A DNA stretch of 64,000 nucleotides from Pseudarthrobacter phenanthrenivorans Sphe3 (GTDB lineage Bacteria; Actinomycetota; Actinomycetes; Actinomycetales; Micrococcaceae): positions 3,286,001 through 3,350,000 of the forward strand of contig NC_015145.1 of the NCBI RefSeq assembly GCF_000189535.1, in the 5' to 3' direction. Each line of letters begins with the position of its first letter. Positions within the stretch are counted from its first letter, which is position 1. Below, piece by piece: positions 1 to 64,000 of the stretch. The translations under genes were made by a program, and so were the position numbers. The notes under the pieces were generated by a model. The model was not told the origin of the DNA. It worked only from the letters and a program-made list of their open reading frames with translations, and did not search any database.

Positions 1-180
1 TGAAGTGGGCAGCTTCAGCCCCTTGGGAACCTTCTTGGTACGGGCCCTGTAATCCGCGGCGCTGACAGTGACCGCCCGGACCTTGACCAGCAGTTCGCCG
101 GGTCCCGGGGCAGGCTTGGGCCGTTCCTCGATGCGCACTGCGTCCGGACCACCAAAGCGGCGGTAGACGGCGGCCCTCAT
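1..180 (-). CDS. MDR-family zinc-type oxidoreductase, N-terminus only
   Basis: The reverse strand encodes about 60 residues beginning MRAAVYRRFGGPDAVRIEE and continuing with a PGELLVKVRAVTVSAADYR-like stretch. This is the GroES-like N-terminus typical of quinone oxidoreductase and NAD(P)-dependent alcohol dehydrogenases of the medium-chain family. The Rossmann half lies beyond the window edge, so substrate and cofactor cannot be judged. Its ATG overlaps the TGA of the upstream DUF4386 gene by four bases, so the two are probably one operon with coupled translation, under the TetR operator region near position 960. Confidence 0.75.
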   Translation of the reverse strand, partial: MRAAVYRRFGGPDAVRIEERPKPAPGPGELLVKVRAVTVSAADYRARTKKVPKGLKLPTS

Positions 181-920
181 CGCCCTGCCCCGCCCGTCGC
201 ATCGGTACCTGGCGCGGTCAGCCGGGCGACGGCGTCGGCATTGAATCCCTTAACCACCAGCCAGATGCCCATCCCAAACTCCCAGCTGGCCAGGAAAAGG
301 GCTCCGAATCCGGACAGCGGCGACACCGGACCCCAGAGGCCGAAGAGCATTCCGACTGCACCTGCGATGAGCAGCGGCGCCCCGATGAAGCCGAGCACGG
401 GCAGCACCCGGGGCAGCAGGCGGGACTTGTACATCAGCGAGCCGAGCAGCAGTGCGTTGAACGCTGGGATGAGGCCTTGACCCAGCAGGGTGGTCCACGT
501 GTGCTGGGCCAGCAGCGCCTGGCCGGTGACCAGTGCATCGTCTCCGGCGCCGGCCTGCCTCAGGGTGACGATGGACATCAGCGCCACAACCCCGGCGAAG
601 ATGGCGCCGGCTTCCAGGATCCGCGCCGCAACGAAGCCGAGTGCGAGCCCTTCATTTTGGCGCTTAACCACCGGATACAGGGCCACGCCGGTGCCGATGC
701 AGGCCAGGGCGACGACGACCTCCAGCAGTCCGCCGGCCACCACCAACGTGTCGGGGCCGGGGCCGGTGATGTACGCGGGGTCTGTTTTGACCTGGCCGTA
801 GAGGAAGAGGGTGGGGATGGACACGAAGGTCAGCAGGTAGAGCACGCCGGCGGCCAGGGAAGTCTTCCGGTGTGAAGCCATGGGACGGCGGGCGGCGGTC
901 CCCGGCTGGAGAGCGGTCAT
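177..920 (-). CDS. DUF4386 family membrane protein
   Basis: A 247-residue hydrophobic protein with about six predicted membrane segments, beginning MTALQPG. The pattern (a first helix reading LAAGVLYLLTFVSIP, later LGFVAARILEAGAIF) is that of DUF4386 proteins, whose function is unknown. I placed the start at position 920 because AAGGAGAAAGACC precedes this ATG; the longer in-frame start at 944 would place the ribosome binding site inside the coding region. It is transcribed away from a TetR gene and overlaps the following oxidoreductase, so both are probably repressed by that regulator. Confidence 0.75.
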   Translation of the reverse strand: MTALQPGTAARRPMASHRKTSLAAGVLYLLTFVSIPTLFLYGQVKTDPAYITGPGPDTLVVAGGLLEVVVALACIGTGVALYPVVKRQNEGLALGFVAARILEAGAIFAGVVALMSIVTLRQAGAGDDALVTGQALLAQHTWTTLLGQGLIPAFNALLLGSLMYKSRLLPRVLPVLGFIGAPLLIAGAVGMLFGLWGPVSPLSGFGALFLASWEFGMGIWLVVKGFNADAVARLTAPGTDATGGAGR

Positions 921-942
921 GGTCTTTCTCCTTGTGAAGATC

Positions 943-998
943 AAGGTGTACGGCGTACACCTTTGATAAGAGAAACGTAAGGTGTACCGCGTACACTT
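943..998. promoter_or_regulatory. Paired TetR operators in a divergent promoter region
   Basis: Two palindromes built on the core GTGTAC-N3-GTACAC lie at 943-963 (AAGGTGTACGGCGTACACC and following bases) and 979-998 (AAGGTGTACCGCGTACACTT). Their starts are 36 bp apart. They fill most of the space between the DUF4386 gene and the TetR gene, so one repressor could control both directions. The dyads are seen directly; assigning them to this TetR is inference from position. Confidence 0.75.
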
Positions 999-1035
999 GT
1001 CAATGGTTGATCTGTCGATTCAGCAAAGGAGTCCG

Positions 1036-1794
1036 ATGGCCCGGCAGGCGAAGGCGGCGGAACGTACCCGGCTGAACCGGGACCGTGTGCTGGTGGCTGC
1101 GGTGGCGCTGGCGGACGCCATCGGGATTGATGCGCTGAGCATGCGCCGCCTGGCACAGGAGCTCAACGTCGTCCCCATGGCGCTCTACAAGCACGTGTCG
1201 GACAAGGAAGACCTCCTGGACGGGATGGTGGAGGTGATCATCCGCAAGATCGATCCGCCCCGGACCAACACCGATTGGAAGACGGCCATCCGCGACCGGG
1301 TGTTGTCTGCCCGCCGGGCACTCCAGCGGCACTCCTGGGCGCGGCAGGCGATCGAGACCCGCACCAAGCCCACCGCCGCGGTTCTCGACTACCAGGAGTC
1401 GTTTGCCGGAATGTTCCTGGCGGGCGGGTTCACCCCCGACCTCGCGCACCACGCCATGCATGCCCTCGGCGGGCGGATGTGGGGATTTACCCAGGAACTG
1501 TTTGACGCCCCGGCGCCGGCACCTTCAGCGGCCTCGGCGGCCCCGCAGCCTGACGCGCCGCAGCCCGACCCGGCGGCGCAGGCGGAGATGTTCGCACAGA
1601 TGGCCCAGCGGTACCCCAATATCGTCACCATTGCCACCGCCACTCCCCACGATCCGGACTCCGTGGTGGGGTACGGGTGCGACGACCAGTTCGAGTTCGA
1701 GTTTGCGCTGGACCTGCTCCTGGAGGGGTTCGACAAGCTCCACCGCGAGGGCTGGAGTTCGGCGGCGGCGAAGCTCGGCCGGCGGAGGGGGTAG
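1036..1794 (+). CDS. TetR/AcrR family transcriptional regulator
   Basis: A 252-residue repressor. The N-terminal 60 residues hold the helix-turn-helix, with the recognition stretch SMRRLAQELNVVPMALYKHV, followed by an all-alpha ligand domain of the TetR_C type. Residues about 160-185 form an Ala/Pro-rich insertion that looks like a disordered linker. The start MARQAK at 1036 is chosen because AAAGGAG sits just upstream; earlier in-frame starts lie inside the operator. It diverges from the DUF4386-oxidoreductase operon and probably represses it and itself. The ligand is unknown. Confidence 0.85.
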   Translation: MARQAKAAERTRLNRDRVLVAAVALADAIGIDALSMRRLAQELNVVPMALYKHVSDKEDLLDGMVEVIIRKIDPPRTNTDWKTAIRDRVLSARRALQRHSWARQAIETRTKPTAAVLDYQESFAGMFLAGGFTPDLAHHAMHALGGRMWGFTQELFDAPAPAPSAASAAPQPDAPQPDPAAQAEMFAQMAQRYPNIVTIATATPHDPDSVVGYGCDDQFEFEFALDLLLEGFDKLHREGWSSAAAKLGRRRG

Positions 1795-1830
1795 CGCCCG
1801 CGTTGGGAGGGCGTCCGCCCGGGCCCCCGC

Positions 1831-2250
1831 CTACTTGCCGGTGAGCTCCGTGTAGAGCGACTGGACCCGGGCCTTGATGTCATCCCGGACCAGGCGCATC
1901 CGCTCCATGCCTTCGATGCCGCGCTCGGACGGCTCGTCCGTTTCCCAGACCTCGAAGCGCTTGCCCTCCCGCGGTTCCAGCTTGGCTTCCGTGCCCAGGA
2001 CGACGACGGCGTCCACGCTGTCCAGCGCCTCGTCAGTGATGGGCTTGGGGTACTCGCCGGAGACGTCGATGCCCAGTTCGGCCAAGGACTCCACCGCCTG
2101 CGGGTTCAGGCCCTTAGCGGGCTTGGTGCCCGCGGAGTAGACAGCAACTTTGCCGCCCGCGAGGTCACGCATGAGCCCGGCGGCAAGCTGCGACTTGCCG
2201 CCGTTCTTGCTACAGACGAACAGGACGGACGGAGTTTTTTCCTGGGGCAT
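1831..2250 (-). CDS. arsC: Arsenate reductase, mycothiol-transferase type
   Basis: A 139-residue protein of the low-molecular-weight phosphatase fold. The active-site loop reads [13 protein letters not shown], with nucleophile Cys13 and Lys19 where phosphatases have Arg. That NGGKS form resembles actinobacterial ArsC1/ArsC2 enzymes, which join arsenate to mycothiol and then use mycoredoxin. There is no second CxnC pair, unlike the neighbouring thioredoxin-coupled ArsC. It is the most distal gene of the leftward arsenic operon, 60 bp after arsO. Family assignment is firm; the mycothiol partner is inferred from the loop and the phylum. Confidence 0.8.
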
Positions 2251-2310
2251 GGGGAGATTGTTTCCTTTTGTTTGCGGACGGCGATGGGCGGACGACGGCG
2301 GGCGGTGAAC

Positions 2311-3696
2311 TTAGGTGCTTGCCCCGGAACGCCCGTGGGACAGGCCCGTCGGGAAGCCCACCAGCACAGGTTCGGGCGAGGCGCAGCAGCCTGAGTCCGC
2401 GGTGGCATCCGCCGCCGCTGCCGCCAGCGGAACGTCGCAACTGCTGCCTGCGTCCGTGGAGCAGACCCCGGTTTCGGGCAGTTCAAGGTGCACGGTGTCG
2501 GCCGAGTCCTGGTCGCCGGCGAGGGCGGCGGCCACGGAGCGGACCTGCTCATAGCCGGTGGCCAGCAGGAACGTGGGGGCCCGGCCGTAGGACTTCATGC
2601 CCACAATGTAGAAGTCCTTCTCCGGGTGGGCCAGGAGCTTGGCGCCGTGCGGCGGGACGGTGCCGCAGGAGTGGAATTCGGGATCGATCAGCGGGCCAAG
2701 CTGCACCGGTGCCTCCACGGCGGGGTCAAGGTCCAGGCGGAGTTCGCGCAGGATGTCCAGGTCCGGACGGAACCCCGTGCACGGGATGACGACGTCGGCC
2801 TCAAGCGTGCGGCCGTCCACGGCACCAACGGTGACGCCCGAGTCGAGCGCTTTCAGTGAGTTAATGCCGAAGCCCGTGTGCAGCTCGATTTTTCCGGCTT
2901 CCACCAGCCGCCGGACCCGGGCGCCGAGCTGGCCGCGGGCCGGGAGCCCGTCGGCGTCTCCGCCGCCGTACACCTTCTCGGCGGAGGGACCGCGGACAGC
3001 CCAGAGGATCCGGGTGTCCGGCTCCTCCTTGGCGAGGGCGGACAGGTTGATGAGGGTGTTGGCTGCCGAGTGCCCGGCGCCCACCACCAGGACACGGCGC
3101 CCGGCGAACTGCGCGCGGTCGCGGCCGGTGACGTCCGGCAGCGGTGAGGAGATCCGGTCCGCTGCCGCTTCCTCACCAATGGCGGGCAGGCCGGAAGTGC
3201 CCAGGGGGTTGCGGGTGGACCATGTGCCCGAGGCGTCGATGACAGCGGCGACGGCATGGTCCCGGGTTTCCCCGTCCGCGTGCCGGACCCGCACCAGGAA
3301 CGGAGTGGTGTCCCGGTTCCGGACGTGCGTCTTGTCCAGGCCCTGCCGGGTCACGGCGGTCACCCGGGCGCCGGTGTGCAGCCGGGACGAGATCTGGGGA
3401 ACCCGGGCCAGCGGGGCGAGGTAGTTGTCGATCAGCTCCCCGCCGTAGGGCAGCGCAGTGGGGCGGGGAGACTCCCAGCCGGTGGGCTCCAGCAGGCGGA
3501 CTGCCGCGGCGTCAAGGTTGAACCGCCACGGTGAGAACAGCCGGATGTGGCGCCACCGCTCGATGGCCGCGCCCGCCGTCGTACCCGCCTCGAAGATGAC
3601 CGGCTCCAGGCCGCGCTCCAGCAGGTGTGCTGCTGCGGCGAGTCCAACAGGCCCGGCCCCAATGACGGCGACGGGAAGGCTCTTGGCGGAATCCAT
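2311..3696 (-). CDS. arsO: ArsO-like FAD/NAD(P)-binding flavoprotein
   Basis: A 461-residue flavin monooxygenase-like protein. An FAD fingerprint GAGPVGLAAAAHLLERG lies at residues about 13-29 and a second Rossmann motif VVGAGHSAANTL near residue 205, with a PCTGFRPD segment near residue 318. It corresponds to the ArsO flavoproteins found beside arsT and arsC in Streptomyces arsenic operons; their reaction is poorly defined. The last 60 residues are unusual: GVCSTDAGSSCDVPL and DSGCCASP add four cysteines that could bind As(III). It lies downstream of trxB and upstream of arsC. Confidence 0.75.
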   Translation of the reverse strand: MDSAKSLPVAVIGAGPVGLAAAAHLLERGLEPVIFEAGTTAGAAIERWRHIRLFSPWRFNLDAAAVRLLEPTGWESPRPTALPYGGELIDNYLAPLARVPQISSRLHTGARVTAVTRQGLDKTHVRNRDTTPFLVRVRHADGETRDHAVAAVIDASGTWSTRNPLGTSGLPAIGEEAAADRISSPLPDVTGRDRAQFAGRRVLVVGAGHSAANTLINLSALAKEEPDTRILWAVRGPSAEKVYGGGDADGLPARGQLGARVRRLVEAGKIELHTGFGINSLKALDSGVTVGAVDGRTLEADVVIPCTGFRPDLDILRELRLDLDPAVEAPVQLGPLIDPEFHSCGTVPPHGAKLLAHPEKDFYIVGMKSYGRAPTFLLATGYEQVRSVAAALAGDQDSADTVHLELPETGVCSTDAGSSCDVPLAAAAADATADSGCCASPEPVLVGFPTGLSHGRSGAST

Positions 3697-3738
3697 GGGG
3701 TCCTCTTTCGGTGGTAGGTGCGGCTAATCCCCCGGTGG

Positions 3739-3804
3739 CCCAACTAGGTAGCGCTAAGTGTCGTTTTCAGGGTTCAAAACGACACTTGGCGCTACCTAGT
3801 TGGG
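3739..3804. repeat. Long intergenic hairpin, 29-bp arms
   Basis: Arms at 3739-3767 and 3776-3804 are complementary except for one position, with an 8-nt loop (CAGGGTTC). The left arm contains AACTAGGTAGCGCTAAGTG. It starts 11 bp past the trxB stop and precedes arsO in the transcription direction. No U-tract follows, so it may be a processing or partial termination signal, or a genomic repeat. A second hairpin of the same architecture but different sequence lies at 44865-44926. Confidence 0.8.
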
Positions 3805-3814
3805 ATGGGGCGGG

Positions 3815-4792
3815 CTAGGAGTGGATCGGTTCTTCGACTAACGCCGTGGCGATGCTGTCCGCATCCTCCAGCGCGGCGAGGTAGCGCTCGGCGTCCAGTG
3901 CCGCGGCGCAGCCCGTGCCGGCGGCGGTGATGGCCTGCCGGTAGCGGTGGTCCACGGCGTCGCCACAGGCGAAAACGCCGGAAATGTTGGTCACCGTGGT
4001 GGGCGAATCCACCTTGATGTAGCCCTCGTCGTCCAGGTCAACCTGCCCGGCCACGAGCTCGGTGCGCGGCAGGTGCCCGATCGCCACGAACAGCCCGGTG
4101 GCCGCCTGCTCGCGGGTCTCGCCGGAGCGGGTGTCCGTGAGGGTGACTCCGGTGACCTTGCCGTCGCCGTGGATGGCCGTGACGGCAGAGTTCCAGGCGA
4201 AGCTGATCTTGGGGTTGTCCTTGGCACGCTGGGCCATGATGCGGGAGGCACGCAGTTCGCCCTTGCGTACGACGACGGTCACGGACTTTGCGAAGCGCGT
4301 CAGGAAGGTTGCTTCCTCCATGGCGGAGTCGCCGCCGCCCACCACGATGATGTCCTGTTCGCGGAAGAAGAAGCCGTCGCAGGTGGCGCACCAGGAGACG
4401 CCGTGGCCGCTGAGCTTCTTCTCCTCCGGCAGGCCCAGTTCCTTGTACGCGGAACCGGTGGCCAGGATGACCGCGGGGGCGGTGTGGGTTTCGCCTCCGC
4501 CGGTGACCACGGTCTTAAGGTGACCCTTGAGGTCCACTGAGGTGACGTCGTCGAACACCACCTTGGCGCCGAACTTTTCTGCCTGCTCCTGCAGCCCGTC
4601 CATCAGCTCGGGGCCCTGGATGCCACCGGGAAAGCCGGGGAAGTTTTCCACTTCGGTGGTGTTCATCAGGGCACCGCCGGCGGTGACGGAGCCGGCCAGG
4701 ACCAGCGGGCTGAGGCCGGCGCGGGCGGCGTAGATGGCGGCGGTGTAGCCGGCGGGGCCGGATCCGATGATGATCAGCTGTTCGTTGCTCAT
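3815..4792 (-). CDS. trxB: Thioredoxin-disulfide reductase, ars-linked
   Basis: A 325-residue flavoenzyme that reduces thioredoxin with NADPH. Visible motifs in order are the FAD loop IIGSGPAGY (residues 8-16), the redox pair CATC (Cys135 and Cys138), the NADPH motif GGGDSA (152-157) and a C-terminal [14 protein letters not shown] contact. Its place between the thioredoxin-type ArsC and ArsO matches arsT of actinobacterial ars operons, so it probably recycles thioredoxin for arsenate reduction. It could also be the housekeeping enzyme; the cluster position favours the dedicated role. Confidence 0.88.
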
Positions 4793-4814
4793 GAATATTC
4801 TCCTGGTGCTCGGG

Positions 4815-5237
4815 CTACTTGGCGGCCGGGATGAGGGAATCGATCAGGCCCTCGATGCGGGTCCTGATCTGGTCCCGGATGGGGCGGACTGACTCTACGC
4901 CCTTACCGGCCGGGTCTTCCAGCACCCAGTCCTCGTACCGCTTGCCGGGGAAGTACGGGCACTCGTCGCCGCAGCCCATGGTGATCACCACGTCCGATTC
5001 CTTCACGGCCTCGGTGGTGAGGACCTTGGGGACCTCGGCGGACATGTCGATGCCCACCTCCGCCATGGCCTCGACGGCGGCCGGGTTGATTTTGTCTGCG
5101 GGCTGCGACCCGGCGGAGCGGACCTCGATCTGGCCCTTGCCCAGCGTGGTGAGGAACGCGGCGGCCATCTGGGAGCGGCCGGCGTTATGGACGCAGACAA
5201 ACAGGACGGAGGGCTTCTTGGCTGTTTCGGTGGTCAT
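4815..5237 (-). CDS. arsC: Arsenate reductase, thioredoxin-coupled type
   Basis: A 140-residue ArsC of the Staphylococcus pI258/Bacillus type. The phosphatase loop CVHNAGRS holds nucleophile Cys15 and Arg21, and a redox pair follows in [12 protein letters not shown] (Cys89 and Cys93). In this family arsenate is reduced through a Cys relay and the final disulfide is released by thioredoxin. The start at 5237 follows AAGGAGAACCGC; the longer frame has no such site. It is the first gene of the leftward operon, 22 bp before trxB, driven by the promoter at 5294-5323 that overlaps an ArsR-like site. Confidence 0.87.
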
Positions 5238-5293
5238 GCGGTTCTCCTTGGTGAAGCTCTCCGGCCAGAACATCGATGATGATCGATACAGAG

Positions 5294-5327
5294 AGTATGG
5301 GGTTATAGATCGATGGATGTCAATATT
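5294..5327 (-). promoter_or_regulatory. Leftward ars promoter overlapping an ArsR site
   Basis: On the reverse strand TTGACA (5318-5323) and CATACT (5294-5299) are separated by 18 bp and point into arsC. A half-palindrome spans 5306-5327; the bases ATCGATGGATGTCAATAT match 15 of 18 positions of the ArsR-gene operator at 6825-6842. The -35 box therefore lies inside the candidate operator, which suits repression by ArsR and release by arsenite. Confidence 0.65.
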
Positions 5328-5343
5328 TAGGTCAGAGGCCGCT

Positions 5344-6018
5344 TCAGGCGGCCCTCAGGCGCGGGGCCAGCCCACGGACGCGGCCGGCGATGGTCTCGAA
5401 GGCCTCCTCAAAGGCCTTCCTGGTGTTCAGCCGCAGCGGGTCCGGGACGGACCAGTGCACGCCGCCCAGTTCCGGCAGTTCCTCGTGGGCGTTGTCGCAG
5501 ACAGTGACCACGAAGTCGCCGCTGCCGGCCACCTGGTCCAGGCTGCGGGGCACGCCGCCTTCGAGGTCCAGGCCGTGGCGGCGGGCGACGGCGATGGCCC
5601 CCGGGGCGATCCGCTCGGCCGGGTGAGTGCCCGCCGAAGCGGAAGGGATATCACTGAGCTGCTCCCAGAGCACCGCGGCCAGCTGGGAGCGGGCACTGTT
5701 GCGGGTGCAGACGAAGAGGACGCGGCGGGCCCCGTGTTCCGCGCCGGGCGTGAGGCCCTCCAGTCCGCCCGGCGCCAGCCGGATGTAGCTCCGGCGCTTG
5801 TCCGCCTCCGAGCGGTGCCGCACCGCCAGGCCTGCCGACTCAAGCGTCCGCAGGTGGTGGGACACCAGGTTGGACGGCATCCCCAGTTCCGCCTGGAGCT
5901 CGGTGGGGGAAAAGTCGCCGAGCGTCAGCAGGTCCACGATGCGGAGCCGCGCGGGATCAGCGAGCGCGGCGTACCTGGCCACCCGGGACTGGAACGAGTC
6001 AACTGCCTCAGTTTTCAT
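5344..6018 (-). CDS. ArsR-type regulator fused to an ArsC/LMW phosphatase domain
   Basis: A 224-residue two-domain protein. Residues 1-85 are a winged helix-turn-helix of the ArsR type (ALADPARLRIVDLL, then a recognition helix near SNLVSHHLRTLE) without the usual metal-binding cysteines in that domain. Residues 97-224 are a phosphatase-fold ArsC domain with loop FVCTRNSARSQLA (Cys104, Arg110) and a further Cys174. Such fusions are known in Actinobacteria, but their chemistry is not settled; the enzyme half may sense or reduce arsenate. A leaderless start is likely: CAAAAT lies 7 bp before the ATG. It diverges from the aquaporin gene. Confidence 0.8.
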   Translation of the reverse strand: MKTEAVDSFQSRVARYAALADPARLRIVDLLTLGDFSPTELQAELGMPSNLVSHHLRTLESAGLAVRHRSEADKRRSYIRLAPGGLEGLTPGAEHGARRVLFVCTRNSARSQLAAVLWEQLSDIPSASAGTHPAERIAPGAIAVARRHGLDLEGGVPRSLDQVAGSGDFVVTVCDNAHEELPELGGVHWSVPDPLRLNTRKAFEEAFETIAGRVRGLAPRLRAA

Positions 6019-6063
6019 TGGTTCAATTTTGACTGAGCTAATTCTTTCGGTCAAGCTGGACGC
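6019..6063. promoter_or_regulatory. Divergent promoter between the ArsR-ArsC fusion and the aquaporin
   Basis: TTGACT at 6029-6034 and GGTCAA at 6049-6054 form an interrupted dyad that also gives a -35 box in each direction. Leftward, TTGACC is followed 17 bp later by CAAAAT and then the ATG after 7 bp, implying a leaderless transcript. Rightward, the aquaporin ATG at 6064 also has no Shine-Dalgarno sequence. The dyad is a candidate operator for the fusion regulator. Confidence 0.55.
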
Positions 6064-6804
6064 ATGACTTTGCACCAGCCGCCGCTGTGGCGCCGCGCCC
6101 TCGCCGAACTCCTCGGCACCGCCCTGCTTGTAGCGATTGTGGTGGGTTCGGGAATCGCAGCCCAGCAGCTCTCCCCCAACGACGTCGGCCTGCAGCTCCT
6201 CCAGAACAGCACCGCCACGGTCCTGGGCCTGACGGTGCTGATCCTGGTGTTCGGGCCGGTCAGCGGGGCGCACTTCAACCCCGTGGTGTCCCTCGCCGAC
6301 TGGTTCCTGAGCCGCCGCGCCGGCACCGGGCTCAGCCTGCCGGACCTGGGCACCTACATCGCCGCCCAGACCGTGGGGGCCGTGGGCGGCAGCGTCCTGG
6401 CCAACGCCATGTTCGAGGTGGGCATGTCCGTCTCCGGCAAGGACCGGGCCACCCCGGGGCATCTGTTGGCCGAAGTGGTGGCGACAACCGGACTTGTCCT
6501 GCTGATCTTCGCCCTCGCGGCCACCTCCCGCGGCGTACTGGCGGCGCCAGCCGTGGGCGCCTACATCGGCGCGGCCTACTGGTTCACGTCCTCCACCTCC
6601 TTCGCGAACCCTGCCGTGACCGTGGGCCGCATCTTCAGCGACACCTTCGCCGGGATTGCCCCCGGATCCGTCCCCGGCTTTGTTGCCATGCAGCTCCTGG
6701 GTGCCGCCGTTGGCCTGGGCCTGGTGCTCCTGCTGTTCCCTGCCGCACCCAAGGCGGCGGACGACGTCGTTCTTCCGCACGATGCGAAGGCTGCCGGTTC
6801 GTAA
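6064..6804 (+). CDS. MIP family aquaglyceroporin, arsenic-linked
   Basis: A 246-residue channel with six membrane helices and the two half-helix signatures of the aquaporin family: SGAHFNPVVS near residue 70 (an NPV variant of NPA) and FANPAVTVGR near residue 180. Its position between two arsR-type genes resembles aqpS of Sinorhizobium meliloti, where arsenate is reduced inside the cell and arsenite leaves by diffusion through the channel. No ArsB or Acr3 pump is visible in the cluster, which makes this the only obvious arsenite exit here. The arsenite role is inferred from context; glycerol or water transport is possible. Confidence 0.82.
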   Translation: MTLHQPPLWRRALAELLGTALLVAIVVGSGIAAQQLSPNDVGLQLLQNSTATVLGLTVLILVFGPVSGAHFNPVVSLADWFLSRRAGTGLSLPDLGTYIAAQTVGAVGGSVLANAMFEVGMSVSGKDRATPGHLLAEVVATTGLVLLIFALAATSRGVLAAPAVGAYIGAAYWFTSSTSFANPAVTVGRIFSDTFAGIAPGSVPGFVAMQLLGAAVGLGLVLLLFPAAPKAADDVVLPHDAKAAGS

Positions 6805-6821
6805 AACTCCCGCACCGCAGA

Positions 6822-6853
6822 CATATTGATGACTGTCAATATGCGCGCATAAT
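6822..6853 (+). promoter_or_regulatory. ArsR operator and leaderless promoter
   Basis: An inverted repeat with arms CATATTGA (6822-6829) and TCAATATG (6836-6843) and a 6-nt spacer lies just before arsR. TTGATG (6826-6831) and CATAAT (6848-6853) are 16 bp apart and would start transcription at about the ATG at 6860. This is a classical autoregulated arsR arrangement, and a similar sequence is found at the leftward arsC promoter. Confidence 0.72.
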
Positions 6854-6859
6854 GGAGAG

Positions 6860-7198
6860 ATGACATCGCTGCCCCTGTTTGAGACCGCCGGCTGCTGCCC
6901 GCCCGGGGCGCCCGCGCTGGGCGCCGAGGAAGCACAGCAAAAAGCCCTGGTTTTCAAGGCCCTGGCCGATCCGAACCGGCTGCGGCTGCTGTCCATCGTG
7001 AAGGCAGCGGAGGGCGGCGAAGCCTGCGTCTGCGATCTCACCGAACCGCTGGACCTCGGCCAGCCCACCGTATCCCACCATCTGAAGATCCTGGTGGATG
7101 CCGGCCTGCTGCACCGCGAAAAGCGCGGCACCTGGGCCTACTATTCTGTGGTTCCCGGGGCCTTGGAGCGCACCGCGGAATTGGTGGGGAGCCTTTAA
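6860..7198 (+). CDS. arsR: ArsR/SmtB family arsenic-responsive repressor
   Basis: A 112-residue winged-helix repressor. Four cysteines stand out: an adjacent pair in the N-terminal arm (GCCPPG, Cys12-Cys13) and Cys56/Cys58 in EACVCDLTE at the start of helix 3. A CC pair plus a helix-3 cysteine is the arsenite site described for Corynebacterium glutamicum ArsR. The recognition helix is near QPTVSHHLKIL. The start is ATG 6860; a usable Shine-Dalgarno is lacking and the -10 box lies 7 bp upstream, so the mRNA is probably leaderless. It probably controls itself and the leftward arsC-trxB-arsO-arsC operon. Confidence 0.87.
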   Translation: MTSLPLFETAGCCPPGAPALGAEEAQQKALVFKALADPNRLRLLSIVKAAEGGEACVCDLTEPLDLGQPTVSHHLKILVDAGLLHREKRGTWAYYSVVPGALERTAELVGSL

Positions 7199-7201
7199 AG
7201 G

Positions 7202-7240
7202 CGGACGGTCCGCCCTCCGGAAGGGAGGGCGGACCGTTCG
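7202..7240. terminator. Bidirectional hairpin between arsR and the DUF2382 gene
   Basis: Arms 7202-7218 and 7224-7240 pair over 17 bp with one mismatch and a 5-nt loop. It lies between convergent genes immediately after the arsR stop, as expected for a shared terminator. Confidence 0.75.
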
Positions 7241-7270
7241 TTGGGGAATCAGCAGGGATTCCTGCCGGGG

Positions 7271-8065
7271 TTAGCGGCGGGTGCGGCCATCGCCGTCGAG
7301 ATCGATTTCTTCCTTGCGGACTTCTTCGGTGACGGTGTGCTCGTTGGTGACCGTCTCCTTGTCCAACCGAACGCGCTCAACCGGGACGGCTTCCTTCTCA
7401 ATCACGGGGCGTTCCTCATGGAGGACCACCTCGTGCTCTTCCTCGCTGATGGCGGGGCCATCCATGGCCGCACCGACGTTGGCGTCCGTGATGGGCTCGC
7501 GCTCCAGTCGGACCTCTTCACGCTGAACCGGGACAGTCTTGGTGACATTCTCGGTCACCACGTACTTGCGCAGGCGTGCCCGGCCGGTTTCCTCTTGGCG
7601 GGTGCCGACATGCAGCTGCTCCTCGGAGCGGGTCATCGCATCGTCGGTGGTGGGGCCTGAAGTGTCGTGGCCAACGGTTCCGCGCGCGTCGGTGTCAACG
7701 GCGTCTCGGCCGGTGCCGGCGAAGCCGTTGCCCGTGTGGCCGTTGCTGCCGCGGAGACCGTAGTAGGCGTAAAGCTCGTCTTCCTCTTCCGGCTCCAGGT
7801 GGCCGTCCGGGGCAACGCGGGGTGCGTCCTTGACCTTGTCCTTGGCGTGGGCGATGACGATGTCGTTTCTGTCCTGCGTTGCGGCAGACAGCGGAGCGAA
7901 GGATTCGTGCGTACCGAAGAGCCCGGTCTTGACCGTGACCCAGGTAGGCTCACCGGTCTGGTCGTCCACGTAAATCTGTCCGACGGATCCGATCTTGCTT
8001 CCGTCGGATCCAACGACGTTCCCGCCGGCAGTGGTCAGTGCAGAAAGATTCTCAGTGCTGATCAT
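7271..8065 (-). CDS. PRC-barrel and DUF2382 stress protein
   Basis: A 264-residue soluble, very acidic protein. Residues 1-85 resemble a PRC-barrel (GSDGSKIGSVGQIYVDD). Residues about 165-255 are a DUF2382/YsnF-type domain with alternating charged repeats such as VPVQREEVRLEREPI and VPVERVRLDKETV. Between them is a glycine/aspartate-rich linker. Both domains are typical of actinobacterial stress proteins of unknown biochemistry. The start at 8065 follows AAGAAGGAG with good spacing; a longer frame upstream is not needed. Confidence 0.82.
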   Translation of the reverse strand: MISTENLSALTTAGGNVVGSDGSKIGSVGQIYVDDQTGEPTWVTVKTGLFGTHESFAPLSAATQDRNDIVIAHAKDKVKDAPRVAPDGHLEPEEEDELYAYYGLRGSNGHTGNGFAGTGRDAVDTDARGTVGHDTSGPTTDDAMTRSEEQLHVGTRQEETGRARLRKYVVTENVTKTVPVQREEVRLEREPITDANVGAAMDGPAISEEEHEVVLHEERPVIEKEAVPVERVRLDKETVTNEHTVTEEVRKEEIDLDGDGRTRR

Positions 8066-8112
8066 ATGCTTCTCCTTCTTGTTACTGGTTTTGTGCTGCT
8101 TGGGGGACAAAT

Positions 8113-8229
8113 CTAGAAACGGTTCCGCGGCGGCCTGGGCTGCTGGCCGGCGCGGAGTTGCTTGGCCTTGCGGGCTTTCTGCACCTTGCTGATGATGGTG
8201 GGCAGAAAGAACAGGAACAGTCTTTTCAC
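8113..8229 (-). CDS. Small basic protein, 38 aa, translationally coupled
   Basis: A short reading frame starting GTG-AAA-AGA encodes VKRLFLFFLPTIISKVQKAR and a basic tail ending PPRNRF. A hydrophobic N-terminal stretch is followed by a lysine/arginine-rich tail, suggesting a membrane-associated peptide. Its GTG overlaps the TGA of the preceding gene (GTGA), which together with the conserved-looking composition supports translation. No family is recognised. Confidence 0.5.
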   Translation of the reverse strand: MKRLFLFFLPTIISKVQKARKAKQLRAGQQPRPPRNRF

Positions 8230-8966
8230 AGTTGGCGTCCTCCCCCCGGCATATCGGTGTACGGGTCATCGGGGTCCCTCAGCGGGACCCCGCCGGCTTC
8301 GGTGCCGGAAAAGGCGGGCCGTCCCGGTTCCCCGTAGATGGTTTCGCCGTAGGCGGAGGGCGCAGAGACGGTTTCCTGATAGAGCGACTCCTCGCCCCAT
8401 GAGGGAACTGTTGTTGCTGAAACTGGAGCCTCAGCCGGCCGCGGTGGAATGGCGTTCCCCGTACCGGGGGCCGGAGCCCCCGCCTGCAGGCCCCGTGCCA
8501 GCCGTCCGGCCAGGAGGCCTGCCCCGGCGGCAAGCAACAGGAACGTTCCCGGCTTGCGGCGGGCGAAGGACTGCACGTCATTGAGGAGGTCCGAGGGCTC
8601 TTTGTGCTCGATCCAGGAAGCGGCCGCGGCGGCGCGGTCTGCAGCCTCCCGGACCAAGTCCGTTGCCACTCCCCGCCGATCGGGCGCCTCTGCCATGGCG
8701 TGCAGCTGGCTGGAAATGGTGCGGACGCCTTCAGCGGCCTTTTGCTGCTGTGCGCCGGCTTGGCCGCTGAGGCCCGACTTCGCCTGCTGCAGGAGGTCTT
8801 TTGCCCCGGACTTCGCCTCAGAGGCAACGTTACCGGCCTCGAGCTTGGCGGTCTGAACCACATTTTGGGCCCCACCGGCCGCCTGCCCGGCGATCTCCGA
8901 CGCCTCCTCCTTGGCAACATCCTTCTTGGATGCAGAAGCCTGCGGCCACTGATTGTCCGACATCAT
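8226..8966 (-). CDS. Membrane-anchored stress-type protein with an amphipathic N-terminus
   Basis: A 246-residue protein. Residues 10-130 are Ala/Glu/Lys/Gln-rich helices (repeated AKSGAKDLLQQAKSG-like segments) that resemble LEA or apolipoprotein-like sequence. One membrane segment follows (FLLLAAGAGLLAGRLARGL, about 142-160), then a proline/tyrosine-rich tail. Proteins of this shape usually sit beside holin-like and DUF3618 genes in Actinobacteria, but I cannot name a family with certainty. Two adjacent ATG codons make the exact start ambiguous (8963 or 8966). The upstream control region is an inverted repeat shared with the DUF2795 gene. Confidence 0.65.
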   Translation of the reverse strand: MMSDNQWPQASASKKDVAKEEASEIAGQAAGGAQNVVQTAKLEAGNVASEAKSGAKDLLQQAKSGLSGQAGAQQQKAAEGVRTISSQLHAMAEAPDRRGVATDLVREAADRAAAAASWIEHKEPSDLLNDVQSFARRKPGTFLLLAAGAGLLAGRLARGLQAGAPAPGTGNAIPPRPAEAPVSATTVPSWGEESLYQETVSAPSAYGETIYGEPGRPAFSGTEAGGVPLRDPDDPYTDMPGGGRQL

Positions 8967-9010
8967 CACTCGCTTTCGTTACGAGGCAAGGAGCCTCTGG
9001 AACCCAGCTT

Positions 9011-9064
9011 GTTGGATAGTAAGTATGGTTACTAATTAGATACTAAGCACACTTGCTATCCAAC
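9011..9064. promoter_or_regulatory. Nested palindromes in the divergent stress-gene promoter
   Basis: Outer arms GTTGGATAGTAAG (9011-9023) and CTTGCTATCCAAC (9052-9064) match at 12 of 13 positions. Inside are AGTAAGTATGGTTACT (9018-9033) and ACTAAGCACACTTG (9042-9055), two variants of a TAAG-N4-CTTA-type palindrome also found at 27159, 37429 and 47436. One copy faces each divergent gene, so this is a candidate operator for a common stress regulator. Confidence 0.55.
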
Positions 9065-9232
9065 ACGCAAGGCTGGGGTGCCAGGCGGCCCCTGCCGCGA
9101 GGTCGCCTCGCCGGGAGGCTTCTCGCGGGTTTCCTCCCGCCTTGGACAGGCCTAGGATGGGCATCGCCAAGGCCTTTTCCACGCGATGGGGCCGCTGGCA
9201 TCAGAGCTCACATCAGAGAGGAAACTTGCACG

Positions 9233-9433
9233 ATGGCTGAAACTCCGAACCCTATCCAGATCCAGAAGTTCCTGGGCGGCGTGGACTATCCCGCCAGCCG
9301 CGAAGCCTTGCTGTCCCGGGCCAAGGACTCAGGTGCTGACGAAAACGTCATCCGGGCACTTGAAGGCATCCCGGACCAGGAATACGACAGCCCCACGGCC
9401 GTCAGCTCAGCGGTTTCCGACAGCAGCTCCTAG
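9233..9433 (+). CDS. DUF2795 domain protein
   Basis: A 66-residue protein reading NPIQIQKFLGGVDYPASREAL, then an alpha-helical stretch with ENVIRALEGIPDQEYDSP. That layout (a short helix, a Tyr-Pro-Ala-hydrophobic motif, and a final IPDxxYDSP) is characteristic of DUF2795, a small actinobacterial family of unknown function common in stress regions. The start is the ATG after AGAGAGGAAAC. It is transcribed away from the membrane-anchored stress protein across the palindromic region. Confidence 0.8.
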   Translation: MAETPNPIQIQKFLGGVDYPASREALLSRAKDSGADENVIRALEGIPDQEYDSPTAVSSAVSDSSS

Positions 9434-9472
9434 GCAGCCGGGAGCATCCCCTAGGCATGGACAAACTACTTT

Positions 9473-10303
9473 ATGAAGTCCTATCCCATTGATCCTGCCG
9501 TCCCTGAAGGGATGGCTGCACGGCAGAATGCGGGGCGGGAGGCGGTCCTCACCAGCCGGATCCGCCTCCTGGTGGCAGCAACCATTTCCTACAACATCAT
9601 CGAGGCGGTTGTTGCCGTCAGCGCCGGAACAACTGCCTCATCCACGGCGCTGATCGGATTCGGCCTGGATTCGGTGATTGAAGTGTCCTCGGCGGCCGCC
9701 GTCGCCTGGCAATTCTCCGGCCGCGACCCGAGGGCCCGCGAGCAGCGGGCGCTGCGGCTCATTGCTCTGGCCTTTTTCGCGCTGGCCGCCTTCGTCACCG
9801 TGAGCGCTGTCAGGTCCCTGCTCGGCGCCGGCGAGGCGGAGCATTCTACGGTGGGCATCATCCTGGCGGCGGTCAGCCTGGTGGTGATGCCGTTCCTGTC
9901 GCTCGCACAGCGGAGGGCGGGCCGCGAGCTGGGCTCCAGGTCCGCCGTCGCCGATTCCCGCCAAACGCTGCTGTGCACGTACCTTTCCGGCGTCCTGCTG
10001 ATGGGCCTCGTGCTCAACAGCACCCTGGGCTGGTCCTGGGCCGACCCGGTGGCCGCACTGGTTATTGCGGCAGCGGCCGTCAAGGAAGGCCTGGACGCCT
10101 GGAAGGGTGAGGGCTGCTGCGTCCCCGCCTCCACGCATGCAGGCCAGGGAACGACGACGGCGGCACCAGTGTCCGGCGGGCACGCGCCTGCCGCCGGGCT
10201 GCTGATTGGGACAAAGAAGGCCAGTGATGGCGGCGGCGCCTGCGGCTGCTGCCACGACACCGCGGTACAGGCGGCGACACCCGGCGAGCCCCGGCACACA
10301 TGA
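9473..10303 (+). CDS. Cation diffusion facilitator-type transporter with Cys-rich tail
   Basis: A 276-residue protein with five or six membrane helices. GFGLDSVIEVSSA (about residue 62) and VADSRQT (about residue 165) carry the paired Asp positions expected for a CDF-like cation site. The last 65 residues are unusual for this family: EGCCVPAS and GACGCCHD place five cysteines and a histidine in a soluble tail that could bind a soft metal. No clear Shine-Dalgarno precedes the ATG. It ends close to the convergent copper oxidase gene. The transported metal is unknown; zinc or another divalent ion is likely. Confidence 0.7.
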   Translation: MKSYPIDPAVPEGMAARQNAGREAVLTSRIRLLVAATISYNIIEAVVAVSAGTTASSTALIGFGLDSVIEVSSAAAVAWQFSGRDPRAREQRALRLIALAFFALAAFVTVSAVRSLLGAGEAEHSTVGIILAAVSLVVMPFLSLAQRRAGRELGSRSAVADSRQTLLCTYLSGVLLMGLVLNSTLGWSWADPVAALVIAAAAVKEGLDAWKGEGCCVPASTHAGQGTTTAAPVSGGHAPAAGLLIGTKKASDGGGACGCCHDTAVQAATPGEPRHT

Positions 10304-10340
10304 CGGGGCGGGCTCTCCCACCCCATGGCGGACCGGCCGC

Positions 10341-11822
10341 TCAGCGGACCTCGATCACGCCCATCATGCCCAGGTCCTCATGGTCCAGGATGTGGCAGTG
10401 GTACACGGAGCGCCCGGGGAAGTCCCGGAACGCCACCCTGACTTTGACCCTCCCGTTGGCAGGTACGTTCACCACATCCCGCCAGCGGGCAGGGCCGGTC
10501 TCCCGGCCGTCTTCCTCGATAACCTGCATCGGCCACACATGCAGGTGGAAGGGGTGGTCCATGGGACTGTCATTGACGATGGTCCATTCCTCCACACTCC
10601 CGGCTGCCACCGTGGTGTCGGTCCTGGACTCGTCAAAACCGCGCCCGTCGATGGTGAATCCCATCATCCCGGCGCCCATGCCCATTCCCATTCCCGTGGC
10701 CATAACCAGCTGTCTGCGGGCGGCCACCGGAGCCGACCGCAGGTCGCCGAGCCTTTCCTGCACCTGGATTTCCGTCGGGAGGGCAGCGGGTTCCCCCGAG
10801 ACGCGGAGGGTAGCGAGCGCGATGCCCCCAGTTGTGTCCTGTGGGGTGCGTGGGCCGGGGCCGCGCCCCATCATTCCAGCCATGCTTCCGCGGTTGTAGG
10901 GGAAGGCGCGCAGGACTGCATCGCCTTGCGTCGTGGTGACCAGGAGGTCTGCGCGGTTGCCGGGGGCGAGCAACACGTCGTCCACATCCTCCGGCTGCTG
11001 GCCGCCGACGTCGACACCCAGGAGCCGCAGCTGCTGCCCGTCGAGGCGCAACCGGAGAAAGCGGGCCACGCAGGCATTGATGATCCGCCAGCGTTCCCGT
11101 TGTCCGGGGCGGGCACTGAAGTGCGGGGTGATTTGGCCGTTGACCAGGACCAGTTCGCCTTCCCGGCCCATCATCCGTTCCATGGCCGAAACCGCGCTGA
11201 TGTTCCCCAGCGCGTCCACCGTGGTGTCCGTGATGACCAGGACCCGCTCCGCGCTGGTGTCGATGGGCACGGGGTCCTCGACGATGATGGCTCCGCAGAG
11301 GCCCGCAAAGAGCTGATCCGCCACCGTGCCGTGATGGTGCGGGTGGTACCAGTACACGCCCGGTGGGTGGTCCCCGGGGAGCTTGTATTCGTAGTCGAAC
11401 GAGGCACCCGGCTCCACGGCGACAAACACGTTGTCCCCCTTGCCTTCCGGCGATACATGCAGGCCGTGCAGATGCAGGTTGGTGACCTGGGGCAGCCTGT
11501 TGGCGAGGGCGATTTTCAGGGTGTCCCCGGCCTTGATCCGGAGGGTAGGGCCAGGGATGCTCCCGTTGTAGCCGAGGGCCGAGACCTGCCGGCCCGCCAG
11601 CGCCACCAGTCCCGGAGCGGCCTCCAGCCGGACCTCCAGCTGCCCTGCCGAACTCCGCTGTTCCGGCGGCTGGGCAAGCTCGCCGCCCCCGGCCGGCACG
11701 TCCCGGCCGGCCACCAGGTCACTGCCATTGATGATCCAGAGCAGGCCGGCGCCGCCCGCCGCAGTACTGGCAACCCCCAGGCCTCCCAGCAGGAGCGCCT
11801 GCCGGCGACTGATGGGACGCAC
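10341..11822 (-). CDS. Multicopper oxidase, Tat-exported, CueO-like
   Basis: A 493-residue oxidase with all four copper motifs in order: HLHGLH (about residue 128), WYHPHHHG (about 165), HPFHLH (about 430) and HCHILDHEDLGMM at the C-terminus, giving the T1 and T2/T3 sites. The N-terminus SRRQALLLGGLG is a twin-arginine signal, so it should work outside the membrane. A Met/Gly-rich patch (MGMGMGAGMMG) near residue 385 recalls the methionine-rich copper-binding insert of CueO. A role in Cu(I) oxidation and copper tolerance is likely. It starts at a GTG that overlaps the stop of the SHOCT gene by one base (TAGTG). Confidence 0.9.
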   Translation of the reverse strand: MRPISRRQALLLGGLGVASTAAGGAGLLWIINGSDLVAGRDVPAGGGELAQPPEQRSSAGQLEVRLEAAPGLVALAGRQVSALGYNGSIPGPTLRIKAGDTLKIALANRLPQVTNLHLHGLHVSPEGKGDNVFVAVEPGASFDYEYKLPGDHPPGVYWYHPHHHGTVADQLFAGLCGAIIVEDPVPIDTSAERVLVITDTTVDALGNISAVSAMERMMGREGELVLVNGQITPHFSARPGQRERWRIINACVARFLRLRLDGQQLRLLGVDVGGQQPEDVDDVLLAPGNRADLLVTTTQGDAVLRAFPYNRGSMAGMMGRGPGPRTPQDTTGGIALATLRVSGEPAALPTEIQVQERLGDLRSAPVAARRQLVMATGMGMGMGAGMMGFTIDGRGFDESRTDTTVAAGSVEEWTIVNDSPMDHPFHLHVWPMQVIEEDGRETGPARWRDVVNVPANGRVKVRVAFRDFPGRSVYHCHILDHEDLGMMGVIEVR

Positions 11823-12088
11823 TACCGTCCCTCGTTGAGCACCCTGAGGTGGTCCCGGTACTGGTCCTCGGTCAGTTCCCCTCGGGCGAAGCGTTCATCA
11901 AGGATCTCCCGGGCCCTGCTTCCGCCCGCCGGCGGATAGCTGCCGCCGCGTCCGCCGTCACCCGGCCGGCCCTGTATTCCACCCCTGGATGCCCACACCG
12001 CCAACAGCACCAGGAGCACAATTCCGATGACCAGGAGAAGGCTCCAGAGCCACATCATCCCCATGCCCTGTCCGTAGCCCCACATCAT
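11822..12088 (-). CDS. Small SHOCT-domain membrane protein
   Basis: An 88-residue protein starting MMWGYGQGMGMMWLW, with one membrane helix (LLLVIGIVLLVLLAVWA) and a C-terminal SHOCT motif (AREILDERFARGELTEDQY). SHOCT is a short oligomerisation or nucleic-acid-associated motif found at protein C-termini. Met/Trp/Gly-rich N-termini of this type are often found beside copper oxidases. The start is set by AGGAAGG eight bases before the paired ATG codons. It is the first gene of a two-gene operon with the multicopper oxidase. Confidence 0.8.
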   Translation of the reverse strand: MMWGYGQGMGMMWLWSLLLVIGIVLLVLLAVWASRGGIQGRPGDGGRGGSYPPAGGSRAREILDERFARGELTEDQYRDHLRVLNEGR

Positions 12089-12411
12089 GGCCGGCGCCTT
12101 CCTCTTCCTGCGTTTACGCCAATTTTCAGCCCGACCCCGGCCCAAAGGTAGAGTCCGAAGTCCCCTCCGCCCCTCCTCCCGCGCGGTCCTGCCCGCCTGC
12201 CCGGGTGGGCAGTGGGATCAAAGCCGGGACCCCGCCGTCGTCCGCGTTCTGACACCCTCGACGCGCAAATCCGGCCAGGACGCGCTCGTTCGTTGGCGCG
12301 CCCGGTATGCGAGTGTCGAAATCGAATGTGCGTGTCGAAATCGAAGCAGCGCAGCGCAGTAACGCGGCAGTAACGGGTTCCGGGGTCTACTAATGAGTGG
12401 GAGGTGGCAAC
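12089..12411. other. Intergenic region with a 19-bp-period direct repeat
   Basis: No convincing gene is present between the divergent SHOCT and PT-linker genes. GTGTCGAAATCGAA occurs at 12313-12326 and again at 12332-12345, a 19-bp period, just upstream of the rightward gene. A CGCCGTCGT word lies at 12233. The direct repeat could bind a regulator in a same-face arrangement, about two helical turns apart; nothing identifies it. Confidence 0.45.
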
Positions 12412-13506
12412 GTGCCCACGCAACCCAGGCGGAAGACTCGGACTCCCGGGAACAAGCGCGGCGGCAGAGCAGCCGTGGCTGGCGGGCGCATCACGTCGCT
12501 CGGCCGCGGACCGGGCAGCAAAACCAAGCAGACATCCACAACCCCCTGGTACAAACGCGGCAAGACGCTCATAATCAGCGCCGGCGCCCTGGCGGCTGCC
12601 ATCCTGGGCATCCTCAGCCTTTGGGACAGAATCTTCCCTCCGCCGGACGAGGACCTGGCCCGAATCGAGTCCGTCCACATCATCAAGCGCACGCCCCTGA
12701 CCGGTTTCGCGGGCGGCGGGATCGGACAAGACCTGCCCCTGGCCCCGGTTATCAACCAAGGAGGAGTGGGCCGGCTGGGCATTCTGCCACTGCCTACCGT
12801 GCCGGCGCAGGCAGCATCCACCGCCACATTGTCACTTAAGCCCACTCCCACGCCTACGCCCACGCCCACAACGGCAAGTCCCACCCCCACTTTTACGTCG
12901 CCCACGCCCAGCCCGTCGCCGTCGTCGGACAGCCCCACACCCATCGCCACAACCCCTCCGCCCACCTTGTCCCCGGAGGTGTTGTCCGGAATTTCCTCCA
13001 TTTCCGAGGAGTACATCTCTTCCGTGACGGAACAGGCTCCGATGCGGCCCTATGCGCCGCCGGCCAGCGTCTACGCCGCCCGGTCCCTGGTGATCGAGGC
13101 CGTGGATGAAAAGGGTGAACCCCTGCCGCCGGAGGAAGTGGCGATAGAGCTGGCGCAGGCCCTGGAGGAGGTGGAGTCGACCACCAGCCCGGAGGGTGAG
13201 GATCCGCTCGGCTGGACGGTGGCGGTGAGGGTCGACCTTGAGGGCCTGGCCCAGGTGCCCCTGCTCCTGACCTGGTCCCTGGACGGCCTGGACGTGCCGG
13301 ACACATGGAAAGCCGAGAACCTCGCCTACCGGGTGGTGGGTGCCAGCCCGCACGATGCAGGCGTCGCCGAGATCTGGGTGCCCGACCTCAAGCGCGCCAG
13401 CACCTACAACGTCAACATCAAGCTGTCGTTCGAAAACAACGGGCTCATCGCCGACCTTCGCCCGCTGGCGCTGCCGGATTCCGGCCCCGTCCAGGGCGGC
13501 GGGTGA
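12412..13506 (+). CDS. Single-pass membrane protein with a Pro/Thr-rich linker
   Basis: A 364-residue protein of unknown function. A basic, Arg/Lys/Gly-rich N-terminus of about 50 residues is followed by one membrane helix (LIISAGALAAAILGILSLW), an external segment, a Pro/Thr/Ser linker near residues 140-180 (repeating PTPTPTP and PSPSPSS) and a C-terminal domain of about 170 residues that looks globular. The linker suggests a surface-exposed domain held away from the membrane. The start is the GTG at 12412, seven bases after GGGAGG. No family is recognised. Confidence 0.65.
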   Translation: MPTQPRRKTRTPGNKRGGRAAVAGGRITSLGRGPGSKTKQTSTTPWYKRGKTLIISAGALAAAILGILSLWDRIFPPPDEDLARIESVHIIKRTPLTGFAGGGIGQDLPLAPVINQGGVGRLGILPLPTVPAQAASTATLSLKPTPTPTPTPTTASPTPTFTSPTPSPSPSSDSPTPIATTPPPTLSPEVLSGISSISEEYISSVTEQAPMRPYAPPASVYAARSLVIEAVDEKGEPLPPEEVAIELAQALEEVESTTSPEGEDPLGWTVAVRVDLEGLAQVPLLLTWSLDGLDVPDTWKAENLAYRVVGASPHDAGVAEIWVPDLKRASTYNVNIKLSFENNGLIADLRPLALPDSGPVQGGG

Positions 13507-13658
13507 GGGTTCGCGCTCAGCTGCGCACCCGCCGTCGTGCCTTTCCGCCCAGCAGGCCTTTCAGCCCCGCCTTTCTGCCACCACGCGCCAATCTGCCGCG
13601 CCGCCCGCTACGAACCCCTGAATGGCACGCTTAGGAGACGACACGAAAAGGAAGACCA

Positions 13659-14267
13659 ATGGCTGACCTCACCGCACTTGCCCTGATCTGCTCCCTCAAC
13701 CCCTCGCCCGCACCGTCCAGCAGCGAACTCATGGCTCGCCACGTGCTGGATGAACTGGCAACCCACGGCGTGAGCGGGACGTCCCTGCGGGTGGCGGACC
13801 ACGACGTCAAGCCCGGAGTACAGGTGGACATGGGCGACGGCGACGAGTGGCCCGGGATCCGCGAAAAGATCCTGGCCGCGGACATCCTGGTGCTCGCGAC
13901 GCCCATCTGGATGGGCCACCCCAGCAGCATCACCCAGCGGGTCCTGGAACGCCTCGACGCGGACCTCGCCGAAACGGACGACGCCGGCCGTCCGGTCATG
14001 TACGGGAAGGTGGCGGTTGTTGCGGTGGTGGGCAACGAGGACGGCGCCCACAAGACCATCGCCGACACGCAGCAAGGGCTGAACGACGTCGGCTTCACCC
14101 TCCCGGCCCAGGGCGCCACCTACTGGGTGGGCGAGGCCATGCAGACTGTTGACTACAAGGACCTGGACAAGGTCCCCGAGAAGGTGGCCGCCACCACCGC
14201 CGGTGCCGCACGCAACGCGGCGCACCTGGCCGGGCAGCTCAAGGCCGCCCAGTACCCGGCGGGCTAG
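13659..14267 (+). CDS. NAD(P)H-dependent flavodoxin-fold oxidoreductase
   Basis: A 202-residue flavodoxin-like protein. The phosphate loop CSLNPSPAPSSSELMA near residue 11 and the LVLATPIWMGHPSS segment near residue 87 are the FMN contacts seen in NADPH-dependent FMN reductases and flavodoxin-family quinone or drug reductases. VVAVVGNEDGAHKT follows as the second strand-loop. AAAGGAAGACCA precedes the ATG. It stands alone and shares a terminator with the convergent cupin gene. The substrate is unknown. Confidence 0.8.
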   Translation: MADLTALALICSLNPSPAPSSSELMARHVLDELATHGVSGTSLRVADHDVKPGVQVDMGDGDEWPGIREKILAADILVLATPIWMGHPSSITQRVLERLDADLAETDDAGRPVMYGKVAVVAVVGNEDGAHKTIADTQQGLNDVGFTLPAQGATYWVGEAMQTVDYKDLDKVPEKVAATTAGAARNAAHLAGQLKAAQYPAG

Positions 14268-14278
14268 AGACGTAAATG

Positions 14279-14305
14279 AGCCCCGGCGCTTCCGGCGCCG
14301 GGGCT
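14279..14305. terminator. Bidirectional GC hairpin
   Basis: AGCCCCGGCGC (14279-14289) pairs perfectly with GCGCCGGGGCT (14295-14305) around a 5-nt loop, between two convergent genes. Confidence 0.75.
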
Positions 14306-14332
14306 GGTGCGTGGGTTCACGCAGGCTTGCTG

Positions 14333-14698
14333 CTAAACAGGCTTGGCGAAGGTGGCAGCGCTCATGACTTCATAACCGACGAACGGCTCGTCGCCCTCAA
14401 CCCAGGCATCGTGGCCGGCCGGGATGGTGTAGGCGTGGCCAGGGGTGACAGTAGCCTGCGATCCGTCCTCCATCCGCACCGTCAGCGTTCCGGCGGTGCA
14501 GATCCCCACGTGGTTGACCTGGCAGCTGTCCGTGTGGACCACGGTTTTCACCGTCTCGGACCAGCGCCACCCCGGCTCGAACGTGAACCGGCCCAGCGTT
14601 GCGTCACCGAGGGTCACCACGTCCACCTGCGTCTTGGGCGGGCGCCGCTTTTCGTCGGGCTCATCGAACGACTTCGCTTCAAGGCTTTGTACAGCCAT
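14333..14698 (-). CDS. Cupin-domain protein
   Basis: A 121-residue single-domain cupin. VVHTDSCQVNHVGIC and PGHAYTIPAGHDAWVEGDEP match the two conserved cupin motifs, though the first motif has fewer histidines than metal-dependent cupins. The start is set by CAGGAGAAGGCA just before ATG; the longer frame has no such signal. The function of this type (small DUF861/cupin_2-like proteins) is not predictable from sequence. Confidence 0.75.
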   Translation of the reverse strand: MAVQSLEAKSFDEPDEKRRPPKTQVDVVTLGDATLGRFTFEPGWRWSETVKTVVHTDSCQVNHVGICTAGTLTVRMEDGSQATVTPGHAYTIPAGHDAWVEGDEPFVGYEVMSAATFAKPV

Positions 14699-14886
14699 TG
14701 CCTTCTCCTGACAGGGAGTGTTTGAACTGCTCATCCGGAGCTTCCAGGCTGCTCCGGGAATGGTTGGACCGGCGGTACTAAACCGCATGCGCCGGCCAAC
14801 ACCAGCGCCCAGCGGTATCAGCGTGCGCCCGCGCATTGGCGGTGTCAATACGGCCTGCACGAGTCTTTTGGGGCTAGGATTCCGGG

Positions 14887-15039
14887 ATGGGACTAATAAT
14901 CACACTGCTTATCATCTGGCTCGTTCTGTCCATCCTGGGCTTCGTCATCGAGGGCCTGCTGTGGCTCGCGCTGATCGGGCTGCTGCTGTTCGCTGCCACC
15001 GCCGTCTGGGGCTGGATGAAGCGCAAAACCCGGGCCTGA
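14887..15039 (+). CDS. Small two-helix hydrophobic protein, 50 aa
   Basis: The frame reads MGLIITLLIIWLVLSILGFV, then a second hydrophobic helix (GLLWLALIGLLLFAATAVWG) and a basic end KRKTRA. It resembles the tiny hydrophobic proteins common in Actinobacteria. No clear Shine-Dalgarno is seen; a GC hairpin follows the stop at once. The composition and the terminator support a real gene. Confidence 0.6.
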   Translation: MGLIITLLIIWLVLSILGFVIEGLLWLALIGLLLFAATAVWGWMKRKTRA

Positions 15040-15051
15040 CGGTACCGTCCG

Positions 15052-15073
15052 GGCGGGGGTTCGGGCCCCCGCC
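15052..15073 (+). terminator. GC-rich hairpin with a UUCG-containing loop
   Basis: GGCGGGGG (15052-15059) and CCCCCGCC (15066-15073) pair around TTCGGG, 12 bases after the stop of the 50-residue membrane protein. No T-tract follows. Confidence 0.6.
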
Positions 15074-15188
15074 GTGCATTCCTTCCCAGTTACTTGGTGG
15101 CTGGCGGGCGGCGCGCCGCGTACGACGGCGTGTCCCCGCCTCCCGGGGTGACCCCGCCCGAGTAAGTGGGCAGGAACGCACGCAAAAG

Positions 15189-15476
15189 CTAGGGCGCGAC
15201 TTCCTCGAGTGCCCAGGCGAGGATCTGCAGGTCGAAGTCATTCGGTTCGGTTATCCGGTACAGGAAGGCTTCGAAGTCAAGGCGCTTTGCCTCGCCGCCA
15301 TTCGCCCAGTACCTCACCCACAGATCGTCGAGGTAGTGCTCGTCGCGCGCGATCAATTCCAGTGCTGTTGTTCGTGGATCTTCCACAACCTGTCCCCAGT
15401 CCGGGCCAACGGAGGCCCGGTGTGTTTTCTTCTCACCGACGGCCGCCACTGCTGGAGCTGTTAACCATAGTGACAC
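15189..15476 (-). CDS. Hypothetical protein, about 95 aa
   Basis: A frame of up to 95 residues containing ELIARDEHYLDDLWVRYWAN and ending in DFDLQILAWALEEVAP. Codon usage is normal for this genome, and the helical acid/aromatic pattern looks like a small globular protein. The N-terminus is uncertain: the furthest start is a GTG, with shorter in-frame GTG codons and no clear ribosome binding site. No family recognised. Confidence 0.5.
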   Translation of the reverse strand: MSLWLTAPAVAAVGEKKTHRASVGPDWGQVVEDPRTTALELIARDEHYLDDLWVRYWANGGEAKRLDFEAFLYRITEPNDFDLQILAWALEEVAP

Positions 15477-15538
15477 GTGGGGCCCGGAGAGGTCACCCCC
15501 TGGTTCTGCCCTTCCGACCAGCCGCGCGGCCCGAGCCC

Positions 15539-17061
15539 CTAGTGCCCCGCCCCCAGCTTCCCGCCGAGGCGTTCGCGCATGGTGGTGCTCGCGTCGTTGA
15601 GGCCGATGATCTTCACGTCCTTGCCGTGGGCGCGGTACTTCTCGGTAATGGCGTCCAGCGCGGCGATCGTGGAGGCGTCCCAGAGGTGCGAGGCATGCAT
15701 GTCGATCACCACGCGCTCCGGGTCCAGGGCGTATTCGAACTGGGTGTAGAGGTCGTTGGAGGACGCGAAAAACAGCTCGCCGTTCACCACGTAGGTGGCC
15801 GTTTCGTGACCCTCCACATTCGAGACGGTCCGCTCCACCGTGACGAAATGGGCCACGCGCCGTGCGAACAGCACCATGGCAACAAGGACCCCCACGCCGA
15901 CGCCGATGGCCAGGTTATGCGAGGCCACGGTGACGATCACGGTGGCCACCATGACCAGGGTTTCGCTTTTAGGCATCATCTTCAGGGTGCGGGGGTGGAT
16001 GCTGTGCCAGTCGAACGTGGCCCAGGAAACGAAGATCATCACCGCGACAAGAGCCGCCATGGGGATCAGCGACACGACGCCGCCCAGCACCACCACCAGG
16101 ATCAGCAGGAAGACCCCGGCCAGGAACGTGGAGATCCGGGTCCGGGCGCCCGACGCCTTGACGTTGATCATGGTCTGGCCGATCATGGCGCAGCCGCCCA
16201 TCCCGCCGGTGAAACCGGTGACGATGTTGGCGACGCCCTGGCCCCACGCCTCGCGGGTCTTGCTGGAGCGGGTGTCCGTGATGTCATCCACGAGCTTGGC
16301 GTCATCAGGGACTCAAGCAGCCCCACGAACGCCATGGCCAGGGCATACGGGAAAAGAACCTGCAGGGTCTCCAGGGTGAACGGGACGTTCGGAATGAACA
16401 GCGACGGCAGCGAATCCGGCAGTTCCCCCTTGTCCCCCACTGTGGGGACGGCCACGGAGGCCAGCACTGTGATGAGGGTGAGCACCACGATTGCCACCAG
16501 CGGGGCCGGGACGGCACTGGTCAGTTTGGGCAGGCCGAACACGATCAGCAAAGCCAGGGCCAGCAGCGGATACACCAGCCACGGCACTCCCAGCAGCTCG
16601 GGGACCTGGGCCATGAACACCAGGATGGCCAGCGCGTTGACGAACCCCACCATGACGGACCTGGGGATGAAGCGCATCAGCCTGCCCACCCCGGAGAGCC
16701 CCAGGATGACCTGGATAAGCCCGGCCAGGACGACGGCGGCAATCAGGTAGTCCACGCCGTGGGACTTCACCAGCGGGGCAATAACCAGGGCCACCGCGCC
16801 CGTCGCGGCCGAGATCATGGCGGGCCGTCCTCCCACGAAGGCGATGGTGACGGCCATGGTGAAGGAGGCGAACAGGCCCAGGCGCGGATCCACGCCGGCG
16901 ATGATGGAGAACGCGATGGCCTCGGGGATCAGTGCCAGCGCGACGACGAGCCCGCCGAGGACCTCAGTCTTCAGCCGACGCGGGGATTTCAGGGTTTCCC
17001 GGACGGACTGCAGCTGTTCCGGGGTGTAGGCGGGGGCGTCACCGGCGGTTTTGGCGGCCAT
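15539..17061 (-). pseudogene. SulP-family sulfate/anion permease, broken by a one-base deletion
   Basis: The first part (from 17061) encodes an N-terminal SulP transporter with many membrane helices (GGLVVALALIPEAIAFSI, LLESLM). The remainder is intact in another frame (LVDDITDTRSSKTREAWGQG, GFTGGMGGCAMIGQT) and ends in a STAS domain with VVIDMHASHLWDASTIAAL. The frames meet at about 16300, where ATGACG-CCAAGC should read ATGACG-GCCAAGC. Restoring one base gives a full-length protein of about 507 residues. This is either a recent pseudogene or a sequencing error in a short GC run. A MerR regulator diverges from it. Confidence 0.85.
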
Positions 17062-17183
17062 TGCTGGCTCCGTTCATGGTCAGGAGAACGCGCATCTGCG
17101 CCCTCGCTCTTTCGAAGATTGAAGGGGCGCAGCGCCGCGCCGGAAGGAGGGGAGCCGCTCTTGGGAGGGCTCACCGCTCATCC

Positions 17184-17213
17184 AAACCCTACCCTAACGT
17201 GATGGTAGGGTTT
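17184..17213. promoter_or_regulatory. Perfect 10-bp dyad between sulP and merR
   Basis: AAACCCTACC (17184-17193) and GGTAGGGTTT (17204-17213) form an exact inverted repeat with a 10-nt spacer, in the divergent region. Long dyads of this kind are typical MerR-family operators. It is the natural candidate site of the adjacent regulator. Confidence 0.65.
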
Positions 17214-17239
17214 AAGCCCGGAGAAGGAAGGAGGGCCTG

Positions 17240-17623
17240 ATGGCGGCCAAAACCGGCAGCACCACCATGCACATCGGCGAACTGGCAGAACGGACAGGTT
17301 TGTCCCTGCGCACCATCAGGCATTACGACGACGTAGGGCTGCTTCCAGCCACGGCCCGCACCGAAGGTGGCTTCCGCGTGTACTCCCAGGACGACGTCGA
17401 GCGCCTGATGGTGATCAAGCAGCTGAAGCCGCTGGGGTTCTCGCTGGAAGAGATGGCCGAGATCCTCGAACTTTTTTCCGTCCACCAGGGGGCAGAGCCC
17501 AGTGCAGAAGAACGAGCCCGGCTCGTGATGTTCCTTGAGAAGGCCGTCCACGAGCGGGCCAAGATGGCACGCAACCTGGCCCAAGCAGACCAGCTTATCG
17601 AACGGCTCAGCGGCCACACCTAA
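17240..17623 (+). CDS. MerR family transcriptional regulator
   Basis: A 127-residue regulator. MHIGELAERTGLSLRTIRHY is the MerR helix-turn-helix, followed by GLLPATARTEGGFRVYSQDD (the wing) and a C-terminal antiparallel coiled-coil helix. It lacks the cysteine pairs of metal-sensing MerR proteins, so it probably senses something else or acts through protein contacts. AAGGAAGGAGG precedes the ATG. It is divergent from the SulP permease, which it may control through the dyad at 17184-17213. Confidence 0.85.
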   Translation: MAAKTGSTTMHIGELAERTGLSLRTIRHYDDVGLLPATARTEGGFRVYSQDDVERLMVIKQLKPLGFSLEEMAEILELFSVHQGAEPSAEERARLVMFLEKAVHERAKMARNLAQADQLIERLSGHT

Positions 17624-17677
17624 CCCACCGCCGTCGTACTTTCCCGCCTGTCATCCCCCGGTGGTACGGTGGCGCCT

Positions 17678-19144
17678 ATGCACCTGAAGGCCTACCAGCG
17701 GAGCCCTGGGCCGCACCGCCGGAGGAAGAAGCCGCGGGCCGTCCTGGCTGGCTACAGCCGCTCCCTTGCCGCCCTTCAGGGGCGGCAGCGATCTTCGCTC
17801 GGCAGATTGGCACGCAGGGTGGTGCCGCGGCACCCGGCCCAACTCATCGTCGTCGGCTTCGTCCTGGCCATCGCAGCGGGGACGGGCCTCCTGATGCTGC
17901 CCGCCGCCGCCACCGGACCACAGGGCGCCTCGCTGCTGGAAGCACTGTTCACCGCCACCTCCGCCGTATGCGTCACCGGGCTGATCACGGTGGACACGCC
18001 GGTTTTCTGGAGCGGGTTCGGGCAGGCCGTCATCCTGTTCCTGATCCAGGTGGGCGGGTTCGGCGTGATGTCCTTCGGCACGCTCCTGGCCGTGCTGACC
18101 GCCCGCCGGCTGGGCCTGCGCTCCCGCATGCTGGCCGCCGCGGAGACCAAAAGCCACGGCTTCGGCGATGTCCGCCGGGTCCTGCTGGGCGTCTTCCTCA
18201 TCACGGTGATCGTGGAGGCTGCCGTGGCGCTCATCCTCACGCTGCACTTCCAGCTGGGCTACGGCTACCCGCCCGGCGAAGCCCTCTGGCACGGGGTCTT
18301 CCATTCCATCTCCGCGTTCAACAACGCAGGATTCGCGCTGTATTCGGACAACCTGATGGGATTCGTGGGCGATCCCTGGGTGTGCCTCCCCATCGCGGCC
18401 GCGGTGATCCTCGGCGGGCTGGGCTTTCCCGTCCTGTTCGAACTTCGGCGCCAGTTCCGCCGGCCGGTGATGTGGAGCATGAACACCAAGCTGGTCCTGG
18501 TGGGCAGCGTGGCGCTCCTTGCCGGCGGCACCGTTTTCCTGACGGCCGCCGAGTGGAGCAACCCGGCCACCCTGGGCGGGCTGCCGCCCCAGGACCGGAT
18601 CCTGGGCGGGTTCTTCCAGTCCGTGATCACCCGCACCGCCGGCTTCAACAGCGTGGACATCGGCCAGATGCACCCGGTGTCCTGGATGGGCATGGACATC
18701 CTGATGTTCATCGGCGGCGGTCCGGCCGGTACCGCGGGCGGCCTCAAAATCACCACGTTCGCGGTGCTGTTCTTCATCCTGGCCACCGAACTGCGCGGCG
18801 ATACTGCCGTGAACATCTTCGGCAAGCGGCTCTCCCGCGCCGTGCACCGGCAGGCGATCTCCGTGGTGCTCCTGGCCATCGCCCTGGTCACGGCGTCCAC
18901 CATGTTCCTGATGCTGATCACCGACTTCGGGCAGGAACGGATCCTGTTCGAAGTGGTCTCGGCGTTTGCCACCGTGGGACTCTCCACCGGCATCACCGCC
19001 GCCATGCCTCCCGCCGGGCAGGTGGTGCTGATCCTGCTCATGTTCATCGGCAGGCTGGGCCCGGTGACCCTAGGCACGGCGCTGGCGCTGCGGAGCCGGC
19101 CCATCATGTACGAATACCCGAAGGAAAGGCCGCTCATTGGCTAA
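17678..19144 (+). CDS. ktrB: KtrB/TrkH potassium transporter subunit
   Basis: A membrane protein of about 488 residues with the four-fold membrane-pore-membrane plan of TrkH/KtrB. The pore loops read TSAVCVTGL, SAFNNAGFAL, TRTAGFNSVD and FATVGLSTGIT; each keeps the central glycine that lines the K+ filter. The N-terminal 50 residues are basic and cytosolic. Start choice is weak: neither ATG 17678 nor GTG 17669 has a good ribosome site, so a leaderless mRNA is possible. Its end overlaps ktrA by eight bases, so the two are co-translated. Confidence 0.88.
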   Translation: MHLKAYQRSPGPHRRRKKPRAVLAGYSRSLAALQGRQRSSLGRLARRVVPRHPAQLIVVGFVLAIAAGTGLLMLPAAATGPQGASLLEALFTATSAVCVTGLITVDTPVFWSGFGQAVILFLIQVGGFGVMSFGTLLAVLTARRLGLRSRMLAAAETKSHGFGDVRRVLLGVFLITVIVEAAVALILTLHFQLGYGYPPGEALWHGVFHSISAFNNAGFALYSDNLMGFVGDPWVCLPIAAAVILGGLGFPVLFELRRQFRRPVMWSMNTKLVLVGSVALLAGGTVFLTAAEWSNPATLGGLPPQDRILGGFFQSVITRTAGFNSVDIGQMHPVSWMGMDILMFIGGGPAGTAGGLKITTFAVLFFILATELRGDTAVNIFGKRLSRAVHRQAISVVLLAIALVTASTMFLMLITDFGQERILFEVVSAFATVGLSTGITAAMPPAGQVVLILLMFIGRLGPVTLGTALALRSRPIMYEYPKERPLIG

Positions 19145-19829
19145 GGACAGGTTCGCCCGCAAGACAGGACGGGGCGCGCAGGCGGACTCGGTGGCCGTCA
19201 TCGGCCTGGGTCGCTTTGGCGGTTCCCTCGCTCTGGAGCTGGAGGCACAGGGCACCGAGGTGCTGGGCATCGACGCCAGCGAGGACGTGGTGCAGTCCTA
19301 TAACGGGCGGCTCACGCACGTGGTCCGTGCGGACTCCACCAAGGAGGAAGTGCTGCGCCAGCTCTCCGTCCACGAATTCGACCGTGCGGTGGTGGGCATC
19401 GGCTCGGACCTGGAGGCCAGCATCCTCACCACGTCCCGGCTGCTCACGTTCGAGCGGCCGGAGATCTGGGCCAAGGCCATCAGCGAACCGCACGCGGAAA
19501 TCCTGGGGCAGCTCGGCGTGCAGCACGTCATCCGGCCCGAGCACGACATGGGCAAGCGCGTGGCACACCTGGTCCGCGGATCAATCATGGACTATGTGGA
19601 ATTCGAGGATGACTTCGTGATGATCCGCACCCGGCCGCCGGGGCCGGCCAGGGACCGGCCGCTGGGCGTGCTGGGTCTGCGGGACCAGTATGGCATCACG
19701 ATTGTGGCGGTGAAGCGGCCGCACGGCACGTGGCAGCACACCACTGCGCAGACGGTTCTTTATGACGACGACGAGATCATCGCCCAGGGGCCGAAGAACC
19801 TTGCCGAGGGGTTCAGCACGCTGGGCTGA
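19137..19829 (+). CDS. ktrA: KtrA/TrkA potassium uptake regulatory subunit
   Basis: A 230-residue cytosolic gating protein. Residues 18-135 form an RCK_N (TrkA-N) Rossmann domain with VIGLGRFGGSLALEL and GIDASEDVVQ, the nucleotide-binding features. Residues about 145-230 form a TrkA-C domain. In this family an octameric ring binds ATP/ADP, and often c-di-AMP, to gate KtrB. The TTG start at 19137 overlaps the end of ktrB and follows AAGGAAAG. The gene order ktrB-ktrA is seen in several Gram-positive genomes. Confidence 0.87.
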   Translation: MAKDRFARKTGRGAQADSVAVIGLGRFGGSLALELEAQGTEVLGIDASEDVVQSYNGRLTHVVRADSTKEEVLRQLSVHEFDRAVVGIGSDLEASILTTSRLLTFERPEIWAKAISEPHAEILGQLGVQHVIRPEHDMGKRVAHLVRGSIMDYVEFEDDFVMIRTRPPGPARDRPLGVLGLRDQYGITIVAVKRPHGTWQHTTAQTVLYDDDEIIAQGPKNLAEGFSTLG

Positions 19830-19849
19830 GGTCCCCCCGGCTGGGGCGG

Positions 19850-19972
19850 TCAGCCCTGGCGCGCCTTCATCCGCGGGTTCTTCTTGTTGATCACGAAGGT
19901 GCGTCCCCGGCGGCGGACGATCTGAGCGCCGGGGATTTTCTTCAGTGCCCGCAGTGAATTACGTACTTTCAT
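19850..19972 (-). CDS. rpmJ: Ribosomal protein bL36, cysteine-free paralog
   Basis: A 40-residue protein reading [19 protein letters not shown], then [20 protein letters not shown]. The bL36 fold is clear, but the zinc ligands (CxxC, C, H) of the standard protein are all absent, making this the C-minus form. Such paralogs replace zinc-containing L36 when zinc is scarce, freeing the metal. Its ATG overlaps the TGA of the Mrf-like gene by one base (TGATG), and AAGGAG lies within the end of that gene, so the two are translated together. Confidence 0.92.
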
Positions 19973-21111
19973 CAGTTGCTCCTTTGGTGTGTTTCGGTTG
20001 GTTCGTTCAGCCCGAACGGGTCCTCGAACGAGGCGGCGGCGGAGGCCATCTCCTCGTCGGTCAGTCCGCACGCGTTCAGCAGCGCGGCGACTTCAGCGGC
20101 ATCCACGTCGTCACCGGTGACGGCAAGGACCGTTCCGCGGTCGCCGTACTCGGGGTGCCAGTCCAGCCCGGCCTCGTCGGCTGCCGGCGGGGTAAGCAGC
20201 AGTGCTTCGCGCTCAGCCGGCTCGCGGTCAGCCAGCCAGTGTCCGGTGTTTTCGAGCCAGACCCTCGGTCCAATCCCCTGGAGGGCGATCCGGCAACCGG
20301 GGGCGGAGGCCACCCACAGCCTTCCGCGCAACCAGCAGGACCCTTCGGCGAGTGCCTTCAGCGCATGGCGGAAGCGCTCCGGGTGAAGCGGGCGCCGGAT
20401 CCGGTGCACCACAGTGGAGAAGGGTGCCGAAGGCTGTTCCGGCACCCGCACCGAGCCCGGCAGCCTTCGCGCCATGGCCTTTGCCAGGCGGTGCCTGCCC
20501 AGCCGCACGGCGCCGTCGGCATCTGAAACCACGGCATGGGGAGCCAGCTCCCTGAGCAGCTGGACGCCACGGGCGCGCAGCGCAGGGTCCACCGGAACCA
20601 GGGCGGGGTCGGACAGGACGACCGTGTCGCTGAAGGACAGCTCCCCCACCAGGAATTCCCCCGGCGTCCGGTCATCCTCCGCGACCGGGGTGAACCCGGA
20701 CTCGAACAGGGTGTGGTGGTCCCACAGCTGGTCCTCCAAAGCGTCAGGAGCGCAGGCCAGCACCACCGAGTCCACGGTGACCCCGCTGCCCAGTCCCTTC
20801 AGCAGTGCACCCACGGCCATGGACGACTCCACCGCCGCCGGCAGCCCCAGGATGACGTGCGATCCCTGCTGGGCCAGCCGCTCCAGGGCCGGGACAACAT
20901 CCAGCCGGACCGTGCAGCTCAGGCACCCGTGCTCGAGGGTGGACTCGTGGCGCTCCAGGCACTGGCCGTCCCTGAAGACGCGCCGGACAACCACTCCGCC
21001 TTCGAGCAGGTCATGGAAAACCACCAGGGCGCCGGGCACCTCCGCAGCCAGCACGGCGCAGGCTTTCTGCCGGGCAAACACGTCAAGGGAACTCACAACA
21101 GTCACGAACAT
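19972..21111 (-). CDS. Mrf-like COG0523/CobW-type protein of zinc starvation
   Basis: A 379-residue protein related to COG0523 metallochaperone GTPases, with the CxxC-type motif HGCLSCTVR near residue 65 and a CobW C-terminal domain ([16 protein letters not shown], then [10 protein letters not shown]). The P-loop GxxGxGKT expected near the N-terminus is absent; the position reads [15 protein letters not shown]. That degenerate form resembles mycobacterial Mrf (Rv0106), which recruits the hibernation factor MPY to C-minus ribosomes. Pairing with C-minus L36 supports the comparison. The start is ATG 21111, because the upstream palindrome overlaps any longer frame. Confidence 0.75.
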
Positions 21112-21121
21112 GACCACCACA

Positions 21122-21144
21122 CTATTGCGAAAGGTTCTCAATAG
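21122..21144. promoter_or_regulatory. Candidate Zur box
   Basis: CTATTGCGAA (21122-21131) and TTCTCAATAG (21135-21144) flank AGG and are inverted complements at nine of ten positions. This 23-bp AT-rich palindrome lies 11 bp before the Mrf-like start and overlaps any promoter there. Position and gene content point to the zinc repressor Zur. The zur gene itself is not in the window. Confidence 0.65.
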
Positions 21145-21222
21145 CAAGCCCTGCCGAAACAGCAGCGTACGGCCACTACGGTCCGAAAACGGTAGTCAGT
21201 ATGCTGATCTTTTATTAGGCTG

Positions 21223-21702
21223 GTGGCAGTGACTTGGCTAGGAAGGACCGGAGGCGGACCGATTTCGAAACCAGCAGTGGGCACGCTCGACGTCACCATT
21301 CAGGTGGTGATGCGGGCCGCACTCGGCTTTGTGCTGCTGCTGACATTCACAACTTCCCCGGCTGCCGTGATGTGTCTGCAGATGGACCACACAATGCCCA
21401 TGGCAATGAGCTCCGCGGCGGCGGGCACCGCAGGGGAGACCAGTGGCGCCACCCAAGCTTTGACTGCAACGTCGCGCCACTCACCGTCCGAGCGGGCCTG
21501 CTGCCTGGAGCAGACCGGCTTGCCCCAAGCGACGGCACCGCACCACCGCCCCTTCCCTGATCCTGCTTCTGCTGCCCCCGTCCATGCGGCACCACAGGCT
21601 TCAGAAGGCGCCTTTGCGCCGCCTGGGTGGTTTGACCCGGCACTGAAGAGACTCCAGCATCTCGCACCCTCACTGGCCGCCCTGTCCATCAGCAGGACGT
21701 AG
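21223..21702 (+). CDS. Small membrane protein ending LSISRT, copper-linked
   Basis: A protein of up to 159 residues. A hydrophobic helix (MRAALGFVLLLTFTTSPA) is followed by a Met/His stretch MCLQMDHTMPMAMSS, a CC pair and a Pro/Ala/His-rich region, ending with AALSISRT at the extreme C-terminus. Two other proteins here end the same way (25252 and 52938), all beside copper genes. The outline resembles DUF6153-type proteins, from memory and unverified. The first start is GTG 21223; an internal ATG at the helix is also possible. A Csp gene and a DUF305 gene follow. Confidence 0.6.
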   Translation: MAVTWLGRTGGGPISKPAVGTLDVTIQVVMRAALGFVLLLTFTTSPAAVMCLQMDHTMPMAMSSAAAGTAGETSGATQALTATSRHSPSERACCLEQTGLPQATAPHHRPFPDPASAAPVHAAPQASEGAFAPPGWFDPALKRLQHLAPSLAALSISRT

Positions 21703-21709
21703 AGCTATG

Positions 21710-21745
21710 CCTGCTGCGCCATTCCGTTCCGGCATGCGCAGCAGG
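21710..21745 (+). terminator. Hairpin between the LSISRT gene and csp
   Basis: CCTGCTGCGC (21710-21719) and GCGCAGCAGG (21736-21745) pair perfectly around 16 nt, just after the stop of the small membrane protein. It could partly terminate transcription or stabilise the upstream mRNA; there is no T-run. Confidence 0.5.
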
Positions 21746-21856
21746 TGTTGTCTTTATGCCCGACAGATTGGCCCGCCACCCGGCGGGCGCCCGCAGCCAA
21801 ACCATCAGTGACGCGGCCGGCCCATGCCCAGCCGCACCTCAATTGAGGAGAATCCA

Positions 21857-22267
21857 ATGACCCATCATGTGACATCCATGCTCGATACCTACCCGAAGGA
21901 TCTTGGCGGGGTGGACAAGGAGAAACTTGCCGCCTGCATCGCAGCCTGCTTTGAATGTGCGCAGACCTGCACCGCCTGCGCCGATGCCTGCCTTAGTGAA
22001 GACATGGTCGCCGAGTTGACCAAGTGCATCCGGACCAACCTGGACTGCGCGGACATCTGCGCTGCCACCGGCAATGTCCTGTCCCGGCACACCGGGTATG
22101 ACGCGAACATCACCCGCGCCCTCCTGGAGGCCTGCCGCACCGCGTGCAAAGGATGCGGTGATGAGTGTGAACAGCACGCCGGAATGCACGCGCACTGCCG
22201 GGTCTGCGCCGAGGCATGCCGCCGTTGCGAGACGGCTTGCCAGGACCTGCTGTCCTCGCTCGGTTAA
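21857..22267 (+). CDS. Four-helix-bundle copper storage protein (Csp), copy 1
   Basis: A 136-residue protein with about 18 cysteines spaced along four predicted helices (FECAQTCTACADACL, CIRTNLDCADICAATG, CRTACKGCGDECEQH, CRVCAEACRRCETACQ). This is the DUF326/Csp pattern, in which Cu(I) is bound by thiolates inside the bundle; a tetramer can hold many ions. There is no signal peptide, so it is the cytosolic Csp3 type. TTGAGGAG precedes ATG 21857. Two paralogs lie at 24768 and 36986. The upstream LSISRT protein and downstream DUF305 gene make a copper module. Confidence 0.9.
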   Translation: MTHHVTSMLDTYPKDLGGVDKEKLAACIAACFECAQTCTACADACLSEDMVAELTKCIRTNLDCADICAATGNVLSRHTGYDANITRALLEACRTACKGCGDECEQHAGMHAHCRVCAEACRRCETACQDLLSSLG

Positions 22268-22395
22268 CCCAGCATCCACCCGCAAGAACGGCAATGCGGT
22301 GCGGCGACCACGCCCAAGCCGCTGAATCCGCTCCACCCTTCCCGTCCGGCCCTGCTGCCAGGCGGGGAGGGGCAGGGGCACTGAAAGGAATTCCC

Positions 22396-22986
22396 ATGAG
22401 TGCACAGCAATATCCGGAAAGCCATCGCGAGGACGCGAAGGGACCCTCACAGCAGAAGGCCGGGCGTCAGGGGCAAGAACCGCGCGATACCGCCGGCCAT
22501 GGCGGGAAGGGACATGGCGGAAGCGGCCATGGCTGGGCCCGGATGTATCTGAAGTTCGCTGCCATCCTGCTGGTCAGCCTCGGGCTGATGTGGGTGCTGT
22601 CGATGTCGATGATCCGCACGATCGATCACTTTTATTTCAACCTCAGCAATTTCTGGATGGCGCTGCTGATGGTGTCGGCGATGGCGATCGTCATGGTGGT
22701 TGGCATGTGGTCGATGTTTGCGAACAGGAAAGCGAACATTGCCATGCTGGTGGGTTTCGCAGTGCTCTTCGCAGGCGTTTTCGGACTGGGGCGGACGGAG
22801 ACGTTCGTGGGCGATGAACAGTTCCTGAAGTCCATGATTCCGCATCACTCCCGCGCAATCCTGGTCTGCCAGGAATCAACCATCACTGATCCTGAGATCG
22901 TTGAGCTCTGCGATCAAATCGTGAAGTCCCAACAAGAAGAGATATCGCAGATGCAGTCGATCCTTGACCGGTACGGCTCCGACTGA
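22396..22986 (+). CDS. DUF305 membrane protein
   Basis: A 196-residue protein. The N-terminal 45 residues are hydrophilic and His/Gly-rich (GHGGKGHGGSGHGW); three membrane helices follow, then a C-terminal DUF305-like segment with FLKSMIPHHSRAILVCQE and VKSQQEEISQM. DUF305 proteins are ferritin-like helical proteins often found with copper genes; the paired histidines may bind metal. AAAGGAATTCCC precedes the ATG. It is probably the third gene of the csp module. Confidence 0.82.
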   Translation: MSAQQYPESHREDAKGPSQQKAGRQGQEPRDTAGHGGKGHGGSGHGWARMYLKFAAILLVSLGLMWVLSMSMIRTIDHFYFNLSNFWMALLMVSAMAIVMVVGMWSMFANRKANIAMLVGFAVLFAGVFGLGRTETFVGDEQFLKSMIPHHSRAILVCQESTITDPEIVELCDQIVKSQQEEISQMQSILDRYGSD

Positions 22987-23040
22987 CGGCAAAGGCCCCC
23001 ATGGCAAGGGACACGTCAGTTATTTGGTCCTCTCGGGCAT

Positions 23041-23295
23041 GTGGCGGGTTTCGAAGGCTACGACCCCGACCTCTCCCTGGCCCGCCAGCTGCCCTACCTC
23101 CTGGAGCTGCGGATGCTGCACTTGAGCACAAGGAGTTGGACGTGCAACTGCGGCGAGCAGCTGTCACAGGCGCTGGTGCAACTCACCCACAAGCTCAAGA
23201 AGGACTTCCTGGGCAGCGGGGACGACCCACGGCAGGTCATGGCGGCCTACGCCGAAGCCCACGGGCACACGGTGGGTCAGCGCAACGGGAGGTAG
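23041..23295 (+). CDS. Hypothetical protein, 84 aa, with a CxCG motif
   Basis: A GTG-initiated frame encoding a leucine-rich N-terminus (DLSLARQLPYLLELRML) and then WTCNCGEQLSQALVQLTHKL. Third codon positions are G/C-rich, as in real genes here. The CxCG pair could hold a metal but is too little to name a family. No good ribosome site is seen, and the 3' end overlaps the convergent lipoprotein gene by 19 bp. Confidence 0.45.
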   Translation: MAGFEGYDPDLSLARQLPYLLELRMLHLSTRSWTCNCGEQLSQALVQLTHKLKKDFLGSGDDPRQVMAAYAEAHGHTVGQRNGR

Positions 23296-23738
23296 GGTCT
23301 GTAGGCCTCAAGGGTTCCGTCCAGAACCGGGACCTGGAGTTCCTGGCTGTCAGGGCCAGCAGAAATGGTCAGTGTCACCCGGGACCCGGGGATGTCCTCA
23401 ACCGATTCGAGTATGGCGGGGTTGGTATCGAACTCGTGGCTGGAATCGCCCTTGACGGCTACGCTCACCTTGTCATCAGGATCCGCGATTGTGACTTCCA
23501 CCGGTTCCTGTGACCGGTTGAAAAGCGTACCCAACACCCGTCCAGGTTCGGATTCGGCCGCCGACACGACCAGGAGACTGCGGACCTCAATTCCGCCGAC
23601 TTCCGCATTGACTCCATTGGCGATCGCATAGGTATCCTCCTCAGGTGCTCCGGAACAGGCGGCAAGCACGAGTGCAGCACATGCGGCGGTAAGTGCCCTT
23701 GCCGATCTTCCTGGACCGGCGCCTGATGTGGAATGCAT
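23277..23738 (-). CDS. LpqE-like lipoprotein
   Basis: A 153-residue protein with an N-terminal signal and lipobox LVLAACSG, so it is probably lipid-anchored outside the membrane. The mature part (GVNAEVGGIEVRSLLVVSA, then GTLFNRSQEPVEVTIADP) is a beta-sandwich-like sequence similar to actinobacterial LpqE proteins, whose role is unclear. Its location among copper genes may be meaningful, as LpqE-like folds resemble copper chaperones, but no Met/His copper motif is visible. Confidence 0.6.
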   Translation of the reverse strand: MHSTSGAGPGRSARALTAACAALVLAACSGAPEEDTYAIANGVNAEVGGIEVRSLLVVSAAESEPGRVLGTLFNRSQEPVEVTIADPDDKVSVAVKGDSSHEFDTNPAILESVEDIPGSRVTLTISAGPDSQELQVPVLDGTLEAYRPYLPLR

Positions 23739-23770
23739 TATGGCTCCTCTCTTTGTTATGGGCGGCTCTT

Positions 23771-24073
23771 TCAGGTTTGTGGCGTCTCCCCGTGCCCGTG
23801 TTGGAGGCTGTAGCCCTTGAGGAACCAGTGCGCCCCGCCAATCATCAGGAGGAAGCCGACGGCGCCGACAATGACGAGGTCGGTCGCAATCCCCACAATG
23901 ACGACCGTGAATGCGGCTATGAGCGTCAGGACTCCCCAGGCCATCGCAGCGGCCTCCCTTTGTTTCCTTCCGGGCGCGCCGGCCTGCAGTCTCTGGTACA
24001 GGTCCGGATCGCTGGACGCCAGTTCCTGTTCAAGCTTTTCAAGGCGCCTGCGCTCTTCCTCGGACAATGCCAT
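23771..24073 (-). CDS. DUF3040 membrane protein
   Basis: A 100-residue protein with the DUF3040 signature MALSEEERRRLEKLEQELAS, a short cytosolic helix, two membrane helices and a His-rich end (YSLQHGHGETP). DUF3040 is an actinobacterial family of unknown function. TTGAGGGGTTGTC precedes the ATG. Confidence 0.85.
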   Translation of the reverse strand: MALSEEERRRLEKLEQELASSDPDLYQRLQAGAPGRKQREAAAMAWGVLTLIAAFTVVIVGIATDLVIVGAVGFLLMIGGAHWFLKGYSLQHGHGETPQT

Positions 24074-24093
24074 GACAACCCCTCAACAACCGT

Positions 24094-24285
24094 TCAAGTC
24101 CGGCCCCGGTGCATCAGCGGGGATAGTGCGGGTAACGGGGTACGAGTAGCCAGGGCTCCAATAGGGCGAAAAGCCGTAATATGCATGGTCCTGACGCTGA
24201 ATCCGCGAATGTCCTCATTCTTGTCAGCGACGGTTTTGCCGGTATCTCCCAGCCTTACCAGCTCACCGCTTTGTGAATGTCCCAT
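24094..24285 (-). pseudogene. Truncated PRC-barrel-type fragment
   Basis: The first 33 residues (GELVRLGDTGKTVADKNEDI, then RGFSVRT) resemble the opening of PRC-barrel proteins that read VRLxDTxxTVADPxEDVRG. The sequence then becomes basic and unrelated and stops at 63 residues, lacking the barrel. It looks like a remnant left by deletion. The following 225 bases up to the next gene hold nothing I can identify. Confidence 0.4.
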
Positions 24286-24510
24286 GCTTGTTTCCTTCCA
24301 GATTTCGTCCCCCTATGCGCCATCGGGCAGCGCCTGGATCATCGGATATCTTCCAGACCTCTGAGTAGTGGCGCGGGTTCTGCTGGGGCCTTCGCTTTCA
24401 ACGCTAGGGAGTCCCTTGACGCCGATCAACGCATGTAATGGATGTGCAACGGGTTTCCAGTCGCGGTTACTCACCTGTTATCGCCCCGCGAAACGACTAC
24501 CCAAAGCGTG

Positions 24511-24771
24511 TCAGTCCGGCCCTTGGTCGAAGCTGAACCCGCAGGCACAGCGGTAGGTCAGCACACTGCCGCACTCATTCCTGGCATTGGTTTCGGTGCC
24601 GGGAAGTGCAGGGTTCACGATGACCAGCCGCATTTCCTCGCCACAGTGGATATGTGAGGTCAGCATCCGGCGTACTTGAGGATCCTCCCGGAAACTCCCG
24701 CGTGCGGATTCCTGCAACCGTTCCTTCCGACGTGCCCGGCGGGCCACCCGGGGAACCTGAGGATGCGTCAT
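24511..24771 (-). CDS. Small zinc-ribbon-like protein
   Basis: An 86-residue protein with a basic N-terminus (RVARRARRKERL) and a C-terminal half carrying HIHCGEEM, then NECGSVLTYRCACGFSFD. The cysteine spacing suggests a metal-binding ribbon. The same pattern (YIHCGQPM and RVLRCECGFQM) occurs in the protein at 37913, so these are distant paralogs. Its ATG overlaps the stop of csp copy 2 (ATGA), so it is the last gene of that operon. Function unknown. Confidence 0.6.
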   Translation of the reverse strand: MTHPQVPRVARRARRKERLQESARGSFREDPQVRRMLTSHIHCGEEMRLVIVNPALPGTETNARNECGSVLTYRCACGFSFDQGPD

Positions 24772-25196
24772 TTGGACCCCTCCCTGTACTCAGCCAGCGA
24801 GGAGAGGAGTTCGGCGCAGGCGAGCTCTGCCCGCGAGCAGGCTTCCGCGCAGAGCTCGCAGTGCCGGCGGATCGAGGCCCGCCTGCCACACTCGTCAGCG
24901 CATGCAACACAGGCGGTGCGGCACGCTTCAAGCATTGCGCGTGCAGCCTCGGCGGTATCACCGGCATGCCTGGAAAGGATCTTGCCGGCGGCGGCGCAGA
25001 TGTCGACGCAGTCGAGATTGGTGCGGATACATGTGGTGAGCTCGGCAGCCATGTCCTCGTTCAGGCAGGTGTCTGCGCAGGCGCTGCATGTTTGTGCGCA
25101 TTCGTAGCAGGCCCGAATGCAGTCGGCGAGTTTGATCCTGTCGATGCTTGCGAGTGCCTTGGGGTGGCTGTCCAGCATGGATTGTCCATGTGTCAT
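24768..25196 (-). CDS. Four-helix-bundle copper storage protein (Csp), copy 2
   Basis: A 142-residue cytosolic Csp with about 17 cysteines: YECAQTCSACADTCL, CIRTNLDCVDICAAAG, CRTACVACADEC and HCELCAEACSRAELACAE. It should store Cu(I) through thiolates. One C-terminal cysteine found in the other two copies is replaced (SRAELAC against RRCETAC/RRCEQAC), and the tail EYREGSK is longer. It follows a membrane protein ending LSVSRT and overlaps the zinc-ribbon gene, forming a leftward three-gene unit. Confidence 0.88.
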   Translation of the reverse strand: MTHGQSMLDSHPKALASIDRIKLADCIRACYECAQTCSACADTCLNEDMAAELTTCIRTNLDCVDICAAAGKILSRHAGDTAEAARAMLEACRTACVACADECGRRASIRRHCELCAEACSRAELACAELLSSLAEYREGSK

Positions 25197-25251
25197 TGGT
25201 TTTCTTTCCGGTCTTAAGCGGCAGGGTGACGAAGATGAACGGCGAGCCGTT

Positions 25252-25644
25252 CTATGTCCTGCTGACGGAAAGCTTGATGACTGTGAGCGCTGGCAAGTCC
25301 GGCTCTGGAGGCGTTGGACCTTCCAACATCCCTTGCTCGGGCTGCTGGACGGTCAGGGAAGGGGGCTCTACAACGCCGGTCCGGATAGGGGCTGGTTCGC
25401 TGCGGGGGGCTTGGCGCCGCTCGCAGCAGTCCTTCTCCACTTCCTCAGGCAACGGCACGGCCGTGGCGACCTGTTCGCCTGCCGACTGCGCAGCAGCGTT
25501 GCTGGGAACGATGGCGTACCGGCTGCCGTAGGTGTAAGAGGCGGCTCCCGCCAGGAGAAGTCCCAAAAGGAGCCATAGAAAAACGCTTCGCAGCGAAACG
25601 GTGCGGCGAAGCATTTCCAGCGATGACCCGCTCAGCGCAGCCAT
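25252..25644 (-). CDS. Small membrane protein ending LSVSRT
   Basis: A 130-residue protein with one membrane helix (SVFLWLLLGLLLAGAASYTYG), an outer segment containing DCCERRQ, and a proline-rich region ending in TVIKLSVSRT. The last six residues match those of the proteins at 21223 (LSISRT) and 52938 (LSISRT). The start at 25644 follows AGGAAG; a longer frame has no ribosome site. It opens the operon with csp copy 2, so it is probably part of copper handling at the membrane. Confidence 0.6.
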   Translation of the reverse strand: MAALSGSSLEMLRRTVSLRSVFLWLLLGLLLAGAASYTYGSRYAIVPSNAAAQSAGEQVATAVPLPEEVEKDCCERRQAPRSEPAPIRTGVVEPPSLTVQQPEQGMLEGPTPPEPDLPALTVIKLSVSRT

Positions 25645-25730
25645 ACCCACTTCCTGGTAGATGTCATCCAAACAGCCTAGCCAGCAGCACTCCTGAAATG
25701 GTCACGCGACTATCACTTTTTAGCTTCAAC

Positions 25731-27059
25731 TCAGAAATCGTGCTGCAGGTTCTCCACGTAGTCTGCCTGCTCCAACAGGCTCCGCTGTTCAGCGGCGGAA
25801 AAGCTGGCGGCTTGAATGGCACTGCGCAGGCGGAGCAGGTGTTCCCGGATCTCCCTTCGGTACCTGCCCTTCCGGTCGCACCACGTGAGTTCCTGCAGCA
25901 GAAGCAGAAGGCGGCCCGCAACGGCCGCGTCCGCCGCCCCATACTGCCGGATCTGGTTCATCGACATGTCCAAGAGGTCTTGGAGCCCGGGAAGCGCAAT
26001 CACCACCCTCAGCTGCCCGTCGCCGTCGTTAAGGTGTTCTGATCCCAGGTTTCTCTGTGCCAGCCTGCCCAGGAGGGCTGAGAGGTGCCCGATCACGTGC
26101 ACTGCAGTGGTGGGGTCGTTTATACCCGGGGATAATGCCCGTGCCGCCACGTCCACCAGCTGCCGGAATCCGAACCCCACGTCCTGGACATTCGTGCGCT
26201 CAAAGCCGGTGGCCACTGCGGCATTCACGGCTTCCGCAAGCTCTTCCCGGACTGACGGAGTGAACTCCGCTCCCGGCGATGCCGGCCAGGCGGTGGCAAA
26301 GGGAACACCCTCGACCAGGGAGCTGCCCGGCTCCCGGTCGACGCGTACCACAGCACCCGCTTCCCTTGCCGCCCTGACCAGCCCGTCCTTGTCCAAGGAC
26401 GTCAGGAATCCCGAGCTTGAAGCATGGATACGGAAAAGACCGGGGGCTGTGGCTGGTTCAGGTCCCGGTCCAGGGCGGTCCTCGGGGAAAACGCGGTCTA
26501 TGGTCTCCTGGGCTTCAAGGTTGACCCTGCGCATCATGGTTTCCACGCGGATCTCCCTGGTGAGGTGCGCCAGGAACAGCACCAGCCCGAGCACGCTTGC
26601 TATTGCCAGAACGAACGCGACGGTCACCGAAATTTCAGGTACGAACGCCGTACTTCCACTGCCTTCGCCGCGGACGGTGCGCAGGACGGTCAGCGCAAAA
26701 GCGAACGCCGCCAGAAACAGGGCAAGTGTGACGTGGACGAACCGGTCGGAGCTGAACGTCCGGAGCAGACGAGGCGAGAATTGGCTGCTGGCCAGCTGCA
26801 ACGTCACCACGGTGAGCGAAAAGGTCAGCGAGGTCACCGTGATAAGGGAGCCTGAGATGGCCTGCAGGACTGACCTGGCCGCCTCCGGGCCGCCGCTGAA
26901 AAGGAAAACACTGATGCTTTCGGGCAATTGGCCGTCTACCGCGGCATCCAGCGCCGGCAGCGCTGTACCCAAGACCACTGCGAAAGCTACCGCCAAAGCC
27001 GGAAGTGGCCAAAGCTGCGTCCGCCAGAAGTCCGTCCACTGCGCTCCCCGCCCTGTCAT
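25731..27059 (-). CDS. DUF2254 membrane protein
   Basis: A 442-residue protein with four membrane helices in the first 180 residues and a long soluble C-terminus. The segment SGSLITVTSLTFSLTVVTLQ followed by ASSQFSPRLLRTF is the DUF2254 hallmark. GFGFRQLVDVAARALSPGINDP and TAVHVIGHLSALL continue the family pattern. Its function is unknown; a channel or sensor role has been supposed. The start is ATG 27059. It diverges from the ion-channel gene. Confidence 0.85.
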   Translation of the reverse strand: MTGRGAQWTDFWRTQLWPLPALAVAFAVVLGTALPALDAAVDGQLPESISVFLFSGGPEAARSVLQAISGSLITVTSLTFSLTVVTLQLASSQFSPRLLRTFSSDRFVHVTLALFLAAFAFALTVLRTVRGEGSGSTAFVPEISVTVAFVLAIASVLGLVLFLAHLTREIRVETMMRRVNLEAQETIDRVFPEDRPGPGPEPATAPGLFRIHASSSGFLTSLDKDGLVRAAREAGAVVRVDREPGSSLVEGVPFATAWPASPGAEFTPSVREELAEAVNAAVATGFERTNVQDVGFGFRQLVDVAARALSPGINDPTTAVHVIGHLSALLGRLAQRNLGSEHLNDGDGQLRVVIALPGLQDLLDMSMNQIRQYGAADAAVAGRLLLLLQELTWCDRKGRYRREIREHLLRLRSAIQAASFSAAEQRSLLEQADYVENLQHDF

Positions 27060-27158
27060 CCGGAACAAACCGCTGGCGGCTCAGGTGCTTTACTCATTGT
27101 TCCTACCCTCCACGAGGGTTGCACCCCTCCCCGTTCTCGACCTGGCCGAACTGGAATT

Positions 27159-27251
27159 ACTAAGCGTACTGTCAAGTAGCTACCGTTGTCCGTCGAAGCA
27201 GTTTCACATTCCCAGTTCCGAAGGAGGCACCGGCGTGATGAGGGCCGATTT
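27159..27251 (+). promoter_or_regulatory. Palindrome variant and five-codon leader frame
   Basis: ACTAAGCGTACT at 27159-27170 matches the TAAG-N4-CTTA family. Downstream, AAGGAGG is followed by ATG-AGG-GCC-GAT-TTA-TGA (27238-27255), whose stop overlaps the channel ATG as ATGA. The good ribosome site therefore serves a five-codon leader, and the channel may be translated by coupling. Confidence 0.45.
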
Positions 27252-27938
27252 ATGACAGAACCCGAACGCAGCCCGGTCCACGGCATCCCTTCCAACGGCG
27301 GCGATGGCCTTCGACAGGCAGAAGTATTGGCCCGCCGGCTGGATAAACCGATGGGCATCCTGGGCGTTATTTTCCTCTTTGTGGTGCTCGGCCAACTGAT
27401 TGCAACGGAACCGTCAATGATGGCCGTCTTCGCCGTTGCGGGCTGGGTGTTCTGGGCAGTTTTCGTGGCCGAATTCCTGTTGCGCGCATACATAGCGGGC
27501 TTTAGCCGGGACTTTTGGCAGCGGAACTGGTGGCAGGTCATCTTCCTGCTCGTGCCGTTCCTCAGGTTCTTCCGGGCCCTGCAGGCACTCAGGCTGGTCC
27601 GTATCGCCAGGCTGGCACGCTATGGGTCCATCCTGTCAGCCGGAGTGCGGGGCTCCCGTTCCGCGGGCAGGCTCTTGAGCAGCCGCATCGGCTGGCTCAC
27701 CGCGGTCACAGCCGTGGTCATCCTGGCCTCAAGCCAGCTTCTGTACGCCACCGGGGAGCACACCTTCTACGCCGAAGCCCTCTTCGAGTCAGCCATGGCA
27801 GCCATCACGGGCAGCGGGATCACGGGTACCAGCATCCTCTCCCGCGTCATCCAGGTCCTCCTGGCCGTCTACTCCGTGGCCGTGTTTGCCACGCTTGCGG
27901 GCACTTTGGGCGCCTACTTTCTCAGGCAAAAGGACTAA
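27252..27938 (+). CDS. Voltage-gated-type ion channel protein
   Basis: A 228-residue membrane protein of the single-domain ion-transport class. Helices 1-3 precede an S4-like segment RALQALRLVRIARLARYG with arginines at roughly every third position, then a pore region. The selectivity loop reads AAITGSGITGTS, not TVGYG, so it is not a standard K+ channel and the ion cannot be predicted. It diverges from DUF2254. The start at 27252 is coupled to a leader frame; a TTG at 27186 could give a longer N-terminus. Confidence 0.75.
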   Translation: MTEPERSPVHGIPSNGGDGLRQAEVLARRLDKPMGILGVIFLFVVLGQLIATEPSMMAVFAVAGWVFWAVFVAEFLLRAYIAGFSRDFWQRNWWQVIFLLVPFLRFFRALQALRLVRIARLARYGSILSAGVRGSRSAGRLLSSRIGWLTAVTAVVILASSQLLYATGEHTFYAEALFESAMAAITGSGITGTSILSRVIQVLLAVYSVAVFATLAGTLGAYFLRQKD

Positions 27939-27974
27939 GCCGCCCGGACTCTGGCGTGCTCGGCACGGCCCGCG

Positions 27975-28352
27975 CTAGCCGTGGCTGGGCTCACCGGTGA
28001 TGCGGTGGTCCGCGTGGTTGATGGTTTCCCGGATGAGCCGCACCAGGTGCCCGTCGTGAAGTGAGTAGATCACGTGCCGGCCATCCTTGCGCGTGTCCAC
28101 CAGCCCGCTCAGGCGGAGTTTTGCCAGGTGCTGGCTGACCACCGTCCGGGGCACCGAGGCTGCGGCGGTGAGCTCCGTGACGGTCTTCGGGCCTTCGGAC
28201 AGTTGCCACAACAGGTGCAGGCGTGTGGGTTCGGCGAGCATCCGCAGAGTTGCCGAGGCTGTTTCCAGCAGTTCCGGACCTGGGATTACCGGATGGATCA
28301 GGGAGGGGGCGTCAGGCGCGGGGCGGGACTGTTCGAGTGGCTCGCTGCTCAC
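27975..28352 (-). CDS. ArsR/SmtB repressor of the alpha-5 zinc/nickel type
   Basis: A 125-residue winged-helix repressor (AEPTRLHLLWQL, recognition helix near PRTVVSQHLAKL). It has no cysteines, but the last helix reads DGHLVRLIRETINHADH, matching DxHx10HxxH of CzrA/NmtR-type alpha-5 metal sites. Sensing of Zn(II), Ni(II) or Co(II) is therefore likely. It overlaps the end of the upstream MFS gene by 41 bp and probably represses the pair through the operator near 29620. Confidence 0.83.
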   Translation of the reverse strand: MSSEPLEQSRPAPDAPSLIHPVIPGPELLETASATLRMLAEPTRLHLLWQLSEGPKTVTELTAAASVPRTVVSQHLAKLRLSGLVDTRKDGRHVIYSLHDGHLVRLIRETINHADHRITGEPSHG

Positions 28353-29595
28353 TGCGCTGCTCCTCCCCTGCCGCTCCTGCCGGTCCCCCGCCGTCGTGCC
28401 GCGGCCAGGACAGGAATGCTCCTGCGCTGCCTATTATCGCAATAAATGCCAGCGCCGCCGCTGCCCATCCCAGACCCGCCGTGGCGCCCATCCACCCGGC
28501 CAGCGGGTACGCCAGCAGGTAGCAGGCATGCGAGAGGGAAAACTGGGCCGTAAACACGTACGGCCGGGTCTCTTCGGTGGATGCCTCCCGCAGCAGCCTC
28601 GACGACGGCGTGAGGATGGTGGCGTTTGACGCACCCATTAGGAACCACAGCAGGAGCAGAAGCGGCCACCCGCCGTCGGCCTCCCTAAAGGACAGTGCGG
28701 CCGCCGCGGTCAGGAGGACCGGGATGGCGGCGGCTCCGCTGAGCATCACGGCCCGGTCCCCGAACCTCTCCAGGACCCGCGGTGCGGACAGTGCCACCAC
28801 CATTGATCCCACTCCGAAGCAGGCCAGGGCAAGGGCCAGGTCGGTGTCCGGCCGCTGCAGGACGTCACGGACGTACACCACGGTGTTCACCAGGACCAGT
28901 GCGGTGGGCGCCGCCACCACGAGGTTCAGCGCCAGCAGGGACCGAAGCCGGCGGTTGAGCCAGAAGATGCGCGTGCCGAGGGTTGTCCGGTGCCACAGTG
29001 AGGCCTGCGGACCAGGCGCCGCCGGCACCGGCGGCAGGGCACTGATGGCAACCATCAGGGCGGAGAACAGGAACCCGGCCACGGTGCCCAGGAACAGGTT
29101 GTTGTAGGTCATGACGGTCAGCAGCAACGCGGCCAGGGCAGGACTGGCCAGGGCTTCCATGTCATAGGCGAGGCGGGACAGGGACAACGCCCGGGTGTAC
29201 TCCCGCTCGTCCGGCAGGACGATTGGGATCAGCGACTGGAACGCCGGCGTGAACGTGGCGGATGCCGACTGGAGCAGGAAGATCACGACGTAGATCTGCC
29301 AGGCCTCCGTGATGAACGGGAGGGACAGGGCCATCGCCGCACGCACCAGGTCGGCGGCAATCAGGACGCGCTTTTTGGGCCAGCGGGCCACCAGCGCATT
29401 GATCACCGGAGCCAGGCAAACGTAAGCCACCATCTTGATAGTCAGGGCGGTACCCAGGACCGCGCCCGCGTTGCTTCCGGCGAGCTCGTAGGCCAGCAGC
29501 CCGAGCGCCACGGTCAGGAGGCCGGTTCCGATCAGCGCGACAACCTGCGCGCCAAACAGCCTTCGATACGTGGCGTTTCCCAGAACCGCCAGCAT
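28312..29595 (-). CDS. MFS efflux transporter, metal-sensor-linked
   Basis: A 427-residue transporter with about twelve membrane helices starting MLAVLGNATYRRLFGAQVVA. The arrangement of an MFS protein with an ArsR regulator of the alpha-5 type is common for cation or drug exporters such as NreB-like proteins; the substrate is inferred only from the regulator. Helix 4 and the following loop carry WPKKRVLIAADLVRAAM, a typical MFS loop 2-3. The C-terminus is hydrophilic. The start is ATG 29595, downstream of the operator. Confidence 0.78.
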   Translation of the reverse strand: MLAVLGNATYRRLFGAQVVALIGTGLLTVALGLLAYELAGSNAGAVLGTALTIKMVAYVCLAPVINALVARWPKKRVLIAADLVRAAMALSLPFITEAWQIYVVIFLLQSASATFTPAFQSLIPIVLPDEREYTRALSLSRLAYDMEALASPALAALLLTVMTYNNLFLGTVAGFLFSALMVAISALPPVPAAPGPQASLWHRTTLGTRIFWLNRRLRSLLALNLVVAAPTALVLVNTVVYVRDVLQRPDTDLALALACFGVGSMVVALSAPRVLERFGDRAVMLSGAAAIPVLLTAAAALSFREADGGWPLLLLLWFLMGASNATILTPSSRLLREASTEETRPYVFTAQFSLSHACYLLAYPLAGWMGATAGLGWAAAALAFIAIIGSAGAFLSWPRHDGGGPAGAAGEEQRSEQRATRTVPPRA

Positions 29596-29611
29596 TCTCC
29601 AACTCCTTAGC

Positions 29612-29640
29612 GTGCATAGGTGCATAGATGTGCACTTATA
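29612..29640 (-). promoter_or_regulatory. Operator of the ArsR/MFS pair
   Basis: GTGCATAG occurs at 29612, and GTGCATAGATGTGCAC (29620-29635) contains the inverted arms GTGCA and TGCAC. On the reverse strand CTATAAG at about 29634-29640 is a plausible -10 box, so the dyad would block the start of transcription. Confidence 0.55.
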
Positions 29641-29692
29641 GTACGCCGGCCGGAGGTGGCCGGAAACTGCCGGATCTGAAGATCGGGGAGGT

Positions 29693-29765
29693 AAGTACCG
29701 GGCTGGGGAGTTTCGAGTACTTCCTACGCATGTGCCCGCGCGGACAGCAACCGTACCCTCGTAGG
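29693..29765 (+). promoter_or_regulatory. Structured leader upstream of the deacetylase gene
   Basis: Two adjacent stems can form: AAGTAC (29693-29698) with GTACTT (29717-29722), then CCTACG (29723-29728) with CGTAGG (29760-29765). They lie 140-210 bp before the long envelope gene in a 308-bp gap that is otherwise empty apart from the MFS promoter. A cis-acting RNA is possible. The region is too short for, and does not clearly match, the ydaO class. Confidence 0.3.
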
Positions 29766-29903
29766 CAGGTGACCCCTCGGGATTTGCTGGGCCGGGGGTA
29801 ACAGCGGACAGGCCGCACCCCTGGCCTGTTTTCCGCCTCGACCGCCGCCTCCTTGGCCCCTGTGATGACACTTGCAGGTGCGGTTCCCCATTACGGCGAG
29901 CTC

Positions 29904-32231
29904 ATGACCAAATCAGCACCCCCCTCTTCGCGTGACCGTGCCCCGGTCTTTTTCGATCCCACCGGCAACCGCTGGCAGCGGGTGATGGGCCTCCTGCTGG
30001 CCTTCGTGCTGCTGCTGGTCCTGTCCGTCGTCGGGATCCTTCCTGCCGCGACGGCACCCGTAGGCGCCGCCTCGCAAAACCAGGAAGCCGAGTATCCGCG
30101 GGAGCTGCTGGCCAAGCAGGACCTGGAAAACATCCCCAGAATAGGCGCCGACAAGGGCGCCGCCACGTTCCACCGGGTTGCCCTGGTGGAGAAAAGGGAC
30201 GGCAAGACCCTGCTCAAGGATCCTTTCAGCGACACGGTCTGGCGGGAAGCCACCGTGGATGAGGTCCCGCTGATCAAGGACAGCCCCTACGTGGTGGAGG
30301 CCTATGGCAGGCCCCCGGACCGGACGCTCATGCTCACGTTCGACGACGGCCCGGACCCCACCTTCACCCCGCAGGTCCTGGACCTGCTCTCGCGTGAGGG
30401 GGTCCCGTCAACGTTCTTCACGGTGGGGGACAACATCGTCAAGAACCCCGATCTCTACCGGCGGATAGTCCGGGAAGGGCACATGGTGGGCAACCACTCC
30501 GAATCGCACATCGATTTCTGGGCCCATGACGACACCTTCAACCGCCAGCAGATCATCGGGGTGGACCGCATCATGCGCGCCATCAACAACTATGAATCGC
30601 GGCTCTTCCGGATTCCCACCGGCGACCCGGAAAACAACACGCTTGCCCTCCTCCTGTCCCAGCAGCTGGGATACCTCCACGTCAGCTTCGACCTGGACAC
30701 GCTGGACTGGGCACACGGGCCGGACGAAACCATCGCCGTGCCCGAACTCAACGGCGGGGGCCACATCGTCCTCATCCACGACGGCGGCGGGGACCGCACG
30801 GCCACCATCGAGATGCTGAAGAAGTTCATTCCCCAGGCCAAAGCCCAGGGCTACACCTTCACCACCCTCCAGCCCGTCCTGCCGCCCGAGTTCGTGCCGA
30901 AGCACGACGTGCCGGCCAGCGTCGAGGACAACGCCACCCTGGCGGCAATGACCGCGTACCTGGTCACCCCCAACGTGGTGCTCACCTGGCTGTTCTGGTT
31001 CGGCATCGGGTCCCTGACCATCCTGACGTTCCTGTTCGTCATCCTGGCCCTGGTCAACAACGCGCGGCAAAAGAAACGCCAATGGGACACGATCGAGGAC
31101 CATGAGTGGCCTTTCGTGAGCGTGGTCCTGCCGGTCTTCAATGAGGAACTCGTGGTGGCTAAGACACTGGATGCCCTCAGGGCCAGTGACTATCCGCTCC
31201 TGGAAGTGGTGGCGGTCAACGACGGCTCAACGGACGGCACACTGGCCGTCCTGACCGAATACGCCAAGTCCTGGCCGGCGCTGCGGGTCATTGACCAGCC
31301 CAACGGCGGTAAGCCGGCCGCCAGCAACCGCGGCATCAACGAGTCCTGGGGCTCGATCGTTGTCACGCTGGACGGCGACACCCTGTTCGAGCCGCAGACC
31401 ATCAAGATGTTCGCCCGGCACTTCCTGGCACCGCGGAACGGGAAGGAAGTGGGGGCCGTGGCCGGCCATGTCAAAGTGGGCAACCGCCGCAACCTCCTCA
31501 CCGCCTGGCAAAGCCTGGAGTACCTGTCCGGGATCTGTGTCACCCGGATGGCGGAGGGCCTGATGGGCGCCATCTCCATTGTTCCGGGAGCCTGTGCGGC
31601 CTGGCGCCGCGACGCACTGGTCCGGGCGGGAGGCTATCCGCATGACACCCTGGCCGAGGACGCGGACCTCACGCTCTCACTGCAGCAGCTGGGGTACAGC
31701 ATCGTGCAGGAAAACGAGGCCGTGGCCTGGACCGAGGCGCCCATGACCCTCCGCGGCCTGTTCAGGCAGCGGCTCCGCTGGACCTACGGCAACATCCAGA
31801 CCCTCTACAAGCACCGCCGCATGCTCTTCAACCCGAAGTACGGTGCACTCGGCATGCTCACCATGCCGTACGCACTGATCTCCGTGCTTGTCCCGCTGAT
31901 CTTCATGCCGCTGACCATCCTTGTGGCCGTCATCAGCCTGTCCCACGGCGAATGGCAGGCGATCGCCCTCTTCTCCGCCTTCGTGGCCGCAACCCACATG
32001 CTCATCTCGATTGTGGCGGTACTGATGGTGCGTGAGAGCCTCCTGCACCTGCTGATGGTGCCCATCTACAGGCTCATCTACGAGCCCCTGCGCGCCTACG
32101 TGGTCTTCGGATCCGCGCTTCAGGCCCTGCGGGGCAGGGCGGTGGGCTGGTACAGGCCGGAGCGCACCAACAGCGTGGACCTCGCGGCCATCCCCGGACA
32201 GATGACCCACCTCACCCCAAGTTCCACATGA
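29904..32231 (+). CDS. Polysaccharide deacetylase-GT2 glycosyltransferase fusion
   Basis: A protein of about 775 residues. After an N-terminal membrane anchor (LLLAFVLLLVLSVVGILP), residues about 140-330 form a NodB deacetylase with TFDDGPDPTFT, HSESH (metal histidines) and LIHDGGGDR. Two helices follow, then a GT2 domain with VVAVNDGSTDGT, TLDGDT, AEDADLT and QRLRW, and five or so C-terminal membrane helices as in processive synthases. It probably makes and modifies a beta-linked N-acetylhexosamine polymer at the membrane. A start at TTG 29853 would add 17 residues; neither site has a strong Shine-Dalgarno. Confidence 0.9.
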   Translation: MTKSAPPSSRDRAPVFFDPTGNRWQRVMGLLLAFVLLLVLSVVGILPAATAPVGAASQNQEAEYPRELLAKQDLENIPRIGADKGAATFHRVALVEKRDGKTLLKDPFSDTVWREATVDEVPLIKDSPYVVEAYGRPPDRTLMLTFDDGPDPTFTPQVLDLLSREGVPSTFFTVGDNIVKNPDLYRRIVREGHMVGNHSESHIDFWAHDDTFNRQQIIGVDRIMRAINNYESRLFRIPTGDPENNTLALLLSQQLGYLHVSFDLDTLDWAHGPDETIAVPELNGGGHIVLIHDGGGDRTATIEMLKKFIPQAKAQGYTFTTLQPVLPPEFVPKHDVPASVEDNATLAAMTAYLVTPNVVLTWLFWFGIGSLTILTFLFVILALVNNARQKKRQWDTIEDHEWPFVSVVLPVFNEELVVAKTLDALRASDYPLLEVVAVNDGSTDGTLAVLTEYAKSWPALRVIDQPNGGKPAASNRGINESWGSIVVTLDGDTLFEPQTIKMFARHFLAPRNGKEVGAVAGHVKVGNRRNLLTAWQSLEYLSGICVTRMAEGLMGAISIVPGACAAWRRDALVRAGGYPHDTLAEDADLTLSLQQLGYSIVQENEAVAWTEAPMTLRGLFRQRLRWTYGNIQTLYKHRRMLFNPKYGALGMLTMPYALISVLVPLIFMPLTILVAVISLSHGEWQAIALFSAFVAATHMLISIVAVLMVRESLLHLLMVPIYRLIYEPLRAYVVFGSALQALRGRAVGWYRPERTNSVDLAAIPGQMTHLTPSST

Positions 32232-32250
32232 CGGGGAACTTGGAGGTGCA

Positions 32251-32562
32251 GTGGCCGGCATCCTGATCGCGCTGGCAGTGGCGGTCCTCGTGCCGATCCT
32301 CAGCGCCGTATGGTCGCGGCGGAGAGGCCACGCCGAAGCTGCACATTCCCTGGTGTTCGGGCTCCTGATCGCGGGGGCTGCCGCGGCGTCGTTCTACTTC
32401 GCCCTGACACTGGCGAGGCCGGCTGTAAGCGGAGTGCCGGACCTGCTCTTCATCCTGCTGAAAATCTTCCTGTATGCAGCCGGAGTGTTCGGCCTGATGG
32501 CCGGGGCCGCCATCTTGTGGGAGTCCTACAAGGAGTCCCGAAAGGCGCAGGACGGATCCTGA
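32251..32562 (+). CDS. Small membrane protein, 103 aa
   Basis: Three predicted membrane helices (ILIALAVAVLVPILSAV, SLVFGLLIAGAAAASFYFA and LKIFLYAAGVFGLMAG) and a charged C-terminus. TTGGAGGTGCA precedes the GTG start, 20 bp after the deacetylase-glycosyltransferase gene, so it is probably co-transcribed and may assist that envelope enzyme. No family recognised. Confidence 0.65.
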   Translation: MAGILIALAVAVLVPILSAVWSRRRGHAEAAHSLVFGLLIAGAAAASFYFALTLARPAVSGVPDLLFILLKIFLYAAGVFGLMAGAAILWESYKESRKAQDGS

Positions 32563-32644
32563 ACGGGAGGGTGGGGCATGGTTAGGATGGAAGTGTTAGC
32601 CACCGGCGCGATCCGGTGGAAACCAACCGTAGGGGAGAAACACC

Positions 32645-32821
32645 ATGGGTTTGGATGACAAGATCGAGAACACGGCCGAGAAGCTGGGCGGCAAGGGCAA
32701 GGAAGCAGCCGGCGAAGCAACCGGTGACGAGAGCCTGAAGGCCGAAGGCCAGACTGACCAGGCCAAGGGCGACCTGAAGCAGGCCGGCGAAAAGGTCAAG
32801 GACGCCTTCAAGAAGGACTAG
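32645..32821 (+). CDS. CsbD-family stress protein
   Basis: A 58-residue, highly charged, Gly/Lys/Ala-rich protein: MGLDDKIENTAEKLGGKGKE, then GEATGDESLKAEGQTDQAKG. The G(K)xKEAxGxxTGDExLxAEGxxDQxKG pattern is CsbD-like. CsbD proteins are abundant stress proteins of unknown action, under sigma B in Bacillus. GGGGAG lies upstream of the ATG and a strong terminator follows. Confidence 0.9.
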   Translation: MGLDDKIENTAEKLGGKGKEAAGEATGDESLKAEGQTDQAKGDLKQAGEKVKDAFKKD

Positions 32822-32830
32822 TTCCTGCGC

Positions 32831-32875
32831 AAGCACGAAGGGTGCGGCTCCACCGGAGCCGCACCCTTCGTGCTT
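32831..32875. terminator. Strong 21-bp hairpin
   Basis: Arms 32831-32851 and 32855-32875 pair perfectly over 21 bp with a 3-nt loop, between csbD and the convergent CorC/HlyC gene; TTAAT follows. A bidirectional terminator. Confidence 0.85.
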
Positions 32876-32891
32876 AATCACTTTTGCTGAA

Positions 32892-33932
32892 TCAGGCGCT
32901 CGTCATGTCCTGGACTTCGCCCACCAGTTCTTCGATGATGTCCTCCAGGAAGAGGACGCCGGTGGTGTTGCCGTGGGCGTCGAACACACGGGCCACATGG
33001 GCTCCGGTGCGGCGCATCGTGGCCAGCGCATCCTCAAGCTCACCGCCGCTGAACGCCGAGGCGAGGCGGCGGATGCGTTTGGCAGGAACTGGCATGGTGA
33101 ACTTCTCTGCCGTGGTCAGGTCCATCACATCCTTCAGGTGCAAGTATCCGGAAGGGACGCCATCGTCATCGGTGAGGATGTAACGGGAGTAGCCGTGTTC
33201 GGCCACCGCCCGCTGGATGTCCGCCGGTGTTGCGGAGGCGGGCAGGAGCACCATCTCGGAAATGGGCACCTCGACGTCCTCCACGGTCTTGGCCGTGAAC
33301 TCGAACGCTGCGCTCAGGGTTCCGGTGGTATCCGTCAACATGCCGTCCCGGGTGGACTGCTCCACGATGTTCGCCACCTCATCCAGGGTGTAGGCGCTGG
33401 TGGCCTCATCCTTCGGTTCCACCTTGAACAGGCGCAGGATGGAGTTTGCGATGCCGTTCAGCGTCCAGATCACCGGTTTGAAGATCCGCGCGACCATCAC
33501 CAGCGGCGGGGCGAGGATCAGCGCCGCGCGGGTGGGGACGGAGAACGAGATGTTCTTGGGGACCATCTCGCCCAGGACCACGTGCAGGAAGGTCACCAGC
33601 AACAGTGCAACGACAAAGGCTATGATGCTGATCGCCTCATAGGACAGGGACGTCAGGCCGAGCGGGATCTCCAGCAGGTGGTGGATGGCTGGTTCGGAGA
33701 CGTTCAGGATCACCAGCGAGCAGACGGTGATGCCCAGCTGGCTCGTGGCCAGCATCAGAGTGGCATGCTCCATGGCCCACAGTGTGGTCTTCGCGGCTTT
33801 GCTGCCGGCCTCGGCCTTGGGCTCGATCTGGGAGCGGCGGGCGGAGATCACGGCGAACTCGGCGCCCACGAAGAAGGCGTTGACCACCAGGAGCACCACC
33901 AGCCAGATGATGCCGGGCAGGTATTCACTCAT
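32892..33932 (-). CDS. CNNM/CBS-domain (HlyC/CorC family) protein
   Basis: A 346-residue protein. Residues 1-200 form the CNNM (DUF21) membrane domain (IWLVVLLVVNAFFVGAEFAV, LGEMVPKNISFSVPTRAA), followed by two CBS domains (ISEMVLLPASATPADIQ, HGNTTGVLFLEDIIEELVG). It lacks the C-terminal CorC_HlyC domain present in its neighbour, a common arrangement in actinobacterial pairs. Such proteins are linked to Mg2+ or Co2+ transport. Its start overlaps the end of the upstream gene by eight bases. Confidence 0.85.
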   Translation of the reverse strand: MSEYLPGIIWLVVLLVVNAFFVGAEFAVISARRSQIEPKAEAGSKAAKTTLWAMEHATLMLATSQLGITVCSLVILNVSEPAIHHLLEIPLGLTSLSYEAISIIAFVVALLLVTFLHVVLGEMVPKNISFSVPTRAALILAPPLVMVARIFKPVIWTLNGIANSILRLFKVEPKDEATSAYTLDEVANIVEQSTRDGMLTDTTGTLSAAFEFTAKTVEDVEVPISEMVLLPASATPADIQRAVAEHGYSRYILTDDDGVPSGYLHLKDVMDLTTAEKFTMPVPAKRIRRLASAFSGGELEDALATMRRTGAHVARVFDAHGNTTGVLFLEDIIEELVGEVQDMTSA

Positions 33933-35286
33933 GGGTCAGCTCCGAGGTGAGGTTGTCGATGATGCGGTCATGGGGGCTTTTGGGCGGTTCCTGCGATTCG
34001 TCCGGAGTGTAGCGGATCCGCTCCACATGGGTGCCCAAGACGCGTTCCACCCGGAACGTTCCGCCGTCGATCTGCACTTCATCGCCCAGCTCCGGGATGC
34101 GGTCCAGCCGGTCTGTGACGAAGCCGGCAATGGTGTCGTAGTCCTCGTCGTCCGGGACAGTGATACCGGTCCGGTCCAGCAGCTCATCCGGCCGCAGGGA
34201 GGCGTCGAACGTGATGGACCTGCCAACGCGGACCACGCCGACGCGCGCCCGGTCGTGCTCGTCCTCGAGTTCGCCCACAATCTCTTCCACGAGGTCCTCG
34301 AGCGTGACGATTCCGGCGGTGCCTCCGTGCTCGTCCGACACTATTGCAACCTGCAGGCCCTGTTTGCGCAGCAGCACCAGGAGCGTGTCCACGCCCATGG
34401 ACTCGGGCACCCTGAGGGGCTCCATCATCAGTTCCGAAGCGGTGATGCGGGCGCGGTCCGCCAGGTCCACCGCGAAAGCCTGCTTGACGTGCAGAACTCC
34501 CAGGACGTCGTCGCGGTCCTCGCCGATGACGGGAAACCGGGAGTAGCCGGTGGCGGTGGCCAGGGCGATGATCTCTTCGGCCGTGTCATCGGCGTTGACC
34601 GCGGTCATCCGAACTCGCGGTGTCAGGACATCGGCGGCGGAGTGTGCCGAGAACCGCAGGGTGCGGTGCAACAGCACTGCATGATCCGCGTCCAGGAGGC
34701 CTTCGAGCGCGGAACGCCGCACCAGCGAGCTGAGTTCCTCGGCGCTGCGGGCGCCGGAAAGCTCTTCCTTCGGCTCAATGCCAAACGAGCGGATGATCGC
34801 ATTCGCGGTGTTGTTGAACAGCAGGATCACAGGCTTGAACACGGCCGTAAAGAGGGCCTGGAACGGCACCACCACCTTGGCCGTTGCCAGGGGCAGCGCC
34901 AGGGCAAAATTCTTCGGGACCAGCTCGCCAATCACCATCGAGAAGATGGTGGCAAGAAAAATACCGACGATGGAACCCACCGCCGGCACGGCGCCTTCAG
35001 GAAGTCCGGCGGCCAGCAAAGGGCCGCTAAGCATCCGGCTGATAGCAGGCTCGAACGTGTAACCGGTAAGCAGCGTAGTGATGGTGATGCCGAGCTGCGC
35101 GCCGGAAAGGTGCGTCGAGGTGATCTTGAGGGCCTTGATGGTGGGCCCAAGCCGCTTTTCGCCGCGCGACTGGCGGGCTTCGAGGTCTCCGCGGTCAAGG
35201 TTGACCAGCGCGAACTCCGAAGCAACAAAGAAACCGGTACCAACCGTCAGGACAAGGCCAATACCGAGCATGATCCATTCATACAT
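33925..35286 (-). CDS. CNNM-CBS-CorC_HlyC protein
   Basis: A 453-residue protein with an N-terminal CNNM membrane domain ([36 protein letters not shown]), a CBS pair ([20 protein letters not shown]) and a C-terminal CorC_HlyC domain of about 80 residues ([20 protein letters not shown]). The family is implicated in magnesium or cobalt homeostasis; the old name hemolysin is misleading. It is the first gene of a two-gene leftward operon. Confidence 0.87.
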
Positions 35287-35437
35287 TCGGGCGCCCCTCT
35301 CCCGTGGTGGCCGGTGAACCGGTCAGAAGGTGGAGGGGCCTGGGCATATGTGAAGGAGGGTCATCCATAATGCACTCGATTCTATCGGCCCGGCACCAGC
35401 CTGCCCCCGCGTGTACGCCGAGAGCAGATGCCTGGCC

Positions 35438-36604
35438 TTACGGGACCCACACCGTGCAGTTGACCGCGTCCGCCACCACGTCCGCCAGATAGCCGGTGCG
35501 GTGCAGCACCTCCAGCTGCCGGGATGAGCCCGTGCCGGCGTAGAGCAGGTCGTCCACCAGCTCCTCCACCCGTGCCAGGTCCCCGGCGTCCTCCAGCGCT
35601 TCCCGGACATAGCCCAGGAGGGAATTGACGACGGCGAGCGCCTGGGTGGGGCGCGACGTGTGCGGGTCAAGGAGGTCCCCGCGCAGTCCCCACCGGCTGG
35701 CCTTCCATCCCGCCAGCCGCAGCAGTTCGGTGGGTACGGCCGGCGGCGGGACGCCCTCCCGCCATTCCCGGGCGGCGGTTTCCACGAGGCTGCGGGCCAG
35801 GCCGGCCAGCAGGACGGTGTTCTGCGGCCGAAGGCAGACGTCCGCGATCCTGATCTCCACGGTGGGATAGTGCCGGGACAGCCGGGCGTCGAAGTAGATC
35901 ATCCCCTCGTCCATTGCCACGCCAGTGCTCACCATGTCATGCACCAGCTGGTGGTACGCCTCGGGCGTGCCCAGGATTTCCAGCGGGCCGGCGGAGGGCC
36001 AGCGGTTCCAGACCTGTGAGCGGTAGCTGGCGTAGCCGGTGTCCTCGCCGTGCCAGAACGGGGAGTTGGCGCTGAGGGCGATCATCACGGGCAGCCAGAT
36101 CCTGATCCGGTCCAGTACCCCCACGGCCTCTTCCGCCGATTCCACCGACACATGGATGTGGCAGCCGCAGGTCAGCTGCTCCCTGGCCGTGAGCCCGTAC
36201 TCCTCCGTCATGGCCGCGAAGCGCCGCAGCTGGGCCGGGTGCGGATCACAGGGAAGCGGCGAAGTGCCCAGCGCGGCAACCCTCACCCCCACCTCGCGGG
36301 CCGCGGAATCCGCGAGGGAGCGGCCCGCGATGATGTCCGCCTCCAGGGTTGCCATGGCGGAATGCGGAGGAGTGACCACCTCGATCATCTCCTGCTGGAA
36401 CTCAGCGGTGAGGAAGGGGCCGACGGCGGCACTCGGGTCGGGCGCGCCGGCCGGCCGGTGCCCCTCCAGGAGCGCACCGGCCAGGGGCACGGCTTCCCCG
36501 GTGTCCGGGTCCACCAGGAGCAGCTCCTCCTCGACGCCGAACGTCCGGACACCCTGCCCGCTGCTGCCGGTGCCGTCACTGCCTGGGGTGCCCACCGCCG
36601 TCAT
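35438..36604 (-). CDS. YbdK-type carboxylate-amine/glutamate-cysteine ligase
   Basis: A 388-residue protein of the GCS2 family. FGVEEELLLVDPDTGE near residue 23, HIHVSVES near residue 148 and a WNRWPSAGP segment near residue 207 match the YbdK subgroup, which forms gamma-glutamyl-type amide bonds with ATP. Actinobacteria use mycothiol instead of glutathione, so the true product is uncertain. It stands alone; the C-terminal NCTVWVP is the natural end. Confidence 0.82.
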   Translation of the reverse strand: MTAVGTPGSDGTGSSGQGVRTFGVEEELLLVDPDTGEAVPLAGALLEGHRPAGAPDPSAAVGPFLTAEFQQEMIEVVTPPHSAMATLEADIIAGRSLADSAAREVGVRVAALGTSPLPCDPHPAQLRRFAAMTEEYGLTAREQLTCGCHIHVSVESAEEAVGVLDRIRIWLPVMIALSANSPFWHGEDTGYASYRSQVWNRWPSAGPLEILGTPEAYHQLVHDMVSTGVAMDEGMIYFDARLSRHYPTVEIRIADVCLRPQNTVLLAGLARSLVETAAREWREGVPPPAVPTELLRLAGWKASRWGLRGDLLDPHTSRPTQALAVVNSLLGYVREALEDAGDLARVEELVDDLLYAGTGSSRQLEVLHRTGYLADVVADAVNCTVWVP

Positions 36605-36633
36605 CCCTTGTCATTCCATCCGGGGAGGCACTG

Positions 36634-36972
36634 CTACCGGGGCTGGGCGGGGTTGGTGGGAACGCCCTGCGACGGCGGATTCACGGGCGGGCCGGGAACG
36701 CTGGCGGGCTGCTGGGCAGCAGGCCGGCCGGTGTTCACTTCCGGCGTGCTGGGCGCCTGGGGGCCGCTTGGCACGGCACCGCCCTGCAGGTCGTGGAGCC
36801 TCTTTTCGAGGATCTGCAGGATGGGCAGCCGGTTCCCGTGCGCCTTCTCGTACGTGATCAGCTGCGCCACGTCCGCCTCCTCCAGCCCGGAAATCCGGGA
36901 GGGCAGGGTGCCCACGGGCAGGTGGTCGTAGTCGGGCAGCGGCAGGTCCTTGTGCAGGGGTGCTTCACTCAT
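36634..36972 (-). CDS. Hypothetical protein with a conserved N-terminal motif
   Basis: A 112-residue protein. The first 65 residues (LPLPDYDHLPVGTLPSRI, then LITYEKAHGNRLPILQILEK) form a short helical domain I recognise as recurrent in Actinobacteria but cannot name. The remainder is a Pro/Gly/Gln-rich disordered tail. It lies 13 bp downstream of csp copy 3 and may be in its operon. Confidence 0.6.
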   Translation of the reverse strand: MSEAPLHKDLPLPDYDHLPVGTLPSRISGLEEADVAQLITYEKAHGNRLPILQILEKRLHDLQGGAVPSGPQAPSTPEVNTGRPAAQQPASVPGPPVNPPSQGVPTNPAQPR

Positions 36973-36985
36973 GGTTTCAAGCTCC

Positions 36986-37393
36986 TTACTTCAGTGCGGT
37001 CAAGAGGGCGTCGCATGCCTGTTCGCAGCGCCGGCACGCTTCTGCGCAAACCTGGCAATGGTCGTGCATGCCGGCATGCTTTTCGCATTCCTCGGCGCAG
37101 ACCCTGCAGGCAACGCGGCAGGCCTCCAGCTGCGCGCGGGTCACCTCTGCGTTGTAGCCGGTCTGGCGGGACAGCAGGTTTCCTGTTGTGGCGCAGATGT
37201 CCGCGCAGTCCAGGTCGGTGCGGATGCACTTGACCAGGTCTGCCACCATGTCCTCGCCCAGGCAGGCGTCGGCGCAGCCCGTACAGGTCTGGGCGCATTC
37301 GAAGCAGGCACTGATGCAGTCGGCGAGCTTCGTGACATCCACGTCGATGAGGTCCTTGGGGTAAGCGTCGATCATGGACCGTATATGGGTCAT
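36986..37393 (-). CDS. Four-helix-bundle copper storage protein (Csp), copy 3
   Basis: A 135-residue cytosolic Csp with about 18 cysteines (FECAQTCTGCADACL, CIRTDLDCADICATTG, CRVACRVCAEEC, CQVCAEACRRCEQACD). It is closer to copy 1 than to copy 2, sharing LLSRQTGYNAE against LSRHTGYDAN. Unlike the others it is not beside an LS(I/V)SRT protein. GAAGGAG lies upstream of the ATG, and a TAAG-type palindrome is found at 37429. Confidence 0.9.
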   Translation of the reverse strand: MTHIRSMIDAYPKDLIDVDVTKLADCISACFECAQTCTGCADACLGEDMVADLVKCIRTDLDCADICATTGNLLSRQTGYNAEVTRAQLEACRVACRVCAEECEKHAGMHDHCQVCAEACRRCEQACDALLTALK

Positions 37394-37428
37394 TATTGTT
37401 CTCCTTCTTCCCTTGGTTCAGCACGAAT

Positions 37429-37442
37429 ACTAAGTACGCTTA
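37429..37442. promoter_or_regulatory. TAAG-type palindrome before csp copy 3
   Basis: ACTAAGTACGCTTA lies 36 bp before the csp start. It matches the sites at 9042, 27159 and 47436, suggesting common control. The regulator is unknown. Confidence 0.45.
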
Positions 37443-37655
37443 TTTGTTTCACGGTACCCGCGGGGCCACGCACGATACAAGGGGATAGGTGGTTCCTTCA
37501 GGAAGCCGACCTGCTGTACATCACCTCCCTCGGCAGGTACTGTCAGAGGTGTGACGGGAGTCATCCCGAACCTCCCCGGCCCCCTGCACAGGTCACTGGG
37601 AGCAGCTGCTGGAGTAAACCGGCAGCACATGATGCAGAAGCGGAACGGGCCACCA

Positions 37656-37913
37656 ATGGCAACCTCGCACTTCCAGCAGTTCCTTGACCAAGCAACAGTT
37701 TTCGATCCTTCCAGCGACGGCGCCCTCGGGCCGGACTGCCTGTACGGGCTGTACATCAGCTGGGCTGAACTCCACGGGCTGCAACCCAAGTCCGATCAGG
37801 CGTTCCGCGCGGGCATGCACCGTTGCGGCATCGACGTCAGGGACGCGAAACTCCGGATGACCGGCCCCGCCGCGGCCGACTACATCCTCTGCAGCTACCC
37901 GGCCGTGGCCTGA
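37656..37913 (+). CDS. Hypothetical protein, 85 aa
   Basis: MATSHFQQFLDQATVFDPSS is followed by GPDCLYGLYISWAELHGLQP and a C-terminal segment resembling a small winged helix of the kind found at the end of phage-type primases; this is a weak likeness. ATG 37629 would give a slightly longer form. The TGA overlaps the ATG of the zinc-ribbon gene (TGATG), so the genes are coupled. Confidence 0.6.
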   Translation: MATSHFQQFLDQATVFDPSSDGALGPDCLYGLYISWAELHGLQPKSDQAFRAGMHRCGIDVRDAKLRMTGPAAADYILCSYPAVA

Positions 37914-38399
37914 TGTCCCTCCACTGGGGCGGCTTTCGCGCCAAGACAGCTTTCCGGCCCGAACCGCTGATATGCGGGCAGTGCAGGAACGATGAGTTCC
38001 TGGAATTCACCTCCATCGACTCCCTGCCGGGGAACACCAGGTCTGTTGTGGAGGTGAGTTACAGGTGCCAGCGCTGCGGCTCCGTCCGCACCCAGCCGGC
38101 GGACGTGACGGAGGTGGCCAGGATCCTCAACCGTCCCGGAAACACGCCGAACGTCCTGGCCTTTGGCGGGCACTACATCCATTGCGGCCAACCCATGACC
38201 AGTGCCGGCGCGGAGATGCGCAGCATCCATGGCACCTACCGCGGCGGAAACCTGCCGGACGCGCTCGGCGTGTACCTGGCAACGCGGGTGCTGCGCTGCG
38301 AGTGCGGCTTTCAGATGGAAATTCCGGACCAGTACCGAAGCGGGGGGGTTGGACGGCGAAGGGCAGGATGGCGGCCAGGACGGGAGGGCAGCCGGGTGA
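37913..38399 (+). CDS. Zinc-ribbon-type protein, read-through-fused by a seven-G run
   Basis: Residues 20-140 carry four Cys-containing motifs (ICGQCRNDEF, YRCQRCGSVRT, YIHCGQPM, RCECGFQME), suggesting metal-binding ribbons. The protein at 24511 shares the last two. In the sequence as given, the frame continues through seven G bases (38342-38348) into an Arg-rich stretch and then into the GAF-ANTAR gene, giving one 399-residue frame from 37913 to 39112. With six G bases it would instead end GGLDGEGQDGGQDGRAAG at 38399, overlapping the next GTG (GTGA). I consider the separated form native. Confidence 0.65.
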
Positions 38400-39112
38400 A
38401 CTACCTGTCCCTGGATGACCTCACCGCATCGGTGGCCCGTATCCGCGGCCTGCTGCTCACGCAGGAGAAGGTGGAAAACGCCGTGAAGCTGCTGGCGCAG
38501 GCCATCAAGGAATCCATGCCCGGTTCCCCCGGCACCGGTGTTTCGCTCCTGGACCCTGAGGGCAGGCGGACCAGCAGCGGCTTCACCGATTCCCTGGTGG
38601 AAAAGGCAGACGCCGCCCAGTACGAGCTGGGCGAAGGCCCCTGCCTGACGGCGTGGGCTGCCGAAGAAGTGGTGGTCATTGCGGACGTCCATTCCGATGG
38701 CCGATGGCCGCTCTGGGCTGCAGCTGTGGCAGCACTACCGGTCCGGTCGGTGGTCAGCGCGCCGCTGCTGGCCGGAAAGGATTCCATCGGAGCCCTGAAG
38801 ATCTACTCCGCCTTCCCCGGGCAGTATGACGACGACGCGGGCCGCACCCTGTCCCTGTTCGCCGGGACGGCTGCCACGCTCCTGGCCCACATCCAGGGTA
38901 CGGAGTCCCCGCTGCGGATGACGGAGGAGCTCAAGGCCACGCTGGCCAGCAGGGACATCATCAACCGCGCCTGCGGAGTGTTGATGGAACGCCGCGGCAT
39001 CAGCCACGACGAAGCCCTGCAACTGATGATCAACGAGGCTCGGGCGGAAGGCGTCCCCTTGGTCAGGATCGGCGAAAAGCTGGTCACCAAGGTGCCGCCC
39101 GCCGAAAGGTAG
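38396..39112 (+). CDS. GAF and ANTAR domain transcription antiterminator
   Basis: From GTG 38396 this reads VNYLSLDDLTASVARIRGLL, a GAF domain (ELGEGPCLTAWAAEEVVVIA, RSVVSAPLLAGKDSIGALKI) and a C-terminal ANTAR domain (RDIINRACGVLMERRGISHD, MINEARAEGVPLVRIGEKLV). ANTAR proteins bind paired hexaloop hairpins in mRNA and prevent termination; the GAF domain is the sensor. As given, the gene is also fused in frame to the upstream zinc-ribbon protein. GGGAGGGC lies upstream of the GTG. Confidence 0.82.
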   Translation: MNYLSLDDLTASVARIRGLLLTQEKVENAVKLLAQAIKESMPGSPGTGVSLLDPEGRRTSSGFTDSLVEKADAAQYELGEGPCLTAWAAEEVVVIADVHSDGRWPLWAAAVAALPVRSVVSAPLLAGKDSIGALKIYSAFPGQYDDDAGRTLSLFAGTAATLLAHIQGTESPLRMTEELKATLASRDIINRACGVLMERRGISHDEALQLMINEARAEGVPLVRIGEKLVTKVPPAER

Positions 39113-39119
39113 GGCGGAC

Positions 39120-39452
39120 ATGGGCTTTGATCCGCACGAACCCGAGCAGCGGAACCGGCTTGGCGCCACGATGACCGACGCCGACATCACCGTGGGCGGG
39201 TTGTGGCTGCGGTACTTCGGGATGGGCGGCTCCGCCGGCGAGTATGAGGTCAACGCCTACCTCCAAGGCCTGATCTCCCTTCCTGTCCCCCAGCGCGACC
39301 TCCTTGCCATGGCAGCCAACGAACTGGTGGACGAGAGCCCCGAAGTCATCACGGGCGAAAAGCACCCGCTGCTGGCCCCGTACGCCGACCAGCTCAACGG
39401 ACCGGCCCAGCTCAACGGACCGGCATCCGGGGACGGACCCGAGCGGGCCTGA
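39120..39452 (+). CDS. Hypothetical protein, 110 aa
   Basis: The protein contains DADITVGGLWLRYFGMGGSA and GLISLPVPQRDLLAMAANEL and ends in a small duplication (QLNGPA repeated) with an acidic tail. It starts 8 bp after the GAF-ANTAR gene and is probably co-transcribed. No family name can be supported; the hydrophobic-helix pattern suggests a small globular protein. Confidence 0.6.
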   Translation: MGFDPHEPEQRNRLGATMTDADITVGGLWLRYFGMGGSAGEYEVNAYLQGLISLPVPQRDLLAMAANELVDESPEVITGEKHPLLAPYADQLNGPAQLNGPASGDGPERA

Positions 39453-39456
39453 ACGG

Positions 39457-39492
39457 GACGGACGACGGCGGGAGGCGCCGCCGTCGTCCGTC
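39457..39492. terminator. Bidirectional hairpin made from two CGCCGTCGT words
   Basis: GACGGACGACGGCG (39457-39470) pairs with CGCCGTCGTCCGTC (39479-39492) around 8 nt, between convergent genes. The same 9-mer recurs singly after other genes in this window. Confidence 0.75.
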
Positions 39493-39532
39493 ACCCCGCC
39501 TGCGTCAAGCTTCGTCCGGCAGGCTCCGCGGG

Positions 39533-40270
39533 TCAGGCCTCGAAGTGGGTGGTGACCGTGGAGTCTGCGCTGACCGAGGCCACCACGGTGGCCGCGACGT
39601 CATGAAGTTTGATGTTCCGGCTGCTTGATGCGCTCTTGAGGATGGCCATGGCGGTTTCCTGGCTGCAGCGGCTCTGGCCCATGATGGCGCCGGCGGCCAG
39701 GTCGATGACGGTCCGGGACGCCAGGGCTGCCGAGAGATCGTTCCGGCTGTCGGTCAACTGGGCGATGCGCAGCGCCAGCCGCAGTGACCTGCTCGCGTGC
39801 TGCGCAAACCCCTCAGCCAACCGGATGGATTCGCCGGAAAAGCCGTACGGCCTCGAACAGTAGAGGTTCAGGGCCGCCTTGGCCCCGCCTTCCGCCAGGA
39901 ACGGAACGGCAAGGACGGAGCGGACCTCCCGCGGGTTCGCGGCCGCAAGGTATTTCCGCCACCGCTGCTCTGCCGCCAGGTCCGGGACGTGGACGGTGAT
40001 TTCCTCCTGGAGTGCGGTCAGGCAGGGCCCCTCGTTGAAGCGGTACTGCACCTCGTCCATGGCCCTGGCCCGGGCGTCACTGCTGGCTACTGTGGAGGGG
40101 CGTTTGTGCCGCACGAGCGTGACCCCGCAGGAAACCGCCTGGTTGCGCAGGGACAACTGGCCCGCGGCGAGGACCGCGAGTTCGTGGAGGAACTCCTCCA
40201 CATGGGAACTGGTGAGGACCAGGTCGTCGAGGGCCTCTCTAGCGGCATCCCTGGTTTTTTCGTCGGCCAT
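39533..40270 (-). CDS. GAF and ANTAR domain protein
   Basis: A 245-residue regulator. The GAF part spans residues about 15-165 (FNEGPCLTALQEEITVHVPD, REVRSVLAVPFLAEGGAKAA) and the ANTAR part about 175-240 (LASRTVIDLAAGAIMGQSRC, MAILKSASSSRNIKLHDVAA). It is one of three ANTAR proteins here. The target mRNA is not visible nearby. It converges on the preceding gene pair. Confidence 0.85.
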   Translation of the reverse strand: MADEKTRDAAREALDDLVLTSSHVEEFLHELAVLAAGQLSLRNQAVSCGVTLVRHKRPSTVASSDARARAMDEVQYRFNEGPCLTALQEEITVHVPDLAAEQRWRKYLAAANPREVRSVLAVPFLAEGGAKAALNLYCSRPYGFSGESIRLAEGFAQHASRSLRLALRIAQLTDSRNDLSAALASRTVIDLAAGAIMGQSRCSQETAMAILKSASSSRNIKLHDVAATVVASVSADSTVTTHFEA

Positions 40271-40416
40271 TGCGGCTTCATTCCTGGAAGTGCCCGTTGC
40301 CCGTCCTTTTCCGTGGGACCGGGCCGGAACCGCCTATCACCGGCGGTTCTTTAAGCCTACTCCGGTGTGGAGGTGCGGGACCCACTTGCCCATCCCCCGG
40401 TTATCCGCCCCACCAG

Positions 40417-40590
40417 ATGCCGACTACACCAGGCAAGGCGCTGGTCCTGCGTCCCGAACAGCTGAAAGTGACCTGGGACCACGGCGCCATGCCCGCCAAA
40501 TGCGGCGTCCTCATCTTCGCCCCGTACTTCCACCGCGACAGCCGCCGGCTCCCGGCTGTCCCCGGACCGCCCCCTCCCCGGAACGCTTGA
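40417..40590 (+). CDS. Possible small protein, 57 aa
   Basis: A frame MPTTPGKALVLRPEQLKVTW, then KCGVLIFAPYFHRDSRRLP, with G/C-rich third positions. It fills part of the 385-bp gap between the GAF-ANTAR and hydrolase genes, which otherwise holds nothing clear. No ribosome binding site is evident, so this is tentative. Confidence 0.3.
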   Translation: MPTTPGKALVLRPEQLKVTWDHGAMPAKCGVLIFAPYFHRDSRRLPAVPGPPPPRNA

Positions 40591-40655
40591 CAGCTTCTCG
40601 CTCCGCTTCACCCCTTCCGCCCGCTGACGCCCGGGGCGGTTACGGGTGCGGGCGG

Positions 40656-41468
40656 TTACGGGTGCGGGCGGGCCACGGCGTGGGGTACGACGGCGAAACG
40701 GCGGTTGTCGAGGACCGGCACCTGCCGGCGCACGCGGGTGAGCCGCTCCCGGCTGAGGTCCGCGACGATGAGTCCGGCTTCTTCTCCGGCGTTCGCCACC
40801 ACCACCCCGGCAGGGTCCACGGCCATGGAGTAGCCGGTGGCCAGCGGCCCGGTCTGGTTGGCGGCCAGGACGTAGGCCGTGTTTTCGATGGCCCTGGCCT
40901 TGAGCAGCGTGCTCCAGTGGTCTTCCTTGCCCGGGCCGCGGATCCACATCGCCGGCACCAGCAGGACGTCCGCTCCCGCGTCGATGGCAGCCCGGGCGCT
41001 TTCCGGGAAGCGGAGGTCGTAACAGGTGAACGCGCCAAAGCCGAAGCCGCCCAGGCTGAACACCATCGGCTCCCCCGGAACTCCAGCTGCTATTCCTTCG
41101 CTTTCCCGGTAGCCGAAGGCGTCGTACAGGTGGACTTTGCGGTATAGCCCCACGATTCCGCCGCGGCTGTCCAATGCCACCAAAGTATTGTGCGGCAGGC
41201 CGTCCGGGCTCTTCTCATAGGTCCCCACCACCACGGCGATCCCGTACTGCCCCGCAAAGCCGGCCACCGCGGTCACGAAAGGTCCGTCGAGGTCCTCCGC
41301 CACGGCGGCAATGGCCCTGGAACCCCCGCTGGTTCCGAACAGGCTGGACTCCGGGAGCACCACCAGGTCCGCACCCGCCCTCGCCGCTGCCTCCACCAGC
41401 CGGCCCGCCGCCGTCGTATTTTCACCCTTGTCCGTTCCCGCACTGAACTGCCCGACTGCCACCCGCAT
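40656..41468 (-). CDS. Carbon-nitrogen hydrolase (nitrilase superfamily)
   Basis: A 270-residue enzyme with the Glu-Lys-Cys triad in context: LVVLPESSLFG (Glu about 41), GLYRKVHLYD (Lys) and FTCYDLRFPE (Cys). Such proteins hydrolyse small amides; the GYRESEGIAAG and WIRGPGKEDHW segments resemble deaminated-glutathione or omega-amidase type members, but substrate cannot be assigned. It is divergent from the cytochrome oxidase genes. Confidence 0.87.
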   Translation of the reverse strand: MRVAVGQFSAGTDKGENTTAAGRLVEAAARAGADLVVLPESSLFGTSGGSRAIAAVAEDLDGPFVTAVAGFAGQYGIAVVVGTYEKSPDGLPHNTLVALDSRGGIVGLYRKVHLYDAFGYRESEGIAAGVPGEPMVFSLGGFGFGAFTCYDLRFPESARAAIDAGADVLLVPAMWIRGPGKEDHWSTLLKARAIENTAYVLAANQTGPLATGYSMAVDPAGVVVANAGEEAGLIVADLSRERLTRVRRQVPVLDNRRFAVVPHAVARPHP

Positions 41469-41592
41469 GACCGTTTTCCTCCCTTCCCTTCAGCATCCTC
41501 CCCGCGCTAGGGTTGGCACACAAGCCTCCTGCCGAAAGGCGGAGGTGCGGGCTCATGCAGCGGGCCTCTGGAACGTTCCGGAGGGATTTTTT

Positions 41593-42474
41593 GTGGCCAC
41601 GACTCGAAACTTCCCCAGACGGCGGGCAGCACTACCCGCAGTCCTCGCCCTCCTGCTGGCAACCACCTCCTGCAGTGCGGAAGTCCAGCGCGGCTGGCTT
41701 CCCGGCGAGCGCGACACCACGGACAACACCACACTGATCACGGATCTCTGGGTCAACTCGTGGATCGCTGCCCTCATTATCGGGATCATCACGTGGGGGC
41801 TCATGATCTGGGTGATCGTTGCCTACCGCCGCCGGAAGAACACCGTGGGTTTTCCGGCACAGATGAGCTACAACCTGCCGCTGGAAGTCTTCTACCTCTC
41901 TGTTCCGCTGATGATCATCGGTGTCCTGTTCGTCTTCACCGACCGGGACCAGCGCGCCATTGACGAGCGCTTCCCGGCCCCGGACGTGGTGATCGACGTG
42001 CGGGGCAAGCAGTGGTCCTGGGACTTCAACTACGTCAAGGAGGACGTCCACGAGGATCCCGGCCAGCAGGCCCGCCTGACCGGCGACTGGGGCACGCCGG
42101 AGCGGCTGCCCACCCTGTACCTGCCGGTGGACAAGAAGGTGGAGATCCAGGTGAACTCCCGCGACGTCCAGCACTCGTTTTGGGTGGTGGAGTTCCTGCA
42201 GAAACGGGACATGTACCCCGGCGAAAACCAGTACAACCGCTACATCAGCATCACCCCCACCCGCACGGGCCAGTTCACGGGCAAGTGCGCGGAACTCTGC
42301 GGGGAGTACCACTCCGAGATGCTCTTCAACGTCCGGGTGGTAACGCAGCAGGAGTACGACAGCCACATTTCCGAGCTTCGGGCCCGCGGCAATACGGGCA
42401 TCCTCGGTGACGAATACGACAGGGCCCCCGGACGGCCCGCACTGGAACCGGCGCAGCAAAGGACGGAACCATAA
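41593..42474 (+). CDS. ctaC: Cytochrome c oxidase subunit II
   Basis: A 293-residue subunit. A signal with lipobox ATTSCS is followed by two membrane helices ([19 protein letters not shown] and [19 protein letters not shown]), then a cupredoxin domain. The CuA ligands lie in [15 protein letters not shown] near residue 230, with the aromatic electron-entry motif KQWSWDF near residue 138. It passes electrons from cytochrome c to subunit I. The start GTG 41593 follows CGGAGGG. The stop overlaps the ctaD ATG by one base. Confidence 0.93.
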
Positions 42475-44228
42475 TGACCACCACCGGCCAGAACCTGGGC
42501 GCCACCAGTGCAACGGCAGCTCCGTCCACAGTCAGGCGGCCCAAGGGCAGCATCGTGGTCAGCTGGATCACGTCCACTGACCACAAGACCATCGGCTACA
42601 TGTACCTGATTTCATCCTTCGTGTTCTTCTGCCTGGCCGGGGTGATGGCGCTGCTCATCCGGGCGGAGCTCTTTGAACCCGGCATGCAGATCCTGCAGAC
42701 GAAGGAGCAGTACAACCAGCTGTTCACCATGCACGGCACCATGATGCTGCTGATGTTCGCCACCCCGCTGTTCGCCGGGTTCGCAAACGTGATCATGCCG
42801 CTGCAGATCGGCGCGCCGGACGTTGCCTTCCCGCGCCTGAATGCACTCGCGTTCTGGTTCTTCCTTTTCGGCTCCACCATTGCGGTGTCCGGCTTCATCA
42901 CCCCGCAGGGCGCCGCATCCTTCGGCTGGTTCGCGTACACCCCGCTGTCCAACACCACCTTCACCCCCGGTGTGGGCGGTGACCTGTGGGTGTTCGGCCT
43001 GGCACTGTCCGGCTTCGGAACCATCCTGGGCGCGGTCAACTTCATCACCACGATCATCTGCATGCGCGCCCCCGGGCTCACCATGTGGCGGATGCCGATC
43101 TTCACGTGGAACACCCTGGTGACCGGCATCCTGGTCCTGATGGCCTTCCCGCCCCTGGCGGCCGCGCTGTTCGCGCTCGGCGCCGACAGGAAGTTCGGCG
43201 CCCACATCTTCGATCCGGCCAACGGCGGTGCCATCCTGTGGCAGCACCTGTTCTGGTTCTTCGGCCATCCAGAGGTGTACATCATCGCGCTGCCGTTCTT
43301 CGGCATCGTCTCCGAGATCTTCCCGGTGTTCAGCCGCAAGCCCCTGTTCGGCTACAAGGGCATTGTGTACGCCACGATCGCCATCGGCGCGCTGTCCGTG
43401 ACGGTCTGGGCCCACCACATGTACGTCACCGGCGCCGTGTTCCTGCCGTTCTTCGCCTTCATGACCATGCTGATCGCGGTGCCTACCGGCGTGAAGTTCT
43501 TCAACTGGATCGGCACCATGTGGGGTGGTTCGCTCACCTTCGAAACCCCGATGCTGTGGAGCATCGGCTTCCTGGCTACATTCCTCTTCGGCGGCCTGAC
43601 CGGCATTATCCTGGCGTCCCCGCCCATGGACTTCCACGTCTCGGACACGTACTTTGTGGTGGCGCACTTCCACTACGTGGTGTTCGGCACCGTGGTGTTC
43701 GCAATGTTCGCGGGGTTCTACTTCTGGTGGCCCAAGTTCACCGGGACCATGCTGAACGAGCGCCTGGGCAAAATCCACTTCTGGCTGCTCTTCCTGGGCT
43801 TCCATGCCACGTTCCTGATCCAGCACTGGCTGGGCGTCCTGGGCATGCCCCGCCGGTATGCGGACTACATGCCCGAGGACGCCTTCACCCCGATGAACCA
43901 GCTATCCACCATCGGTTCGTACCTGCTGGGCATCTCCCTGATCCCCTTCCTCTGGAACGTCTACATCACGTGGCGGACCGGGAAGAAGGTCACCGTGGAT
44001 GATCCGTGGGGCTTCGGAGCCTCGCTGGAGTGGGCAACGTCCTGCCCGCCACCGCGGCACAACTTCACCTCGCTGCCCCGGATCCGTTCGGAGCGGCCTG
44101 CCCTGGACCTGCACCACCCCGAGCTCAGCGTCCGCCTGCACCCGCCGGTCCACGGCCCGGCTGCCGACGTCCTGGGCGCTGCGGACATCGGCGAGCGCGA
44201 CGTCCGCAGCCCCGACCCCAACAAGTAG
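42474..44228 (+). CDS. ctaD: Cytochrome c oxidase subunit I
   Basis: A 584-residue, twelve-helix subunit with the heme and copper ligands of an aa3 oxidase: [10 protein letters not shown] (low-spin heme His), [13 protein letters not shown] (CuB His cross-linked to Tyr), WAHHMY (two CuB His) and VVAHFHYV (heme a3 and a His). It reduces O2 to water and pumps protons. The C-terminal 60 residues are a hydrophilic extension. It pairs with ctaC, but subunits III and IV are not adjacent, so this may be a second oxidase locus. Confidence 0.95.
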
Positions 44229-44251
44229 CAGCACCACGGCTCGGTTTGGGG

Positions 44252-44845
44252 CTAGGCCGGGCTCACGATGAGGTAGCGCTCGTCCGTGATCTCCCGGCCC
44301 CAGAGGTCCGGCGCCGTCAGCAGGGTCAAGGTGGCCTCCCGGCGGTGGCGGCGCACCAGCTCCAGGCAGCGTTCGGCGGGAATCCCGGCACCTGTCCCCC
44401 ACAGGCCTTCCACGAAGACCATGCTGCCGGCGGGGCGAAGCAGCCGGGCCCAGTGTCCGACGGCGGCATCCGGGTCCGGGAGGGCCCACAACACGTGACG
44501 GGCCAGCACCACGTCGAAGGAAGCCGGGGGCAGCGGGGGCAACGATGCGTCCCCCACCACGAACTCCGCTGCGATCCCGCCACGTGCGGCCTTTGCGCGG
44601 GCAATGTCCACCATTTTTCCGGACAGGTCCACCCCCTGCACCCGGTGTCCTGCCCCGCCCAGCAGCAGGGACAGGGTGCCCGTGCCGCAACCAAGATCGG
44701 CAACGGCGCTGCCGGGCCGCGGAATCAGCGGGAGCAGCAGCGCCTCCCAGGCCTGCCGGACCACGGGATCGGCCAGCCCGTGGTCCGCTTCCTCGTCAAA
44801 ACTTTCGGCCTGGGCGTCCCAGTACTCCCTCACGTCATCGGTCAT
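44252..44845 (-). CDS. SAM-dependent methyltransferase
   Basis: A 197-residue class I methyltransferase. AVADLGCGTGTLSLLL is motif I (SAM binding), GVDLSGKMVDIA motif II and FDVVLARHVLWALPDPDAA motifs III and IV. The opening YWDAQAESFDEEADHGL is typical of UbiE/small-molecule methyltransferases. The substrate is unknown. It sits between ctaD and the hairpin at 44865. Confidence 0.85.
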   Translation of the reverse strand: MTDDVREYWDAQAESFDEEADHGLADPVVRQAWEALLLPLIPRPGSAVADLGCGTGTLSLLLGGAGHRVQGVDLSGKMVDIARAKAARGGIAAEFVVGDASLPPLPPASFDVVLARHVLWALPDPDAAVGHWARLLRPAGSMVFVEGLWGTGAGIPAERCLELVRRHRREATLTLLTAPDLWGREITDERYLIVSPA

Positions 44846-44864
44846 GCGGACCAGTCTTGCAGTT

Positions 44865-44926
44865 GCGACGCGCAGATTCGCTGGCGCACCGGAAATCCGC
44901 GGTGCGCCAGCGAATCTGCGGGTCGC
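44865..44926. repeat. Long intergenic hairpin, 27-bp arms
   Basis: Arms 44865-44891 and 44900-44926 pair with one mismatch and an 8-nt loop (GAAATCCG). The left arm includes CGCAGATTCGCTGGCGCACC. It abuts the DUF2243 stop codon. The geometry equals that of the hairpin at 3739-3804, though the sequence differs. Confidence 0.8.
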
Positions 44927-45466
44927 CTAGAAGCCCGTATCCGGGTGCGTGGGCCGGGGACTACCCCGATATAAAAGCCAGCCCGCCACCATCAAGACCA
45001 CACTGAGGACCAGGAAACCCAGGTCCCACGCCAGCGGCCCGCCCAGGTCGTCCCGCACGTGGTGGATCTGCAGCAGCTGGTGGTTGACCAGGCCCTCGGC
45101 AATGTTGAACACTCCCCAGCCGGCAAGCACCAGCCCGCCGTGGAACCTCCAGTCGGGTGACAGGCGGCCCTGTTGCCGCGCCCGGATGGCCAGCCCGGCA
45201 GCAGCCACCACCAGGACCCACATGGCACTGTGGAACAGGCCGTCCGCGAGGGTGTTCAACTCCAGCCCCGGCACGGTCCTGGTGCTGCCGCTTTCGGTGT
45301 GGCTGAGCATGTGGTGCCACTGCAGCAGCTGGTGCAGGACGATGCCGTCCACAAAGCCGCCCACGCCCATGCCGAACAGGAAGGCGGGCACCTTGGCCGG
45401 CGGGCCCCCCGCTTCCGGAGTTCCGGCACCCCGCGTGCCGCGTGCCGTATGGATTTCCCGGGACAT
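44927..45466 (-). CDS. DUF2243 membrane protein
   Basis: A 179-residue protein with four membrane helices. GMGVGGFVDGIVLHQLLQWHH and LADGLFHSAMWVLVV, then EGLVNHQLLQIHHVRDD, are the DUF2243 pattern, with conserved His residues near the membrane. The family is often found with oxidases or copper genes; function is unknown. No close operon partner. Confidence 0.85.
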   Translation of the reverse strand: MSREIHTARGTRGAGTPEAGGPPAKVPAFLFGMGVGGFVDGIVLHQLLQWHHMLSHTESGSTRTVPGLELNTLADGLFHSAMWVLVVAAAGLAIRARQQGRLSPDWRFHGGLVLAGWGVFNIAEGLVNHQLLQIHHVRDDLGGPLAWDLGFLVLSVVLMVAGWLLYRGSPRPTHPDTGF

Positions 45467-45686
45467 GTTTCCGTTCCCCTTTGGCTTGGTGCACCCCTGT
45501 CACCTTTGTCCGTACCCGCCGTCGGACGCCCTAACCGCCGCCGCCTCCCCTCCTGGCGGCCCAACGCCGGACCCTTGACCCGGGCAGTGGGAGATGGAAG
45601 CGTAGGGCAGGCGGTGGGCCTCAAGCAAAGGGGTGGTTCCGGCACCCAATGGAGCTGCACTGCCACTAAACCACTAGGCGGCATTT

Positions 45687-46220
45687 ATGCGAGCGATGGT
45701 TTACCGCGGCCCGTACAAAATCAGGGTCGAAGAAAAAGACATTCCCAGGATCGAACACCCCGACGACGCGGTCGTCCGGGTCACCACCGGCGCCATTTGC
45801 GGCTCCGACCTGCACCTCTCCCACGGCATGATGCCGGACACCCGGGTGGGAATGACGTTCGGGCACGAGTTCGTGGGCGTGGTCCATGAGGTGGGTTCCT
45901 CCGTGCAGAACCTGGCTGTCGGGGAACGGGTAATGGTCCCCTTCAACGTGTACTGCGGCTCCTGCTGGTTCTGCTCCCGCGGCCTGTACTCCAACTGCCA
46001 CAACGTCAATCCGAACGCGACGGCGGTGGGCGGCATCTACGGCTACTCCCCCACCTGCGGGGGTTACGACGGCGGCCAGGCTGAGTTTGGCAGCAAGCGC
46101 GCGGACGTGAACCACCAGCGGATTGACCCGATCCTGGTGGGAGGACCCTGGGTGATGGCGGGTCTGCGTGCCGTTGCCGCCGTCCGGGCGCTGGCCCGGC
46201 GAGCTTCGGAGCGGACGTGA
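45687..46220 (+). pseudogene. Truncated zinc-dependent alcohol dehydrogenase
   Basis: The first 135 residues are a good zinc alcohol/formaldehyde dehydrogenase N-terminus: GAICGSDLHLSHGMMPDTRV, GHEFVGVV, VMVPFNVYCGSCWFCSRG and GGYDGGQAEF. The sequence then breaks off into 43 unrelated residues and stops; the cofactor domain of about 200 residues is missing. It is a deletion remnant. Its TGA overlaps the GTG of the MBL gene. Confidence 0.8.
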
Positions 46221-47002
46221 CGCAGGCAGAGCAGCGCGGGGCTGGTCTCACCACAATTGCCGACGGCGTCCACCGCATCTCCGAGGCGTACGTCAACTTC
46301 TACCTTGTGGAGAGTCCTGACGGGCTGACCCTGGTTGATTCCGGGCTGCCGGCTTCGTGGAAGACCCTGGACGAAGCCCTGCGCGGCCTGGGGCACTCCC
46401 TCGACGACATCAGGGCCCTGGTCCTGACCCACGCGCACTTCGACCACCTGGGCCTGGCCCACCGGCTGCACTCGCAGTTCGGCGTGCCGGTGTGGGTGCA
46501 TGCAGGTGACGCATTCATCGCCCGCCACCCCTACCGGTACCGGCATGAGAGGTCCCGCTTCGTCTTTGCGCTGTCCCATCCGGGAGGACTGCCCGTCCTG
46601 GCAAGGATGACCGCAGCCGGGGCACTTCGGGTCCGCGGCGTGGACGGGGCGAACGTGTTTCCGTCCGAAGCCGGCCCGGCGGGAACCTTCCTGCTTCCGG
46701 TGCCCGGAGCGCCGGAAGCGGTGTTCTCCCCGGGCCACACGGCCGGGCACTGCGGACTCTACCTGCGCGACCGGGACGTGCTGTTCAGCGGCGATGCACT
46801 CGTCACACTGGACCCCTACACGGGCCGCACCGGGCCGCGGATCGTGGCCGGGGCCGCCACGATGGACAGCCGGCAGAACCTGGACACACTCTCGCAGCTG
46901 GCAGCCACCGGTGCTTCGCTGGTGCTGCCGGGGCACGGCGAACCCTGGACCGGCGGCATTGGCGAGGCAGTGGAAGCTGCGCGCCGGAATGCCGCCGCCT
47001 GA
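46217..47002 (+). CDS. MBL-fold metallo-hydrolase
   Basis: A 261-residue hydrolase with LTLVDSGLP, the zinc motif THAHFDHLG (HxHxDH) near residue 75, FSPGHTAGHCGLYL (His ligand) near residue 175, FSGDAL (bridging Asp) and a final LPGHGEPW. The fold binds two metals; the class includes glyoxalase II-like and quorum-quenching enzymes. The GTG start overlaps the end of the broken dehydrogenase, so expression may depend on its promoter. Confidence 0.85.
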   Translation: MTQAEQRGAGLTTIADGVHRISEAYVNFYLVESPDGLTLVDSGLPASWKTLDEALRGLGHSLDDIRALVLTHAHFDHLGLAHRLHSQFGVPVWVHAGDAFIARHPYRYRHERSRFVFALSHPGGLPVLARMTAAGALRVRGVDGANVFPSEAGPAGTFLLPVPGAPEAVFSPGHTAGHCGLYLRDRDVLFSGDALVTLDPYTGRTGPRIVAGAATMDSRQNLDTLSQLAATGASLVLPGHGEPWTGGIGEAVEAARRNAAA

Positions 47003-47141
47003 CCGCCTGCCAGCCGCCCGCCTTCGTACATTGCTGCCCCGGAGCTTCCAAAGGTCACAGAAAAAACACCCCATTGAAACAATTCAGCAATCTCGCCGGG
47101 GCAAGCTGTGCATACGGGGATACAACAGCAGGAGGCGCATC

Positions 47142-47366
47142 ATGGAGGCACAAAAAGTACTGACGGCCCAGCTCCGCATCGGCGACCAGATCGAAGCGTG
47201 GCACAACGGCAAGCTTTTCCACCGGGGGCGCGTTACCGACGTCGTTCCCGCCCTTGAACTCTTCTGGATCCTGGATGCCAGGACCGGCACGCGGAAGCTG
47301 CTGGATCCGGAGGCGCTGGAGATCCGGCACGTGGAGGTGCAGGCCAAGCCGCTCGCCCCGGCCTGA
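47142..47366 (+). CDS. Hypothetical protein, 74 aa
   Basis: A small protein reading LRIGDQIEAWHNGKLFHRGR and LELFWILDARTGTRKLLDPE. The predicted short beta strands suggest a small barrel, perhaps SH3-like. AGGAGGCGCATC precedes the ATG, a strong ribosome site. No family recognised. Confidence 0.65.
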   Translation: MEAQKVLTAQLRIGDQIEAWHNGKLFHRGRVTDVVPALELFWILDARTGTRKLLDPEALEIRHVEVQAKPLAPA

Positions 47367-47435
47367 CCGCTCTGGTGCAGGCAGGCACCCGGGAGCGGGG
47401 ATCAGCACCGGCACGGTGACCGGCACGGGCAGGAC

Positions 47436-47450
47436 AGTAAGCATGCTTAC
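47436..47450. promoter_or_regulatory. Perfect TAAGCATGCTTA palindrome
   Basis: AGTAAGCATGCTTAC contains the exact 14-bp palindrome GTAAGCATGCTTAC (47437-47450), 69 bp before the GlsB-type start. It is the best copy of the family also seen at 9018, 9042, 27159 and 37429. Confidence 0.55.
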
Positions 47451-47518
47451 AATAGAGCCATTGCGGCACCCTGCGGCAGTCCGGGCCGAGCCCGGTAACC
47501 ACCATGAAGGAGCACACC

Positions 47519-47782
47519 GTGATTGGTTTCATCGTTGCCGGCCTGATCATCGGCGCACTGGCCCGCCTCATCAAGCCGGGCAAGCAGAACCTCAGCTTGC
47601 TGGCCACCCTCCTGCTGGGCCTCGTGGGCTCGGTCATCGGCGGAGTAGTGGCGTCCCTGCTTGGGACGGGGGACATTTTTGAGCTGAACTTCCTGGGCTT
47701 CATCGTGGCCGTCATTGCCGCGGTACTCCTGGTGGGCACGGCCGAAGCCCTCGTCGGCCGGCGGAGGTCAGTGCGCCGCTAG
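47519..47782 (+). CDS. GlsB/YeaQ/YmgE family stress membrane protein
   Basis: An 87-residue protein with three membrane helices and the family pattern VIGFIVAGLIIGALARLIKP, GLVGSVIGGVVASLLG and NFLGFIVAVIAAVLL. The GTG at 47519 is chosen because AAGGAGCACACC precedes it; ATG 47504 would hide that site. Stress-inducible and of unknown action. Confidence 0.85.
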   Translation: MIGFIVAGLIIGALARLIKPGKQNLSLLATLLLGLVGSVIGGVVASLLGTGDIFELNFLGFIVAVIAAVLLVGTAEALVGRRRSVRR

Positions 47783-47804
47783 CAGCACGGCCGCACTCCA
47801 GCCA

Positions 47805-47865
47805 AAAGCGGGGCCACTTCCTGCCTGTCCGATGTCTCGGAAGAGGGAGAAAGCGGCCCCGCTTT
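47805..47865. terminator. Bidirectional hairpin
   Basis: AAAGCGGGGCC (47805-47815) and GGCCCCGCTTT (47855-47865) pair perfectly; CTTCC and GGAAG add an inner stem. It lies between the convergent GlsB-type and nhaA genes. Confidence 0.75.
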
Positions 47866-47884
47866 GCTGTTCCCGGGGGCGGCT

Positions 47885-49237
47885 TCAGGTGCGGTCCTGG
47901 TACACGTCCGGGATGCCGTCCTGGTCCGCGTCCACCTTCTCCAGTTCTTCCGTGGCCCGGTACTGCCGGTTCCTGGTGGTGAGCACGGCCGTGGCCAGCA
48001 GCGCCGCGAGCAGGGACGCCGCCAGGATGCCCACCTTGGCGTGGTCGTCGTGCAGGCTGCCGTGGCCGAAGCTCAGCTCGGCCACCAGCAGGGACACCGT
48101 GAACCCGATGCCGGCCAGCAGCGCCACACCAAAAATGTCGATCCACTTGAAGGACTTGTCCAGCTCGGCCCTGGTGGCCTTGGTCAGGATCCATGTGGTC
48201 CCGAGGATGCCGATCGGCTTGCCCAGGACCAGGCCCGCGATGATGCCCAGGGCCACCGGGTCCGCCAGGGCGGAGCCCAGCCCTTCCCAGCCGCCTACCG
48301 CCACGCCTGCCGAGAAGAACGCGAAGATGGGCACCGCGATCCCCGCGGAGATGGGCCGGAACCGGTGTTCGAAAATCTCCGCCAGCCCCGGTCCCGCGTC
48401 GGGTCCTCCGGCGGCCTGCGAACGGATCACGGGGACGGCGAAGCCCAGCAGCACACCGGCCACGGTTGCGTGGATGCCGGAGGCATGGACCAGCGCCCAG
48501 GTGACCACACCGAGCGGCAGCAGGATGACCCAGGCGGCGGGGGCTTTCATGCCGAAGAAGTGGCGGTACTTGTGGGCCAGGAACGCGTAGATGGCCAGCG
48601 GGATGAGGGCCAGGAGCAGCGGCGTGACATCCAGGTCGCTGGTGTAGAAGAAGGCGATGATGGTGATGGCGATGAGATCGTCCACCACGGCCAGCGTCAG
48701 CAGGAAGATCCGCAGCGCGCTGGGCAGGTGGGAGCCGATGATGGCAAGGACAGCCACGGCGAAGGCGATGTCCGTGGCGGTGGGAATCGCCCAACCGCGA
48801 AGGGTCTCCGGGCTGGCAAGGTTGATCGCGGCGTAGATCAGTGCCGGGACAATAACCCCGCCCGCGGCCGCGGCAACGGGAACGATGGATTTGCTGATCT
48901 GGCGAAGGTCCCCGGCAACAAACTCGCGTTTGAGTTCCAGGCCCACCAGGAAGAAGAAGATGGCCAGCAGCCCGTCCGCCGCCCACGCACCGAGACTGAG
49001 TTCCAGGTGCCAGGGCTCATAGCCCACCTTGAAGTCGCGGAGGGCAAAGTAGCTGTCCGACGCCGGCGAGTTGGCCCAGATGAGGGCGATCACCGCCGCG
49101 GCCACCAGCAGGGCGCCGCCCACGGTTTCCTTGCGGAGGATTTCGCCGATGCGGAGCGCCTCGGCGTAGCTGCCGCGGGAAAAGACCGTGGACTTACGGG
49201 GGCCTGACGGCGGATTGGATGGCGAAGTCTGGTTCAT
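47885..49237 (-). CDS. nhaA: Na+/H+ antiporter NhaA
   Basis: A 450-residue antiporter with about twelve helices. The ion-binding pair is visible in [34 protein letters not shown] segments complete the NhaA core. It exchanges Na+ for H+ to control pH and salt. The extreme C-terminus reads [17 protein letters not shown], a DxDxDG-type calcium-binding loop, which is unusual for NhaA. It stands alone. Confidence 0.92.
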
Positions 49238-49332
49238 GAAGGCTCCTGGGCTGTGGGGTCGACAAAACTATGCCGACCAGACTTCCCGGCGCACCTTCCC
49301 TCCATCCTACGGGACGGGGCAAGCGGGCCGGC

Positions 49333-50001
49333 TTAGACTGCCCGCCGTGGCGCGGAAGCCCCCCGGCCGTCCATCTTGATGGCCTTGATCGCTGTGTCCA
49401 GGTAGTTCCGCGACTCCGCCGAGTTGGCCAGCTGCACCAGCTCGGCCGCCACCACCACCAGCTTCACGTTCCGGTGGCTGCTGGTGCTCACGAGCATCTG
49501 GAACGCGTCCTCGGAGCCCATCTTCAGCTGGCCCATCAGGATTCCGCGCGCCTGGTCGATGACCGAGCGGGTGGAGGTGGCCCCCTTCACGGCCTCGCGT
49601 GCCGTCTGCTCGGTTTCGCGCTGGAGGGTTGAGGTGAGGTCGATCATCACCCCTTCCATGCAGGTCACCGTGCCGCCCTCCACAATGCCGTCCCCTGAGG
49701 TCAAAACCCGCCTGGTCCTCCCCTGGGCATCGATGATGCGGTGGTACATGCAGAAATAGCCGCCTGCCTGGGCAACCTGGGCCACGATCTGTTCGCACCG
49801 GGGCTTGTCGTCCGGATGTTTGTGCGAGAACAGCAGTTCCAGCGTTGGGACGACGTCGCCGCGCTGGTAGCCGTGCAGTTGGAACATGCCGTCTGACCAG
49901 GTGATCTTTTTGGTCCGAAGATCGACGCGGAACGTGCCCGCGACGCACTGGTTGTCTCCAAGTGCGCTCGAGTAGGTGTAGGGTCCGGTCAGCTCCGTCA
50001 A
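49333..50001 (-). CDS. PAS and ANTAR domain regulator
   Basis: A 222-residue protein. Residues 15-110 form a PAS fold (FRVDLRTKKITWSDGMFQLH, HPDDKPRCEQIV, YHRIIDAQGRTRRVLTSGDG) and residues 150-215 an ANTAR domain (RSVIDQARGILMGQLKMGSE, FQMLVSTSSHRNVKLVVVAA). It should act as a sensory antiterminator. The start TTG 50001 follows ACAAGGAGG; a longer GTG frame would swallow that site. Diverges from the copper operon. Confidence 0.83.
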   Translation of the reverse strand: MTELTGPYTYSSALGDNQCVAGTFRVDLRTKKITWSDGMFQLHGYQRGDVVPTLELLFSHKHPDDKPRCEQIVAQVAQAGGYFCMYHRIIDAQGRTRRVLTSGDGIVEGGTVTCMEGVMIDLTSTLQRETEQTAREAVKGATSTRSVIDQARGILMGQLKMGSEDAFQMLVSTSSHRNVKLVVVAAELVQLANSAESRNYLDTAIKAIKMDGRGASAPRRAV

Positions 50002-50107
50002 GGGCCACCTCCTTGTAGCGTCCAACACGTCCACCGGCCGTTGGGCACAGTTCGCACTCCTTTAAGTATGGCGGGGCAGGACGCCTGCGGGTAGTGGCCC
50101 TGCCCCC

Positions 50108-50175
50108 ACCCCCAAACCAGGGGGTAGGGAGTACGCTCAAAAGTGCTTGACGCGGATACCCCCTAGGGGTATATT
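50108..50175 (+). promoter_or_regulatory. CsoR-type operator within the copZ-copB promoter
   Basis: TTGACG (50147-50152) and TATATT (50170-50175) are 17 bp apart. The palindrome ATACCCCCTAGGGGTAT (50156-50172) fills the spacer and resembles known CsoR copper-repressor sites. A second GC dyad, ACCCCC-N6-GGGGGT, lies at 50108-50125. No csoR gene is in the window. Confidence 0.8.
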
Positions 50176-50300
50176 CGAGGTGTTGTCAGTGAAGTGGTAT
50201 GTCCCGGCGGCGCCCCCAGCACCGCCTTCACAGCCGTTCAACCCCAGCACCTACCAAGATCCACAAGAAGTGATCCCTCATCAAGGAATTGGAAGCTGAC

Positions 50301-50645
50301 ATGTTTGACATCGAGAACCGCACCTCACTCCCCCTGGCCGCCGCCCCTGCCGGCACCGGCTGCGGCTGCTGCTCCCCCGCAGGCCATGCACCCAAGGCTC
50401 CTGCCGCCGTCGTAATGTCCGACGCCGGTGCCTCCGCCCAGCGGACGTTCTCCCTGGAGGGCCTCACCTGCGGGCACTGCGTCCAGACAGTCCAGAAAGC
50501 CGTCTCCGCCCTCGAAGGCGTCGAGTCTGCATCGGTTGACCTCGTCCCCGGTGGCCGCTCCGGCCTCACGGTGGCAGGCCCCGTTTCAGAAGCGGCAGTC
50601 CGGCAGGCCGTCACCTCGGCCGGGTACACCCTGGCTTCCAACTGA
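50301..50645 (+). CDS. copZ: Heavy-metal-associated domain copper chaperone
   Basis: A 114-residue protein. The C-terminal 67 residues are an HMA domain with the metal motif GLTCGHCVQTV. The N-terminus is extended and contains GCGCCSPAGH, giving three extra cysteines. It should carry Cu(I) to the P-type ATPase encoded 53 bp downstream. The start ATG 50301 follows TTGGAAGC. Expression should respond to copper through the CsoR-like site. Confidence 0.85.
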   Translation: MFDIENRTSLPLAAAPAGTGCGCCSPAGHAPKAPAAVVMSDAGASAQRTFSLEGLTCGHCVQTVQKAVSALEGVESASVDLVPGGRSGLTVAGPVSEAAVRQAVTSAGYTLASN

Positions 50646-50698
50646 CTTTCGCGCCGGGGCTGCTGCCCCGGAACGCGGCACCCTCCAAGGAGGAACAG

Positions 50699-52894
50699 AT
50701 GCAGGACCACCAGCACATGCACCATCACGACGACGACCCCCAACCAGGCGGAACCGTCACCGCAGCGCAAACTGCCTCAGCCGGCGCCGGACACGCCGGG
50801 CACGGCGGGCACGGCGTAGAGCAGCATCCGGGGCACCACGGCCCCGGGCACCACGGTGACGAGTCCACCGCCCGCCACGATGACGACCACGCCGTCCACA
50901 CGCACGGGCAGCACGCCGGGCACAGCACGGCCATGTTCAAAAACAGGTTCTGGCTGACGCTGGCGCTTTCCATCCCCGTGGTCTATTTCAGTCCCATGGT
51001 GGGACACATCCTGGGCTACATGGCACCCATGTTCCCCGGTTCGACCTGGATCCCGCCCGTCCTGGGCACAGTGATCTTCCTCTACGGCGGCCAGCCCTTC
51101 CTTAAGGGCGGCCTGCAGGAGCTGAAAGACCGCCGCCCCGGCATGATGCTGCTGATCGCCATGGCCATCACCGTGGCGTTCGCCGCCTCCTGGGTCACCA
51201 GCCTTGGCATCGGCGGCTTCGACCTGGACTTCTGGTGGGAGCTCGCGCTGCTGGTGGCCATCATGCTGCTGGGCCACTGGATCGAGATGCGCGCCCTCGG
51301 TTCGGCACAGGGCGCCCTGGACGCCCTGGCCGCCCTGCTTCCTGACGAAGCCGAACGCATCACGGATACCGGCACCGAAACCGTGCCCGTCTCAGAGCTC
51401 CAGCCCGACGACCTGGTACTGGTCCGCTCAGGCGCACGCATGCCCGCCGACGGGACCGTGGTGGAGGGACAGGCCGAGTTTGACGAGTCCATGATCACGG
51501 GCGAATCCAAGACAGTTCCCCGCGGCCCCGGTGACACTGTGGTGGCGGGAACCGTCGCCACGGACACCAGCGTCCGGGTCCGGGTGACCGCTGTGGGCGA
51601 CGACACCGCACTGGCAGGCATCCAGCGGCTGGTGGCCGAAGCACAGTCCTCGTCCTCACGGGCCCAGGCCCTGGCCGACCGCGCCGCCGCCTTCCTGTTC
51701 TACTTTGCCGCCGGTGCGGGCGTCCTCACCTTCATTGCCTGGACCCTGTTGGGCAGCATCCCGGAAGCCGTGACCCGCACCGTCACCGTCCTGGTCATCG
51801 CCTGCCCGCACGCGTTGGGCCTGGCCATTCCGCTGGTGATCGCCATCTCCACCGAACAGGCTGCCCGCGCCGGTGTCCTGATCAAGAACCGGATGGCGCT
51901 GGAGCGGATGAGGACCATCGATGTGGTCCTGTTCGACAAGACCGGCACCCTCACCACCGGCGAGCCGCAGTTGATGGACGTGGCGGCCGCTGACGGAGTG
52001 GACCCGGATGAGCTGCTGGCCCTGGCGGCCGCCGTCGAGTCCGACAGCGAGCACCCCGTGGCACGGGCCATCGTCCGCGCAGCCCGCGGGCGCAACCTCA
52101 CCCTTCCCGCCGCCGGAGACTTCGCGTCGCTGACGGGCCGGGGCGTACGGGCCAGCGTGGACGGACGGACCGTGCACGTGGGCGGGCCCGCGCTCCTGCG
52201 CGAGCTCGGCGCCGTCGAGCCTTCCACCCTGGCGCAGTTCACGGGCGCCTGGATGGACCGCGGCGCTGCCGTCCTGCATGTCATTGACGACGGCGGCCGC
52301 GTGCTGGGGGCGGTCAGCCTCGAGGACGCTGTGCGTGCCGAGTCGCGCCAGGCCGTGGCGGCCCTGCAGAACCGGGGCGTGAAGGTGGGCATGATCACCG
52401 GGGACGCCCGGCAGGTGGCGCAGGCCGTGGCCGAGGACCTGGACATCGACGAGGTGTTCGCCGAAGTTCTGCCCGCGGACAAGGACAAGAAAGTGGCCGA
52501 GCTGCAGGCGCGCGGGCTGAAAGTGGCCATGGTGGGCGACGGCGTCAACGACTCCCCGGCCCTGGCCCGCGCCGAGGTGGGCATCGCCATTGGCGCCGGA
52601 ACGGATGTGGCAATGGAATCCGCAGGAGTGGTTCTCGCCGGGAACGACCCGCGGGCCGTGCTCTCCATGGTGGACCTGTCCCGCGCCAGCTACCGGAAGA
52701 TGTGGCAGAACCTGGTGTGGGCCACCGGCTACAACATCCTGTCCGTGCCGCTGGCCGCCGGCGTCCTGGCGTTCGCCGGGGTGGCGCTCTCCCCCGCAGC
52801 CGCTGCCGTCCTGATGTCCGCGTCCACTATCGTGGTGGCGTTGAACGCCCAGCTGCTGCGGCGGGTGAAACTCAACCCGTCCGAGGTACGTTGA
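50699..52894 (+). CDS. copB: Copper-translocating P-type ATPase, CopB type
   Basis: A 731-residue P1B ATPase. The first 80 residues are His/Gly/Asp-rich (MQDHQHMHHHDDDP). The membrane metal motif is CPH (ACPHALGLAIPL), as in CopB, not CPC as in CopA. Further motifs are MITGESK, DKTGTLTTGE (phosphorylated Asp), SEHPVARAIV and GDGVNDSPAL. It should expel copper. AAGGAGGAACAG precedes the ATG. The unit copZ-copB-LSISRT-DUF305 reads as one operon. Confidence 0.92.
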   Translation: MQDHQHMHHHDDDPQPGGTVTAAQTASAGAGHAGHGGHGVEQHPGHHGPGHHGDESTARHDDDHAVHTHGQHAGHSTAMFKNRFWLTLALSIPVVYFSPMVGHILGYMAPMFPGSTWIPPVLGTVIFLYGGQPFLKGGLQELKDRRPGMMLLIAMAITVAFAASWVTSLGIGGFDLDFWWELALLVAIMLLGHWIEMRALGSAQGALDALAALLPDEAERITDTGTETVPVSELQPDDLVLVRSGARMPADGTVVEGQAEFDESMITGESKTVPRGPGDTVVAGTVATDTSVRVRVTAVGDDTALAGIQRLVAEAQSSSSRAQALADRAAAFLFYFAAGAGVLTFIAWTLLGSIPEAVTRTVTVLVIACPHALGLAIPLVIAISTEQAARAGVLIKNRMALERMRTIDVVLFDKTGTLTTGEPQLMDVAAADGVDPDELLALAAAVESDSEHPVARAIVRAARGRNLTLPAAGDFASLTGRGVRASVDGRTVHVGGPALLRELGAVEPSTLAQFTGAWMDRGAAVLHVIDDGGRVLGAVSLEDAVRAESRQAVAALQNRGVKVGMITGDARQVAQAVAEDLDIDEVFAEVLPADKDKKVAELQARGLKVAMVGDGVNDSPALARAEVGIAIGAGTDVAMESAGVVLAGNDPRAVLSMVDLSRASYRKMWQNLVWATGYNILSVPLAAGVLAFAGVALSPAAAAVLMSASTIVVALNAQLLRRVKLNPSEVR

Positions 52895-52937
52895 TAGGAC
52901 AGAGCCGGAGCCAGCCCCGAACGAAGGAGGGAACAGC

Positions 52938-53432
52938 ATGACCGCACGCATCCGCGTCCTGCCGGCAGCCCTCCTCCGGGCGGGGCTGCTCGCCGCGGTC
53001 CTGGCGATCGTGGCCGGAATCTTCGGGATGCACGTCATGACGGCGAACCACGCGTCGGGACACGGCGCCGCAGCAGCCGCGCAGCCCGCGGACGGGCACT
53101 TTGCCGGGGACGCCGCCGTCGCGCATTCCCACGCCGGGCACCTGGCCGGGCACGCCGCCGTCGCACACGGCGATAGTGCGGGAGCCGCCGCCGCTTCCTT
53201 GGCAGGCGGGTCCTTTTCCGCGCTCGAATCCTGCGGCTCGGCCTGCCCTGATGCCCAGGAGTCCGGCGCATCCTGCATCCCCTTGGGCAAGACCGGTTCG
53301 CTGGCTGCTTTCCCGCCCCCGGCAAGCCCCGCGGCGCATCTTGAACCCCGCGTGGCGGTTTCCGCGGCCGTGGGATACTCCTACATTCCGTCAGGGCCTA
53401 CGCCCTGCGAGTTGTCCATCAGCAGAACGTAA
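52938..53432 (+). CDS. His-rich membrane/secreted protein ending LSISRT
   Basis: A 164-residue protein resembling DUF6153-type proteins, from memory. One N-terminal helix (LLAAVLAIVAGIFGMHVMT) is followed by a His/Ala/Gly region with an internal repeat (DAAVAHSHAGH, HAAVAHG), a Cys segment (ESCGSACPD) and a tail ending PCELSISRT. The last six residues equal those of the protein at 21223. AAGGAGGGAACAGC precedes the ATG. It follows copB by 43 bp and probably handles copper outside the membrane. Confidence 0.72.
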   Translation: MTARIRVLPAALLRAGLLAAVLAIVAGIFGMHVMTANHASGHGAAAAAQPADGHFAGDAAVAHSHAGHLAGHAAVAHGDSAGAAAASLAGGSFSALESCGSACPDAQESGASCIPLGKTGSLAAFPPPASPAAHLEPRVAVSAAVGYSYIPSGPTPCELSISRT

Positions 53433-53506
53433 ACGGAACTGAGCGGCGTGGCTGTCCGCGCCCTACTACGCCCAGTTCACCTACTTTCCTGAAGGACCAA
53501 GAAAAA

Positions 53507-54127
53507 ATGAACACCAAGATCAAGACCCTGTCCGTCGCTGCCTTCCTGGCGGCCTCGCTCGGCCTCGCGGGCTGCGGCGCCGACTCCGGCAGCTCCGGCA
53601 CCAACACCATGCCCATGAACCACGGCAGCTCCGCGCCCATGTCCAGCATGATGCCGGACGCCAGTGCCGACCATAACCAGGCGGATATCGCGTTTTCCCA
53701 GATGATGATTCCGCATCACGCGCAGGCCGTGGAGATGAGCGACATGATCCTGGCCAAGCCGGACATGCCCGCGGACGTCACCGCCCTGGCCACCAAGATC
53801 AAGGACGCGCAGGCGCCGGAGATTGAGTTGATGACCGGCTGGCTGGAGGGCTGGAACGTGCCCACCATGATGACCGACCACTCCGGCCACGGCATGGGCG
53901 GCATGGTTGACTCGCAGGGAATGGAGAAGCTCAAGGCGGCGCAGGGGACCGAAGCCGTCCGGCTCTTCCTGGAGCACATGATCGGGCACCACGAAGGCGC
54001 CGTGGACATGGCGCAGCAGGAGATCGGGGCGGGCAAGCACCCGGAGAGCATCCAGCTGGCCCGGGACATCATCTCGGCCCAGGAAGCGGAGATCGCCCAG
54101 ATGAAGGAGATGCTGGCGGCGCTCTGA
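53507..54127 (+). CDS. DUF305 lipoprotein
   Basis: A 206-residue lipoprotein with lipobox LGLAGCG. The mature protein has a Met/His/Ser segment (NTMPMNHGSSAPMSSMM) and two DUF305 repeats with MMIPHHAQAVEMSDMI and MIGHHEGAVDMAQQEI. Paired histidines and methionines suggest copper binding. It is the last gene of the copZ-copB group and corresponds to the membrane DUF305 at 22396. Confidence 0.88.
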   Translation: MNTKIKTLSVAAFLAASLGLAGCGADSGSSGTNTMPMNHGSSAPMSSMMPDASADHNQADIAFSQMMIPHHAQAVEMSDMILAKPDMPADVTALATKIKDAQAPEIELMTGWLEGWNVPTMMTDHSGHGMGGMVDSQGMEKLKAAQGTEAVRLFLEHMIGHHEGAVDMAQQEIGAGKHPESIQLARDIISAQEAEIAQMKEMLAAL

Positions 54128-54151
54128 CCCCGCCCCTCCCCCTCCCCTCCC

Positions 54152-54183
54152 CGGACGCTCTCTCACTTGATGCGCGTTTCCCC
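54152..54183 (+). repeat. 32-bp repeat unit left of the IS30 element
   Basis: One unit beginning CGGACGCTCTCTCACTTGAT and ending GCGCGTTTCCCC. The same unit resumes at 56901, on the other side of the IS, so the element sits within the array. Confidence 0.8.
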
Positions 54184-54967
54184 CGGGCGGGTTCAAGGGG
54201 TTGTTGCAACACCTGAGTGATTGGGGTGTTGTTATGGGCTTTGGTCGGCCTGAGATGTTGCGTGAGGTGGTCCGGGTTTTCTGGGAGGCGAGGTCTTCTG
54301 GATCATCTGATGAGTTCGCCGCGGAGGCGGCCGGTCTTTCCCTGTCAGCGGCCCGGCTGATCGTCCGTCAGCATGGTGGAGTGAATCCTGGAATTAGGCC
54401 TGCCTGCCGACGGTTCTTGTCCTTTGATGAACGCGAGCTGATTGCCGTGTGGCGGGCGGCCGGGTGCGGGGTGCGTGAGATCGGCCGGCGTTTGGGCCGG
54501 AGCCCGTCCACGATCAGCAGGGAACTGGGCCGGAACATCCGTAATGAAGGCAAGCGCCCCTACCTGGCGTCCTCGGCCCAAAACCGGGCGCAGAAGCTGG
54601 CACGCAGGCCCAAGATCCGGAAGCTGGCTTCCAACGAGGCCTTGGCACTCTACGTCGCCGGGATGTTGACGGCCCGGGAACGGTTGTCCCCGGAACAGAT
54701 CAGTGTCCGGCTGCGGATCGATTTCCCCGATGATGAGAGCATGCGCATCAGCCCCGAGACGATTTACCAGTGCATCTATATCCAGGGCCGCGGCGGGCTG
54801 AAGGCCGAGCTTGCCGCTGCCCTGCGGACGGGCCGGGCCGTGCGCCAACCGAACCGGCGGGCCGGGAACCGAAAGCCCCGGGTCCCGAAGGAACTGCTGA
54901 TCAGCGAACGCCCCGCGGAGGCCGATGACCGGGCCGTGCCCGGACACTGGGAATCTCAATGTTTCTG

Positions 54968-56170
54968 TCAAGCCGCCTGAGCGGTGATGCGTGGCATTGG
55001 TTCCTGGTAGATGGTGTGGTCACGGAGCATCGCCCAGAGGACGTTGATGCGACGTCTGGCGAGGGCGATGAGGGCCTGTTTATGCGACTTTCCTTCTCCG
55101 CGCTTCCGGTCGTAATAGGTTCTTGAGGCCGCGCTGTTCTTCAAGCTGGAGAGGGCGGCGAGGTAACAGGTCCGCAGGAGCCTGCGGTTAAAGCGACGTG
55201 GTCGGTGCAGGTTCCCGCTGATTCGTCCGGAATCGCGCGGGACGGGAGCCAGCCCCGCGACGCTGGCGAGCCGGTCGACTGAGTCAAACGCGTCCAGGTT
55301 GCCGCCGATGTTCGCGAGAAAAGTAGCTGCGAGTACGGGGCCGAAGCCCGGCATGGTGAGCAAAACATCGGCGCTGTCGTGCTTCCCGAACAGGTCCGTG
55401 ATCTGGGCATCGATGCCGGCGATCTCCGCATCGAGAGTGCTGATTTGCCCGGCCAGCCGGACGACCAGGGCAGAGCCTGTGGTCTGAGTTGGCAGTACGG
55501 TGTGCTGGGAGTTTGCGGCTATCAGTGCCTTCTCTGCCATCTTGGCACTATTGCGGCAGCCGCGTTTCCTCAGCCAACCGGTGAGCCGAGCTAGTCCGAT
55601 CCGCCGGATGCCCTCGGGTGTCTGGTAGCCGCCCAGGAGGACCAGGGGCGCCTGTTTGGAGTAGTCGAACGCACGCTCGAGAGCCGGGAAATATTCCAGC
55701 AAGGTGGCGCGGAGCCTGTTGATCGCCCGGACACGGTCGCAGATCAGATCCGTACGGCGGGCGGTGAGGAGCCGCAGGTCAACGCTGATCTGGTCCGTGC
55801 GGCGGACTGGTTGGAGGTCCGTGCGCATCCGTGCCTGGTCAGCGATGATCCTGGCATCTTTCGCGTCGGTCTTGCCATCTCCGCGGTAGGTCTCCGCAGC
55901 GTGATGCACGATCCGTCCAGGTATATAGAGCAGTTGCTGGGCGTGCGCGGCCAACAACTCGATCAACAGGGCCGCTCCGCCGGAATTCAGATCCGTGGCC
56001 CAGCAGACTTCGCCCCCGGCCGCGATCTCCGCGATCGTGGCTATGAGTTCGAGCACTGCGTTTTCGTCGTTCTCGACCCGTTTCGAGAGCAGCACGGTCC
56101 CCGTCTGATCGATCACGACGCAATGATGTGCTCTTTTGCCTGAGTCGATTCCTACCCAGAATGCCGGCAT
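54968..56170 (-). CDS. IS110-family DEDD/serine recombinase
   Basis: A 400-residue transposase. The N-terminal RuvC-like DEDD domain begins FWVGIDSGKRAHH (Asp9) and includes GKTDAKDARIIADQ. The C-terminal Tnp domain carries LTMPGFGPVLAATFLANIG and ASVAGLAPVPRDSGRISG, with the catalytic serine in the latter region. This family recombines DNA under the direction of a bridge RNA. The gene is complete and its TGA forms part of a TTGACA box at the element end. Confidence 0.93.
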   Translation of the reverse strand: MPAFWVGIDSGKRAHHCVVIDQTGTVLLSKRVENDENAVLELIATIAEIAAGGEVCWATDLNSGGAALLIELLAAHAQQLLYIPGRIVHHAAETYRGDGKTDAKDARIIADQARMRTDLQPVRRTDQISVDLRLLTARRTDLICDRVRAINRLRATLLEYFPALERAFDYSKQAPLVLLGGYQTPEGIRRIGLARLTGWLRKRGCRNSAKMAEKALIAANSQHTVLPTQTTGSALVVRLAGQISTLDAEIAGIDAQITDLFGKHDSADVLLTMPGFGPVLAATFLANIGGNLDAFDSVDRLASVAGLAPVPRDSGRISGNLHRPRRFNRRLLRTCYLAALSSLKNSAASRTYYDRKRGEGKSHKQALIALARRRINVLWAMLRDHTIYQEPMPRITAQAA

Positions 56171-56224
56171 GTTCAGTCTCCTTCGATCAGCTCCAATTTC
56201 GGTTGGCCCTGTCGATAACTACGC

Positions 56225-56350
56225 CGGCACGTCCTTACCCAACGATCAATGTCGTAATTCTCAATCAGCGGTCGAGTCATCGGCGGGCAGCGGGCGGCCA
56301 TTCCCAGTGAGCCATCCAAGCGGCAGGGCGACCTAGGCCATACCCGCCAC
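56225..56350 (-). ncRNA. Predicted bridge RNA of the IS110 element
   Basis: Transcribed leftward before the transposase. Target loop: the RNA segment TCGCCCT (from 56325-56331) equals the left target flank, and CACTGGGA (from 56302-56309) is complementary to the right target flank in the element's orientation. Donor loop: ATTGAGA (from 56259-56265) equals the element's right end, and GTAAGGA (from 56232-56238) is complementary to its left end. An ACGA/TCGT stem (56242-56255) separates the donor guides and a GCC/GGC stem the target guides. Order and polarity match IS621 bridge RNA. The outer limits are estimates. Confidence 0.8.
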
Positions 56351-56900
56351 CCGAGGGTGATCGAAACACTACGACAGCTCCGAAATCACCCACAACAAAA
56401 TCGTAAGGAGGGCGATCTGATCATCGGTACCCCCGGCGCCGGGGCGATCGGAACACTCGTGGAACGCAGCAGTCGCTTCGTGATGCTCCTGCACCTGCCC
56501 AACGGACACACCGGCGAGCAGGTACTGGCCGCCATCCAGGACACCTTGCCTACGCTCCCGGCTCAGTTGCGCCGGTCCCTGACCTGGGACCAGGGCGCGG
56601 AGATGGTCGGCATTCACGAACGCGTGAAGATCGCCACCGGAGCGGACGTCTACTTCTGCGACCCTCACTCACCCTGGCAGCGCGGCAGCAACGAGAACAC
56701 CAACGGACTCCTGCGCCAGTACTTCCCCAAAGGCATGGATCTCACCAAAGTCACCCCCGAGGACCTCGACTACGCCGCAGCCGGACTCAACGGACGCCTA
56801 CGCAAAACCCTCGGCTGGAAAACCCCCGCCCAAGCCCTCCAACAAATACTGGAAGAATCAGCAGCATAGAACGTGTTGCGACCACCACTTGAATCCGCCC

Positions 56901-57006
56901 CGGACGCTCTCTCACTTGATGCGCGTTTCCCCCGGACGCTCTCTCACCTGATGCGCGTTTCCCCCGGACGCTCTATCACCTGCCGCACCAAAGGTGAGAG
57001 CGTCCG
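56901..57006 (+). repeat. 32-bp tandem repeat array with a terminal hairpin
   Basis: Units start at 56901, 56933 and 56965, each opening CGGACGCTCT and ending in a GCGCGTTTCCCC-like tail; the third is truncated. An inverted partial unit (GGTGAGAGCGTCC, about 56993-57005) lets the end fold as a hairpin, suited to terminating the adjacent leftward gene. Confidence 0.8.
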
Positions 57007-57019
57007 GGCCCGGGGGGAT

Positions 57020-58234
57020 TCAGGGGCGGCGGACGTGTTCTGGGAGGATGCCTACCCCAATAAAGCGTGCCGTGATGCGGCGCAGCACCGGTGACGCGAG
57101 GCGGAGGAATTTCGGGACCCAGCGCGGCACCACCCTGTTTCCTGCGGCCGCCCTGGCGATGGCCCTGTGGCCGGCGCGCTGGAGCAGCTGCATCACCTTG
57201 ACCGGCCTTTCCCGGCGCCGCTGCACCGCCGCGAGCTTCTTTACAGGCACGGCACCGGCTGCGAGGTCGCCGGCAACAGCATTGAACAACGCGACGGCGT
57301 CCTGGATGGCGAAATTCACTCCCACCCCGAACAGGGGTGACATTGCGTGGGCAGCGTCTCCAATGGCGATAAACCCAGGGGCGTACCAGCGCCGGAGCCG
57401 GTTGACCCGGACGGAGAGAAGCTTGATCTGGTCCCAGTCCACGAGGCTGCCGGCCACGGGACCCAGCACGGGCGCTGCATGGCTCAGGCGCTCACGAAGT
57501 GCGCCCAGTCCTGCCGCCCGAAGCTCGTCGTAACCGCCCTTCCGGATGACCATGCCCGATTGGTACCTGTCGCCGCGGTCAATGGTGAGCACCATGCCGC
57601 GGGCAGATATGTAGCCGAGGGTGGGCGGCGGAGCATCCGGCGGCTTGGGAAGGCCGAACCACAACACATCAATGGGTACGCCGAACTCCTCGGGAGTCAT
57701 TCCGGCAGCAGCGCGCAGGGCTGAAGCCCGTCCGTCCGCGGCTACTGTAAGCGGTGCCCGGATTTCCAGCGGGCCGTCGGGTCCCGTTGCCCGGACGCCG
57801 CGAACCTCGCCGTCGCCCGTGATGAGGGCCGACGCCTCGGTACGCATGCGCAGCTCGAAGTTGGGGAACGTTGCCGCCTCGCGGGCGAGGAAATCCAGGA
57901 AGTCCCATTGCGGCGCCAGGACCAGGAAGTTGTCCGGACCGCGGAGGGTGCCGAAATCGACCAAAGTGAACCGCCCGCCGTCGAGAACGGCATCCATCCG
58001 GGGCAGGCGGGTGAGCGGCAGCTGCAGGAATTTGTCGCGGAGCCCGAGTTCCCCGAGCAGGGTCACGGTGGAGGGATGCACGGTGTCACCCCGGAAGTCG
58101 CGAAAGAAATCCGCGTGCTTCTCCAGGACGGTGACCCGCATTCCGGCGCGCGCAAGCAGGTAGCCGAGGACCATCCCGGCCGGGCCTCCTCCGGCAATGA
58201 CGCAGTCCCGCTCAATAACGCTTTCCACCTTCAC
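57020..58234 (-). CDS. FAD-dependent aromatic-type monooxygenase
   Basis: A 404-residue flavoprotein of the PHBH/UbiH class. CVIAGGGPAGMVLGYLLARA is the FAD loop, GDTVHPSTVTLL the substrate-side segment, TVAADGRASALRAAAG the DG motif and FIAIGDAAHAMSPLFGVGVN the second FAD motif. The substrate is unknown. The start GTG 58234 follows GGAGGCACGATGAT. It is flanked on both sides by 32-bp repeat arrays in opposite orientations. Confidence 0.85.
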   Translation of the reverse strand: MKVESVIERDCVIAGGGPAGMVLGYLLARAGMRVTVLEKHADFFRDFRGDTVHPSTVTLLGELGLRDKFLQLPLTRLPRMDAVLDGGRFTLVDFGTLRGPDNFLVLAPQWDFLDFLAREAATFPNFELRMRTEASALITGDGEVRGVRATGPDGPLEIRAPLTVAADGRASALRAAAGMTPEEFGVPIDVLWFGLPKPPDAPPPTLGYISARGMVLTIDRGDRYQSGMVIRKGGYDELRAAGLGALRERLSHAAPVLGPVAGSLVDWDQIKLLSVRVNRLRRWYAPGFIAIGDAAHAMSPLFGVGVNFAIQDAVALFNAVAGDLAAGAVPVKKLAAVQRRRERPVKVMQLLQRAGHRAIARAAAGNRVVPRWVPKFLRLASPVLRRITARFIGVGILPEHVRRP

Positions 58235-58251
58235 ATCATCGTGCCTCCGTT

Positions 58252-58336
58252 GCGTCAAGTGAGAGAGCGTCGCGGAAAAAGCCGCATCTGCTGAGAGAGC
58301 ATCGCGGAAAAAGCGGCGTCAAGTGAGAGAGCGTCA
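58252..58336 (-). repeat. Inverted 32-bp repeat array
   Basis: GAGAGAGC occurs at 58261, 58293 and 58325, again a 32-bp period. Units read GCGTCAAGTGAGAGAGCGTC (reverse of the right-hand arrays) joined by GCGGAAAAAGC spacers. It is the same family in opposite orientation. Confidence 0.8.
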
Positions 58337-58409
58337 CAGGGGGCCACGTGTTAAGTTGAAATCCGCGGGCTGGACCAGTCTGCGCACCGGCTGGAAAGAG
58401 AAAATCCCC

Positions 58410-59048
58410 TTGGACACGTCCGAACCAGTAAGAATCCTGACCGTCTGCACCGGCAACATCTGCCGTTCGCCGGTGGCCGAGAGACTGCTGCAGGCCGGAC
58501 TGAACCAGGTGGTGCCGGGCGGTTTCCACGTCTCCAGCGCCGGGACCCGCGCCATGGCGGGCGACCCCATGCAGCCGATTTCCGCGGACATTGTGCGCAC
58601 TTTCGGCGGCGATCCGGACAACTTTGCTGCCCGCCAGCTGACCCCGAAGATCCTCCGCGGCGTGGACCTGGTGCTCACCATGACCTCCGCGCACCGCGGT
58701 GAGGTGCTCCAGCTGGATGCCTCACTCCTCAAACGGACCTTCACCATCCGCGAATTCGCCCGCATGCTCGACGTGCTGGACCAGCGCGCGGCAGACGCGG
58801 CAGGAGACGCGCCCGCCGGGAAGAATAACGACGACGGCGGGCGGCTGGCTGCCAACACCGCCTTCTGGAAGGGCCTGCCCGCCCGGGCAGCCGGGGTGCG
58901 CCATCTCTCCCTGCCCGCCGACTCGGCGGACAACGACATCGTGGATCCCTACCGCCGGGCACCCGAGGTGTACCGGCAGATGGAGGATGAACTCGCGCCG
59001 GCAATCGTCTCGATCCTCCGCCACGCCCGCCTGAACACACCCGCCTGA
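58410..59048 (+). CDS. Low-molecular-weight protein tyrosine phosphatase
   Basis: A 212-residue phosphatase with the CX5R loop VCTGNICRSPVAERLL near residue 13 and general acid Asp in NDIVDPYRRAPEVY near the C-terminus. Larger than the classical 150 residues, it has an insertion around residue 130-160 (GDAPAGKNNDDGG). It precedes two LCP cell-wall genes, so it may act in surface polymer regulation. The start TTG 58410 follows GGAAAGAG. Confidence 0.85.
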   Translation: MDTSEPVRILTVCTGNICRSPVAERLLQAGLNQVVPGGFHVSSAGTRAMAGDPMQPISADIVRTFGGDPDNFAARQLTPKILRGVDLVLTMTSAHRGEVLQLDASLLKRTFTIREFARMLDVLDQRAADAAGDAPAGKNNDDGGRLAANTAFWKGLPARAAGVRHLSLPADSADNDIVDPYRRAPEVYRQMEDELAPAIVSILRHARLNTPA

Positions 59049-59147
59049 CCGGGCCCTCCGCCGTCGTCATTTCCCTGCGGGATACTCTGCGGTTTTTCTG
59101 CGGATTCCCCCGATGCCACCTGATTTTCCCGGTGCTAATTTTCGGAA

Positions 59148-60299
59148 ATGGCCCTCCAGCCGAAGTATCCGAGCACACTGGCGTCCGGTACATCCGGACG
59201 CCGCCGGCGCCGCCCGCTGCGGACCATCCTGCTGGTGCTCCTGGCCGTAGCGGTCCTTGTCCCGGCCTCTGCCGGAGCCTACCTGTACAGTCTCGGCCAG
59301 GTCTTCGACTCCCAAAGCACCACCCTGGACAACCCCTTTCCTGCCGAATCCACCCGCCCCCAGCGCCAGCAGGCCGGCGGGGATCCCCAAGCCGCAGCAG
59401 GGGGTGCCGCAGCCGGCGGAGGCGCCGGACCGGCAGCGGCCGGCAGCCAGCAGGACGGCACCGAATCCGGCACCGGCGGTGGCCTGAATATCCTGGTGAT
59501 GGGCAGTGACAGCCGCGGCGCCACGGCGGACGAAGCGCTGTCCGGCGGCAACTCCAACCAGCGTGCGGACACCCTGATGCTGGTGCATATCCCGGCCGAC
59601 CGGACCAGGATCTATGCCATTTCCCTGATGCGGGACCTCTGGATCGACATCCCGGGCCACGGCCGGGCCAAGATCAACGCCGCCCTGGCCTACGGCGGGG
59701 TTCCGCTGATGGTGCAGACGGTGGAATCGCTGTTCAACCAGCGGATCGACCACGTGGCCATGATCGACTTCGAGGGATTCGTGGGCATGACCGACGCGCT
59801 CGGCGGGGTGGAGGTGAACGTCACCCAGCCTTTCGTGTCCCTGCACCACAACTTCACCTTCAATGCCGGTCCGCAGATCCTGGACGGGGAGCGCGCCCTT
59901 GAATTTGTCCGTGAGCGTTATGCCTATGCCGACGGCGACTACCAGCGGGTGCGAAACCAGCAGGCATTCGTGAAAGCCCTGTTCGCCAAGAACCTCAGTG
60001 CTGAAACGCTCCTGAACCCGGTAAAGGTCCACAACGTCATTTCGTCCATGGCACCGTTCATCAGCGTGGACAGCGGACTGGACGCCGCCGCCCTGGCGCG
60101 CCTGGCGCTGGAACTGCGCGAGGTACGGGCCGGTGACATGGTGATGTTCACCCTGCCCACGCTGGGCACAGGGACCTCCGCTGATGGCCAGTCCATCGTG
60201 CTCCCGGATTACAGCTCCATTGCGGCCATCTCGCAGGCACTGGCAGGTGACAGTTTGGACAACTTTGTAGCCAGCAGGGGCCTGGCGGGCGGACACTGA
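59148..60299 (+). CDS. LCP (LytR-CpsA-Psr) family protein
   Basis: A 383-residue membrane-anchored protein. A cytosolic basic N-terminus and helix (ILLVLLAVAVLVPASAGAY) are followed by a Gly/Ala/Gln linker and the LCP domain: LVMGSDSRG, QRADTLMLVHI, RDLWIDIPGHGRAKINAAL and the arginine-rich FVRERYAYADGDYQRVRNQQ. LCP enzymes attach polymers such as teichoic acids or arabinogalactan to peptidoglycan. Confidence 0.9.
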   Translation: MALQPKYPSTLASGTSGRRRRRPLRTILLVLLAVAVLVPASAGAYLYSLGQVFDSQSTTLDNPFPAESTRPQRQQAGGDPQAAAGGAAAGGGAGPAAAGSQQDGTESGTGGGLNILVMGSDSRGATADEALSGGNSNQRADTLMLVHIPADRTRIYAISLMRDLWIDIPGHGRAKINAALAYGGVPLMVQTVESLFNQRIDHVAMIDFEGFVGMTDALGGVEVNVTQPFVSLHHNFTFNAGPQILDGERALEFVRERYAYADGDYQRVRNQQAFVKALFAKNLSAETLLNPVKVHNVISSMAPFISVDSGLDAAALARLALELREVRAGDMVMFTLPTLGTGTSADGQSIVLPDYSSIAAISQALAGDSLDNFVASRGLAGGH

Positions 60300-60330
60300 T
60301 CCCACCAATTCACAACGAGGTGAGGCACAC

Positions 60331-61473
60331 ATGAGCACGCCTGGCGGTTCTGATCCCTCCGGGCCGGGGGCTTCCGGTCCCGGTTCCGGTGGCACTGGCC
60401 CATCTGACCCTTCCGCGTCCGGCCCGCATGGCGGAGGGTGGGTGGCCCACGGCCGGCGGCGCTGGATTGCGGCCTTGCTGGCGCTGGCGCTGGTGGTGGT
60501 GGCCGTCGTCGCGATCGTTAACCTCAACCGTTCCGGCACTGACGCGCAGCCCGCCGCCACGCAAAGCGAATCGCCGTCCCCCTCGGCAACGCCCACCGAA
60601 ACAACACCCCCGGCACCGCCACCCCCGCCGCCGCCACCTCCCATCCCGGAGCTTCCGCCGGCTCCCATGAACGTCCTGGTCATTGGCAGTGACATGCGCG
60701 GGAATGCCAGGGAAGCGGCGGCCCATACGGCCGCGACGGGCCAGACCATGGACCAGCGGTCAGATGCCCTGATGCTTGTCCACGTCCCGGCCGACCGCCG
60801 GAGTCTGTACATCGTGTCCATCAACAGGGACACATGGGTGGACATCCCGGGTTTCGGCGGCGGCAAGATCAATGCAGGCCTGCAGTACGGCGGGATCGAC
60901 ATGACCACGCAGACCGTGCAGCAACTGTTCGGGATCACCATCGACCACACCCTGATGATGGACTTCGGCGGTTTCAAACTCCTGGTTGACGGGCTGGGTG
61001 GGATTGACGTCAATGTGCCCGTCCCGTTCCAGTCCACGCACGACACCGGGCACGTCTTCGGACCCGGCGTGAACCACCTGGACGGGCAGGCGGCGCTGGA
61101 GTTCGCGCGGGAACGGTATGCGTTCGTCGACGGCGACTTCCAGCGGGTGCGCAACCAGCAGATCCTGCTCAAGGCCATCCTTGCCCGCCTCACCGCCGGC
61201 GGCGCCCTGAACGACGTCACGGCTGTCCGTGGGCTGGTGGACTTTGCGTCCTGCTGCCTGACGGTAAACAAGGGATTCGATCCGGTGCAGGCGGCGATCC
61301 TGGCGTACAGCCTGCGGAACCTGGACGCGAACGCCATCGGCACCATGACCCTGCCCACTGCCGGATCCGGTTTCATCGCCGGCCAGTCGGTGCTGCTTCC
61401 CGATTACGGGGCGATCAACGCGGTGGGGGCTGCCTTGCGGGAGGGCCGGATCGGGGAGCTGGCCAGGCCGTAA
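60331..61473 (+). CDS. LCP (LytR-CpsA-Psr) family protein
   Basis: A 380-residue paralog of the preceding gene. One helix (WIAALLALALVVVAVVAIV), a Pro/Thr-rich linker with a run of prolines, then the LCP motifs VIGSDMRG, QRSDALMLVHV, INRDTWVDIPGFGGGKINAG and FARERYAFVDGDFQRVRNQQ. CACAACGAGGTGAGG lies upstream. It follows by 31 bp and is probably in one operon with its paralog and the phosphatase. Confidence 0.9.
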   Translation: MSTPGGSDPSGPGASGPGSGGTGPSDPSASGPHGGGWVAHGRRRWIAALLALALVVVAVVAIVNLNRSGTDAQPAATQSESPSPSATPTETTPPAPPPPPPPPPIPELPPAPMNVLVIGSDMRGNAREAAAHTAATGQTMDQRSDALMLVHVPADRRSLYIVSINRDTWVDIPGFGGGKINAGLQYGGIDMTTQTVQQLFGITIDHTLMMDFGGFKLLVDGLGGIDVNVPVPFQSTHDTGHVFGPGVNHLDGQAALEFARERYAFVDGDFQRVRNQQILLKAILARLTAGGALNDVTAVRGLVDFASCCLTVNKGFDPVQAAILAYSLRNLDANAIGTMTLPTAGSGFIAGQSVLLPDYGAINAVGAALREGRIGELARP

Positions 61474-61576
61474 GGCAATCCCGGGCTGCCGCTGCCCGCG
61501 CTGGCGCCCGAAAGTCCTCGCCGGCGCCGCGCCACGACTCCGCTGGGGCTACCCAAATTCGTTTCCGACGCGCGGA

Positions 61577-63355
61577 TCACGGCAGCTCGCGGACCAGGAC
61601 GTCCTGCAGGGCCATGTTGGGTTCTGTGGGCGGGCCGCTGCTGCTGAGGTAGAGCCCCATCTGGGCCCCGTGGTATTCCCAGTAGGAGTAGCTCAGGTTG
61701 TTGGCCTCGAACAGGCCCACCATGTCCGCCACCCACTGACTGCCGCCCTTGCCCTCCATTTCGAAGGCCTGGCGGACCAGGCCGAATTCCAGGACGGACA
61801 TGGGCACGTTGTGGTCCGCCCCGAACTTGGTGCGCTTTGCCAGTTCGTGGGCAAGGTACTCACGGCCCCGTTCCAGGAATCCACCCCCCGGAGCCCCGGG
61901 GGTTTCAGCGTAAACGTCCAGATGGAACCCGATGTTCGTGCCCGCACCCTCCGGCGCTACGTCCTGCCCCCGCATGAAGCCGGTGATGCGGTACTGGTTG
62001 CCCGGCACTACTTTGAACAGGTGCTCGTCATTGCTCCAGCCGGCGATTGTTTGGGAGCCGGCGGCGTTGGAGATTGAGAGGCTCCCGTTGTCCCCGTTGC
62101 CGGCGGGTTCCCGCGCAAACCCTGCGGCCTGGTTTGGATCGCCGCCGCTGGTCCACTCATGCCAGTCCAGGATGGTCTCGGCGTTGAGCTCATCACGGAC
62201 CACTTCACGGAGCTGCTTCCCGTCCGGCCCGTGCTCGGTCACAACGAGCGTGTCGAAGTACGCGGTGCCCCGCATCCCTCCCTTGGCCGTAACAACGGGC
62301 ATGGCAGCGACCGCCGATTTGTCTGTCAGGGGGATCAGCCCGCTGTCGTACACCTTCCAGTCAGAGCTGCCGGCGTCCAGCGGCGGGGTGGCCACCGTGC
62401 TCTGCGGCAACAGGGTGCGCTGGCCGGTGGGAAGGATCACGCCGGGATCCGGGTACCGCCCGCCGTCCTGGATGGGCCCTTCCACCCACGAGGCGTACTG
62501 GTGCGTGTACTTGATGGGCTCGTAGAAGTGCAAGTCGTACACCACGTTCGTGTCATCCACCAGGAAATGGGGGTCGATGCCGGCGGTGCCGTACCGCCCG
62601 TTGACCCCGTAGATCCCACCCACCACCAGCAGGTGGTTCCGGTCCACGGAACGGACCGCTGCGACGAGCTTTTGCGCCAGGTCCTTCCATTGCTGTCCGG
62701 TGGCGTCCGTGGTGACGGGCTCGTTCAGGAGGTCGTAGGCGGCAATGACGGGTTCATCCTTGTAGCGTTCGGCAATGACGCGCCACAGGTCGGCGTTCTG
62801 GTCCTGCAGCCGGGGCTGGGACCAAAGGTCGAAGCTCACGGCGTCGCTGGTGGGGTCCAGCCAGAAACCGCCGATCGGGGTGTGCAGGTCCAAAATCAGT
62901 TTGACCTGGTGCTGGCGCGCCCAGGCCACGTTCCGGTCCAGCCACTCCATGAAGACCTTCGGGTCATCCACGTACCAGTCCCCATCGAAGGCGAAGCGGA
63001 CGCTGTTGAATCCCAGCTCCTTCACGCGGGCAAAGTCCTGCTCTGAATGGTGCGGGGAGTCCAGGAGCTCGGACCCTTTGAGGTTCCGGTGGTAGAAATT
63101 GGAGAAGTTCACGGCCTTGAGCCGGGTGGGGGCGCCGTCCAGCACCAGCTCGCGGCCCTCCGCCCCCACGAACCCCGGGAGACGGGACTGTCCGCCATCA
63201 TTGCTGCCGCCAAGCGTGAACCCGGCCAGGACCAGCAGGGGGACAGCCAGCAGCAGGACAGGGACCAGCCATAACGGCAGCCGGCGCTTCCCCGCTGCCT
63301 GCCGGGGGCCTGACGGCGCCTCCGGCTCCCTTGGTCGATCTGCATCTCCGGGCAT
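61577..63355 (-). CDS. GH5 (cellulase-type) glycoside hydrolase
   Basis: A 592-residue enzyme with an N-terminal membrane anchor (LWLVPVLLLAVPLLVLAGF). The GH5 barrel begins near residue 70 (LKAVNFSNFYH, ELGFNSVRFAFDGDWY), with acid/base Glu in YDLLNEPVT near residue 218 and the likely nucleophile Glu in MSVLEFGL near residue 542. About 150 residues between them (roughly 340-490) look like a beta-sandwich, carbohydrate-binding insert, an unusual position. The substrate is unknown, perhaps a surface glycan. Confidence 0.85.
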   Translation of the reverse strand: MPGDADRPREPEAPSGPRQAAGKRRLPLWLVPVLLLAVPLLVLAGFTLGGSNDGGQSRLPGFVGAEGRELVLDGAPTRLKAVNFSNFYHRNLKGSELLDSPHHSEQDFARVKELGFNSVRFAFDGDWYVDDPKVFMEWLDRNVAWARQHQVKLILDLHTPIGGFWLDPTSDAVSFDLWSQPRLQDQNADLWRVIAERYKDEPVIAAYDLLNEPVTTDATGQQWKDLAQKLVAAVRSVDRNHLLVVGGIYGVNGRYGTAGIDPHFLVDDTNVVYDLHFYEPIKYTHQYASWVEGPIQDGGRYPDPGVILPTGQRTLLPQSTVATPPLDAGSSDWKVYDSGLIPLTDKSAVAAMPVVTAKGGMRGTAYFDTLVVTEHGPDGKQLREVVRDELNAETILDWHEWTSGGDPNQAAGFAREPAGNGDNGSLSISNAAGSQTIAGWSNDEHLFKVVPGNQYRITGFMRGQDVAPEGAGTNIGFHLDVYAETPGAPGGGFLERGREYLAHELAKRTKFGADHNVPMSVLEFGLVRQAFEMEGKGGSQWVADMVGLFEANNLSYSYWEYHGAQMGLYLSSSGPPTEPNMALQDVLVRELP

Positions 63356-63557
63356 GAAGTCCTCCCGTGGCTCGTCCTGAGACGCTTAGCCTAACCAGTC
63401 CCACCCACCATGTCTCGGGGACTCCGGCAATTGTTTCCTGGCCGCAACCCTTCCACGTAAGGCGGCCGGCGCCGTCGTCCGTTATTTTCCCGGCCCGCGG
63501 GGTACGCCGCTGGTAGTGTTCCTGCATTCGACCGGAACTCAGACGGGGTGATTTTCT

Positions 63558-64000
63558 GTGAACGAGGATGCGCTGACAGAGGCTGTCCAGGAAGCCGGGG
63601 CGGTGGAGCTGCTGCTGATCCGCCACGGCGAGAGCGAGGGCAACGTTGCGGCCACCGAGGCCCGGCTGGCCGGGGCGGAGGTCATCGCCGTACCGGCCCG
63701 TGATGCTGATGTGAACCTGTCCGTTACCGGCCAGGAGCAGGCCAAGGCCCTGGGTGCCGCGCTTGCACGCATCGCCGAGGAATTCCGCCCAGACGCCGTG
63801 GTTTCCTCACCTTATGAGCGTGCCCGGCAGACGGCGGAGATAGCGGTGGAAACGGCGGGCTGGCCTGTGCAGGTCCGCACCGATGAACGGCTGAGGGACC
63901 GCGAACTGGGAATCCTGGACCGGCTCACCCGGATGGGCGTGGAGCAGCGTTTCCCCGAGGAAGTGGAGCGCCGGGAGTGGCTGGGCAAGCTGTACTACCG
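63558..64000 (+). CDS. Histidine phosphatase family protein, 3' end missing
   Basis: The frame starts at GTG 63558 (reading VNEDALTEAVQE) and holds the phosphohistidine motif LLLIRHGESEGN near residue 17, then SSPYERARQTAEIAVE and RTDERLRDRELGIL. It is a phosphoglycerate mutase-like histidine phosphatase. The window ends inside the gene, so its function cannot be refined. A CGCCGTCGT word lies 80 bp upstream. Confidence 0.88.
   Translation, partial: MNEDALTEAVQEAGAVELLLIRHGESEGNVAATEARLAGAEVIAVPARDADVNLSVTGQEQAKALGAALARIAEEFRPDAVVSSPYERARQTAEIAVETAGWPVQVRTDERLRDRELGILDRLTRMGVEQRFPEEVERREWLGKLYY

Follow-up and report, generated by a model that had tools for sequence, protein, structure and literature searches.

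Within a 64,000-nucleotide stretch of Pseudarthrobacter phenanthrenivorans Sphe3 (contig NC_015145.1, positions 3,286,001 to 3,350,000; hereafter the window), one insertion sequence lies inside the gene of another. An earlier note, made from the letters of this DNA, had claimed that the non-coding end of the inner, IS110-group element encodes a complete bridge RNA, with four guides matching the insertion site and the element ends. We asked whether these short matches are the guides of such an RNA, and whether the interrupted gene is an incidental landing place or a standing target.

The element, its guides and their fold

The element (Table 1) encodes a recombinase scoring 163.9 bits against DEDD_Tnp_IS110 and 66.9 bits against Transposase_20, both above the curated cut-offs, and phmmer links it to ISCro4 and IS621 recombinase chains. 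The catalytic serine, S314, is present in the motif GLAPVPRDSG, in agreement with the serine motif G--P----SG as given in PMC11187229. By position, residues D9, D60, D102 and D105 are candidates for the RuvC-like acidic residues, D11, E60, D102 and D105 in IS621; D102 and D105 fall in a KTDA.DAR stretch aligned with ISCro4 in a weak domain hit, and D60, an aspartate where IS621 has E60, is placed by count only.

The non-coding ends measure 238 bp upstream of the recombinase gene and 16 bp downstream. A long upstream end, as found here, is the layout of the IS110 group (in IS1111 it lies downstream), and the bridge RNA is therefore expected on the minus (recombinase) strand. Numbering the ends as in IS621 and placing the exchange after T9, the left junction runs from target ...C8 T9 into CCTTAC, and the right junction from ...ATTGAGA T8 T9 into CCCAGTG. 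The core reads TT in the donor and CT or TT in the target, and its position 8 may therefore differ.

TTGAC is found at the right end in 42 of the 44 relatives with both ends. Once a circle joins the ends of the window element, TTGACA and the -10-like TACGAT are spaced by 17 bp and, by analogy with IS621, would form the promoter of the circle. The recombinase stop codon lies within the -35-like TTGACA (54966-54971).

Table 1. Coordinates of the element, its putative bridge RNA and the interrupted gene in the window
Feature	Position	Strand	Basis or remark
N-terminal half of interrupted IS30 transposase	54201..54951	plus	HTH_38
C-terminal half of interrupted IS30 transposase	56409..56869	plus	rve from profile position 25
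IS110-group element, 1457 bp	54952..56408	minus	IS621 numbering: donor position 10 (56408) to donor T9 (54952)
DEDD recombinase (transposase), 400 aa	54968..56170	minus	Pfam and phmmer matches
-35-like box TTGACA in right end	54966..54971	minus	TTGAC in relatives
-10-like TACGAT in left end	56400..56405	minus	candidate, by analogy with IS621
Bridge RNA (predicted)	56195..56395	minus	RNAalifold and pair counts, 46 sequences; RNA ends estimated
Left target guide, RNA UCGCCCU	56325..56331	minus	equals left target positions 3-9; covariation
Right target guide and handshake tail, RNA CACUGGGAAU	56300..56309	minus	match and covariation
Left donor guide, RNA AUUGAGA	56259..56265	minus	equals right end of element; alignment
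Right donor guide, RNA GUAAGGA	56232..56238	minus	pairs with left end TCCTTAC; alignment
Left target positions 1-9, top strand GATCGCCCT	56409..56417	minus	inside IS30 codons
Right target and T9, top strand TCCCAGTG	54945..54952	minus	IS30 codons H-W-E

All eight short stretches named in the earlier note are exactly in place, letter for letter. AGGGCGA at 56325-56331 recurs in the flank at 56409-56415, and TCCCAGTG at 56302-56309 is complementary to the flank CACTGGGA at 54945-54952; TCTCAAT at 56259-56265 recurs at the element end (54954-54960), and TCCTTAC at 56232-56238 is complementary to the other end, GTAAGGA (56403-56409). The target-loop and donor-loop logic, order and polarity claimed for them fit IS621; the strand on which they had been read needs correction, the RNA being on minus.

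Along this RNA the guides follow each other as left target (LTG), right target (RTG), left donor (LDG) and right donor (RDG). IS621 polarity has left guides pairing with the bottom strand and right guides with the top strand (PMC11208158), and the left guides here repeat the top strand because they would be paired with the bottom one. The right target guide pairs with T9 and the right target CCCAGTG, and also with donor T8 and A7. Because of this tail, which pairs with the donor end, the match with the product junction extends over 10 nt (56300-56309), and the last bases of the IS621 handshake guides pair with the donor in the same manner (PMC11208158).

Short matches chosen by eye in a GC-rich window could be due to chance, and singly each of the four does turn up in 1–8% of shuffles: in dinucleotide shuffles of the non-coding end, scored on match lengths with guide order and loop position outside the test, the observed lengths were reached in 152 (LTG), 23 (RTG), 110 (LDG) and 33 (RDG) of 2000. 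All four lengths at once were reached in 0 of 2000, as was their sum, which confirms that the four-guide match is beyond chance. Together with the covariation of guides with sites and of paired bases in relatives, described below, the shuffles refute a chance origin, whose probability we put at practically nil.

Folding across relatives, a check proposed in the earlier note, yielded compensatory changes that support a structure. RNAalifold on 46 sequences gave a fold of two stem-loop modules that both contain an internal loop; 15 of 33 pairs changed on both sides, and all four guides fall in the unpaired internal loops of the aligned fold. A second structure was drawn for the window row, guided by the alignment, and scored over that same alignment: 97.2% of cells are paired, 15 of 32 pairs show both-side changes, and pairing falls to 26–59% when one strand is slid by 1 to 3 columns. 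Its covariation score was 0.294 against 0.170 in shuffles (reached in 0 of 500, and in 1 of 500 for further pair types), with the 5' hairpin left out of these statistics because it aligns poorly.

The structure is seen from the alignment only. The single-sequence minimum-energy fold differs from it and is not unusually stable (z -0.86; 42 of 200 shuffles as good), and Rfam gave no match within the window at the gathering threshold. In two Pseudonocardiaceae loci (L032 and L038), the hairpin within the target loop is enlarged by a long additional stretch.

Guides and insertion sites across relatives

Among diverged relatives, target guides change with the insertion sites, as the earlier note had proposed to check. 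We collected 80 related loci from a genome collection, with guide anchors found in 73, the left target in 65 and the right target in 52. Left guides agreed with their own left target at 7.12 of 9 letters (best offset) compared to 5.13 for non-own pairs (n = 65), and right guides at 4.77 of 6 letters compared to 2.18 (n = 52); in permutations that ignore kinship, the own-pair match was reached in 0 of 10000 on the left and 0 of 10000 on the right.

Without the clade that targets IS30 (see below), and with identical guides counted once, the contrast persisted at 7.22 versus 5.03 on the left (n = 32) and 4.68 versus 1.82 on the right (n = 19), again with 0 of 10000 permutations on each side. In Kibdelosporangium, six copies occupy six places with a common right target, CCCCCT, and a left side that is loosely CATG-like.

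These comparisons bear on whether the recombinase protein itself selects the target, the matches in the non-coding end being leftovers of old flanks or coincidence. Such a protein would be compatible with the slight covariation of guides and own targets at variable positions within the IS30 clade. Outside that clade, however, changes in the guide go with changes in the target both on the left and on the right, the loops are unpaired within a covarying structure, and RNA guidance has been demonstrated experimentally for IS621 and ISEc21 (PMC11208160, PMC11187229). We regard protein-chosen targeting as very unlikely.

The recurrent IS30 site

The host gene of the element is an IS30 transposase gene, in keeping with the word "nested" in the earlier note. 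Joining the flanks restores its reading frame through the codons CAC TGG GAG GGC GAT (H-W-E-G-D), and because the C-terminal half matches rve from profile position 25, the insertion lies near the start of the rve catalytic domain. The Asp of GHWEGDL is, we assume, the first residue of the IS30 catalytic triad.

We inspected 60 clade loci for their target, of which 51 had both ends resolved. The H-W-E-G-D stretch of IS30 is the site in 45 of these 51, corresponding to 35 of 41 distinct flanks and many different IS30 genes; three of the 45 (L026, L034 and L184) have a codon changed or shifted. T9 is present in 35 of 35 IS30 targets in register and in 39 of 40 clade guide rows, the exception being L091. 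The IS30 site is a standing target of the element, a result beyond the first reading.

At L038, L042 and L083 the left flank is an IS30 half and the right flank is a different sequence, and L001, L005 and L191 are inserted outside IS30. The left match is poor in L191 (genome G101) and L005 (own genome), while in L001 the left guide is still matched, with a one-base slip. The earlier note had held that copies with the same non-coding end at unrelated targets would speak against it; this is the case in part, as L001 and L005 lie outside IS30 among the 11 copies in the own genome whose two ends are resolved. Off-target insertions of IS621 are on record (PMC11208160).

L005 is an identical copy of the element, inserted between CCCCCAATGT and CCCAATG, and its guide matches the right side only; CCCAATG is present on both sides of the site. 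In L083 and L038, CCTTAC or CCTTAG comes after the right end; this resembles a left end and may reflect a tandem or circle insertion.

Among relatives outside the clade, the IS30 motif was found in 0 of 43 left flanks and the GHW letters, in some frame, in 2 of 32 right flanks; a search with four flank peptides returned ordinary gene families. A Rhodococcus plasmid record with a 76% similar stretch overlapping an annotated IS30 transposase is in line with IS30 targeting.

A tree of 69 recombinases places the IS30-targeting elements in one group of 21 (support 100/99), with members from Micrococcaceae, Nocardiaceae, Microbacteriaceae, Pseudonocardiaceae, Mycobacteriaceae and Propionibacteriaceae. 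The formal label count gives three changes on the tree, accounted for by L044 and L091, two unlabelled rows within the group whose flanks are not fully readable.

The IS30 model NF033563 has 23 matches in the host genome, none of which spans the insertion site. Ten left halves all stop at profile position 139, and nine right halves, one of them broken in two, begin at position 137. The tenth, for which the junction was also read, begins at 172; the two remaining hits are one fragment and one weak match. By coordinates, the ten pairs of halves flank element copies. The L008 copy is truncated: its left end is cut off, the sequence there looks IstB-type ATPase-like by eye, and IS30 is on its right flank only. 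A pattern search for empty sites in the same genome found no exact site, and its 18 one-mismatch sites, against 12 in a backward control, are near noise. Genome G000 also contains ten more distant IS110-type matches (L014-L023, 24–37% identity), probably other elements.

A single IS30::IS110 composite, formed once and spread as a unit or by gene conversion, would leave the shared site saying little about guidance. The ten own-genome loci identical across all 1457 bp of the element agree with such spread, as do several IS30 parts: those of L002, L003, L006 and L010 differ at 0–5 positions over about 1.24 kb (L003 and L006 at 10 further positions in the stretch past the IS30 end), and L004 and L007 differ at 10 over 1359 bp, partly beyond the ends. 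Given this near-identity, not all of these copies are separate events.

Nevertheless, at least five different IS30 types carry the element in its own genome (the L002 type, L009, the L004 type, L011 and L012), L009 being 10–13% different from the L002 type in an ungapped comparison from the junction and L012 being typed by translation. Across genomes, 35 distinct flank pairs share the stretch. Composite spread therefore cannot be the full account, and we hold it improbable as the explanation of the shared site; it may explain some near-identical copies.

Very probably, the window contains an IS110-group element with a bridge RNA whose guides home to the H-W-E-G-D codons of IS30. The RNA would be made from the left end of the element, on the recombinase strand; its target loop would pair with both strands of the short site and its donor loop with both strands of the joined element ends, whereupon the recombinase would exchange strands after the conserved T. 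With guides that encode H-W-E-G-D, the element would home to IS30 copies and split them. For the guides, loops, structure, covariation with insertion sites and recurrent IS30 site, this account can be read from sequence comparison, and transcription from the circle promoter, the RNA-protein complex and strand exchange would follow the precedent of IS621.

The left guides of 40 clade rows comprise 13 distinct 9-nt sequences. Variants occur at target positions 2 (7 G, 6 A), 5 (8 T, 5 G) and 8 (9 C, 4 T), which face the third codon positions of Asp, Gly and Glu; position 1 also varies (10, 2, 1), and at positions 3, 4, 6, 7 and 9 the common letter is found in 12, 13, 13, 11 and 12 of the 13 guides. 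Since the rows are related, this codon phase is a pattern and not a test; an earlier selective tally of 27 rows agreed with it.

At positions 2, 5 and 8, guides matched their own targets hardly more often than expected, in 20, 12 and 20 of 35 rows versus 17.4, 9.8 and 20.0. Most simply, this can be read as a generalist guide, tolerant of mismatches at degenerate positions. At the glycine wobble position, clade guides are limited to G or U, but a reading in which this base would serve two codons each by wobble pairing finds no support, since only 12 of 27 guide-target pairs, and 19 of 35 once rows were added, agree with Watson-Crick or wobble pairing at that position.

Related systems and the fate of IS30 copies

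On sequence grounds, the element is a member of the IS621/IS110 bridge-RNA systems, whose mechanism is already known, and its target is the less ordinary part. IS621 targets REP elements, unlike the window element, which targets transposase codons.

According to PMC11208160, bridge RNAs are a general feature of the IS110 family. As in IS621 (PMC11208160, PMC11208158), the RNA would lie in the left end upstream of the recombinase, with two internal loops, the four guides in the same order and polarity, a near-invariant T9, handshake bases and putative -35/-10 boxes split between the ends. We do not place the element with IS621 itself because its recombinase is only distantly related (phmmer 35.5 bits, C-terminal part) and its donor core is TT, with CT or TT in the target, whereas both IS621 cores are CT; GT, AT and TT cores are reported to be active as well (PMC11208158). 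The right guide also reaches 7 nt beyond T9, compared to 4 nt including the core in IS621 (PMC11208158).

In ISEc21 and ISEc11, whose guide is termed seekRNA (PMC11187229), the upstream non-coding region of an IS110-type element likewise matches both target strands and has been naturally re-programmed between relatives; the target is different, and the word IS30 is absent from the main text of that paper. IS5075 (PMC8269217), also in the IS110 family, has its standing target in another mobile element and a known off-target insertion in ureC, but it hits transposon ends, whereas the window element hits transposase codons and splits the gene. ISKrh6 of Kocuria (PMC12500396), about 1476 bp long, is an actinobacterial IS110 element that has a seekRNA region and shares its genome with the IS30 elements ISKrh4/5/7; its target site is left open in that paper. 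Among the titles and abstract openings that searches of mostly open-access literature listed, none described an IS110 element aimed at IS30 transposase genes.

The locus provides a clean natural example of bridge-RNA targeting, legible in the DNA alone, by an element that would aim at conserved catalytic-domain codons of another mobile element. Synonymous sites form a natural library for guide-mismatch tolerance at each position, and work on programmable recombinases gains further natural guide-target pairs from this recombinase and its relatives in actinobacteria. A broader proposal, which we consider evenly balanced, is that a whole bridge-RNA clade has settled on one IS30 protein motif, its guide drifting mainly at degenerate positions; it would be a broad, long-lived hyperparasite that disables IS30 in many actinobacteria and is able to saturate a genome's IS30 complement. 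This raises the questions of whether IS30 activity drops once the element is present and whether IS30 is able to escape.

We compared 137 genomes of the genus with an IS30 match, counting a genome as element-positive when it had a left end of at least 90% identity and scoring a limited number of candidates per genome. Among the candidates scored, near-full-length IS30 (E < 1e-54) was found in 5 of 18 element-positive and 78 of 119 other genomes (Fisher p 0.0036), an observational comparison confounded by draft assemblies and kinship. Stricter thresholds gave 74 of 119 other genomes at 1e-60 (p 0.009) and 69 of 119 at 1e-70 (p 0.022) among the candidates scored, and among those of genomes with a best E < 1e-20 the counts were 5 of 16 versus 74 of 97 (p 0.0007).

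Intact IS30 copies in element-positive genomes might escape through sites that the guide cannot read, and the nine such copies that were read give a mixed picture. Seven are without a changed codon; G180 has two intact copies of one type with a changed codon, W-E-C-D. One copy in G031 is intact and its site is well matched, and G186 has left targets of one kind in both states, occupied and intact. Genomes lacking a left end of 90% identity supplied 20 intact copies; every one reads W-E-G-D, and their sites span a similar range.

In the window, a short repeat, CGGACGCTCTCTCACTTGATGCGCGTTTCC, stands on both sides of the interrupted IS30 (54145-54190 and 56900-57010), and some other IS30 copies in the genome adjoin CTCTCTCA/TGAGAGAG-type stretches. 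With the interrupted IS30 itself lying between short-repeat copies, the locus seemingly has three nested levels.
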